A stretch of DNA of 30,952 nt from a virus. Under the pieces are notes generated by a model. That model ran no database searches, had not been told where the DNA came from, and worked only from the letters and a program-made list of their open reading frames with translations. Location of the stretch: the IMG/VR virus record IMGVR_UViG_3300042881_002943, positions 1 through 30,952 of that record; one strand, given 5' to 3'. A program made the position numbers and the translations under genes. Positions 1 through 30,952 of the stretch are shown here, in pieces (positions within the stretch are counted from its first letter, which is position 1; each line of letters opens with the position of its first letter).

Positions 1-31
1 CGAGCTGCACTACTTGGATCCGTCTATCCCT

Positions 32-55
32 CCAACCCAATCCTATTCGGGTTGG
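32..55. repeat. Inverted repeat (7-bp stem) at left edge
   Basis: CCAACCC at 32-38 is perfectly complementary to GGGTTGG at 49-55, with a 10-nt loop. No T-tract follows on either strand, so it is not a clear terminator. It lies upstream of the plus-strand small-gene operon and could be an operator, a leader structure or part of an attachment site. The sequence does not decide between these. Confidence 0.35.
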
Positions 56-120
56 TATGCAAACTGAGGCATTTTGTCACGCTAAATAATTTTCCAAAAA
101 TCTTGTTCTCGTGTCGGTTT

Positions 121-166
121 TTGTGTCTTTACTTGTGCCTCTTTTCCGATTACAAATATAGGACAC
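121..166 (+). promoter_or_regulatory. Candidate promoter for the plus-strand small-gene operon
   Basis: This AT-rich stretch contains TTTACT at 128-133 and TACAAA at 151-156, separated by 17 nt, each a 4/6 match to the sigma-70 consensus. An alternative pairing is TTGTGC at 133-138 with ATATAG at 156-161. It is the only promoter-like stretch I see before the first small gene, at 265. Positions 1-226 otherwise hold no gene I can support. Confidence 0.25.
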
Positions 167-226
167 AAGCGACGCACGGGGCGACGCGAGAAACGAAAAA
201 CGGGAGTCGGCTAACTTTACCCGCCC

Positions 227-251
227 GCCGCCGGGATGGGCTCCGGCTTTT
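227..251 (+). terminator. Leader hairpin plus T-tract, copy 1 (possible attenuator)
   Basis: GCCGCCGGGATGGGCTCCGGC folds into a short GC-rich hairpin (GCCGG pairs with CCGGC; the inner GA/TC pairing leaves one G unpaired) and is followed by TTTT. It has the form of an intrinsic terminator but sits only 13 nt before the start codon at 265. A terminator between promoter and gene suggests attenuation, or the end of a short upstream transcript. A near copy occurs at 517-542. Confidence 0.5.
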
Positions 252-264
252 CAAAGGTTAATTT

Positions 265-495
265 ATGAACAACTCAAGCTTTGAAGTGTCAATAAAGTTT
301 GAAATCAATGAACACAAAGTATCGATGTCGTCCGGTTTGGATTATGAAAAATCAAGTGGATCTTCACACCGAGGTTTTGTTTTTGGCAATTGCGTCGTTG
401 AAGTTCTCGAATCATTAAAGCCGCATTTTGAAGGCGATGAGTGGAAAAGTTTTTTGCTTAGTTTGTCGCAATTGAAAGAGAGCGAGAATCACTAA
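265..495 (+). CDS. Small protein of unknown function (76 aa)
   Basis: This is the first gene of the plus-strand group. The ATG start is preceded by an AAAGG-type ribosome binding site (AAAGGTTAATTT before ATG). The protein is short, mildly acidic and soluble, with alternating polar and hydrophobic segments suggesting a beta-rich N-terminal half and a helical C-terminus (EWKSFLLSLSQLKE). I do not recognise the family. It lies between two copies of the same leader hairpin, so it may be transcribed or attenuated separately from the next four genes. In tailed phages, small genes divergent or convergent to the virion operon are often early regulatory or host-takeover genes, but nothing here shows such a role directly. 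Confidence 0.6.
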   Translation: MNNSSFEVSIKFEINEHKVSMSSGLDYEKSSGSSHRGFVFGNCVVEVLESLKPHFEGDEWKSFLLSLSQLKESENH

Positions 496-516
496 GTATG
501 GCTTATCAACACGCCA

Positions 517-542
517 GCCGCCGGGATTGGCTCCGGCTTTTT
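517..542 (+). terminator. Leader hairpin plus T-tract, copy 2 (possible attenuator)
   Basis: GCCGCCGGGATTGGCTCCGGC followed by TTTTT is nearly identical to the element at 227-251. It lies after the stop of the 76-aa gene and 14 nt before the ATG at 557. It could terminate the first small transcript and attenuate the next. Recurrence immediately upstream of a ribosome binding site in both cases suggests a regulatory cassette rather than chance. Confidence 0.5.
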
Positions 543-556
543 AATGGGGACAAATC

Positions 557-727
557 ATGAGCTATAGCAAAGCTTGCGAAATACTAGGATTCACCACGCC
601 CAAAAGCTTGGAGCAAAACGCAGCCTTGGCAAAAAGTCGGCTACAAACGATGGCTGTCGGCTGCCCGCTTCGCTACGGCGTTGCCTGCTTGGTTTTGATT
701 CGTGCTGCGGAGCAAACCAAATCATGA
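557..727 (+). CDS. Very small protein of unknown function (56 aa)
   Basis: The ATG at 557 is preceded by a good ribosome binding site (GGGGA, 6 nt spacing). The product begins MSYSKACEILGF and ends RAAEQTKS. The N-terminus resembles the start of a helix-turn-helix or J-domain-like helix (ACEILGF..PKSLEQ..LAKSRLQ), but the protein is too short to classify. Its TGA overlaps the ATG of the next gene (ATGA at 724-727), which supports it as a real, translationally coupled gene. A longer reading frame overlapping this stretch from 574 would ignore both the ribosome binding site and the overlap, so I reject that start. Confidence 0.6.
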   Translation: MSYSKACEILGFTTPKSLEQNAALAKSRLQTMAVGCPLRYGVACLVLIRAAEQTKS

Positions 728-918
728 AATTAACCGAACTTATCCGCGATCTCGAAGCCTATCTCGAGCTGGGCGACGATACCGAAGTCGAGCTGCTCGC
801 CGAGATTTCGACCGGCAAACCAACACAGATTATCGGATTAGTTTGCCCGCAAAAGCTTGGGCAGTCCAAAGGCGATGAGCCAGCAACCGTATATATTGTC
901 GAAGGAGCAACAGAATGA
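724..918 (+). CDS. Small acidic phage protein (64 aa), unknown function
   Basis: The start ATG overlaps the stop of the 56-aa gene (ATGA), and GGAG lies about 11 nt upstream. The product begins MKLTELIRDLEAYLELGDDT. It resembles in outline the many small phage proteins of the type 'MKv.eLi..L..l..d.eV.......', which have one helix followed by a small beta-sheet and usually no known role. It is very acidic. Its stop overlaps the next start at 915-918, continuing the chain of coupled genes. Confidence 0.65.
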   Translation: MKLTELIRDLEAYLELGDDTEVELLAEISTGKPTQIIGLVCPQKLGQSKGDEPATVYIVEGATE

Positions 919-1100
919 GCGACCGCATCGAACGCATTGCCAGCCGGATCAAGACACTTGGCCAAGCCGCTAGGCTGTGGGATTGGATCGACCACCAGGA
1001 CGAGCCAGAGCAACTCTGGGCCGCGATGGCCAAGGCGGCTCCCTGGTGTTTTGCTGACCCGACCAAGCCAAACAGCCTACGAACAATTCGAGGTATCTAA
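915..1100 (+). CDS. Small protein of unknown function (61 aa)
   Basis: ATG at 915 overlaps the preceding TGA (ATGA), and GGAG is placed 7 nt upstream (GGAGCAACAGA before ATG). The product is helical and Trp-rich for its size (LWDWIDHQDEPEQLWAAMAKAAPWCF). No family is recognised. The stop TAA overlaps the ATG of the following RHH gene (TAATG at 1098-1102). Its position in a five-gene coupled string suggests co-expression with the RHH protein. Confidence 0.6.
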   Translation: MSDRIERIASRIKTLGQAARLWDWIDHQDEPEQLWAAMAKAAPWCFADPTKPNSLRTIRGI

Positions 1101-1291
1101 TGCCACGACCACCGCACCCAACCCGGCCATTTGAGCCGTTGCCGACTCGAAACATCGGACGCATTTCGAACGAGGACTGGGAAGCCTACAAGGCGGCCGC
1201 CTACGCCTCAGGAAAAACGCTCAGCGAGTGGATCAGGGAAACGCTAACGCGAGCGGCTAAACGGCAGGCAAAGGCTTCAGAACAGGAATAG
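1100..1291 (+). CDS. Ribbon-helix-helix-like small regulator (63 aa)
   Basis: The last gene of the plus-strand operon starts at an ATG overlapping the previous TAA, with GAGG about 6 nt upstream. Residues from about 20 to 55 (RISNEDWEAYKAAAYASGKT, then LSEWIRETLTRAAKR) match the layout of CopG/Arc/MobA-type RHH folds: a short beta strand, a helix, a Gly-containing turn and a second helix with SEWIR. RHH proteins bind DNA as dimers, so this may autoregulate the operon or control the convergent late operon. The N-terminus is Pro-rich (PRPPHPTRPFEPLP). Its last 35 bases overlap the end of the convergent minus-strand gene. Confidence 0.6.
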   Translation: MPRPPHPTRPFEPLPTRNIGRISNEDWEAYKAAAYASGKTLSEWIRETLTRAAKRQAKASEQE

Positions 1292-1715
1292 CCGGCTGGT
1301 ATAGGTCGCACCGACCGGGCTGGCAGACGACGATTTCGCGAAATGGCACTTCGTCTGAGCTAAGCTTGCTTCCGTCCAGCAGGTTGATGCCAAAATACTT
1401 GGCCGGCTGGTAGGCAGTACAAAATGCCGGCTCTGTGGCTGCGGTTGGCCGAATTAGCCGCGTGCATCGATACACTTCTCGCTCCCCGTTGCAGCCACAG
1501 TCTAGCCTTCCAACCTTCTGGCCTCGGTGGACGCACGGTATCGGGGCTGAGTGCACTATCGACTTACGGGTTGTCTTTACCGTCGCTGTTGGTAGCCGTT
1601 TCTCTACGTATGGAACTGGCGATGGCAAACCTTGGCCGCAGCATTTAGTCCGACCGAAGTTGCCTGTTCGGCTTAGATAGGTTCGCTGGCAGGTCGGGCA
1701 GATTGCTTGGAACAT
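1257..1715 (-). CDS. Cys-rich protein at the end of the tail operon (152 aa)
   Basis: This is the last gene of the minus-strand virion operon, starting 1 nt after the 538-aa tail protein. The N-terminus has a zinc-ribbon-like pair (CPTCQRTYL, then FGRTKCCGQG). The middle has a second Cys/His cluster (PCVHRGQKVGRLDCGCNG followed by VYRCTRL), and later Cys occur at FCTAYQ, VVCQPGRCDLY. Such CxxC and CVHRG patterns fit metal binding or disulfides. I recall similar short proteins next to tail genes in planctomycete genomes and viruses, but I cannot name a function. Its 3' end overlaps the convergent RHH gene by 35 bases. It is probably tail-tip associated. Confidence 0.7.
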   Translation of the reverse strand: MFQAICPTCQRTYLSRTGNFGRTKCCGQGLPSPVPYVEKRLPTATVKTTRKSIVHSAPIPCVHRGQKVGRLDCGCNGEREVYRCTRLIRPTAATEPAFCTAYQPAKYFGINLLDGSKLSSDEVPFREIVVCQPGRCDLYQPAIPVLKPLPAV

Positions 1716-1716
1716 T

Positions 1717-3333
1717 TTACACCAGCGGCAAAAGCTCGATGGTTACGGTGGTCGCTTTGCAAATGTCAAAATAGCCAGTGGTTTGGGCGTTAGCGTAGGT
1801 TGTGAGTTCGCTGAGTTTGAATGAGTCAGCTTGTCTATCAATGTTCGGCTTGCAGGTCGTCGCCCCGGCTTCCTGGCAGCCGTCCCAATTACAGCCGAAA
1901 GTGCCGTCGCTCAGCGTAGTGTCGCCAGTCGGTTGTAGGATCTTGATTCGCCGCGAATCTTGGTCGCACATATCTGGATTGTAGTTCGTCGAGTAGTCGC
2001 ACTTATAAACGTTGCAACCAGGTTGTCCGTGCCCGATGCTGTCGGCAAGCCCAAGCCTCGTTATCGACTCATCTTTTAAGTAAAACTCGAAGAAGCCAGA
2101 TGCGTACTCAACGTCGTCAGCCGGCGACTCAAACGTTAGCTCAACCGGATCATACTGAATCTCGCACCAATCTACCTCGACCGTCTTTGACTGGACGGTT
2201 GTCTCATCGTCGACTGGTTTTGTTGTGCAAATCCCTTCGACAAACGGGTAGGCATACTTAACATCGGTGCAACCAGTCGCGTCGTTTTCCATACTAGGGC
2301 AAGGGTCGGTATCAACGTCGCCATTCACAATTACCGATGAAATTCCACAAACATCGTCAAGCTCGAGCATTGCTCGGGTGATTCGTGGCTCCCCGTCGTT
2401 GTAGGTGCACGAGTCAACTTGCGTCCAAGTGTAAGTAGTTTCGGCTACGATGTTGACCGTCCAGGCTCCTTCGTGGATCTCAAACGGGCAGCACTCAAAC
2501 GCATCGCAAACATACTCAGAAAATTCTTCCAGTTCCCAGTCGATGTTGCAAATCTCAAGCGTATAGAAAAGCACCTTGCGATTGATAATATCGACGGTGA
2601 CATCCGTTGCGGTGATTGTGATTTCGGCATAGACGACGGTGATCGGCGTATATCGCTGGATCAGCTTTACGCCAGTAGTCCAAATGGCTGTAGATGTGGT
2701 CGTGCTTGCCGGCGGTTCGCACTGCCCAGGGCAATCGCCAGTCTGTCCGTTCTCGTCGGCGTAGGCACAGTCTGGCTCGACGCCGCCTAGCAAATCCGGC
2801 CCAGGTGCCTCACAGTCCCAGCACGTGCAATAGAGAACCTTGCAAGTCGAGGTAGCTCCGTCGCAATCAAGAGCGTTAACAGTCTGCCACCATTCAATCG
2901 TCTCCGACTGAGTTACCGGAGTACCAACAGAAACAGCCACCGGGAAACGAATTGTCCTTGAACAGTTTTGACCCTGAAAGGATCTTGTGTCGGGAAGCTT
3001 GACGATCTCATCGCCGGCCGTCAAAGCTGGGTCGGGATCGACGATAACCGTGAACTGATTTCCTGGATTATTGACGGTCGCAATTGTGTAGGTGACGCTA
3101 TTGATCTGAACTTGCTGGCCAGCGGTGAACGTTGTCACTCCGTCGTGAGTGATGGTCAGCGTGTCTGTCCCGCCGTTGTATGATGTTGACACGACCTCGG
3201 GCCGAATCAACAAATCGTCATAGGTGCAATTTCCGCAGTCGGTGTTGACAGTGTACCGATAGCCTCTGATCGGCAAACTGCATGAAACGCACCCGCAGCA
3301 GTCGCAGCCAGGATTGTGCTTCTTCAATCCCAT
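1717..3333 (-). CDS. Large Cys-rich virion (tail tip or minor tail) protein, 538 aa
   Basis: The ATG overlaps the stop of the preceding gene (TGATG). I count about 33 cysteines, roughly 6% of residues. The N-terminus has a dense cluster (GCDCCGCVSC) and paired cysteines recur through the chain (TDCGNC, YCTCWDC, CPGQC, FECCPF). The rest is Thr/Val/Asp-rich, as in beta-sandwich virion proteins (for example TDTLTITHDGVTTFTAGQQV). There is no signal peptide or membrane segment. Its place after the tape measure and three small tail proteins suggests a tail-tip or adsorption role. High Cys content suggests disulfides or metal sites in the assembled particle. The family is not recognised. Confidence 0.7.
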   Translation of the reverse strand: MGLKKHNPGCDCCGCVSCSLPIRGYRYTVNTDCGNCTYDDLLIRPEVVSTSYNGGTDTLTITHDGVTTFTAGQQVQINSVTYTIATVNNPGNQFTVIVDPDPALTAGDEIVKLPDTRSFQGQNCSRTIRFPVAVSVGTPVTQSETIEWWQTVNALDCDGATSTCKVLYCTCWDCEAPGPDLLGGVEPDCAYADENGQTGDCPGQCEPPASTTTSTAIWTTGVKLIQRYTPITVVYAEITITATDVTVDIINRKVLFYTLEICNIDWELEEFSEYVCDAFECCPFEIHEGAWTVNIVAETTYTWTQVDSCTYNDGEPRITRAMLELDDVCGISSVIVNGDVDTDPCPSMENDATGCTDVKYAYPFVEGICTTKPVDDETTVQSKTVEVDWCEIQYDPVELTFESPADDVEYASGFFEFYLKDESITRLGLADSIGHGQPGCNVYKCDYSTNYNPDMCDQDSRRIKILQPTGDTTLSDGTFGCNWDGCQEAGATTCKPNIDRQADSFKLSELTTYANAQTTGYFDICKATTVTIELLPLV

Positions 3334-3719
3334 CAGGCACCGCAGTCTTCAAGAATGATGACCCACTTTCCGCTGCCGTACTCGCGAGCCACAAAGATAT
3401 ACTTGCCAGTATCGACCGATGATGACGCCACGTTGTAAACGTCGATTTCAGCGGCGTCCGCAAAGTCTTCTATCTCTTCAGCTACTCCAGGCTCGCCGGG
3501 AATATATTTGAGGGTAGCCTTGCCTTTTCCGGCTGTCGTAGTGCTTCGAGCGGTGATCGTCTCAGTTACATAGGCGATGTGGAGACGCGGAGCGGAAGGG
3601 TTGAATTTTCCTCGCATCTGCCCTTCAAGTACGAAGCCGCTTCGGCGTAGATATTTGACAACATCTAGCACCATCTTCGCAGTTGCCGGATCATACGCTC
3701 CGATCGAAACGTCTTCCAT
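3333..3719 (-). CDS. Minor tail or structural protein (128 aa), unknown
   Basis: The start ATG overlaps the preceding TAA (TAATG at 3719) and the stop overlaps the next start. The protein is soluble, with beta-strand-like repeats (LHIAYVTETITARSTTTAG, then KYIFVAREYGSGKWVIILE). It begins MEDVSIGAYDPATAKMVLDVV, a helix that includes 'VVKYLRRSGFVLEG'. No family is recognised. It sits between the distal tail gene and the Cys-rich tip protein, so a small tail-tip component is likely. Confidence 0.65.
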   Translation of the reverse strand: MEDVSIGAYDPATAKMVLDVVKYLRRSGFVLEGQMRGKFNPSAPRLHIAYVTETITARSTTTAGKGKATLKYIPGEPGVAEEIEDFADAAEIDVYNVASSSVDTGKYIFVAREYGSGKWVIILEDCGA

Positions 3720-4081
3720 TAGTCCTCAAACGCCTTCACAATGCACTTACAGCTTGCGGTATTTGCTTTCATGTAAAGCGTTACGCTCGGCTCAAGGCGA
3801 AACAAAGCGAACTCGTTCGCTTCAAGCCGGCCACCGTAAACGCCTGTTGAGAAACCCCATTGCACATAATTTGTAGAGTCGATGTTTTTTAGGTAGCACC
3901 ATCCTTCAGTACTCAACTCTGGAAACGTGAAAGACTCTTCCGACGTTCCGATAGTCACATAGCCAGGAGTCGGGCCGCCAGACGCGGCTTGCGTGAATTG
4001 AAGAGTACCAGTTGAGATGCTTTCGTTTAGGTTTCCGTTTGTTACTCGCAAAGATGCCGAGACTGTGATTTCGTTTGCCAT
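3719..4081 (-). CDS. Small beta-rich tail-associated protein (120 aa), unknown
   Basis: The product begins MANEITVSASLRVTNGNL and appears to be all-beta, ending in an arrangement (FALFRLEPSVTLYMKANTAS) common in small phage structural proteins that report 'value at position' jelly-roll domains. AGGA lies about 11 nt upstream of the start. The stop overlaps the next ATG. It is probably a baseplate or tail-tip component by position. The specific function is not visible in the sequence. Confidence 0.65.
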   Translation of the reverse strand: MANEITVSASLRVTNGNLNESISTGTLQFTQAASGGPTPGYVTIGTSEESFTFPELSTEGWCYLKNIDSTNYVQWGFSTGVYGGRLEANEFALFRLEPSVTLYMKANTASCKCIVKAFED

Positions 4082-4082
4082 G

Positions 4083-4913
4083 TTAAAGGAGTCCTAAGGC
4101 GTTGTAGGGAAGGCTGCCGTATCGTTGAACTTCAAGCCAGAAGGCGTTTTCTTTTTCAGTTTCTTCAGTGCCGTCTTGTTTTAGCAATACTGGACGCGTC
4201 ATCGGCTCGCCAGCTTCATCGAGGGCACGTATTTTTTTGTTATCTTTTTTGATGTAATAGCCCTCGTGGCGAACTCTGGCATACCACGCTTTTGCGGGAG
4301 TTGTTCGGTAGGGATAGCGAAATTGAATTGATGCCGAGACATCCCATATTCCGCCGTTCTGCGAAGTCGCACTGTATGCGATGAGCCGTCCTGTTCCTGG
4401 TGGGTAGCCAAGAAACGTATCTGAGTTCGTCGAATGCCGATAAGCGTGAACAGCCGACGGTGAAAATGCTAGAAACTTGCGTTGAATTGTGACGACCTGA
4501 TCGGCAATGTTCATTGTCACGCCTTCTATTGCTTCATTGAGCACGGTGACAATTGGATTCCCGTTCCAGTCCTCATCGATTGCTTGCTCGCTTTCAGCAT
4601 CGCTCCAGGTGATATTTACCCCGCCGAAGTCGTTGTTTTCACCGCTGCCGCCTTGTCCGGTGTAGTTGATTGTCATCAAGTACATAATCGGCGAAACACG
4701 TTCCACGCTAGCCGATGCCGCATAAATATACGGAAAGTCGTCGCTGTATTGCGATCCCATTGCAGGTAGCCCAGGAGCGGCGTACACCTCATACAACGAG
4801 GTCTCTGGAACTGCCTCGACGACAATCTGATAGCCGACCTCAACGCTGACTTCGTCGGCACTTACAGAAGAAGAGAATCGCGACCACATTTTGTGAACGT
4901 CTAAAACAGCCAT
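4083..4913 (-). CDS. Putative minor tail protein downstream of the tape measure (276 aa)
   Basis: It directly follows the tape measure gene in transcription order, where siphoviruses usually encode the distal tail or minor tail protein. The sequence is mostly beta (for example SVSADEVSVEVGYQIVVEAV and IWDVSASIQFRYPYR), with aromatic residues in the second half and a Lys/Glu-rich tail region (KKDNKKIRALDEAGEPMTRP). No clear family motif is present. The ribosome binding site is weak, and the gene starts 1 nt after the preceding stop, so coupling is likely. Confidence 0.6.
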   Translation of the reverse strand: MAVLDVHKMWSRFSSSVSADEVSVEVGYQIVVEAVPETSLYEVYAAPGLPAMGSQYSDDFPYIYAASASVERVSPIMYLMTINYTGQGGSGENNDFGGVNITWSDAESEQAIDEDWNGNPIVTVLNEAIEGVTMNIADQVVTIQRKFLAFSPSAVHAYRHSTNSDTFLGYPPGTGRLIAYSATSQNGGIWDVSASIQFRYPYRTTPAKAWYARVRHEGYYIKKDNKKIRALDEAGEPMTRPVLLKQDGTEETEKENAFWLEVQRYGSLPYNALGLL

Positions 4914-4914
4914 T

Positions 4915-6486
4915 TTATTTTATGATCTTAACTCCAAACTTCTTCTCTTCTTCTTTCGTTTGCTTGTGCAATTCCTCAAGCTGTTTCTTTTCAAGTTCTA
5001 GCTGTTGTTTTGTAGCTGTCCGATATGTTTTGGTGTATTCATTGAAGACGATTACCAAGTCTTCGACTGGCTGCCTTACTCTGCCTCTTGTTAGAAGTCG
5101 AGACTCAACAGCCTGAAGGTCAGGAGTTGCATTCGCAATGATTGCTCCACGACGATTCTCTAAAGCATCAAACATCGCGTTTACTTGGCTGCGTTGCGTT
5201 TCATTAACTGCAAACTTCAACGCGTCCTCTCTTTCTTTTTTAAGAGGATCAACGCCTCCTGGTTTTAATTGAGCTGCTATTCCGCCGACAATGTCCTGGA
5301 TGATCAAGTCGTTAATTTTAGATCTTATGTTTTGATCGTTTCCCGCGGCCCTTAGCATATCTTCGTATTCTGCAGCTTTAGGGCTGGTTGCAGATGACCT
5401 TATGCTCTGATTCAACTTTTCGAGGATTCCAGGGATCTTGTTCCACTCTGGAACATCTATTGCAGCTTTTGCTCCAGCGGATCCAGAAAAGCCAGGATCA
5501 AACTTTCTTCCGGCGGCATCTATTTCTGAAGGCGATGGCAGCCGCATGCCAGGAACCATTCCTATTCTTTCAAGAAACCTTAAAACGGAATCTTCAGCAG
5601 AACTTAGCCTTTCTCCAAGCGTCATCCAGTCACGCTTCATAAACCCGCTAAACCAGGAAAACGCGACAGCAACTTCATTAATTCCGTCGATTAAAGGCTG
5701 AAAGTCTATCCGTTGCATTTCAGATAGTGTTTCTTCTAGCCAATTCGCAAAAGCCTCTATCTGCGGTGCCAGTTCTCCGATAACCGCTGTTTGCATTCCG
5801 TCAAACGCAACGCCCATCCTTGCGATTGCGTCATTCATCGCACCGATAGCCTGTACGGTTTGTTCTGTTGCTCCTCCATGAAGCAACTTGAAAGCCTCCA
5901 TCGATTCCGCAAATTGTTGACCAATCATTGCCGGAGATAGTTCGCCGCTGCTCTTTCCAAGAACCTGAGAGGCAAGAAGCGATCTCTGGTTCATGTTTGG
6001 AATGTTAGATAGGGCATTACGCAATTCTAAAAACTGGGCGATTGGAGATTTTGACGACATGCCAGCGGCGTCCAGCCCTAACAGCGAAAACGCACCTTGT
6101 CCCTGAAAGTTTTTGCCACTGGCAATTTCAGCAACGGTAACGCGAAGTTTCCGAAGAGAAGCAATTGCCGTTTCAAAGCTTACGTTAGCTGCCTCTTCCA
6201 TGGCAAATGTGAAAGCCTGGACGTCGGCTACCGTTTCGCCAAGTCCAGCAGCTACGTCTGCTATTTGATCGATTTTAGAAGCTTCTTCAATAAACGGGCT
6301 GACAAATCTTGTAGCTGTACTTACGGCACGGCTAAAAAGATCAAGGCCGTCGCGAACGCCAGAAATCGCCAGCGACCATTTTTGAAGACCACTGTTTGTA
6401 GCCATTCCGCTAACTTTGGACGCAACGGAATTAATTACGCTGCTCGCGTTGTCGATTGCGTTTATGGCTATAACAACGTCAGACAT
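4915..6486 (-). CDS. Tail tape measure protein (523 aa)
   Basis: It is a long, mostly helical protein directly after the G/GT-type tail chaperone frameshift gene, the canonical position for a tape measure. The N-terminus (MSDVVIAINAIDNASSVINS) matches the typical pattern of an N-terminal strand followed by an 'IDNAS' helix. Long amphipathic helices follow, with a hydrophobic Gly/Ala/Phe-rich stretch (ASKIDQIADVAAGLGETVAD) and a Lys/Glu coiled coil at the C-terminus (about 490-520). AAAGGA precedes the ATG. At about 0.15 nm per residue it would set a tail of roughly 75-80 nm, short for siphoviruses. Confidence 0.85.
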   Translation of the reverse strand: MSDVVIAINAIDNASSVINSVASKVSGMATNSGLQKWSLAISGVRDGLDLFSRAVSTATRFVSPFIEEASKIDQIADVAAGLGETVADVQAFTFAMEEAANVSFETAIASLRKLRVTVAEIASGKNFQGQGAFSLLGLDAAGMSSKSPIAQFLELRNALSNIPNMNQRSLLASQVLGKSSGELSPAMIGQQFAESMEAFKLLHGGATEQTVQAIGAMNDAIARMGVAFDGMQTAVIGELAPQIEAFANWLEETLSEMQRIDFQPLIDGINEVAVAFSWFSGFMKRDWMTLGERLSSAEDSVLRFLERIGMVPGMRLPSPSEIDAAGRKFDPGFSGSAGAKAAIDVPEWNKIPGILEKLNQSIRSSATSPKAAEYEDMLRAAGNDQNIRSKINDLIIQDIVGGIAAQLKPGGVDPLKKEREDALKFAVNETQRSQVNAMFDALENRRGAIIANATPDLQAVESRLLTRGRVRQPVEDLVIVFNEYTKTYRTATKQQLELEKKQLEELHKQTKEEEKKFGVKIIK

Positions 6487-6488
6487 CG

Positions 6489-7171
6489 CTAATCCTTTGT
6501 GATCTCGTCATTAATGATCGACTGCTCGCAGTTCAGCATAGACCACAAAGAGACAAACCAAGCAGACTGATCTAGCAGCCCGCCGGCAACTGGCAAGAAT
6601 CCTTTTTCAGCATGGCTTGCCATGTTTACCGCTCTTGCTAGATAAGGATCGACAAACTTTTTTCCGCATGTTGTCAATTGAAAATAACCGTCAATGCAGT
6701 GCTGACAGCCAATCCCATCGCACATAGGACATTCAATATCCGCCGGCGTGTTCGGTCCGATTCCGCTTTGGCACTCGTCATAGTTGCATCTTTTGCAAGT
6801 CAGCCCGTTTCGGATGAAGGCGGCGACTCTAACTTTTTTCGCTCTTCTGGCGTTAAGCTAGCCTCCAGTGTTGCGTCTCCAATAAGCTCCCAGCACTCAC
6901 GTCGAGTTAAAAGATTTTCCGCTTCGTCAAGTGTAAAGGATAGCCCGCCCATGTTTTCCCAGCCGGCCAAAACAATTTCCAACGCGTCACGAATTAAATT
7001 AGCTTTTTCCGCGTTGCTACTTTGCTTTTGAAAGTCGCTTGCAATATCGCGAAGCTTGTCATCTTCTCGCCCGCTCAGAATTCGAAGCTTGAAGGTTGGC
7101 GGCGGTTGCTTGTCTCGGTCAGTTTTCAAGACGTAGCTATAAGTTCCGCCGCTTTCTAATTTTCTTGGCAT
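6489..7171 (-). CDS. Tail assembly chaperone GT, product of -1 programmed frameshift (about 227 aa)
   Basis: Frame 0 (6800-7171) contains the slippery heptamer A AAA AAG at 6839-6833 (codons CGA AAA AAG). A -1 shift continues reading as GTT AGA GTC from 6833 and stays open to 6489, giving 113 + 114 residues. This is the arrangement of lambda gpG/gpGT. The added T domain is Cys-rich: LTCKRC, then DEC, IECPMCDG, GCQHCIDG and TTCGKK. That suggests a zinc-binding module, which is not part of the textbook lambda gpT. The domain ends next to the tape measure start. The internal ATG at 6725 is not needed to explain the reading frame, because the frame is open well upstream of it. Confidence 0.75.
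6800..7171 (-). CDS. Tail assembly chaperone G (unshifted product, 123 aa)
   Basis: This is the normal termination product of the gene. It is a small helical protein with a central 'LSGREDDKLRDIASDFQKQS' helix and C-terminal 'ECWELIGDATLEASLTPEER' segment, between major tail protein and tape measure. In lambda-like phages the abundant G form and the rarer GT form bind the tape measure and recruit tail tube subunits. No strong ribosome binding site precedes the ATG at 7171, which lies 3 nt after the major tail protein stop, so translation probably depends on coupling. Confidence 0.8.
   Translation of the reverse strand: MPRKLESGGTYSYVLKTDRDKQPPPTFKLRILSGREDDKLRDIASDFQKQSSNAEKANLIRDALEIVLAGWENMGGLSFTLDEAENLLTRRECWELIGDATLEASLTPEERKKLESPPSSETG
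6833..6839 (-). promoter_or_regulatory. Programmed -1 frameshift site (A AAA AAG)
   Basis: The minus strand reads CGA AAA AAG TTA in frame 0 of the tail chaperone gene. The heptamer A AAA AAG fits X XXY YYZ and is a known efficient bacterial -1 slip site. The -1 frame is open downstream for 114 codons to the tape measure gene, while frame 0 ends 11 codons later. A moderately GC-rich stretch follows (GAGTCGCCGCC), but I do not see a strong stimulatory stem-loop. Confidence 0.75.
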
Positions 7172-7174
7172 ACG

Positions 7175-8128
7175 TTAGCTGTTATCCGTAAAGGTGATGG
7201 AAAACTCTCGGTCGTCTGTTTGTGCGTTGCGGTTGCACTGCCACTCAAGCTCGTCAGTTACTAGGCGGTTTCGGTCGCCTTCTTGAATGTTAATGATCTG
7301 GGCTTTAGGTGCCGCGAAGACAAACGACCCGTTTCCAGTAGCACTGGCTAGCCCGATCGATAGCGATGCCTCTAGCCTGGCAAGCCAGTTGGTGTAGCTT
7401 GGCCGCGTGGCAACTAGCTTTGCCTCTGGGTTGGCGGTAACCATCGGCTTGCGGTTGGTGATGAGTGCCGAGTGAAAGCCGCTGGCATCCGTGGCACATT
7501 CACGCATCATAATTTCGTTGCCGAGGTCGATGGTTGCCGTCTCATAGCAAAGAGCGATCGAGTTGAAGCTAGCCTGTACGCCAGCCGCCCGCAGTGGCAT
7601 TTCAGCAGTCGGCGTTTCGAATCCAGGATAGGTCGGGTCGATGATTGCCGAGTCTGTAGGCGTCACCCAAATCCCGGTAAACGTCCACTCGATGGTAGCT
7701 CGCTTGCCAGTTGCCAAGTTGATCTTGAACGTGCCAGCAGCTCCGCGAATCGACTTAAACATACCGTCCTGATAGCAGCCAATCGTCAGCGTCTTAACGT
7801 CGCTGCCAGGTGCTGCCGTCTTTGGGTACCATACGCCAGTATCCTTGACCAATCCGCAAGCTGGGAAAAACGTCGTCACCCATGATGGATCGCCGGTGCC
7901 GTCCCAGCTTATGTCTGTCTTGAAGCTAGCAGTACCCTTGTACCCTCCAGGCACGCTTGCCAGATAGCCAAACGAGCCTTGCCCTTCTCGCTCCTCGAAT
8001 TCAATCTCGGGCTGGATCATGACATCGTAGGCATTGAATGCAGCCTCGCTAGCAGTCAGGGACTCAGCCGTCCCGACAGTCGCTTCGACTTTGGCGGCAA
8101 GCACTCTTTTTCGTTTTAGCAGCGTCAT
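7175..8128 (-). CDS. Major tail tube protein (317 aa)
   Basis: AAGGGA is well placed before the ATG. The product begins MTLLKRKRVLAAKVEATVGT, matching the typical 'kvEatyGTa' opening of siphovirus tail tube proteins. It continues with a beta-rich body containing 'FEEREGQGSFGYLASVPGGY' and 'KGTASFKTDISWDGTG', again typical of this family, which polymerises into the tail tube. It sits between the gpZ-like protein and the tail chaperone, as in lambda (gpV). The length is slightly larger than gpV (246 aa), with an extended C-terminal part ending in a strand (DDREFSITFTDNS). Confidence 0.8.
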   Translation of the reverse strand: MTLLKRKRVLAAKVEATVGTAESLTASEAAFNAYDVMIQPEIEFEEREGQGSFGYLASVPGGYKGTASFKTDISWDGTGDPSWVTTFFPACGLVKDTGVWYPKTAAPGSDVKTLTIGCYQDGMFKSIRGAAGTFKINLATGKRATIEWTFTGIWVTPTDSAIIDPTYPGFETPTAEMPLRAAGVQASFNSIALCYETATIDLGNEIMMRECATDASGFHSALITNRKPMVTANPEAKLVATRPSYTNWLARLEASLSIGLASATGNGSFVFAAPKAQIINIQEGDRNRLVTDELEWQCNRNAQTDDREFSITFTDNS

Positions 8129-8137
8129 GATTTTCCC

Positions 8138-8713
8138 TTATATCTTGCCTTCCAATTCAAGTTCAATTTTGCGAATGCGACGATCAATTTCGTATGCGAA
8201 CCGTTTTTTCGTTTCTTTAACAGTCGGTGCCAGGTGATTGTTTTTAGTAAATGCTCCGTACGCAGAAGGCCCTCGCAAGAGAATAATTGGCAGCCTTTTT
8301 TTGCCGAGTCTCTTAAAGGCGTGCCCCTTGAATCTTACTAAGGACACTCCAGGTTTTGGCCCCATAAACGCATGAGGAATCAAGATTGATTTTCCGGATT
8401 TTCTTACCTTGACTTTGACGCCACCATCTTTTTGCTCTGGCTTAAAATGCTTGATGCTATACCTGAAACCTTTTTTCAAAATGACTTCAGTTTGTGGCAT
8501 TGCTGCCGTTGCCCGCTTTCCAATAATTCCTTTTTTTATTTCACGCTGAGTTAAATTCACCTCAATTGCAATTAGCTTAGCAATCTTGGACTTTGTCATT
8601 TTGGCCGTTTCATTGACGGCAACTGCTAGCTCTCTCTTTATTTTCTTTGCGTTGTTTTCTAGCAACGAAGAAAGCTTGCGGATCTTTTCTTTGTCAACCG
8701 AAATATTGATCAT
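8138..8713 (-). CDS. GpZ-like minor tail protein (191 aa)
   Basis: It is a strongly basic protein of the lambda gpZ/prophage minor tail Z type. An N-terminal helix with 'ELAVAVNETAKMTKSKIAK' is followed by 'EVNLTQREIKKGIIGKRATA', a gpZ hallmark (RAxxKALNRTA..., ...xxxxxRixxxRAT). A beta segment follows (KSILIPHAFMGP, then VSLVRFKGHAFKRLGKKRLP) and finally 'LRGPSAYGAF'. gpZ-type proteins act at the head-proximal end of the tail during completion. The ATG overlaps the previous stop (ATGA). Base composition is more AT-rich than in the neighbouring genes. Confidence 0.8.
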   Translation of the reverse strand: MINISVDKEKIRKLSSLLENNAKKIKRELAVAVNETAKMTKSKIAKLIAIEVNLTQREIKKGIIGKRATAAMPQTEVILKKGFRYSIKHFKPEQKDGGVKVKVRKSGKSILIPHAFMGPKPGVSLVRFKGHAFKRLGKKRLPIILLRGPSAYGAFTKNNHLAPTVKETKKRFAYEIDRRIRKIELELEGKI

Positions 8714-9204
8714 AGTCTCGTCGCGTAGGGATCTAGTTCAGAGACTCGGTATAGCACAGTTAGCGGCAGGTTTACGCCATCAATCCCGCCGTCGGCGTTG
8801 ATAAGCTCTTTCGCCTTCCATGCCGCATCGATCGCGTTGCCATCAAAGGTATGCCAGGTAGCCGCTGGGATGCAGACCGCCTTTTGAACGTCGGCCGCAA
8901 ACTGCGAAACCTCTTGATCAATCGCGGTGCTGCTGTTTTCGTCGGTAAGCAAATGGCAATGAATGTTGAACGTCAGCTCACGGGCAAGCCCGACTGGGTT
9001 GCCTGGATACATTAGTTCGTCAACTTCCACCGTCTCGCCCATCGTCAACACAATTTGCAAATGGTCTGGAGTAAAGTTGCCTAAGCGGGTCGGCCGTATA
9101 ACCGATCGAACTTTGGTTTGATAGCTCGTGCTGCTAAGCATCAGTCGAAGCCGGCGATATAGTTCGCGAGCAATTCGCTCTTCGACTGTATACGTCAGCG
9201 GCAT
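8710..9204 (-). CDS. Putative tail completion or terminator protein (164 aa)
   Basis: Position between a gpFII-like joiner and gpZ-like protein corresponds to the neck/tail completion gene cluster. The product starts MPLTYTVEERIARELYRRLR and contains 'HLQIVLTMGETVEVDELMYP' and 'ELTFNIHCHLLTDENS', a helix-then-beta layout with 'FNIHCHL' resembling tail terminator proteins such as lambda gpU. It overlaps the upstream gene by 10 nt and the next by ATGA. The exact homology is not certain. Confidence 0.6.
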   Translation of the reverse strand: MPLTYTVEERIARELYRRLRLMLSSTSYQTKVRSVIRPTRLGNFTPDHLQIVLTMGETVEVDELMYPGNPVGLARELTFNIHCHLLTDENSSTAIDQEVSQFAADVQKAVCIPAATWHTFDGNAIDAAWKAKELINADGGIDGVNLPLTVLYRVSELDPYATRL

Positions 9205-9542
9205 TCGAGCACCAGCATTCCTTCGTCGTGGCCAAGTAGCTTGAGGATGGAACGCTTGCTGGCCTGCTGGCCTACCCTGACAGCGAACTCTAAGGCATCG
9301 CCGCCAAGGTTTAGCTCGTGGCTTGCAATCCCAGTTTCCGAGTTGTTGGCAACGTGGATTTCAAACACAGGCAGGACAGAATCGCCATCCTCTGGCAGTA
9401 CTGCAAGCTGTTCGCGAAGAACAACCGCATTAATCGTCCTTGCCTCGCCGGCACGCGGGTAATACGTAACCGGCTCGGCAAAGTCGTCGGCGTTGCAGAA
9501 CACGCTATCGGCATCAGCCTGGATCGTGTCGTGCAGCGTCAT
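9195..9542 (-). CDS. GpFII-like head-tail joining protein (115 aa)
   Basis: A short protein with 'FCNADDFAEPVTYYPR' near the N-terminus followed by 'ARTINAVVLREQL'. This fits the head-tail joining family (gpFII-like: '..f...eFaE.v.Y...g....I.aiv..'). The second half has 'VFEIHVANNSETGIAS' and 'ILKLLGHDEGMLVLECR', also typical. The protein joins the completed head to the tail. It starts 2 nt after the decoration-like gene. Confidence 0.75.
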   Translation of the reverse strand: MTLHDTIQADADSVFCNADDFAEPVTYYPRAGEARTINAVVLREQLAVLPEDGDSVLPVFEIHVANNSETGIASHELNLGGDALEFAVRVGQQASKRSILKLLGHDEGMLVLECR

Positions 9543-9544
9543 GA

Positions 9545-10210
9545 TTATCGCTTCGACTCTACGCGAACGTAGTCGATAGTCACCGCGTCAGTGTTGGAAC
9601 TGGAGGTCTTCTGGATCTGGAAGAACGGTTGCAGGCTTCCGGTGGCTTCGCCCATGTCAAAGGTCGTCGAAGCTGCAACGCGATCGCCGTCGATTGAGAA
9701 TCTCACGTCGTTCTTGCCGGCCGTAAAGTCGATGACGAACTCCTTATAGGTCGTCGCCAAAGTCTTTCCGGTTGCCTTGTCGTCCAAGTCTAAGACGTTG
9801 TCATCGGTCTCGACAACGACAGCGGTCGTCGAGGTCGCACCGACCATCTTGAACTGAACGTTGTTGGTGGTGCTGTCGGTGTCGTCAGCACGATTCGACT
9901 GCAAACCCCAAACGATCGTGGTGCCAGAGGTACAACCAGATACCTTGACGCGTGCTTCGTACCGCTGAATGTTGTCGATGTCGAAGCAAAGCTTGTTACC
10001 AAAGTCCAAGCAGACGTTTTGAACTTCGCCAGTCGATTCCAGCGTCAAAGCCACTTCGCCAGTGGCAGAAGGGGTCACGCTTGCGTAGGTCGGAGTTCCA
10101 CTGGAGGAGGTGTCGGTCACCTTCCAGAAGCCTTCGCCAACCGTTGCGGCGTACGTTTGACCGCCGAAGAAGTCATCCTCAAAAATCGCGAAATCTCGAA
10201 TACCAGCCAT
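9545..10210 (-). CDS. Beta-rich capsid-associated protein, possible decoration protein (221 aa)
   Basis: AAAGG precedes the ATG. The sequence suggests a jelly-roll or lectin-like fold: 'FEDDFFGGQTYAATVGEGFW' at the N-terminus, 'LDFGNKLCFDIDNIQRYEAR' and a C-terminal 'FFQIQKTSSSNTDAVTIDYV'. These are patterns of concanavalin-like beta sandwiches. Its position immediately after the capsid gene, behind a terminator, fits a head decoration protein. Many tailed-phage decoration proteins are smaller, so a receptor or surface binding role is an alternative. It is probably expressed at a different level than the capsid fusion. Confidence 0.55.
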   Translation of the reverse strand: MAGIRDFAIFEDDFFGGQTYAATVGEGFWKVTDTSSSGTPTYASVTPSATGEVALTLESTGEVQNVCLDFGNKLCFDIDNIQRYEARVKVSGCTSGTTIVWGLQSNRADDTDSTTNNVQFKMVGATSTTAVVVETDDNVLDLDDKATGKTLATTYKEFVIDFTAGKNDVRFSIDGDRVAASTTFDMGEATGSLQPFFQIQKTSSSNTDAVTIDYVRVESKR

Positions 10211-10247
10211 TTTATTTGAACCTTTGTTGTGAGTTGTTGTGTTGCCG

Positions 10248-10277
10248 AAAAGCCCGCCGCCCAGTTAGGCAGCGGGC
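10248..10277 (-). terminator. Intrinsic terminator after the capsid gene
   Basis: Read on the minus strand, GCCCGCTGCC at 10277-10268 pairs over 10 positions (one G-T wobble) with GGCGGCGGGC at 10261-10252. The loop is 6 nt and TTTT follows at 10251-10248. It begins 18 nt after the stop of the protease-capsid fusion and precedes the decoration-like gene, so it should reduce transcription of the neck and tail genes relative to the capsid. Confidence 0.8.
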
Positions 10278-10295
10278 AGAGAGTTAGCCGTCAGA

Positions 10296-12518
10296 TCAGG
10301 CAGAGTTGCGGAACAAGCCACGCCAATCGATGGCCTTCACGCCGAAGGTCTGGCGAACCTTGTACTTGTAGGTGTCCGTCGCGAAGTCCCACTCGCTCTC
10401 GAGGACTGGCGATTCCTCGCCGCTCAAGAAGCAAAGTTCGACGGTGTCGATCTGGGCTGGGTCGGCGGCTAGATACCAGTTCGTGGTTGAGGCACCATCA
10501 AGCTGCGGCTCAACGATCACATTGAGCGAGCGAGCACCGCCAGGGCCGTAGATGTTGGCCGTGTTGGCGTTACCAGCAGCACTTCCGCCGGCGGCAGGGT
10601 CGGCAGTCGAAGCCATCAACTGCAAGGCTTCCGCCGAGTAGTTGGCCGGCACGATCAAGAAGCGAGGCACAATGCCGAGAATGGCATCGGAGCTGATGCC
10701 CTTTTGCAGCATCATCTTTTCGAAGCCAGTCGACAGCGTTGCAACCGCTGGAGCAGCAGCACTGCCCGAGGTGTTGTCGCCGGATGCGTGCGAAGAAGAG
10801 AACAAAGAGAAACCATCGCCCATGGTTGGGTTGCTGGTCAGCACTTCGTAAACCTTCTTATTCTGCATCCGCCGAGCAGCGTTGCCGTGCATGGCTGGGA
10901 TGCGGCTGATGGCGTCAAGGTCATCGTTGACGACCGTTTCCCAAGACACGGTGAACAAGGCACCGTACTTTTGGACGCTGTAGGATTCCTTCGAATCGCC
11001 GACGCTCTTCTCGGGATACTCCTTGCCTTCCGGAACCATTTCCAAGTTAGGCGATTCGCCGAACCGGATACGGTGGATGGCCTTGAAGTCCTCAACGCTT
11101 GGAGCTTGGCGAGCCCATTGCGACCAAGAGTAGATCGCTTCGTCATAAGCAGCCAGCAACGTTTTGTTGGCGGCATCCAACAGCAGGTTGGTAAAGCTAC
11201 CGGTGGTGTGATAGGACTCGGATCGCTTGATATACCGCTCGCTGATTGAGCGGTTGCCCATCGCCGCCATCGCGATTTCGCGATTGCTCATCCGCTCGAC
11301 TGGGTAGCCAGCACGCGATAGGACAGCATACGCCAAGCGGTTGAGGCTCAAGCGTGCGAAGTCGTTGGCACCAGCAGCCGGGTTGTCAACTTTGTGTCGC
11401 TGAACTCGGGCACCTTGGTAGGAGCGAATCAGCAAGCCGTCGCGGACGGCGGCGTTAAACTTGTCATCTTCGGAAGCCGTGACCTTGATCTCGGCTCCAC
11501 CGACCGTTTGGCCGATCTCTTTGGTACTCATCTTTCGAAGGATCCTTTCGCGGGCGTCTTCAACGGATAAACCGGAATCGCAAAGCTCGTCAGCAAAGGC
11601 CCGCTCAAGCTTGGCAAGTTTGCAATCCTGGATGATGGTCTTTCGCCGCTTCGCGTCCGCGGTGAGGTGTCGCTTGACTTCCTCTTCCACGTCCATCGTT
11701 TTGGCGACAGGTTCGGTGGCGTCTTCGACTGGCTTGTCTTCCATGACTTCGCGTTTCGAAGCCTCAACAGGCTCGACTGGCAGAGATGCCATTTCGTCAG
11801 ATACTTCGCTCGCTTCTTCAGCGGCTTCGCTACCCATCATGCCGGCGACCCAAGCCAGGATCTGGTTGGGATCTTCCATGCCTTCGGGTAAGCCTTTCGC
11901 CTGCAAAGCGGCGAGCACTTGTGCATCGATCATTCGAGATGATTCCTTTCTTGCCGCTTCGAGATATGAGCGACGAACTGTTGAATAGTTGTCTGCCCCG
12001 CAAGCGACTAAGCTTGCATCCAAAGGCGTCCAACTCAGAACGATGTTTGCTGGGCCTTCAATGACGTTGCCAGCAGTTGTTCGGTACGTTTCGCCGCGTT
12101 GAACAAACCGCGTTTCAAGCGGTTCAGCGGTGATTGAGAAGTCTGTGAGATGCCCTTCAGAAAGCTTTGCGTAAGCTTCTTGCGATGCGGCATCCGACGC
12201 AAAGTAGGCATCGCCGCCGAACTCATCGCCGTCGACGTTGACATTGCGAAGGCTGCCGACGACATTGCGGATTGTGCTTTGATCGTGGCTATCGACGATT
12301 GGTAGTTGCGTGCGACCTGGCCGCATTCGCATCCCGTCCATCAGCAGCACTTCCTTGACAACCATTCCGCGATCGTCGTCGTAGCGAAGGACTGGCGTTT
12401 CAGTAGCAGTTACAACGCGAACTGATCGCCGAGTTGCGTCGGCGGTCGAGGCAACCACCGAGACTTCCCGCATGACGAGCGATGGCGTTTTGGCTGGCGG
12501 TAGCTTGCCCTTTTTCAT
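10296..12518 (-). CDS. Head maturation protease fused to scaffold and major capsid protein (740 aa)
   Basis: One reading frame carries three parts. Residues 1-190 resemble the S78/HK97-type prohead protease, with His78 in 'LPIVDSHDQ' and Ser128 in 'LTDFSITAEP' as likely catalytic residues. Residues about 215-340 are acidic and helical (EEASEVSDEMASLPVEPVEA), like a scaffold or delta domain. Residues about 345-740 resemble a Mu gpT-type or HK97-fold major capsid protein, ending 'FGVKAIDWRGLFRN'. The capsid would need to be cut free by its own protease. Separate genes are more usual. The ATG overlaps the portal stop (ATGA). Confidence 0.8.
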   Translation of the reverse strand: MKKGKLPPAKTPSLVMREVSVVASTADATRRSVRVVTATETPVLRYDDDRGMVVKEVLLMDGMRMRPGRTQLPIVDSHDQSTIRNVVGSLRNVNVDGDEFGGDAYFASDAASQEAYAKLSEGHLTDFSITAEPLETRFVQRGETYRTTAGNVIEGPANIVLSWTPLDASLVACGADNYSTVRRSYLEAARKESSRMIDAQVLAALQAKGLPEGMEDPNQILAWVAGMMGSEAAEEASEVSDEMASLPVEPVEASKREVMEDKPVEDATEPVAKTMDVEEEVKRHLTADAKRRKTIIQDCKLAKLERAFADELCDSGLSVEDARERILRKMSTKEIGQTVGGAEIKVTASEDDKFNAAVRDGLLIRSYQGARVQRHKVDNPAAGANDFARLSLNRLAYAVLSRAGYPVERMSNREIAMAAMGNRSISERYIKRSESYHTTGSFTNLLLDAANKTLLAAYDEAIYSWSQWARQAPSVEDFKAIHRIRFGESPNLEMVPEGKEYPEKSVGDSKESYSVQKYGALFTVSWETVVNDDLDAISRIPAMHGNAARRMQNKKVYEVLTSNPTMGDGFSLFSSSHASGDNTSGSAAAPAVATLSTGFEKMMLQKGISSDAILGIVPRFLIVPANYSAEALQLMASTADPAAGGSAAGNANTANIYGPGGARSLNVIVEPQLDGASTTNWYLAADPAQIDTVELCFLSGEESPVLESEWDFATDTYKYKVRQTFGVKAIDWRGLFRNSA

Positions 12519-14287
12519 GCGTCTACCTCGTCCATATTGGTTTCGATGGTTCCATCGCTTGCGTCGGCGATGAGTGCGTCGATGTTGGCTTGAGATAGAC
12601 CAAGCGTTGACAGCAGCACTGATGCCTTGGTCGAGGTGATCGAGCCATCAACCAAGCCAGACAGAACGTCTTCGATGGCCTTGCCGTTTCGCTTCCATTG
12701 CAGGCGAGACAAGCCCGCCATTTCGCCCGTACCGACTGCGGCTTGCTGCTCAGCCGGCGGTGCCGTAGCTGCAATCTGCATCTCCTCAGGTGTCAGCAGT
12801 CCGAGTTGCTTGCGTAGCCGTTCTTCCTTGGCTCTCTGATAGAAGACAGCCCGATAAGATCTGCCGCGGCTGCCCAGCTCCGTCTGGTAGTCCGACATAA
12901 ACGTCTTGATAGATTGCTCGGCTGAAGCTTGTTCCGATTGCGGATCGACCCATTCCCATTCTGGAGTCTGCCACTCCACTGGAGCGTACTTGCGACGGTC
13001 CTCTAGCAACTCGGCGGAAGTCGGGAACTCCTCCATCCCGGAGATTGCCGCAGCATCACAGAACGCGTCCCAGATAGGCTGGCACATGTGATTGAGCAGA
13101 TACCGCTGCCACCGACGAAATCGGCGGCGGTCTTCTAGCTGAGAGGTTCGCGAGGAAGAGTAGTTGGTTTTGCTGTAGTCGCGAGCCACGATCTCGTAGC
13201 TAAGCCCAGTACCAACCGCGATGCCTCGAAGCATCAGGCTGATCCACGGTTCGCTAGCCGAGTTTGGCCGGCCAGGGTTGGCCGACTCAATCGACTCATT
13301 CGGCCGCAGCCTCATTACCATCCCAGGCTGTAAGTACTCGTAGGCATTCCCGTCGGTGTCGACGGTGTCCTGATCGTTCGGAGCAAGCAGGCTGCCGATG
13401 GGCGTTTCGCTTTTGATGGCGACAGTGAAGCACGAGGCAACAGCCGAAGCTTGCAGCTCGTTGTCGACGTATACGCCTAGGTCTCGCAGCCAAGAGAGGA
13501 CGGGAGCAAACCAGCTAATCCCGCGAGTCTGTCCGATGCGGTCTCGGCGGAAGAGGTGCAAAACTTCGCTGGCTGGAATTCGCTCGGCGGTGCGGTGGAC
13601 GCTGTAAATGCCGTTGGGATGATCCGGATAGAGCCAGTAGGCAATGGGCTTGCCAAGGTCGTCCACCTCGACGCCGCGGATGATGCGGTTGCCAGTTTCG
13701 CGGCTAACGCGAGCATGATAAGTATCCTTATCGCCGGCGAGCCGGTCGGCTTCGATAAGCTCGAGAGCCAATGGGACGGGCCGAAGAATCCCGCGATGGG
13801 TTTTGCTCGGCGTGCGTACTAGGCGGATAAGGACTTCGCCAGCCTCGACAATTTCTCGCTGGCAAATCGACTGGATTTCGTCGAACGTGTATTGCCCGTT
13901 GATGTCGCAGACTTCGCACCATTCCCGCCAGGCCTTGTCGCGAGCCTCGTTGGTGTCCTCGATGTCGTCGCCTTCGGGAGTCTCATAGGTTGACTGGGCT
14001 TTGATTCCGCAGCCAACGACGCTCGAAACGATGGTGTCTACCACGCCCCAGGCATAGCTGTTGTTTCGCACCAGCTCGCGAGCCCAAGCACGCATCGAGT
14101 CGGCACCAAACGGGCCCAGCAATTCCTGGTCTGCCGATTGATTCTTCGGCTTGCGGTTGGCGGTCAGCCGGTTTGGCTCGGCCCCTTGATAGCTGCGGGC
14201 GATCCGCCGAGCTTGCATCCTGCGAAGCTTGGCAGCCGGTGCAAAGACGCCGATAAAGTTGTCGAGAACTTCGCCGATGCCAATCAT
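12515..14287 (-). CDS. Portal protein, lambda gpB family (590 aa)
   Basis: Recognised by the N-terminal 'AWARELVRNNSYAWGVVDTI' helix, where a long central body includes 'VVGCGIKAQS', 'IVEAGEVLIRLV', 'EADRL' and 'GVEVDDLGKPIAYWLY', and by the family-typical 'DYSKTNYSSSRTSQLEDRRR'. It forms the dodecameric DNA entry ring at one capsid vertex and docks the terminase. It is close to the expected length for gpB (533 aa), with an extended helical C-terminus. The start ATG overlaps the preceding TGA, and its own stop overlaps the capsid fusion start. Confidence 0.9.
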   Translation of the reverse strand: MIGIGEVLDNFIGVFAPAAKLRRMQARRIARSYQGAEPNRLTANRKPKNQSADQELLGPFGADSMRAWARELVRNNSYAWGVVDTIVSSVVGCGIKAQSTYETPEGDDIEDTNEARDKAWREWCEVCDINGQYTFDEIQSICQREIVEAGEVLIRLVRTPSKTHRGILRPVPLALELIEADRLAGDKDTYHARVSRETGNRIIRGVEVDDLGKPIAYWLYPDHPNGIYSVHRTAERIPASEVLHLFRRDRIGQTRGISWFAPVLSWLRDLGVYVDNELQASAVASCFTVAIKSETPIGSLLAPNDQDTVDTDGNAYEYLQPGMVMRLRPNESIESANPGRPNSASEPWISLMLRGIAVGTGLSYEIVARDYSKTNYSSSRTSQLEDRRRFRRWQRYLLNHMCQPIWDAFCDAAAISGMEEFPTSAELLEDRRKYAPVEWQTPEWEWVDPQSEQASAEQSIKTFMSDYQTELGSRGRSYRAVFYQRAKEERLRKQLGLLTPEEMQIAATAPPAEQQAAVGTGEMAGLSRLQWKRNGKAIEDVLSGLVDGSITSTKASVLLSTLGLSQANIDALIADASDGTIETNMDEVDA

Positions 14288-14499
14288 GCGGATGGTTTCC
14301 CCATCTTGGCGAGGCGGAAAGCACCGCTGCCGTTCTCGCGTTGAACGGCAAAGAGAAGCTGATTGCGTTGCTCGAAAAGCGTGTTTAGATCGAGCTTCGT
14401 TACGCTGCGGCTGCCAATGTTGTAAGACGAAGCACCGCCGGTAAGGAGTGCTTCGATTGCCGCGTCAATCTGTGCTAGAAGATCTGCTGCCGATGCCAT
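14284..14499 (-). CDS. GpW-like head-tail joining protein (71 aa)
   Basis: A small helical protein beginning MASAADLLAQIDAAIEALLT, followed by 'SYNIGSRSVTKLDL' and 'LNTLFEQRNQLLFA'. This matches the layout of lambda gpW/DUF-type small neck proteins that lie between large terminase and portal. I place the start at the ATG at 14499. An upstream in-frame ATG at 14526 adds a Cys/His extension (MPCACHLDG) absent from the family pattern. No strong ribosome binding site is visible for either. Confidence 0.75.
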   Translation of the reverse strand: MASAADLLAQIDAAIEALLTGGASSYNIGSRSVTKLDLNTLFEQRNQLLFAVQRENGSGAFRLAKMGKPSA

Positions 14500-14541
14500 G
14501 CCATCAAGATGGCAAGCACATGGCAATTACTATACAGCTAT

Positions 14542-14559
14542 TTACAATTGCAATTGTAA
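14542..14559. promoter_or_regulatory. Perfect 18-bp palindrome, possible operator
   Basis: TTACAATTGCAATTGTAA is a perfect inverted repeat with no unpaired centre, in the 72-bp gap between the zinc-ribbon gene and the gpW-like gene. The surrounding DNA is AT-rich relative to neighbours. This is the usual form of a dimeric repressor or other two-fold DNA-binding protein site. No T-tract follows a hairpin, so a terminator is unlikely. Confidence 0.5.
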
Positions 14560-14571
14560 CGGACGAAAAAA

Positions 14572-14826
14572 CTACGGGCCTTCTTGTGCCCAGGTGTTGC
14601 CGCAAAAGCCGCACTTGCAATATCGCACCTTGCCGTGCTTGGCGTAGACTCGGGAGTAGTTTGTTCGCGGTGGTCGCTTGGCTGCACACATGGAGCAGTC
14701 CCGAGGGACGAACTCGCGAGGCTTTGGCTCGTCAATCAGACGAACGTCCGGCGTTGGCTCAAGCCGTGTCTCCATTGGGATCTGCAGCCGATGTTCTCGC
14801 TTCCTCTTTGCCATTGTTTTCACCAT
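14572..14826 (-). CDS. Small zinc-ribbon protein (84 aa)
   Basis: The C-terminal half has two Cys pairs, 'DCSMCAAKRP' and 'YCKCGFCGNTW', spaced as in a zinc ribbon. The N-terminus is basic (MVKTMAKRKREHR), suggesting nucleic-acid binding. It overlaps the end of the large terminase. Small zinc-ribbon proteins are common next to terminases in phages, but the function is not known. The start could be the ATG at 14826 or the one at 14814. Confidence 0.65.
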   Translation of the reverse strand: MVKTMAKRKREHRLQIPMETRLEPTPDVRLIDEPKPREFVPRDCSMCAAKRPPRTNYSRVYAKHGKVRYCKCGFCGNTWAQEGP

Positions 14827-17027
14827 CTTCGCTTAGGAATCCACCCTCCTGGACGAGAACGAAACTTGCCGTGCTGCCTTTGCTGCACTGGCTTAGGCTT
14901 TGGCTTTGGCTTGTCGCTGAGATGTTGCGGCGATAGCTCAACCTCCGAGGGAGCAATCAGTTTGATCCCGCAAACCTCGGAACATGCGGCAGCCATGTAG
15001 GTAGCGTCGAGCCAGTGGTTGTTTTCCGACTTGACGTTCCAAAACGTCTTTGCCCCTTTGCCTTCTTTGAATGAGGTAACTAGCTCTTCGGCCGCGATAT
15101 GGTGAGCATAGGCTTGGTGCTTCTGGTTCCCGTCTAGCTCAAACAGCGACAGCGAGCCACGCCGCAGCATGTTTTGTTCGTCAAACGTCGGCGTCAAATA
15201 TCGTTCGTGCACCCATTGCTTCCAATAGTTGGTGTCAAGCTCGTATAGCCAAAGTCCTTGAGAATCCAACCTAGAAGCGTGCAGATTGCTTCCGGCTAGC
15301 ACGGAAGACGACGAGGTTTTCTTCGGGTAGTACGGGGCAAACCCTTTCGACGGGTGGAACGGCGATCGAACCTGCCGGCAAAACTCATAGGCCGCATTGG
15401 TGAACGTCCCAGAGTCAACTAGAGCGAAGTCTATCTGTCGACGCTCGCCGGCCTGGTCGATGTACTCTTTGGCCAAAATAGCGTCTCGCCATTCCAGCAA
15501 AGCCCGGTAGATCATCGGTTCGCTGCCTGCATGATCCATCGATGTGTCGGTGCCAGTAACCTCGGCCACTCCGTAATCGATCACAGCACCGCCGGCACCA
15601 TTCCACCAGGCACATACGACCCAGTGACAACGATACTTCCCGAGGTCGATAGCCGCGGTAATCGCTGCCGTGTTCAACGGGCACATTTTTCGAGGCAGTC
15701 CGTTAACTCGGCTGGTAATGATCGCTGCGGTAAGCCCAGCTCCGACCGGGCCCGCCTCCTCCGGCGGGTCGTTGTCAATTTCTGTCGCAACCGCTTTTTC
15801 ACCAAAATCGGCCACGCGGTTAAAGTACGCTTGAACGGCCGATAGTTCGATCGGTTCACCATCCGCGTGCAACCTCTTGTCGTAAGATTGTGCATTGGAG
15901 ACGACGCAACCATCTTCGATGTTGCTTTTCAGGTCTCGCCAGAATCGAAACGCTTCGCGGGCGTCCGGGTCTTTCTCAGATCGGTTTTGCCGCATCTCGA
16001 TGTATTGCTGAACCAAGTCCATGCGGTCGGGTCGCTTTACCATTTTTCGGTAGCGTCTTCCCTTCCAGGATGGCTTTAACTTTGGGTCGGTGTACCGATA
16101 GGCGATGCACTTGCGGTTTTGTGTTGTGCACAGCATGGCGCGGGAAATGCGGACGCCGCTCGGGCCGAGCCCTGCGATGTCTTGCTCAATCACCTCCTCA
16201 TTCTTGGCGATGAGCGTATCGGATGCCGCTGCTTCTCGGTCTTCGATGTCGTCGATGATTGCGATGGTCGGTCGCTGGTCGCGGTAGTTGGTGCCGCGGA
16301 TCGGTCCGTCAACGCCGAGCGAGGCAATGATCTGGCCTCGGCTTACTGGCTCGCTGTTCTTAGGCCAGTCCGCCGGCAACTGCCATCGTTCAACCTTCGG
16401 GAATATGAGGTGATCGGAAGCTAGCTCGATGTTCGTAAGCTGTCCACGGACTGTCTGCATGCGGGCTCGGCTGCTCCATCCGCCGACGGCTTTGAACAGT
16501 ACTCCGACCTCGGGAAAGTCTGCGATCAGCAGTTCGGATTGCTGTAGCTTTTCCTTGATTCCTTTTAGCTCGTTCTGGGCTTTGCTCTGCGACTTGCCAA
16601 TAACGATCGGAAATTTCGAAAGGCCTGTAATTGCCAGCCACAAAGCCACGAACAAAGCCAAGCGAGTCTTGCCTTCTCCGCGAGGGCCGGCGATCGCCTG
16701 GTCTCCGCCAAACATCGCGGCGTTGATTATCGACTGGATCATGTCGATACGGTCGGCGGTGAACTTTTCGTAGAACACGTCGGCGAAGTACGTCTCGAGG
16801 AAAAGTTGACAATCCGCCAAACAGGCCAAGCGACGGTCGATAGACTGCGGGCACGGGATGGCGATGTCTCGCTCAGCCGCCCGCTTAACCGCCTTCCGCT
16901 GCTGGTCCTTCGTTCGGTCGTTCAGCTCCGTCGATGTCGATGCCGCGGCTTGCGGCAAGCCTAGCAAGCTCTCCAACTGGGAGACGCTGAGCGAGTCCAA
17001 GAAGCTGTAATCTTCGGTCTTCGTCAC
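14820..17027 (-). CDS. Terminase large subunit, GpA family (735 aa)
   Basis: The motor of DNA packaging. The ATPase domain has a Walker A 'GPRGEGKT' at about 114-121 and Walker B 'IIDDIED' at about 257-263. The C-terminal nuclease region has candidate acidic residues in 'AAIDLGKYRCHW', 'FALVDSGTFT' and 'WLDATYMAAAC', as in GpA/lambda-type terminases. Length is near the usual 600-700 aa. The GTG at 17027, with AAAGG upstream, gives a 143-base overlap with the small-subunit gene, which is unusually long. No later ATG before residue 96 offers a better start. The C-terminus is basic (SRPGGWIPKRRW). Confidence 0.9.
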   Translation of the reverse strand: MTKTEDYSFLDSLSVSQLESLLGLPQAAASTSTELNDRTKDQQRKAVKRAAERDIAIPCPQSIDRRLACLADCQLFLETYFADVFYEKFTADRIDMIQSIINAAMFGGDQAIAGPRGEGKTRLALFVALWLAITGLSKFPIVIGKSQSKAQNELKGIKEKLQQSELLIADFPEVGVLFKAVGGWSSRARMQTVRGQLTNIELASDHLIFPKVERWQLPADWPKNSEPVSRGQIIASLGVDGPIRGTNYRDQRPTIAIIDDIEDREAAASDTLIAKNEEVIEQDIAGLGPSGVRISRAMLCTTQNRKCIAYRYTDPKLKPSWKGRRYRKMVKRPDRMDLVQQYIEMRQNRSEKDPDAREAFRFWRDLKSNIEDGCVVSNAQSYDKRLHADGEPIELSAVQAYFNRVADFGEKAVATEIDNDPPEEAGPVGAGLTAAIITSRVNGLPRKMCPLNTAAITAAIDLGKYRCHWVVCAWWNGAGGAVIDYGVAEVTGTDTSMDHAGSEPMIYRALLEWRDAILAKEYIDQAGERRQIDFALVDSGTFTNAAYEFCRQVRSPFHPSKGFAPYYPKKTSSSSVLAGSNLHASRLDSQGLWLYELDTNYWKQWVHERYLTPTFDEQNMLRRGSLSLFELDGNQKHQAYAHHIAAEELVTSFKEGKGAKTFWNVKSENNHWLDATYMAAACSEVCGIKLIAPSEVELSPQHLSDKPKPKPKPVQQRQHGKFRSRPGGWIPKRRW

Positions 17028-17238
17028 TGCTTCGGCCTTTGGCCTCTAACTCCTCTCGCTTAATGTTTATTGCCTCTGCCTTGAACACGATGTCCGCGGC
17101 CAGCTCAATCAGCTTTGGGTCTCCGCTGGCCAACAACTGGGCGGCCGTTGCCAGCACCGATTCCCGCTGCTGTTGACTTACCGGCCAACCCTCTTTGATC
17201 GCTCGCGAATACAAACGCAACTCCTGCTTTGGCGTCAT
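16885..17238 (-). CDS. Terminase small subunit-like protein (117 aa)
   Basis: It sits directly upstream of the large subunit and starts at the ATG at 17238 (MTPKQELRLYSRAIKEGWPV). An in-frame GTG (17241) or TTG (17247) start is possible, and no strong ribosome binding site is visible. The protein is helical, with an N-terminal HTH-like part (SQQQRESVLATAAQLLASGD) and a coiled segment 'EAINIKREELEAKG', common in small terminases that recognise the packaging site. Its C-terminal 47 residues overlap the start of the large subunit in another frame. Confidence 0.65.
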   Translation of the reverse strand: MTPKQELRLYSRAIKEGWPVSQQQRESVLATAAQLLASGDPKLIELAADIVFKAEAINIKREELEAKGRSSDEDRRLQLLGLAQRLPVGELARLAASRGIDIDGAERPNEGPAAEGG

Positions 17239-17377
17239 CACTAGCAACCGAAGGGAAGACCCCCCCTACCCCGGGGGCAGCCCGGACGGCCGGACTTTTT
17301 TTTGAAAAAGACGGCCTTTTCGCCGCCGCACTTGACCATATGGGGGGGGAGGGACCCACGGTTTTGGGGGGGAATTT
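17239..17377. other. G/C-homopolymer non-coding region upstream of terminase, candidate packaging (cos/pac) site
   Basis: No gene is seen. The plus strand has CCCCCCCTACCCCGGGGG (17260-17277), GGCCGG followed by eight Ts and a run of As that can form a hairpin (17288-17316), then G8AGGG (17342-17353) and G7 (17366-17372). The clusters of G runs could form a G-quadruplex. Packaging sites commonly lie immediately upstream of the small terminase gene. This is the only sizeable non-coding gap in the late operon. The function is inferred from position and composition only. Confidence 0.4.
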
Positions 17378-18781
17378 TCACATTAGTTGCCGCGTCTGTT
17401 TCGCTACCAATCGGACTCGTTCGCCATACCGAACCGGCGTGATTTCCGTTCCACCGGCCGACCTAATTTCAACCGACCATTCGTATAAGCCTGGCTCGAG
17501 CGAGGCGGTATCAGTTCTGGTCAGGTCGATAAATAGATCCCAGGTTCCATCGTTGTTGTCGCTGACAGTGCCCTGCTTGATGATCGAGTTATCGTCATCC
17601 TTCTTTAGGCCGAGATAGGAGACGGCGGTGGCCACGGTGAAGTTGTCGACCTCATCGATAGTCCAGATGAAAGCTCGATCATTGGTCGCTAGGTAGTCGT
17701 CCCCGATGATGATCGGCGAGGTAATTACTCCCTCGGGATCTACTGGGCCGACGTGCGTGATGGTGCCTCCAGCTGCCAGGTCGTCGATCTTGTCATCAAT
17801 ACTATTCGCCGCTGCCGCTCCAGCACTTGGAGCGAGCTTCATTGAGTCGCGAATATCTTGCTGGGTAAGGTCGTGGTACTCGCTGATTGTCCCGGTTATC
17901 GTGCCGGTAACCACGGTATTCGACATTCTGACAACGCCAGTCCCGCTTTGCGTTAGGCTGCCGCGGATAAAGCAGTTGATCAGTTCCAGCGTTCCAGCAG
18001 AACACGTTATGGCACCGCTTAGCCCACCGATAACAGCGTCTTTAATCGTTACTTGCAAACCAGACTGGGCGACCGATACCGCTGGCGTGCTAATTCGATG
18101 CGATTGGATGTTTATAACGCCGCCGTCTGATGCTGCAATTAGCTGGCTGCCGCATGAAATTGATTCAGCCGTCAGCGTCACAACGCTGGATGATTCCATG
18201 TTGACGCAAACATCGCCAACAACGTGATGAGCTTTGACTGTTGCCGAGCCGCTTCCTTCAGAGGCAATTGCATCAGCTCCAGCAGATAGGAACTCGCAAT
18301 CAACGGCGTGCTGCCCGCTGGTTAATACAATGCCGTCCGCCAGGCTTGAGTAGATAAGTTGCGATTGAACGCTCTGGCTGCCTCCGCTCAAAACCAACGC
18401 GTCTCCACCAGTTCCAGTGCTCTCAATCTCGCTCGCGATGATTGCATTGTGACCAGACGACAGCGTCAATGCTGCCGTCGAAGCTGATGTTTCAACATAC
18501 CTGCCGCCTTCCATCTGCTTTAATTCGTCGATCGTTCCCGCTGTGTATTGCGGGATCTTGTTGTCAACGATCTTAATTGCAAAGGTTTGCTCGTAATCCG
18601 TGCCAGCGACCACGACCCAGTAATAACCGGACAACGCCGAGGCGTCAAACGTAGCGGTGTAGCTGTTAGCCGATCCAAGTTGAGCGACAGTTGTCGAATA
18701 GCTTGTTGTGTAGGTCGAGTTCCAGACCGTCACCGTTGGCAACGGCGACTGGTCGGCAAAGCTGAGGAACTGGATAACCAT
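17378..18781 (-). CDS. Tail fibre or baseplate protein with beta-helix middle and BppU-like C-terminus (467 aa)
   Basis: The ATG at 18781 overlaps the preceding TAA (TAATG), with GGGAG 9 nt upstream. The N-terminus is a small beta-sandwich (VTVWNSTYTTSYSTTVAQLG). Residues about 100-300 have short repeated turns with Gly/Ser/Ala ladders (SSGHNAIIASEIES, SGGSQSVQSQLIYS) typical of right-handed beta-helix fibres. The C-terminal part (RAFIWTIDEVDNFTVATAVS) resembles BppU/baseplate-type beta domains that end 'GLYEWSVEIRSAGGTEITP'. It is probably involved in host recognition. Confidence 0.7.
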   Translation of the reverse strand: MVIQFLSFADQSPLPTVTVWNSTYTTSYSTTVAQLGSANSYTATFDASALSGYYWVVVAGTDYEQTFAIKIVDNKIPQYTAGTIDELKQMEGGRYVETSASTAALTLSSGHNAIIASEIESTGTGGDALVLSGGSQSVQSQLIYSSLADGIVLTSGQHAVDCEFLSAGADAIASEGSGSATVKAHHVVGDVCVNMESSSVVTLTAESISCGSQLIAASDGGVINIQSHRISTPAVSVAQSGLQVTIKDAVIGGLSGAITCSAGTLELINCFIRGSLTQSGTGVVRMSNTVVTGTITGTISEYHDLTQQDIRDSMKLAPSAGAAAANSIDDKIDDLAAGGTITHVGPVDPEGVITSPIIIGDDYLATNDRAFIWTIDEVDNFTVATAVSYLGLKKDDDNSIIKQGTVSDNNDGTWDLFIDLTRTDTASLEPGLYEWSVEIRSAGGTEITPVRYGERVRLVAKQTRQLM

Positions 18782-19413
18782 TAGCTTGGCTCCCAATCAA
18801 AGGAAGTTTGTGGCCATTGAATCGAGGCGACAACATCGCCGATGGCTGCTCCGCCTTTGACCGCGTCGGCAGCGGCTTTCTCGACGGCGAAACAAGCGTT
18901 TACGTACCAAGCTTGGCAAAGGTACGCCCGGACTACTTGCGTTGCCGATAGGTAGACTGGCTCGCCGTGCTTTGGTTTGTAGGGGTAGATCCCGTCCGGG
19001 TTGATGGCTCGGGCTGTGGCATCTTCCAGCAGCCAGCGGGTAGCGTCGGAATATCTAGCCAGCCAGTGGGCGGCCTCGTCGCGATGCGTGCTGATCGGTT
19101 GCTCGCCTACAGTTATCCCTCCGGTTTCTTTCTGCCAGCGTTGATTGCTGAGCCAATCAAAGAAGGCTGGCAATGAATCGGGCTTGGTCACGACCTCCCA
19201 ATCCCGTTCGACGCGATCATCAAACCAAACCAGCTTCGGCTCGCAAGTCTGCGACCAGGTGTCATGGTCTGGCTTCGGTAGTTTGAAAAAAGGAATTGGA
19301 ACTTGATCTTTCGGAACTTCATCGAAGCTCCCGTCTTCTAGCAGCTTTAAGCTCACTAGGCTTTTCGAAGGAATCAACCCAACCGTTTTGAAAATGTTTT
19401 TATCAGGTTCCAT
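18781..19413 (-). CDS. DUF4376-like tail fibre-associated protein (210 aa)
   Basis: The ATG at 19413 has GGAG 7 nt upstream and overlaps the end of the fibre gene by 11 nt. An upstream in-frame start would be inside the fibre gene and is less likely. The second half contains 'GGITVGEQPISTHRDEAAHW', 'EPVYLSATQVVRAYLCQAWY' and 'VNACFAVEKAAADAV'. This matches the DUF4376/tail fibre assembly-type pattern (ItvnG..i.td..s, then ...v.l....a......V..cf..E). Such proteins lie next to fibre genes and may assist or be part of fibre assembly. Confidence 0.65.
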   Translation of the reverse strand: MEPDKNIFKTVGLIPSKSLVSLKLLEDGSFDEVPKDQVPIPFFKLPKPDHDTWSQTCEPKLVWFDDRVERDWEVVTKPDSLPAFFDWLSNQRWQKETGGITVGEQPISTHRDEAAHWLARYSDATRWLLEDATARAINPDGIYPYKPKHGEPVYLSATQVVRAYLCQAWYVNACFAVEKAAADAVKGGAAIGDVVASIQWPQTSFDWEPS

Positions 19414-20893
19414 AAGCAAGCTCCGAACACCAAACAACTGCATGCCATCTCCACGTCTGCGACGAGACTCCGGTACACTCAATTTTCAATGCGTCGTTGG
19501 TGTCGTTTGCCGTTATTGAAATGCTCGTTCCGCTTGCTGTATCAGTTCCAATCGTTACGGGAGCGAAAACTTCGCTGGTTGTTCCAGCAACGTTTTTGAT
19601 AGCGTACTGGCGGAGATAATGAGCGGAAGCACTGCCATCCGATCGAACGCCAGTTATTGAAATAAGAAAATGGTTTATTCTTCCCGACGGTATTGCGAAC
19701 CTTTCGAGGCTAGCTGTTCCCCAGAGCGAAAGTTCTACAGAAGAATTCGTTGTTGTCACCTGCGTAAGCTGGCCAAGAATTACCTGCGATGCGTATGTCT
19801 GCTGACCAAAACAAACGACTCCGAACTTTCCATTCGGAGCGCAAACTCCTCCCAAACCTAACGCAAAAGACGAGTTTAAATTTGAATCAAAGCATCCGAC
19901 TGCAGAAGCGTTAAATCCCGATACTGTACTATTGTAAATCCCGAGGGCCGATGATCGAGTACCAGATGTGCGAGAATTGCTTCCTGTTAAAAACGAAAAA
20001 TCACCGGATGCAACACTCGCTGGATCGTTTGCATCGGTGCGATAAATCTGCAAATCAACGGCATATTGTCCCCGACGATTTCCACCGGAAAGCGTTCCAT
20101 CGGGTTTCGGTCCTAAAACAAACCCGCCATTGCCTTTCGGAGTTAAAACAATAGGTGAATTGGTAGTCGTTGAGTTATTCCGGATGGTGACGTTTTCTTG
20201 CACGGCAACAACAGTTCCGGCTGTGATGTCGGTGGTAATGTCTCTTGCCGAACCGCCAGCGGTTGTGGAAACCTTAAACGTGTCTCCACTAATGTCTCGC
20301 ACAAAATAAATCGTGGTTGTGTTAAGGTTTCCGCCACCTGTGAGTGTTGGGAATCTGACTCCTTGATTGGCCGTAAAGTTATGACCGACTGCCGTGACAA
20401 CATCGGTCGAAGCAACGCCAGTACAAGCGAAGGGGACGATTTCATCATCAATGACAATCGCCGAGTTTTGCAGCGTGGCTCCGCCTGTTCCGTCAGCTCG
20501 AAGGATGGCGTTGTCGGTGCTGCCAGTCGTTATCGGATCACCGCCGACTGGGTTGCCGGCTAGCAGCAGTTCGCCGTTATCCACGGTCAAGCCGGCGTAG
20601 GCGTCCGCGGTGACATCAAACAGGTTAAGCTGAGCCATGCCAACAATCTGCGATTGATCATCAAGCTGTGCTCCGGTTGTCTGATCAAGAACAAGATTTC
20701 CGCTGTAATACAGCGTATTGCCACTACTTGTTAGGTCGTAGTGCTGCAAGTTTAAGTCGTCATAGATTGAAAACGCGGCAGCCTCGACGGTCTGCGTGGT
20801 CGACTCAAGCTTGGCAAAATTATCAACTAGCGACTGATTGCTAGTCGCATTGCCTTTAATCTGCGAGAACGGAACGTCGGCGAATCCCGTCAT
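19403..20893 (-). CDS. Tail fibre protein with head-like repeat region (496 aa)
   Basis: The ATG overlaps the preceding TGA (ATGA), with AGAGGG upstream. An N-terminal helical part is followed by 'DNAILRADGTGGATLQNSAI', a fibre signature. A beta region comes next, then a YadA/Hia head-like ladder (TSGTRSSALGIYNSTVSGFN and ASAVGCFDSNLNSSFALG) in which SA-G repeats form trimers. The C-terminal domain (about 400-496) is a compact beta domain, possibly the receptor-binding tip. It is the most likely host-specificity determinant in the window. Confidence 0.75.
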   Translation of the reverse strand: MTGFADVPFSQIKGNATSNQSLVDNFAKLESTTQTVEAAAFSIYDDLNLQHYDLTSSGNTLYYSGNLVLDQTTGAQLDDQSQIVGMAQLNLFDVTADAYAGLTVDNGELLLAGNPVGGDPITTGSTDNAILRADGTGGATLQNSAIVIDDEIVPFACTGVASTDVVTAVGHNFTANQGVRFPTLTGGGNLNTTTIYFVRDISGDTFKVSTTAGGSARDITTDITAGTVVAVQENVTIRNNSTTTNSPIVLTPKGNGGFVLGPKPDGTLSGGNRRGQYAVDLQIYRTDANDPASVASGDFSFLTGSNSRTSGTRSSALGIYNSTVSGFNASAVGCFDSNLNSSFALGLGGVCAPNGKFGVVCFGQQTYASQVILGQLTQVTTTNSSVELSLWGTASLERFAIPSGRINHFLISITGVRSDGSASAHYLRQYAIKNVAGTTSEVFAPVTIGTDTASGTSISITANDTNDALKIECTGVSSQTWRWHAVVWCSELAYGT

Positions 20894-21264
20894 TTAGCAA
20901 CCCTCTTAATCAACCCTGTTCGTTCTGTTTCATGTCGTAGCTTGCGGTTTGCCCGCTCGGGATCGTGCTGCGTCCAGGATTCGCGGAAATGGCTGGCACG
21001 CACTTCGCGATGACAACGGGTTTCGCGATCAAACCAAGTTGCCACCACGCCGCCGCAGTCTCGCAGCAATGTTACGTCCGGCTCGTTCTGCATCCGCCAA
21101 GCCTTCACGATCATCTTCCGCTCGACCGAATCCCATTCCCAGAAGATCAGCTGATCAAAGCACGGTTTCCCGGTTGCGTCGTGGAAATGATTCAGCTCGA
21201 CAACGTCGCATTGATCGACGCAAGCTGTCGGCAGGAACATGGCAAGAGCGAGTAACGCTACCAT
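20890..21264 (-). CDS. Exported or lipoprotein-like protein of planctomycete type (124 aa)
   Basis: The N-terminus MVALLALAMFLPTACVDQC has a short hydrophobic core and a lipobox-like 'LPTAC', suggesting export and possible lipidation at Cys15, though the basic n-region is missing. The body has 'VELNHFHDATGKPCFDQLIF' followed by 'KMIVKAWRMQN' and 'ESWTQHDPE'. I remember a similar layout in short planctomycete proteins next to phage-like genes. The function is unknown, but its place between the envelope cassette and the fibres suggests a periplasmic or lysis-related protein. GGGAGG precedes the ATG, which overlaps the small gene upstream. Confidence 0.6.
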   Translation of the reverse strand: MVALLALAMFLPTACVDQCDVVELNHFHDATGKPCFDQLIFWEWDSVERKMIVKAWRMQNEPDVTLLRDCGGVVATWFDRETRCHREVRASHFRESWTQHDPERANRKLRHETERTGLIKRVAK

Positions 21265-21386
21265 CGAATCCTCCCAAGCAGCCAGCCGCCAAAGAACAAC
21301 ACGCCGGCAACAAACGTCGAATGGGTCGGGTAGTTGACCGCGTAGATATACATGATTTGCCAGCCGGTCGTCATGTCTTGCATCAT
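21258..21386 (-). CDS. Very small membrane protein (42 aa)
   Basis: The ATG at 21386 overlaps the preceding TGA (ATGA), and the TAG lies inside the next gene's start (ATGGTAG). The product begins MMQDMTTGWQIMYIYAVNYP and ends with one hydrophobic segment (TFVAGVLFFGGWLLGRIRW). Overlaps on both sides and the membrane segment support it. It may be a pinholin-like or accessory membrane protein of the cassette. No family can be recognised at this length. Confidence 0.6.
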   Translation of the reverse strand: MMQDMTTGWQIMYIYAVNYPTHSTFVAGVLFFGGWLLGRIRW

Positions 21387-21667
21387 CCCCTCGACTTCAG
21401 CAGTTCGACTTCGCGACGTAACGCAACCAACTCGGCGTGGATCTTTAACCGATCTTCATAGCAAAGCCGATTCCGCTCTTCTAGCTCGTCGATCTTCTGC
21501 TTCAGGTCTTTGATTTCTTGAGTTCTATCAGCATCCATCCGGCGGAATATCCAAACCAGAGCGGTAAGCGTCCCAGCAAATCCGACGATCAAAACGCCGA
21601 CGAGGCTCCATTGGCCATCGGGAGAACGCATCACGCTTGTATCTAGTTGCGAGACTAGCCAACTCAT
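21383..21667 (-). CDS. Membrane protein with coiled coil, holin or spanin-like (94 aa)
   Basis: One transmembrane segment (WSLVGVLIVGFAGTLTALVW, about 20-40) is followed by a charged coiled coil (DLKQKIDELEERNRLCYEDR to VALRREVELLKSRG). Its start overlaps the thioredoxin-like gene (ATGA). The layout resembles small phage membrane proteins with a periplasmic or cytoplasmic coiled coil, such as holin-associated or i-spanin-type proteins. It sits in a cassette with a peptidase and other membrane proteins, which suggests a lysis role. This is inference, and the topology is not clear. Confidence 0.55.
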   Translation of the reverse strand: MSWLVSQLDTSVMRSPDGQWSLVGVLIVGFAGTLTALVWIFRRMDADRTQEIKDLKQKIDELEERNRLCYEDRLKIHAELVALRREVELLKSRG

Positions 21668-22125
21668 CGCCCGCCTGCTTTCTTGTAGCTCTCGAAGGTC
21701 AACATGCCGTCGACGCGAAACCTCTTTTCGCCGTCGCAGACATCGAAAAAGGGTGTAGGAACCGGCCCGCTATACTCGACCTTTTTCACCGGCCAGCCTT
21801 TCTTCTCCCAGGCTGGGCGGTGCGTCATCCACCAGTAGTCGCATGGCGGACAACCAGGCCTCGAGAACATCACCACTTCGGGCTTGAGTTGCGAATCGTT
21901 TTTGCTGTCCTGGTCGACAACCACCGACGGCAGAGGCTCTGTTTCCTGCAGCGGCCAGTTGGGCAAGTTAGCCGCAATCTCGTCGGCTTCCTTCAGGCCA
22001 CGCGAAACATCCAACCAGTGCCGGCAAGCAATCGGTACAAGCATTACCAAACAAATCAGCAGGAACGCCAGGAAGGCGTTTACTGATTCTTGAACTTGTC
22101 CGTCTTGTCGCTCTGCTGCCATCAT
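21664..22125 (-). CDS. Membrane-anchored thioredoxin-like protein, CPPC motif (153 aa)
   Basis: The ATG at 22125 overlaps the peptidase stop, with GGAG 9 nt upstream. A transmembrane segment (about 16-34, FLAFLLICLVMLVPIAC) precedes a thioredoxin-fold part: 'PEVVMFSRPGCPPCDYWWMT' with Cys92 and Cys95, and 'VPTPFFDV' as the likely cis-Pro loop. Thioredoxin-fold CPPC proteins exchange disulfides. If the domain faces the periplasm it may act on envelope or virion proteins. The Cys-rich tail proteins of this genome are possible substrates, but that link is speculation. Confidence 0.75.
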   Translation of the reverse strand: MMAAERQDGQVQESVNAFLAFLLICLVMLVPIACRHWLDVSRGLKEADEIAANLPNWPLQETEPLPSVVVDQDSKNDSQLKPEVVMFSRPGCPPCDYWWMTHRPAWEKKGWPVKKVEYSGPVPTPFFDVCDGEKRFRVDGMLTFESYKKAGGR

Positions 22126-22973
22126 CCGAAAAGGCTCCGCTTCGTGAAGTCGATCGGGACTGGCCGAGGGTTGGGCGATACCATATCTGAGCGACCGACC
22201 ATCACCGTCCATTGATGCTGCAACATCTGATCGATGCAACGAGGTTCGACATACGCCCAGCCTTGCAAACCCCAGTTGGTTCCCCAAGAGTTCTTGAGCA
22301 ACGCCCACCAGCCAGCTGAGGATTTAACGCCGACGTCAGCATCGGGAACATACCCAGCGAACACCACCGCATGCCCGCCGCCACCGCTCCGCCAGCTTGT
22401 AATACACCCGCGAGAGTCGGGTGTCATCGAGCTATTCCAAGCAATCCCAATCTGTACGATCCCAATCCCGCTGCCGATAAAACTGCGAACGTCTTCGGCT
22501 TTCTTGATGTCGGTCAGCGATCCAAGCTTGTAGATCGCCGCATCTTTCATCGCCTGTGTAATAAAGCCCCAACCTGGATAGGAGCGGGGGTATGGCGCTA
22601 TCGACTCAAGGCAAATCCCATCCTTGGCCGCCTTGGTTCCGCCAGATAGCGTGCTGCCGCTATCGGTGCGAATGTTGTCGAATTGCTGCGATCGTAAATA
22701 AGCATACATTCGCGAAAGCTGCACGATTTCGCCGCCAGCAACAACGTGGCAATACTCAAGGCACTCACTCAACGAGTTGCCTTGGCAGCTCCCGATTGAA
22801 CCTTGATTTTCTACACGTATCCAGCCATCGGTATAAAGCTTTGATCGTCGCGGGTCGACTCGTTCCGGAATGTCACCGGTCGAGGCATAGACAGGCTCAA
22901 CCGAGGCAGCCGTGATTGCTGCTCGGTCTTCTTGTTCGATCGCATAACCGCCGACCAATTCCAACCAGTTCAC
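22122..22973 (-). CDS. Papain-like (C1 family) cysteine peptidase (283 aa)
   Basis: A GTG start overlaps the preceding TGA (GTGA), with AGGAGG 7 nt upstream. Catalytic residues are visible: Gln57 and Cys63 in 'ENQGSIGSCQGNS', His201 in 'GGGGHAVVFAGY' and Asn228 in 'LLKNSWGTNWGLQGWAYVE'. This is the oxyanion Gln, Cys, His, Asn order of C1 papain peptidases. There is no signal peptide and no long propeptide. C1 peptidases are rare in phages. Location among small membrane proteins suggests an endolysin-like or envelope-degrading role, or processing of host proteins. No lysozyme-like gene is present in the window. Confidence 0.8.
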   Translation of the reverse strand: MNWLELVGGYAIEQEDRAAITAASVEPVYASTGDIPERVDPRRSKLYTDGWIRVENQGSIGSCQGNSLSECLEYCHVVAGGEIVQLSRMYAYLRSQQFDNIRTDSGSTLSGGTKAAKDGICLESIAPYPRSYPGWGFITQAMKDAAIYKLGSLTDIKKAEDVRSFIGSGIGIVQIGIAWNSSMTPDSRGCITSWRSGGGGHAVVFAGYVPDADVGVKSSAGWWALLKNSWGTNWGLQGWAYVEPRCIDQMLQHQWTVMVGRSDMVSPNPRPVPIDFTKRSLFG

Positions 22974-23347
22974 TTCGCCGCCTCCTTTCGAAACTGCTCG
23001 GCAATGTCGCTAAGGAACTCAGCCGCTTCCGGCTTGAGGTTCACGCCGTCGCGAGGCAGCTTGGCCTGAAAGTAGGCATCCAGGATCGCTCGAGCTGTCT
23101 TGCGAACCTCGCCGGTCTTCGGGTTCACCTCGTCGTAAAATTGCTTATCGGTTTTTAGCTCGCCGCTGGCAACCTTCTTTGAGGCATCGGCAAAAACGTC
23201 CGCATAGCCAAGCAACTCAAAATCGAAGCTCTTGCCGACAACGCCGCTATCATCGGGAGTAGGCACAAAGCGAACGACCGACGGGGCGACCAGCATGATC
23301 AGCCCGCCGAGCATTGCAATAGCTATCCCGAGGGTGCGTTGGCTCAC
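22970..23347 (-). CDS. Membrane-anchored or exported small protein (125 aa)
   Basis: GTG start overlapping the preceding TGA (GTGA). The N-terminus (QRTLGIAIAMLGGLIMLVAP) is one hydrophobic segment, serving as signal anchor. The rest is soluble, with 'FELLGYADVFADASKKVASG' and a helical C-terminus. The family is not recognised. It is coupled to the peptidase gene by stop/start overlap, which suggests a partner role. Confidence 0.6.
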   Translation of the reverse strand: MSQRTLGIAIAMLGGLIMLVAPSVVRFVPTPDDSGVVGKSFDFELLGYADVFADASKKVASGELKTDKQFYDEVNPKTGEVRKTARAILDAYFQAKLPRDGVNLKPEAAEFLSDIAEQFRKEAAK

Positions 23348-23625
23348 GACTTGTTGCCCTTGCTGAACAGTTCGCCGACCGCCTGCTTTACTGCGTCTTG
23401 GCCAGCCGTATTACGCTCGCCTTCGAAGTACTGGTAAAGCTCCTCAGCATCTCGCAACGCGTCCATGCGTTTGTTCCCATCGATTGCGTCCGTCAGCCTG
23501 CTGGTCACCGCATCCATCGACCTCGCAACAGTCGCCGACTTTGATCGTGCCCAGGTCGCCGCGATAACCAGCAGGCCGAGGAAGAGTACAACGCCACCGA
23601 GAATGGTTGTGATGTTTTCAAGCAT
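23344..23625 (-). CDS. Small single-pass membrane protein (93 aa)
   Basis: The N-terminal segment (TTILGGVVLFLGLLVIAATW) spans the membrane once, followed by a soluble helical tail with an amphipathic 'SKSATVARSMDAVTSRL'. GAGGA lies upstream of the ATG. The layout (one membrane segment plus a short cytoplasmic or periplasmic helix) is seen in small phage holin-like and antiholin-like proteins, but no family is named. It starts just after the gene at 23627. Confidence 0.6.
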   Translation of the reverse strand: MLENITTILGGVVLFLGLLVIAATWARSKSATVARSMDAVTSRLTDAIDGNKRMDALRDAEELYQYFEGERNTAGQDAVKQAVGELFSKGNKS

Positions 23626-23626
23626 G

Positions 23627-24004
23627 CTATAACGTCCTCAGGTCAACCGCATCTTCAATATGAAACCAGCCAGGCTCGTCAGCTTGTGCGACAATCGTCG
23701 GGCGAGTAATGCTCATCTGATTCCACCAATCCCAGAGCATCAAAATCAGCTTGATCAGCAGGATGATCGTGGCCACGTCGATCGTGTATTTGATCCCGCT
23801 CATCGTCGCCAATTCTTTTTCCGCTCCGAGCATGTCGCCAGCTTCCACCAATTCAAAGGCGTGGAAGGTCGAGTTCTGCTCGCAACCGAAAACGGATAGC
23901 TGATCAGCCGCCTCCATCCGCCTGGCCACTGGGTCGGTGGTATGGCAGTACGACTTGTAGGCAACGGTCCGGGCGATCAATCGATGAACTAAACTTACTC
24001 GCAT
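23627..24004 (-). CDS. Small membrane protein, unknown (125 aa)
   Basis: ATG at 24004 with AGGAG 7 nt upstream; I reject the longer start upstream. One hydrophobic segment (TIDVATIILLIKLILMLWDW) lies at about 75-95, with a helical N-terminal part (VARRMEAADQLSVFGCEQ) before it. It is the first gene of the membrane-protein cassette (21258-24004). The C-terminal 30 residues are acidic. The family is not recognised. Confidence 0.6.
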   Translation of the reverse strand: MRVSLVHRLIARTVAYKSYCHTTDPVARRMEAADQLSVFGCEQNSTFHAFELVEAGDMLGAEKELATMSGIKYTIDVATIILLIKLILMLWDWWNQMSITRPTIVAQADEPGWFHIEDAVDLRTL

Positions 24005-24044
24005 GATGTTTCTCCTGTCCAAAACTTTATCCGCTGGCTGCTTG

Positions 24045-24281
24045 TTACGCCTTGGCCGTTTCGGTCTCTTTCACTTCCTTCAACAAACTTTCGATTCTGT
24101 TGCGATAATCCGCCAACCAATAATCGATCACTTCTTCCGTCCAGTAGCTTTGCCGACGCAATCGAATCAGCGGCGGCGGTACTAAGCCCTGCTTTAGCCA
24201 CAGCGAAACCTGGTAGCGAGTTACGCCAAGCTTGCTGGCAACCTGCTTCAGCGAAATCAGCGGCGAGCTAGTCAAGGTCAT
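24045..24281 (-). CDS. Excisionase/MerR-like helix-turn-helix protein (78 aa)
   Basis: The core 'SLKQVASKLGVTRYQVSLWL' followed by 'KQGLVPPPLIRLRRQSYWTE' is a winged helix-turn-helix of the excisionase (Xis/HTH_17) or MerR type, which binds DNA in the cytoplasm. It overlaps the upstream gene by 14 nt. GGAGG abuts the ATG at 24281 directly and is 6 nt from an in-frame TTG at 24275, so the TTG may be the true start. No integrase is seen, so a regulatory role (for example early-to-late control) is as likely as excision. Confidence 0.7.
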   Translation of the reverse strand: MTLTSSPLISLKQVASKLGVTRYQVSLWLKQGLVPPPLIRLRRQSYWTEEVIDYWLADYRNRIESLLKEVKETETAKA

Positions 24282-24513
24282 CCTCCGCTAAACTGTTCAG
24301 GTTCCCAATCAACAGCAGTTCTTCGACCCAGACTTGCAAATCCACCGGGTCGGCTCCAGCCTCGACGCAAATATCGTAAAACAGTGGCTCAGCCAACTCC
24401 GCGTAACGTCGGCACTCGAACAGTTCATGGGCAACCTGGAAAAAGATCTTGCCATCGGTAGTCGTTCCGGCAGCCCAAACTTGATAGACAGGCATCGAGC
24501 GTTTGCGGTTCAA
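24268..24513 (-). CDS. Small acidic protein (81 aa), unknown
   Basis: Probably starts at a TTG at 24513 overlapping the preceding TGA (TTGA), with AGGAG 8 nt upstream; the first ATG, at 24495, has no close ribosome binding site. The core 'VAHELFECRRYAELAEPLFY' and 'VDLQVWVEELLLIGNLNSLA' is helical and acidic. The family is not recognised. Its genes flank an SprT-like protein and an HTH protein. Confidence 0.55.
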   Translation of the reverse strand: MNRKRSMPVYQVWAAGTTTDGKIFFQVAHELFECRRYAELAEPLFYDICVEAGADPVDLQVWVEELLLIGNLNSLAEDDLD

Positions 24514-24809
24514 AGGAAGTGCTCCTCGTAAATCCGATAGCACTCGCCTTGATGGTACGCCCAGACTGGATTGTGTTCGACGCCCGTCCGCTCCCACTCC
24601 TCGTAGCTCGGAACATGGGCCCATTCGTGAATCAGCGTATCTATCGCCGCGTCTTCGTTCAGGTCTTTCCTGATCGTGATGCGGAACCGCTGATCTTCAT
24701 CGAGCTGCCAAGTGTGACCAAAGTCAGCTTGCGGCTTGCGTCGCACCTGAACCGTAAACTGCGGATAGGCTTTGCGAAGCTTGCGAATCAAAGCGTAAAA
24801 CCGCTTCAT
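24510..24809 (-). CDS. SprT-like zinc metalloprotein (99 aa)
   Basis: The sequence contains 'DTLIHEWAHVPSYEEW', where His61, Glu62 and His65 form the HExxH-type (HEWAH) zinc motif, and 'GVEHNPVWAYH', where His79 is the likely third ligand. This is the pattern of short SprT-like phage proteins (HEwAH...HgpeW...y). They may be proteases acting on DNA-bound proteins, or structural homologues. It is short (about 100 aa) compared with SprT. The ATG overlaps the metallophosphoesterase stop (ATGA). Confidence 0.75.
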   Translation of the reverse strand: MKRFYALIRKLRKAYPQFTVQVRRKPQADFGHTWQLDEDQRFRITIRKDLNEDAAIDTLIHEWAHVPSYEEWERTGVEHNPVWAYHQGECYRIYEEHFL

Positions 24810-25810
24810 GATGCCCGCACCTTCCAGCCTTCAACGACCCGGTAATTCTCCACCGAGAACTCGCCGTTGTTCGAAACCTCCACGCATGCAAAACCCCAGT
24901 TACTCTTGGCGAAGCGGTTGTATTCTGGGTTTTGAGCACAAAGCATTCCGGTTGACCATACCGCTACTTCGCGGCCGAACATGTCAGGCTCGACGTGCGT
25001 CGATGTTCGATGAGAATGACCAACTAGCACGCTATGAAGCGTCTTGAGGAACGCCCCGCGGGCTGGGTTGACAGGAGCGGCGATTCCCTTCGCCAGTTCG
25101 TGGCCGTGTAGGATCGGCAGCTTGCCGGCCATAATCGGTCGCTGCTCGCCGACGACCTCAACTCCGACCTTCTCGGTCTCGAGAATGACTGGCAATTGGC
25201 AGGCCGGCAGGTCGAAGATTTCCGGAGCACGCTGCCAGATAAACTTGTCCCAACGCTCATCGTGGTTGCCGAGCTTGTAGACAATGCGAGCCTTCGGAAA
25301 GCACTCTCGCAGCCACCGCAAGCCGTCTATGCCGGATTGAACCTCCTCCTTGAACCGTCTGGCCTTCGGGTTCTTGTCCCAACGGGAAACCTGGTAGAAG
25401 TCCAGATAGTCACCGTTGATCACCAGCGTATCGACGCCTCGATTCTGCAAGGCAGCGACCGCGGCTTCCCAGGCCTTGGGCTGGTGGTACGGCACGTGCG
25501 TATCAGACAGCACGCCAACCAGCTTGCATCCATCGAGCAAAAAAGGCAGGAAGGGCTCGGCGAAGCTCGGGGGACAAGAAAGCTTTTGCCCAGCCCTTCC
25601 CAGCCTCCGGGGAGACGTGGCGTGTTTGCGGAACGTTTCGCCGGCATTGCCGCGTACCAGCCGAATCATCCGGCGGGCATTCTCAAGCGACCCGACCGAT
25701 TCGGCATGATCAGCCTTCAGCCGCCGAGCCAGCGACAGGCTCGTAGCTTCCGGGAATCGTCGGCAAAGTTCCTCGGCATAATGCCGAGCTTGTGTCTTTG
25801 GCGGTGGCAA
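24806..25810 (-). CDS. Calcineurin-like metallophosphoesterase (334 aa)
   Basis: Metal-site motifs in order: 'LSDTHVPYH' (Asp103, His105), 'INGDYLDF' (133-137), 'LGNHDERW' (181-185), 'LHGHEL' (235-237) and 'VGHSHRTS' (264-267). These are all of the family's conserved blocks, so it should be an active phosphoesterase, possibly on nucleic acids or nucleotides. The N-terminal 60 residues (FPEATSLSLARRLKADHAES then ARRMIRLVRGNAGETFRKHA) look like an HTH-type region seen in phage versions. No ATG is found; the start could be TTG at 25810 or an upstream CTG nearer a purine-rich GGGAG. Confidence 0.8.
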   Translation of the reverse strand: MPPPKTQARHYAEELCRRFPEATSLSLARRLKADHAESVGSLENARRMIRLVRGNAGETFRKHATSPRRLGRAGQKLSCPPSFAEPFLPFLLDGCKLVGVLSDTHVPYHQPKAWEAAVAALQNRGVDTLVINGDYLDFYQVSRWDKNPKARRFKEEVQSGIDGLRWLRECFPKARIVYKLGNHDERWDKFIWQRAPEIFDLPACQLPVILETEKVGVEVVGEQRPIMAGKLPILHGHELAKGIAAPVNPARGAFLKTLHSVLVGHSHRTSTHVEPDMFGREVAVWSTGMLCAQNPEYNRFAKSNWGFACVEVSNNGEFSVENYRVVEGWKVRAS

Positions 25811-25933
25811 AGCATTGCTGCCCAGTCTGTCCCCGCTCTCCCTTGCGAAGCTAAATCCGTTGCCACAATTGTTTCACCGATTGCGAAGTAGGAAACCCCA
25901 TTTCAGCCGATCTTGGAACAAATTTGGTCAAGC
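25811..25933 (-). other. Gap between initiator and phosphoesterase genes
   Basis: 123 bp that encode no supported protein. A 16-codon frame (MGFPTSQSVKQLWQRI) lies here but has no good ribosome binding site. The stretch may hold leader or regulatory sequence for the phosphoesterase, whose start codon is not ATG. I see no strong promoter or terminator. Confidence 0.4.
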
Positions 25934-26830
25934 TCAACCGAGGACGTCGGCGATCGATACTGCAGCTCCGTTTGCCGTCGGCGGTGGTGGTTCTGGAACG
26001 CATGCTCGAAGCTCGTTCCACTGCTTGCCGTGCTCGTCGCAGAGGTTTCGCATAACCGTCGCTAGGTATTTCTTGGGGTTCTGTACCGATCCGCGAACGG
26101 CGATCCTGTCGCAAGCGTCGTTGACAGTGTCTCGATCGAGGAGGCAACCAACCCAGGCTACCTGCCAGATAAGCTCTCTGGAGAGTGGCCGACGGAGTCG
26201 GGCGAATCGGTTTGCCACTTCCACCACTTGTCCAAAAAACTCATCATCCTCCATCAACCCTTCCATCGAGCTGTCTGGTTGGGTGATGTTAGGTGATGTT
26301 ATGTTCTGTCTGGTTAGGTTAGGTCTGGTTAGGTTGGGTATCCGGGGGATTCCCCCGACGATCTCCTGACACGCCGGGGGATTCCCCCGACGATCCCCCG
26401 ACGCTTCAGGGGATTCCCCCGACGATCCCCCGACGTCAAAAAACTCCCTTTCCCTCTCGGCAATTTCCCTAGCGGAATCCTCGCTAGAGATGATCTCAAG
26501 CCAACCAACATCCGGACGAGAAGCCCATTCCATCAGCCGTTGGAATATGTCTTCGGGAAATCCTGTCACCCTTGCCAGGTGCGATAGCTTGAACGGGACG
26601 CCGCGGGAATTTGCCAGCAGCCCGCGAACAGGGCAGGTAGCAGCGAAGGCGGTAAGTACGCACCAGGCACCGTACATCGACGCGGCTTGGTCCTCAAACT
26701 CTTCGAGAAGCGTATGGTAGCCCGACGAGCTGAAATCGATCGGGAGCGAAACCCAAGCTAGTTTTTTCAGCTTTCTGGATTCGGCCCGCTCAAACGTCTC
26801 AGCCCATTTTGCGATTTTGTAGACTGTCAT
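25934..26830 (-). CDS. Putative replication initiator (298 aa) with origin-like repeats inside the gene
   Basis: The N-terminal domain (1-130) looks like a winged-helix phage replisome-organiser region: 'YGAWCVLTAFAATCPVRGLL', 'FKLSHLARVTGFPEDIFQRL' and 'LMEWASRPDVGWLEI'. Residues 133-185 are low-complexity because they are encoded by repeats (see those entries). The C-terminal domain (about 195-298) is helical, with 'ELIWQVAWVGCLLDRDTVND'. Lambda O has the same plan: DNA-binding N-terminus, linker with iterons, helicase-loader-binding C-terminus. The assignment rests on this plan plus the neighbouring nuclease genes, not on a recognised family motif. The ribosome binding site is weak. Confidence 0.6.
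   Translation of the reverse strand: MTVYKIAKWAETFERAESRKLKKLAWVSLPIDFSSSGYHTLLEEFEDQAASMYGAWCVLTAFAATCPVRGLLANSRGVPFKLSHLARVTGFPEDIFQRLMEWASRPDVGWLEIISSEDSAREIAEREREFFDVGGSSGESPEASGDRRGNPPACQEIVGGIPRIPNLTRPNLTRQNITSPNITQPDSSMEGLMEDDEFFGQVVEVANRFARLRRPLSRELIWQVAWVGCLLDRDTVNDACDRIAVRGSVQNPKKYLATVMRNLCDEHGKQWNELRACVPEPPPPTANGAAVSIADVLG
26276..26335 (-). repeat. Four 15-bp tandem repeats inside the initiator gene
   Basis: On the minus strand, AACCTAACCAGACCT, AACCTAACCAGACAG, AACATAACATCACCT and AACATCACCCAACCA follow one another with a 15-bp period, encoding NLTRP NLTRQ NITSP NITQP. It lies just downstream of the three iterons. Tandem short repeats next to iterons are typical of origin regions. 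The unit is a multiple of 3, so unlike the iterons it is also conserved as protein. Confidence 0.7.
26344..26434 (-). repeat. Three iterons, 32-bp period, likely replication origin
   Basis: GTCGGGGGATCGTCGGGGGA and the following ATCCCC recur three times on the minus strand, starting at 26434, 26402 and 26370 (the third with two differences, AGGAG for GGGGG). The period is 32 bp, so the reading frame rotates: the same DNA encodes GSSGESP, then GDRRGNPP, then EIVGGIP. DNA conservation across all three frames indicates a DNA-level function such as initiator binding. Confidence 0.75.
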
Positions 26831-26879
26831 GACTCTTGTTTTCTAAAAGACTTTTCCCAAAGTGCTGCCAACTGTCGCT

Positions 26880-27500
26880 CTAGCTGATCGCATCGGCTGA
26901 GCACAAATCAAACCGCGTTTCCTCAATAGCCTGCTCGCAGTTTGCGATCCAATCACACGAATGATTCCAGTCGATCGTATAATTGAAATCGACTCCAACA
27001 TGATGGATGTCAACAATGCCGCGATCATTGTTGTAAATGCTTCCGTAATACAGCTCGCAACTAGCTCGACGAGTGAATTCAAAAAACTGATCGTTGTCGA
27101 GTCTTAAAAGCAAGGCCTGGCAACGTTTGGCAAAATTCTCAACATAGGCATTCGTTGGGCGAGACGGCTTGTATTCAATGATGGTGTAGAAAGGTACTGC
27201 TACCATCAATTCGTGAACGAATATTGCATTCATCCTCCATCTGATAAAATCCGGCGTCCATCCATCGATACCAAACCCTTCTGGCTCGTAAAGAAATCCG
27301 CCGCCTACGCATCTAAAACTTTTTTCGACAAAAAATGGCCCTTGGTAAGATGAAAGGCGAGCGGTGTCTTCCGTATCCAACTCAAGCCATCTAGCAAACA
27401 TTGCCTCGCACTTCGATCGATAGCGAATGCCTTTGTATTCCGTAGGCGTTGCTTTATTTGAAGACATATCAATCCCTTTCTTTTGAGTATCGCCAGCCAT
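26880..27500 (-). CDS. PD-(D/E)XK nuclease-like protein (206 aa)
   Basis: ATG at 27500 with AGGAG 8 nt upstream. The core 'YKGIRYRSKCEAMFARWLEL' followed by 'LYEPEGFGIDGWTPDFIRWR' and 'YTIIEYKPSRP' fits phage PD-(D/E)XK endonuclease-like proteins (RSkxEarwa..l, then YEP, PDF, ExK). The candidate catalytic residues are Glu in 'KCEAMF', Asp in 'TPDF' and Glu/Lys in 'IEYK'. A resolvase or nuclease role in replication or recombination is likely. A later in-frame ATG at 27467 is possible. The C-terminus is Cys/Asp-rich, with unknown role. Confidence 0.65.
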   Translation of the reverse strand: MAGDTQKKGIDMSSNKATPTEYKGIRYRSKCEAMFARWLELDTEDTARLSSYQGPFFVEKSFRCVGGGFLYEPEGFGIDGWTPDFIRWRMNAIFVHELMVAVPFYTIIEYKPSRPTNAYVENFAKRCQALLLRLDNDQFFEFTRRASCELYYGSIYNNDRGIVDIHHVGVDFNYTIDWNHSCDWIANCEQAIEETRFDLCSADAIS

Positions 27501-27502
27501 CT

Positions 27503-27895
27503 CTAAAACTCCTCCCCGACCAGAAAGTACAACCATCCGCCGCCGAGCTTTTTCGGTTGCTTTGCCGCGATCCGCCAGACCAGCATCCCGAACTTTTCGG
27601 CAGCCACCCGGATCTTGGCTTTCGCATCATCCTCAGCCAGCAACTTGCTGCCGGTGTGAATCTTGACCTCATGAGCTTCGATCGTCCCATCAGGTAGTTG
27701 AACGATAAAATCCGGCGTATAGCGACACGACCTCGCCAGCTTGAACGTCAGCGGTTCATAGTCCCAAGCCAGCAACTCACCGGCCAAGACTCTCGCTGTG
27801 AGTACGTCAGCATAGGCTCGCTCAGTCGCGTTCATTTCGCCAGGCTGTCGCCGGCCAGTCCGGAACTTTCCTCGGCCCCATCGACCTTTTGACAT
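27503..27895 (-). CDS. DUF1064-like/VRR-type nuclease (130 aa)
   Basis: The ATG at 27895 has AGGAG 8 nt upstream. The pattern 'MNATERAYADVLTARVLAGE', 'AWDYEPLTFKLARSCRYTPD', 'FIVQLPDGTIEAHEVKIH' and 'KIRVAAEKFGMLVWRIAA' closely follows the DUF1064 family (ETaYAehLe..kqaGei..y.yE...lkLa....YtPDF.v...dG..E.HEvKg..), which has a PD-(D/E)XK fold. The likely active residues are Asp in 'PDF', and Glu and Lys in 'HEVK'. It is probably an endonuclease or Holliday junction resolvase-like protein for DNA processing. Confidence 0.8.
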   Translation of the reverse strand: MSKGRWGRGKFRTGRRQPGEMNATERAYADVLTARVLAGELLAWDYEPLTFKLARSCRYTPDFIVQLPDGTIEAHEVKIHTGSKLLAEDDAKAKIRVAAEKFGMLVWRIAAKQPKKLGGGWLYFLVGEEF

Positions 27896-27915
27896 AGATA
27901 GACTCCTTTGTTGCT

Positions 27916-28653
27916 TCAGAAAAGCGTAAACGCATCTTCCTTTGGACATCCATCCCACAAAGATGCCGATTGGAATGATTCGATTCGCTCCGCAATAATC
28001 GCCATCCGCGTCGATGCGTTTGGCGGACAGTACATCCCAAACCGGCTATAGCTCGATGAATTTCGTACCGCATTCGTGCTGTCGGCACTTGCCAAAGGCA
28101 ACGCGGTAAAAACTGCTGGGTCTAACATTCGCAACCCGTGCAGCTTGGTTCGTGGCCTGCCATCATTGCAGACGACTTTCATAGCTTCCGCCATGCGTCG
28201 CCACCAACGGTCGTTACCTACCGTCGCGTAAATGTCGCTTGAACCAATCGCAATGCGAGCCCAATTTGATGCGAGCCAATCAAGCCGATCTAAGCTTTCG
28301 TGCATGTGCCACACTGGAACGCCAATTGTTCCACGCAAGGACCGCTCCCATTCGTCGATTAAATCGTTGTTTTGTCGCTCGTCGCCGTCGATTACATCTG
28401 GAATGATTGCCCAATCAAACGCTGGGTGATGCTTCCAATCATCGACGAATCGATAGTAATTCAACCAGTCAATCGTTTTGCCTTGCTTCCACGCAGAGAA
28501 AGCCCCGTTGTCGATGCAAAACGATTGACACACTTCGGCCGCTGTTCCGATGTCTTCCGGTCGAAAAAACGAAATCAAGGCGTGACGATTCCTGAGGAAT
28601 CTAGCAACATCTTCCCGTGTTGCTCCGCATGGCGTTCCGTGGTAGTGAATCAT
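27916..28653 (-). CDS. TGT/DpdA-like putative 7-deazaguanine transglycosylase (245 aa)
   Basis: The ATG at 28653 overlaps the preceding TGA (ATGA). Motifs 'FCIDNGAFSAWKQG', 'WAIIPDVIDGDERQNN', 'VPVWHMHESLDRL', 'KLHGLRMLDP' and 'LASADSTNAVRN' follow the order of phage DpdA/tRNA-guanine transglycosylase-like TIM barrels. The conserved Asp in IDNGAF and IPDV, His in HGLR and the SADSTN motif are candidate active-site residues. If active, it could exchange G for a 7-deazaguanine in phage DNA, protecting it from restriction. No complete preQ0 synthesis pathway is in the window, so the base would come from the host or a salvage route. Homology is inferred from motif layout. Confidence 0.5.
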   Translation of the reverse strand: MIHYHGTPCGATREDVARFLRNRHALISFFRPEDIGTAAEVCQSFCIDNGAFSAWKQGKTIDWLNYYRFVDDWKHHPAFDWAIIPDVIDGDERQNNDLIDEWERSLRGTIGVPVWHMHESLDRLDWLASNWARIAIGSSDIYATVGNDRWWRRMAEAMKVVCNDGRPRTKLHGLRMLDPAVFTALPLASADSTNAVRNSSSYSRFGMYCPPNASTRMAIIAERIESFQSASLWDGCPKEDAFTLF

Positions 28654-28904
28654 TCGACAACAACCAGCCTTCCATTTTGGCCATGCCGTCCCTTTACAGT
28701 TATCCTGCATTCAATGTTTAGCTTCTTTCGAAGCAGTTCCAAAACCATTTCTTGTGAAATTTGCTGCCCGCGAATCTCTTCGCAGATGGCTTCGATTTTT
28801 TCGCATCTGATGAAGTCTTTTGTTTCGATTTGCACGCTGTAATAATCCCAAACAGGTGCAAACGGACATCGTGCGTGGATCGTTGTTTTGTGCATTGCTT
28901 TCAT
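28650..28904 (-). CDS. Small protein, possibly T-fold-like (84 aa), coupled to the DpdA-like gene
   Basis: The ATG at 28904 has AGGAG upstream (AGGAGTCTAACT before ATG). The core 'CPFAPVWDYYSVQIETKDFI' and 'RGQQISQEMVLELLRKKLNI', then 'GRHGQNGRLVVVE', has an alternating strand-helix layout with a Cys-Pro at the start and a late 'GRHG', faintly like T-fold enzymes (QueD, FolE, QueF). This resemblance is weak and is noted mainly because it overlaps the TGT/DpdA-like gene by ATGA and so may be its functional partner. Confidence 0.45.
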   Translation of the reverse strand: MKAMHKTTIHARCPFAPVWDYYSVQIETKDFIRCEKIEAICEEIRGQQISQEMVLELLRKKLNIECRITVKGRHGQNGRLVVVE

Positions 28905-28941
28905 AGTTAGACTCCTGTATCTCCCAACATTAGCGAGTTGC

Positions 28942-28973
28942 GTTGGTAGCTTCCGCCGTTAGGTTGGTAGCTT
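28942..28973. promoter_or_regulatory. 11-bp direct repeats 21 bp apart
   Basis: GTTGGTAGCTT occurs at 28942-28952 and again at 28963-28973 on the plus strand (AAGCTACCAAC on the minus strand). A 21-bp spacing is two helical turns, so two copies of a protein could bind on the same face of the DNA. They lie 38 bp upstream of the 84-aa gene start and next to the tRNA-like element, so they may control that operon. Confidence 0.45.
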
Positions 28974-28996
28974 GTTTCCTTGATAGACTCCGTAAA

Positions 28997-29100
28997 TGGA
29001 TCGGGCAGGATTCGAACTGGCTTTAAGGGTATCCAATCCTTCTGGGTGTGCGGTCGTCACTGCACTTTTCCCCAGCGTGTTCCCACCACGCCGCCGATCC
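28997..29100 (-). tRNA. tRNA-like element (104 nt), atypical
   Basis: On the minus strand the first 7 nt GGATCGG (29100-29094) pair perfectly with CCGATCC at the 3' end (29004-28998), followed by discriminator A. T-loop sequence GTTCGAATCC sits the expected 12 nt before the 3' acceptor arm. Possible arms in order: GCGTG/CACGC (D-like), TGGG/CCCA enclosing a GTGC/GCAC hairpin instead of a normal 17-nt anticodon arm, AAGG/CCTT (variable-arm-like), and a weak T stem (2 mismatches). No normal 7-nt anticodon loop was found. It may be a degenerate tRNA, an insertion-bearing tRNA or a tRNA mimic. Confidence 0.35.
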
Positions 29101-29113
29101 GTATGTTCTACGC
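29084..29113. repeat. Repeat shared with the right edge
   Basis: CACCACGCCGCCGATCC (29084-29100) is identical to 30919-30935. CGATCCGTATGTTCTACGC (29095-29113) matches 30872-30890 at 18 of 19 positions. The two repeats overlap here at the tRNA-like element's 5' edge, but are separated by a hairpin at the right edge. Confidence 0.7.
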
Positions 29114-29116
29114 ACC

Positions 29117-29398
29117 CTAATAGCCTTGGTGCTCTGGCAACTTTACGTATTCCTCCGCAAGCATCTTGCATTGGCAAATGTCGATTTTGTCGCTCGGATC
29201 TTCCGCGATCATGTCGCGTCGTTCCTGCTCGGCTTCCTGTAGTGTGCGATGCAATGGGCCGTTACCGTGATTCTTGGAGTAGATATTGCAAAACGTCAAC
29301 ATCTTTCCGCATTGGCACTCGACCAACTCGCAACGCCTACAGACTCGGGGCGTAGAACAACGCGATGGACCCAAGCCCTCATCGTTGGTTTCTGACAT
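29117..29398 (-). CDS. Small Cys-rich protein (93 aa), zinc-binding-like
   Basis: ATG at 29398 with AGGAG 8 nt upstream. The product begins MSETNDEGLGPSRC and has many cysteines (RVCRRCELVECQCGKM, LTFCNIY, DICQCKM), suggesting zinc binding. Helices follow (RTLQEAEQERRDMIAED). The family is not recognised. It may be an early or host-interacting protein by position, in a group of small unrecognised genes at the right end. Confidence 0.6.
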   Translation of the reverse strand: MSETNDEGLGPSRCSTPRVCRRCELVECQCGKMLTFCNIYSKNHGNGPLHRTLQEAEQERRDMIAEDPSDKIDICQCKMLAEEYVKLPEHQGY

Positions 29399-29440
29399 TT
29401 TCAAATCTCCTTTCGAACTGGGTTATCCTGTGCGTTCGTC

Positions 29441-29653
29441 TCAGTCTTCCAAACCTTCTTTACACTTCTTGGCGATGTCGCCCATCGCTTCGCTTCGGCT
29501 GTCTGGCGACGACTCGTCGCATGTCGCCCAAGTGTGAATGATCCGCAGTGCCATCGCCATTTTTGCAAACCTGTATTCGCGGCAATCGCAAGCGAACGAA
29601 TGCGTAACGCACCGCTTGGCTCTTGCCTTCGAAACCCTTGCTTCGTTGTCCAT
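29441..29653 (-). CDS. Small protein, unknown (70 aa)
   Basis: ATG with AGGAG 5 nt upstream (AGGAGAAAGC before ATG). It is basic at the N-terminus (MDNEARVSKARAKRC) and has 'THSFACDCREYRFAKM' and 'TWATCDESSPDSRSEAMGDI', so it is Cys-containing and helical. The family is not recognised. An alternative overlapping frame (29460-29678) lacks a similar ribosome binding site and is less likely. Confidence 0.5.
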   Translation of the reverse strand: MDNEARVSKARAKRCVTHSFACDCREYRFAKMAMALRIIHTWATCDESSPDSRSEAMGDIAKKCKEGLED

Positions 29654-29695
29654 GCTTTCTCCTGGAACTATCCGGCAATTCCGGATGGTTGGTGG

Positions 29696-30301
29696 TTAAT
29701 GGAAAACTGCCTGAAACTTCCGAACACGAAACCCCATGTCGTCAAAACCTTGCAATTCTTCAGCGAGTTGCTTCTCCAAAAAACCACCGGCGTTCATTTG
29801 ATTGATAAATGACTTGACATCAAACATTGCAAAATCAATACATGTAAACACGAGCGACTTTGGCTTGCTTCCGTCCATTACGACAACTGCCGTTTTGGTA
29901 GTTCGAAACTGCTGGTTGTTTCCTAATTGCCAGGCTTGCGTTTTCGTGATCGTTTGGATTTCATCTGTAACAACAAAACCGTTAGACATATCCGCCATCT
30001 GGTATCCTTCCCGTGGTTTGCCGTCCAAGACTGGCTGATCGCACTTGGCACCTATGCTGATTGTTTCTCCGTCGATATTCACCCACGCCTCTTTAACTGG
30101 CAACGTCACCGTCCTGCCCAATACATGAAAAACTTCAGCCTCGCCTTTTACTTTGTCGGTTCGCCACAAATCGCCGGGCACCTTGCCATTCACCGTAACT
30201 TGCCCACTGACGCTGCTGGCCATCAAAAACAAAATCGCCAATCCTAACGCTCTCATGCTATTTGCCTTTCCAACAAAACTTCTTCCGTCCAAATACAACA
30301 T
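29696..30301 (-). CDS. Secreted protein with signal peptide (201 aa)
   Basis: The ATG at 30301 has a strong GGAGG 5 nt upstream; the ATG at 30256 (with GGAAAGG) is an alternative. The segment 'MRALGLAILFLMASSVSGQV' is a typical signal peptide with cleavage after SG-Q or nearby. The mature part is beta-rich (VTVNGKVPGDLWRTDKVKGE) and ends with helices (FINQMNAGGFLEKQLAEELQ). No family is recognised. Export from the cell, combined with early position, suggests it acts in the envelope or on neighbouring cells. It is unusual for a phage right end. Confidence 0.6.
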   Translation of the reverse strand: MLYLDGRSFVGKANSMRALGLAILFLMASSVSGQVTVNGKVPGDLWRTDKVKGEAEVFHVLGRTVTLPVKEAWVNIDGETISIGAKCDQPVLDGKPREGYQMADMSNGFVVTDEIQTITKTQAWQLGNNQQFRTTKTAVVVMDGSKPKSLVFTCIDFAMFDVKSFINQMNAGGFLEKQLAEELQGFDDMGFRVRKFQAVFH

Positions 30302-30378
30302 GCTTTCCTCCCATTTTCTTGCCGTCGGCAAAATGGTTGCCGATCCGTGTCAATCAAAACTCGGTCTTGTGTTCGCCC

Positions 30379-30861
30379 TCAGCCAGCTGGCTTGAGATTC
30401 AATACATGCCGCCTTAGCCGCATCAGCCGCCGCCCAAGCCGCCGCCCAAGCCGCCGCCCTAGCCGCATCCCTAGCCGCCGCCCAAGCCGCCGCCTAGACG
30501 CATCCCTAGCCGCCGCCCAAGCCGCCTCCATAGCCGCATCCCAAGCCGCCGCCCAAGCCGCCTCCATAGCCGCCGCCAATTCCTCGTCGGTTGCGTTGCC
30601 GTGAGCGAATCGCTCAGCCACATCGATGGCGTCCTTGCTGCGCTGGTCTAACAGCAAATGCTCGATGCTCCTAGCACAATACAAGGCAAACAGTCGCAGC
30701 TCTTTGTCAGTAAGGACTCCTCGCCGCGTTGCCACCCAAACCATCCACTCTGGCGGCAGCTTGTTCCAAGCATCGAGCATCGATTCGCAATTCGCCAACG
30801 CCCAGTCACGACCTTCTTTGCACGCTTTGTATTTGTCGCAAAACTCTTCAATTGTAATCAC
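30379..30861 (-). CDS. Ala-rich repeat protein, immunity-protein-like, with apparent internal frameshift (160 aa)
   Basis: A GTG start, with GAGAG upstream. The N-terminal 95 residues (EFCDKYKACKEGRDWALANC onwards) resemble the phage 'putative immunity protein' family ('kAC..G..Wa...'). The tail begins with Ala/Trp repeats (EAAWAAAWDAAMEAAWAAAR) and changes abruptly to Arg/Leu repeats (RRRLGRRLGMRLGRR). Adding one G near 30490 would restore the Ala frame to a stop at 30350-30352, giving about 170 aa. So there is a one-base deletion in the GC-rich repeat, either real or a sequencing error. Confidence 0.5.
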   Translation of the reverse strand: MITIEEFCDKYKACKEGRDWALANCESMLDAWNKLPPEWMVWVATRRGVLTDKELRLFALYCARSIEHLLLDQRSKDAIDVAERFAHGNATDEELAAAMEAAWAAAWDAAMEAAWAAARDASRRRLGRRLGMRLGRRLGRRLGRRLMRLRRHVLNLKPAG

Positions 30862-30871
30862 AATAATCTCT

Positions 30872-30935
30872 CGATCCGTATGTTCAACGCATGCTCACGA
30901 AACAGATTTCGCGAGCATCACCACGCCGCCGATCC
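30872..30935. repeat. Hairpin flanked by repeats at the right edge
   Basis: ATGCTCACGAAA (30891-30902) pairs with TTTCGCGAGCAT (30907-30918) around a 4-nt loop CAGA, a 12-bp stem with one wobble. It is flanked by the two repeats shared with 29084-29113: 30872-30890 on one side and 30919-30935 on the other. It lies immediately upstream of the Ala-rich gene, so it would be in its 5' untranslated leader or promoter. There is no T-tract, so it is not a typical terminator. Confidence 0.6.
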
Positions 30936-30952
30936 GGGTGATTTTGTGTGTT

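Follow-up and report, generated by a model that had tools for sequence, protein, structure and literature searches.

A candidate replication origin inside the initiator gene of a freshwater tailed phage, with iterons adjoining a pentanucleotide tract

To our knowledge, the replication origin is not known for most environmental phages; origins inside initiator genes are textbook for phage lambda. Here we analysed an IMG/VR virus record of 30,952 bp (the whole stretch is called the window), a probably incomplete genome, given the 41.8 kb record of a relative. We conclude, with a probability of roughly 0.8, that the origin of this tailed phage, whose host is probably of planctomycete type, is embedded in its own initiator gene and uses a scheme of iteron binding and tract opening. 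An earlier note, made from the DNA letters, had proposed a phage origin inside this gene; two computational results support that proposal, iterons in the corresponding linker of relatives, and replacement of the gene as a module in a near-identical phage. The features referred to below are as follows.

25935-27489, minus strand: exchangeable replication module, with non-homologous genes in its place in a phage whose flanking DNA is 95-99% identical to that of the window
25934-26830, minus strand: putative replication initiator gene, 298 aa (ORF and N-terminal family alignment)
26441-26830, minus strand: N-terminal domain, aa 1-130, winged-helix-like, presumed iteron-binding (AlphaFold pLDDT 88-98)
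26246-26401, minus strand: linker, aa 144-195, predicted disordered (pLDDT <50)
26006-26245, minus strand: C-terminal helical domain, aa 196-275, presumed to act in helicase or primase recruitment (pLDDT about 62-75)
26406-26437, minus strand: iteron unit 1, frame GSSGESP
26374-26405, minus strand: iteron unit 2, frame GDRRGNPP
26342-26373, minus strand: iteron unit 3, frame EIVGGIP, with a degenerate first half-site
26409-26419, strand-neutral: palindromic core GGGGAWTCCCC of unit 1
26377-26387, strand-neutral: palindromic core GGGGAWTCCCC of unit 2
26345-26355, strand-neutral: palindromic core GGGGAWTCCCC of unit 3
26271-26335, minus strand: pentanucleotide tract, 13 tandem pentamers NACNN, coding NLTRPNLTRQNITSPNITQP

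Iterons and an adjoining pentanucleotide tract

The array occupies 26342-26437 inside the 298-aa ORF, and its three 32-bp units lie exactly 32 bp apart, as the earlier note had said. On the coding (minus) strand they read GACGTCGGGGGATCGTCGGGGGAATCCCCTGA, AGCGTCGGGGGATCGTCGGGGGAATCCCCCGG and CGTGTCAGGAGATCGTCGGGGGAATCCCCCGG. Each unit is built of a direct half-site, GTCGGGGGA, which comes again 11 bp further along and there opens into the palindrome GGGGAWTCCCC; in the unit nearest the pentamer tract, the first half-site is degenerate (GTCAGGAGATC, 26360-26370). Among the three units 25 of 32 columns are invariant; variation is limited to the edges and to half-site 1, and the invariant core is GATCGTCGGGGGAATCCCC (Fisher p=0.001 against the remainder of the unit, for a core picked after the data were seen). 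Translation bears out the three reading frames reported before, the units encoding GGSSGESPEA, GDRRGNPPAC and EIVGGIPR. The lag-32 identity of 54/60 is the top repeat of the window among lags 20 to 60, and 5000 synonymous-codon permutations of the initiator gene gave a mean of 29.8 and a maximum of 42, none reaching 54. The iterons are thus conserved at the DNA level, and the earlier claim that selection acts here on DNA and not on protein stands. With one mismatch allowed, GGGGAWTCCCC occurs in the 30,952 bp only at the three iteron cores (shuffles: mean 0.44 sites, 2 of 100 reaching three). A search of viral contigs for the exact window iteron returned no further copy. Elsewhere in the window, an Ala/Arg-rich repetitive ORF (30379-30861) has strong lag-24, lag-36 and lag-59 repeats at about 30431-30600.

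The five G5 runs on the coding strand, together with the strong hairpins that are possible there, could also be read as G-quadruplex or RNA hairpin elements acting in mRNA or DNA. RNA folding is no better than that of shuffles (z=-1.23), there is no Rfam match, and what relatives keep is the palindrome and not the G-runs (TGCGGGAWTCCCGCA); we reject this reading as exceedingly improbable.

Six bases past the iteron array begins a tract that the earlier note had overlooked. Its pentamers, from 26335 to 26271, are AACCT, AACCA, GACCT, AACCT, AACCA, GACAG, AACAT, AACAT, CACCT, AACAT, CACCC, AACCA and GACAG: position 2 is A and position 3 is C in 13/13, whatever the codon position (Fisher p=7e-5 against the other pentamer positions). 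The lag-5 signal of 28/40 is the highest in the window (next, 22/40), and only 1-2 of 5000 synonymous permutations match it. On the opposite strand the tract is NNGTN, mostly KGTTN. At 45% GC it is moderately AT-rich, not a classical A+T-rich element; a 60-bp stretch from 26280 is among the least stable 4% of the window. GC skew has no clear inflection at 26 kb and is uninformative, because the genes lie nearly all on one strand.

The initiator protein and its exchangeable slot

The AlphaFold model is confident for the N-domain and less so for the helical C-domain. Between them, most of the iteron DNA and the entire pentamer tract code for the predicted disordered linker; with the protein disordered there, the DNA would be free to act as a cis element. 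The window initiator gave no useful match in Pfam, PHROGs, PDB sequences or a phage tblastn; in particular, it matched no O-like PHROG or Pfam family and has no RepA_N domain (Pfam, up to E=1). A Foldseek search of PDB and BFVD with the predicted structure found nothing significant. Structurally, the N-domain comes closest to entries whose titles name an initiator or Rep (4pql, 4pt7, 5kbj, 4pta), weak matches at Z about 5: for 4pql and 4pt7, Z is 5.3 and 5.0, below the level that means much, with rmsd 3.5 and 3.2 over 80 and 77 aligned residues. The likeness of the modelled fold to plasmid initiator N-terminal domains is therefore only suggestive.

The phage of record IMGVR_UViG_3300020530_000015 (L003) is 95-99% identical to the window on either side of 25935-27489. 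There the two-gene segment is swapped for an unrelated initiator gene, which matches phrog_2509, 'replication initiation protein' (E=6.5e-50), and is related to replication initiation proteins annotated in Salmonella phage SPN1S, Pseudomonas phage phiPSA1 and other phages. This gene carries its own short iterons, of CGTCACGC/GCGTGACA types as judged by eye, followed directly by (GAGAA)n, and the exchange breakpoints fall outside the repeats, which gives no ground for seeing these as a recombination hotspot. Since a recognisable initiator with its own iterons fills the same slot of a near-identical phage, the slot is a replication module; the exchange is one between modules, in which each of two unrelated initiators brings its intragenic array along.

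Some neighbouring genes may be recorded here. (i) Two adjacent genes, 26880-27536 and 27503-27958, have a match to phrog_190 (Holliday junction resolvase-like); for the former, which belongs to the exchanged module, the match is weak. (ii) The gene at 27916-28710 matches the phage queuine tRNA-ribosyltransferase-like family (phrog_887, E=5e-75); phage genes of this type are often DpdA of 7-deazaguanine DNA modification, and the window genome might carry modified guanines.

The initiator family and the distribution of pentamer tracts

When the full initiator or its N-domain alone was the collection query, only an identical shortened contig or nothing was returned, and related phages reached through the terminase and DpdA-type neighbour genes had no initiator homologue. 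Homologues were found by a degenerate DNA pattern for GAW...C..RG followed by an alignment scan, giving a family of 57 viral and six bacterial loci, the latter in genomes of Verrucomicrobia LW23 (two loci), Pirellulales, Rhodopirellula, Planctomyces and Hydrogenedentes. Judged by alignment, the window N-domain belongs to this family of initiators of Planctomycetota and Verrucomicrobiota phages assembled here. It is 28-40% identical to members over about 110 N-terminal residues and conforms at every position invariant in a nine-sequence N-domain alignment: W9, E14, R19, W26, GAW54-56, A63, C66, RG69-70, L72 and W110. The C-terminal part of one member (L133) matches phrog_16167, 'replication initiation protein' (E=1e-18). 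In some initiators of the family (L167, L175, L176, and proteins with phrog_5718 hits in the tract scan described below) an HNH-endonuclease-like insertion (CQWC...HH...CRKCH) lies between the N-domain and the iteron linker.

The family linker starts directly after a conserved GWLE motif, and repeated 7-mers in it exceed synonymous shuffles at p<=0.05 in 29/51 members, the window included. The common iteron core, TGCGGGAWTCCCGCA, is enriched beyond codon choice; AATCCCGC is present in 23/50 members against 3.7 expected from synonymous shuffles. Read in one register the common iteron gives GAGIPQE (25 members), and in a different one CDNPAP/CGIPAP (6 members), while L155, L178, L194 and other members lack it and have other repeats instead. 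The comparison of homologous initiator genes that the earlier note had suggested as a check thus found, over 50-odd loci, repeats in the same linker in differing registers and with differing peptides. That note had not recognised the iteron: the window core can now be related to the common family type through GGGAWTCCC, although the family PWM scores no window linker site above threshold. The family motif CTGCGGGATTCC and the three window copies of GGGGAWTCCCC have GGGATTCC in common, and the two cores may descend from one ancestral binding site.

The pentamer periodicity is likewise a family property. The best short period is 5 in 37/54 family genes and 3 in one, and the mean lag-5 signal is 26.8 of 40, against 19.8 for synonymous shuffles. 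The coding-strand pentamer is R-G-A-A-N in 40 members, whose recovery rested on the N-domain and not on the tract; at codon positions 1/2/3, G is conserved at 91/90/92%, the first A at 88/90/87% and the second at 91/95/91%, with N free. These 40 were retained by lag-5 signal and phasing to RGAA, which inflates the absolute percentages somewhat; such retention is unable to create independence of codon position, which is therefore not a product of the selection of members. Spacing from the iterons is also constrained: the first GAA lies 12-14 bp past the last YCGCA/TGCGR half-site in 22/33 members having both (11 at 12 bp, 9 at 13, 2 at 14), so that the iteron-tract junction itself spans reading frames. 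Two members (L149:3383-3428, L186:3390-3432) combine the usual iteron orientation with a tract on the opposite strand, their coding strand reading CTTCC/GTTCC; this might bear on the direction of replication.

Under a strict tract criterion, tracts were counted in 21/54 family initiator genes (45 kb); two, of differing composition, were counted in 256 kb of flanks, and one in 950 kb of contigs fetched via unrelated genes, that one lying in the initiator gene of the exchange partner. The window tract, NACNN on the coding strand and without (RGAAN)n there, is not counted by this criterion and so is a divergent, not a typical, member of the pentamer pattern.

These data bear on a rival reading, in which slippage during replication, or tandem duplication, would have left the repeats behind in a disordered linker and they would have no function as DNA. 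Linkers commonly expand tandem repeats, this one is predicted disordered, and in-frame 21-bp repeats in L132, L144 and L181 also yield peptide repeats. Slippage does not, however, account for window copies that differ in frame and vary at their edges but not in their core, nor for a pentamer equally conserved at all three codon positions with its position 5 free, which neutral microsatellite decay would not give. The preferred spacing of the tract from the iterons and the rarity of strict tracts in other phage contigs also speak against it, and we consider it very unlikely beside an origin in the initiator gene.

Tracts of this kind reach well beyond the family. A viral-collection scan with the pattern (RGAAN)6 gave at least 120 stretches, of which 80 were examined as loci. 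Among the 80 listed, 69 were in an ORF of >=150 aa, 64 of these on the coding strand, at a median residue of 140. Scanning 61 such proteins gave as commonest matches the PHROG families of replication initiation proteins (phrog_1408, 2149, 16167 and 12556, with about 30 each), with DnaD-like loaders, primosomal proteins and O-like proteins among the others. Repeated 8-mers were present in the 118 bp upstream of (RGAAN)6 in 90% of cases, whereas 29% of the control windows taken from these loci had them. It is possible that a mid-gene (RGAAN)6 tract after iteron-like repeats is a general origin signature. Individual loci (L205-L284, e.g. L205:4350-4378, L257 and L279) have it mid-gene in many unrelated initiator families, with iteron-like repeats before it.

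In TP901-1, lambda, HK639, Tyrion, LESphi2, Dewey and JBD44 a pentamer tract was absent or weak, and the period-5 tract was absent from 2/8 SPN1S/phiPSA1-type genes examined (Xanthomonas SAC, Cobetia Carin1). The tract, absent or different in several named phages, is therefore widespread, not universal. At the same position of initiator-region genes, phi11 (L197:9999-10090) and VvAW1 (L324:1650-1700) have a period-3/6 purine tract, which in phi11 comes after ACGTTAC-type repeats. Our search of the open-access literature (subscription literature being outside its scope) found no description of a pentanucleotide phage-origin element, and the tract is the part of this system most likely to be new.

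Known origins and the proposed scheme

Intragenic iteron origins are already known, in lambda O and pSK41 rep. In lambda ori, O-bound iterons inside gene O open an adjoining strand-asymmetric tract, and O binds single-stranded DNA of that tract (PMC5043065, PMC7466680). Lambda ori and the O genes of Stx phages resemble the window in having iterons in the middle of the initiator gene and a tract adjoining them. They differ in other respects: in lambda the iterons measure 18-19 bp and the A+T-rich tract has almost only purines on one strand, with a weak lag-5 signal (19/40), whereas the window has 32-bp GC-rich units and a tract of period 5; the window protein has no O-like sequence match. The Rep of pSK41 binds through its N-domain to Rep boxes central in rep, its ori-encoded centre is a linker, and its C-terminal domain contacts the replication machinery (PMC5703833). 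RepA_N origins of this type share the three-part plan of the window, but they are plasmid and not phage origins, and the window protein has no RepA_N Pfam match. The SPN1S/phiPSA1-type initiators that take the window's slot in L003 have iterons and then directly a pentamer tract; the protein is unrelated, the iterons are GTCCGC/GCGGAC and GGTAAC/GTTACC, and the tract is exact, not degenerate. The intragenic origin is supported as a function, whereas placing its protein in the lambda O or the RepA_N family fails on sequence in both cases. By analogy with lambda ori and pSK41, the nearest tested precedents, the same scheme is the best explanation of the window origin.

Initiators often autoregulate, and iteron-like palindromes look like operators, so the repeats might be an operator for autoregulation, or some other regulatory site of an initiator or repressor, and no origin. 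The repeats sit mid-gene, however, and not at a promoter, and the periodic tract adjoining at a preferred spacing and a plan shared with lambda ori and pSK41 ori also point away from an operator, which we hold to be highly improbable.

We infer the following scheme for the origin. The winged-helix-like N-domain of the initiator would bind the three 32-bp iterons; the nucleoprotein complex would then open the adjoining pentanucleotide tract, one strand of which would be captured in register; and a host DnaB-type helicase would be loaded, the C-terminal domain presumably helping. What would set this system apart is that opening or strand capture makes use of a repeat of 5 nt.

In Bacillus oriC, opening and helicase loading are guided by short, strand-specific repeats, the DnaA-trios or DRE, which lie next to double-stranded initiator sites (PMC10201434). 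DnaA-trios have period 3 and are bound by DnaA; the window tract has period 5, goes with a phage-encoded initiator and lies inside a gene. The family genes do not follow the DnaA-trio pattern of a period-3 repeat next to DnaA boxes (best lag 5 in 37/54, 3 in 1). We know of no other established analogue of a short strand-specific repeat code than the DnaA-trio/DRE. Somewhat short of an even chance, in our estimate, is the broader reading that many unrelated initiator families share an undescribed cis element: a tandem pentamer tract, in most cases RGAAN but also GAGAA or KGTTN, that keeps a preferred distance to the iterons, is independent of codon frame and would be a DnaA-trio-like, strand-specific 5-nt code for duplex opening or helicase loading, recognised by a component common to different initiators (the host helicase or loader, SSB, or a shared winged-helix property).

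The signature of an N-terminal DNA-binding domain, iterons, 12-14 bp, a pentamer tract and a C-terminal domain locates candidate origins in phages of uncultured bacteria, and the codon-independent pentamer pattern raises a testable question, whether a protein steps five nucleotides along the DNA during origin opening.

Follow-up and report, generated by a model that had tools for sequence, protein, structure and literature searches.

Can two short, overlapping genes be enough for a phage to install 7-deazaguanine bases, and if so, in which polymer and with what final product? This question is raised by a gene pair in the window, i.e., the whole stretch of 30,952 nucleotides of the viral record IMGVR_UViG_3300042881_002943 that we analysed. 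An earlier note on this DNA had described two overlapping reading frames, of which the larger showed the motif series of DpdA/TGT-like enzymes (IDNGAF, IPDV, HGLR, SADST). Both frames are indeed present on the minus strand with the four bases ATGA in common (Table 1), and the motifs are real and almost invariant among relatives. At a probability of about 0.6, we read the pair as a two-gene phage module for 7-deazaguanine modification in which a DpdA inserts preQ0 from the host and a miniature QueF-Like protein converts the nitrile of this base. This reading builds on the predicted folds of both proteins, their conserved catalytic residues, the near-obligate coupling of their genes and the kinship of the larger protein with DpdAs that are tied to modified DNA.

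The open reading frame of the large gene would begin at 28710 if taken at its maximum length, but homologues begin at the methionine of MIHYHG (28653) and the coordinates that the earlier note gave for this gene are therefore right. Both frames are beyond chance because the large protein matches the protein family phrog_887 while the small frame is kept at 49-60% identity across independent contigs. The shared ATGA recurs in relatives and would couple the translation of the small gene to that of dpdA. Ahead of the small gene lies a Shine-Dalgarno-like leader whose shared form occurs twice in the window (0.34 copies expected by chance), both times on the minus strand; the second copy (27893-27907) precedes the gene downstream of dpdA, and there is no third copy in the window.

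The gene directly downstream (27503-27895, minus strand) matches phrog_190 (Holliday junction resolvase). In Rhizobium phage RHph_X2_30, a VRR-NUC nuclease and an SNF2 helicase come after DpdA, so that a nuclease neighbour recurs. Elsewhere in the window (30379-30861, minus strand) lies the gene of a protein that is related to phrog_18326, a family of unassigned function, and whose tail is a long repeat of Ala and Arg (AAWDAAMEAAWAAARDA..., then RRLGRRLG...).

Table 1. Features of the gene pair, in coordinates of the window.
Feature	Position	Strand	Basis
Small gene, T-fold protein resembling QueF-Like (family A)	28650..28904	(-)	ORF, 84 aa
Small gene, start ATG	28904-28902	(-)	sequence
Small gene, stop TGA	28652-28650	(-)	sequence
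Large gene, phage DpdA/TGT-family base-exchange enzyme	27916..28653	(-)	ORF, 245 aa
Large gene, start ATG	28653-28651	(-)	sequence
Large gene, stop codon	27918-27916	(-)	sequence
ATGA overlap, small-gene stop / large-gene start	28650..28653	(-)	sequence; recurs in relatives
Shine-Dalgarno-like leader AGGAGTCTAACTATG (shared form AGGAGTCTAnCTATG) of small gene	28902..28916	(-)	DNA motif search
Large protein, Asp48	codon 28510-28512	(-)	aligned with 9g D72
Large protein, Asp191	codon 28081-28083	(-)	aligned with 9g D215
Large protein, His172	codon 28138-28140	(-)	aligned with 9g DpdA H196
Large protein, His116	codon 28306-28308	(-)	alignment with 9g, CAjan, Dp-1 and 7-11 DpdA
Small protein, Cys13	codon 28866-28868	(-)	residue conservation
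Small protein, Asp20	codon 28845-28847	(-)	residue conservation
Small protein, Glu52	codon 28749-28751	(-)	residue conservation

The large protein and its target

The DpdA of the window adds a new protein to an established family. Among the PHROGs its match is phrog_887 ("queuine tRNA-ribosyltransferase"; E 1.1e-74), a family that is also matched by the DpdA of phage 9g (2e-98) and by that of Dp-1. With this protein alone as query, tblastn found 172 phage records at E <=1e-5, and such searches reached the DpdA of Salmonella phage 7-11 at 1e-23, of CAjan at 4e-7 and of 9g at 1e-3; the DpdA of Pantoea phage MED16 is 40% identical across 197 residues. A Pfam scan returned no family, not even at E 10 and including the TGT family PF01702, which E. 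coli TGT matches with 560 bits. Searching PDB sequences with phmmer gave nothing useful for either protein of the pair.

The AlphaFold (AF2) model of the large protein is a TIM barrel (pLDDT 85.4, pTM 0.83), in agreement with the DpdA/TGT-like fold that had been proposed from the motifs. In the raw Foldseek list, this model was placed among mixed TIM barrels with arcTGT in fourth place, and the best 50 rows of a refined structure comparison all belonged to the TGT family with arcTGT first (Z 15.7, rmsd 3.5, 228 aa). The catalytic residues are present, too: Asp48 and Asp191 correspond by motif to D89 and D264 of E. coli TGT, an equivalence drawn from motifs and from the 9g and CAjan DpdAs (hhalign with E. 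coli TGT as the only counterpart of the DpdA family gave no alignment), while His172 aligns with a histidine that Hutinet et al. describe as conserved but missing in DpdA2. No Cys cluster like the TGT zinc site (CxCxxC-H) occurs in the large protein or in the DpdA alignment, and it is likewise absent from 9g DpdA. Taken as a whole, the large protein is very probably a transglycosylase of the 7-deazaguanine type.

Its target is suggested by its relatives. In CAjan, deletion of dpdA removes all dPreQ0 from the DNA, and in Dp-1 a QueF-type gene acts with DpdA to give dPreQ1 (PMC6884629). Of the singleton-DpdA phages tested so far, 7-11 and MED16 (PMC6884629, PMC8306585) had only small amounts of dADG and Orion had nothing; in MED16, dADG amounts to 0.13%, and several enzymes that have guanine in their sites could still cleave this DNA (PMC8306585). 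With these singleton DpdAs of 7-11 and MED16 the window protein shares clear homology, the predicted TIM barrel, the catalytic Asp pair, the DpdA His and the lack of preQ0 synthesis genes. Unlike in 7-11, where no T-fold gene was seen beside dpdA, such a gene overlaps dpdA in the window, and the small gene upstream of MED16 dpdA is a different one. Read by eye, the small dpdA neighbours in CAjan, RHEph04 and 7-11 are not T-fold-like. By analogy with CAjan, Dp-1, MED16 and 7-11, the pair probably acts on DNA.

The nearest folds of both proteins are those of an archaeal tRNA pair, arcTGT and QueF-Like, and by this precedent the genes of the window could serve to modify host or phage tRNA. We consider this very unlikely, given that the closest sequences are phage DpdAs for which DNA modification has been shown (CAjan, Dp-1) or seen (MED16, 7-11), that the zinc-binding cluster of TGT is missing, and that no tRNA gene was found in the window or, in most relatives, near the pair. 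One tRNA candidate upstream of the small gene (the TTCGAATCC string near 29005) was confirmed by neither ARAGORN nor Rfam.

A protein target has a precedent as well, since deazaguanylation of proteins is real (PMC11996544) and the large protein has Cap10 (9ntn), which in type IV CBASS is linked with a CD-NTase and Cap9, as one of its top matches by fold (Z 15.4), so that a Cap10-like enzyme acting on a 7-deazaguanine-protein conjugate could be imagined. However, both catalytic Asp residues are retained, the nearest sequences are DNA-acting DpdAs, and searches of the record, which is a fragment, gave no QueC-family match and, for the pair and three neighbouring genes, no PADLOC match. This explanation appears extremely improbable to us.

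The small protein and its candidate chemistry

The earlier note had called the small protein a possible T-fold partner, and this suggestion gains substance from its AlphaFold model, a beta-beta-alpha-alpha-beta-beta T-fold unit (pLDDT 83.8, pTM 0.75) that carries both a Cys and an acid/base Asp. Archaeosine synthase QueF-Like takes every one of ranks 1-13 among its Foldseek matches (best E 3.5e-6), and in the refined comparison QueF-Like scores Z 12.2 (rmsd 1.8 A, 83/84 residues), followed by GTP cyclohydrolase I (FolE) at 10.9, dihydroneopterin aldolase at 10.2, QueD at ca. 9 and unimodular QueF at 8.9. The conserved positions contain no CEHH or HxH motif, i.e., none of the zinc-binding Cys/His set of FolE and QueD. 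By sequence, the small protein has no match in Pfam, and its matches in PHROGs and NCBIfam are weak and chance-like.

The close relatives of the small protein, here called family A, are represented by eight distinct proteins, across which Cys13 and Asp20 are invariant. Their profile ranked QueF-Like first of 177,635 PDB sequences, but at E 0.26, so this match is suggestive only. Its alignment places CPFAPVWD on CPISKTVD of QueF-Like (C13 on Cys21, D20 on Asp28), RG on RG and QE, with E52, on HE. Compared with the QueF family, the profile gives P 0.02 for family A alone and P 0.0009 for family A together with a second family, B (see below); the Pfam QueF family itself is unmatched. CP-x5-D is common to the small protein and 20 bacterial QueFs, and some of these QueFs also have QE for HE.

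In QueF-Like, Cys21 forms a thioimide with preQ0, which must already sit in tRNA, and ammonia then yields archaeosine (PMC5485725). The small protein resembles the Pyrobaculum calidifontis enzyme in the spacing of Cys21/Asp28 to C13/D20, in the RG...E segment and in lacking the NADPH motif of QueF, and QueF-Like is itself the pathway partner of a TGT-family enzyme, arcTGT. Unlike QueF-Like, it is phage-borne, coupled by its gene to DpdA and ca. 20 residues shorter, with ca. 23% identity over the structural alignment. We judge it likely that the small protein acts on 7-deazaguanine with or for DpdA.

It could do so as a minimal QueF that uses NADPH to turn preQ0 into preQ1, with DpdA inserting preQ1 or preQ0 being reduced in place. 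Bacterial QueF has the same Cys, Asp and Glu, and Streptococcus phage Dp-1 sets an example with a phage DpdA and a QueF-superfamily T-fold of the same residue set that together give dPreQ1, though the Dp-1 enzyme had first been called QueF-L (PMC6884629). Yet Dp-1 encodes the preQ0 pathway and a QueF of 173 aa with the NADPH motif, as opposed to an 84-aa T-fold without it and no synthesis genes found in the window. This motif, E-[SL]-K-S-x-K-x-Y...R between strand 2 and the FHE segment, is present in the aligned bacterial QueFs and in Dp-1 QueF but absent from every family-A member. In addition, the spacing from Glu to Arg as read off alignments is 10 in the small protein, as in QueF-Like, and not 12 as in QueF, and the predicted fold is nearer to QueF-Like than to unimodular QueF. 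A reductase is therefore, in our estimation, quite unlikely.

Family B, the commoner of the two families, corresponds to phrog_37496, whose function is unassigned. Its members are like the window protein in size, position and overlap with dpdA, yet the window protein has no direct match to phrog_37496. A profile of family B alone picks up family-A members at E values down to 9e-5 and profile-profile comparison of the two gives 91% probability, so A and B form one superfamily. Their joint alignment shows an invariant Cys, Pro and Tyr together with two nearly invariant Glu. Among PDB sequences, the matches of a mixed profile of both families were limited to a sensor protein and ribosomal protein LX, which we take as chance. 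Family B has Ile or Val where family A has the Asp of QueF-Like, and instead shows a nearly invariant CP-x-D plus HE; it may therefore perform a different chemistry, only bind the base or be no enzyme at all.

This leads to the possibility that the small T-fold converts nothing and instead binds free preQ0 or docks on DpdA for base delivery, oligomer assembly or grip on the DNA. Family B, which retains Cys, Tyr and Glu without the Asp, would fit such a role. Against it, only thioimide chemistry readily accounts for the invariant Cys-Pro and for a family-A Asp placed at exactly the spacing of QueF-Like. A second argument for a non-catalytic partner is that the T-fold occupies the site of a preQ0-type transporter in other loci, as if both were for supply, but this alternation is not significant after allowing for relatedness and the two genes occur together in loci L105 and L150. 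On balance, we think a non-catalytic partner unlikely.

Pairing of the two genes across phages and genomes

The suspected coupling of the two genes is well supported by their distribution, as surveyed in searches that were seeded by the small protein only and in which some loci are the same contigs fetched twice. DpdA adjoins the family-B gene on the same strand in 79/79 viral loci and the family-A gene in 18 of 20, with the remaining two being one contig that ends there. Family B also occurs in 10/298 Pseudomonas genomes, with DpdA adjacent in all ten and in one additional Caballeronia copy (11/11). Apart from contig ends, no small protein without DpdA was found in the searched loci. The overlap comprises four bases in 84 of 110 distinct T-fold/DpdA pairs and one base in another nine. 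Gene order is reversed in five of these 110, and Microcystis phage Mae-JY30 has its T-fold gene downstream of dpdA.

On a tree of 74 DpdAs, the presence of the T-fold is scattered with at least 12 changes, so its link to DpdA has been kept or remade many times. Conversely, neither T-fold nor transporter is found near DpdA in 20/80 viral loci and 48/80 genome loci, and with so many DpdAs lacking a T-fold, DpdAs in general do not depend on this partner. Similar DpdAs without either gene also occur in lambdoid prophages of Salmonella, Shigella and Klebsiella (loci L092, L093 and relatives; BTP1, SfI), where DpdA lies next to ea22 or DUF1317 genes within the early region. We found no reports on the DNA modification status of these prophages. 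The DpdA on OR850331.1, a record of 1719 bases labelled as Staphylococcus phage, is 82% identical to a Rahnella prophage copy and like the Salmonella BTP1 group; this record is probably misnamed or contaminated.

In the literature searched, we found no report of an 84-aa QueF-Like-type partner, of the A/B superfamily with phrog_37496 or of its near-obligate coupling to DpdA; a relevant 2023 paper on further phage 7-deazaguanine derivatives, which may describe a related T-fold, lay outside that search.

Precursor supply and the candidate module

No preQ0 synthesis genes were found in the window, as had been remarked before: QueC was found neither there nor in related longer contigs, all of which may be incomplete, and QueF and Vut_1 were likewise found neither in the window nor in its longer relatives. 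The preQ0 would therefore need to come from the host. Nor did we find a recognisable QueF in phages of the DpdA family without a T-fold. In other phages, a Vut_1/DUF165 protein neighbours DpdA, i.e., in 18/80 viral loci and in Pam5, RHph_N3_2, RHph_X2_30 and BUCT006. The NCBIfam model "queuosine precursor transporter" matches this neighbour at 2.3e-11, below its curated cut-off. Such a transporter beside DpdAs ties the unit to preQ0/preQ1 independently of any fold. Among the 80 viral loci, 42 have the T-fold, 18 the transporter and none both; both do occur together in the two loci named above, and RHph_X2_30 carries transporter, a small gene, T-fold and DpdA in a single run. Mutual exclusion of T-fold and transporter was considered on the strength of the raw counts and dropped because a test on independent pairs from the tree showed no significance.

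With a host supply of preQ0, which we infer to be the substrate just as we infer the purpose of the module, the two proteins could work as follows. DpdA, a phage DpdA of the "singleton" type, would be a base-exchange enzyme with one Asp as general base and another as nucleophile that frees guanine from nucleic acid (most likely DNA of the phage itself) and places preQ0 from the host pool in its stead. The small protein would assemble into a T-fold ring in which Cys13 attacks the preQ0 nitrile and a thioimide results; Asp20 would serve as acid/base, and Glu52 would hold the purine. Ammonia would then most likely yield an amidine, i.e., archaeosine (dG+), the route that we prefer because the small protein lacks the NADPH motif of QueF and has QueF-Like as its best match. 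Translational coupling would keep both proteins in step. We name dG+ as product rather than dPreQ1, dADG or another base tentatively, at somewhat less than even odds. The end product proposed here is the one that occurs in the DNA of phage 9g, whose DpdA belongs to the same insertion-enzyme family; unlike in the window, 9g encodes preQ0 synthesis and its amidine step is taken by Gat-QueC instead of a T-fold.

In a bolder version, which we regard as rather doubtful, DpdA and the mini T-fold would be the two subunits of a single enzyme that both replaces guanine and remodels the nitrile on the spot, with family B, which lacks the Asp, performing a new preQ0 reaction such as thioimide hydrolysis to an amide. 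If true, no smaller system of 7-deazaguanine DNA hypermodification would be known, and it would be present in hundreds of temperate phages that are nowhere listed as modified.

Hundreds of related phages retain the pair, which may thus serve as a minimal set of genes to disguise viral DNA. Protection from restriction would nevertheless be the weakest part of this reading because MED16 DNA with dADG is still cut. The largest group of DpdA phages lacks synthesis genes altogether, and whether their DNA is modified has been described as hard to predict (Hutinet et al. 2019). For these phages, and for the question of how dADG arises in 7-11 and MED16, the T-fold family offers a concrete second enzyme and a predicted product. 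Base modification would thereby extend to many prophages of Pseudomonas and Burkholderia relatives and to freshwater phages, with a bearing on restriction, sequencing artefacts and phage defence, and a two-gene kit of ca. 1 kb would be a useful tool to write 7-deazaguanines into DNA.

Two further genes were observed at related loci. A third small gene (81-86 aa, ...ERADG-PIDPSRRY..LDFSGADP...) lies beside DpdA and transporter (L105:3248-3490, L095:3178-3438), occurs in Rhizobium phage RHph_X2_30 and Pseudanabaena phage Pam5, matches phrog_9572 at 1.4e-12 and possibly belongs to the module as well. In Mae-JY30 (L104:1997-2827), a "NinC-like" gene with a PP-loop-like SGGRTS motif overlaps the dpdA start by ATGA, and QueC is a PP-loop enzyme as well.
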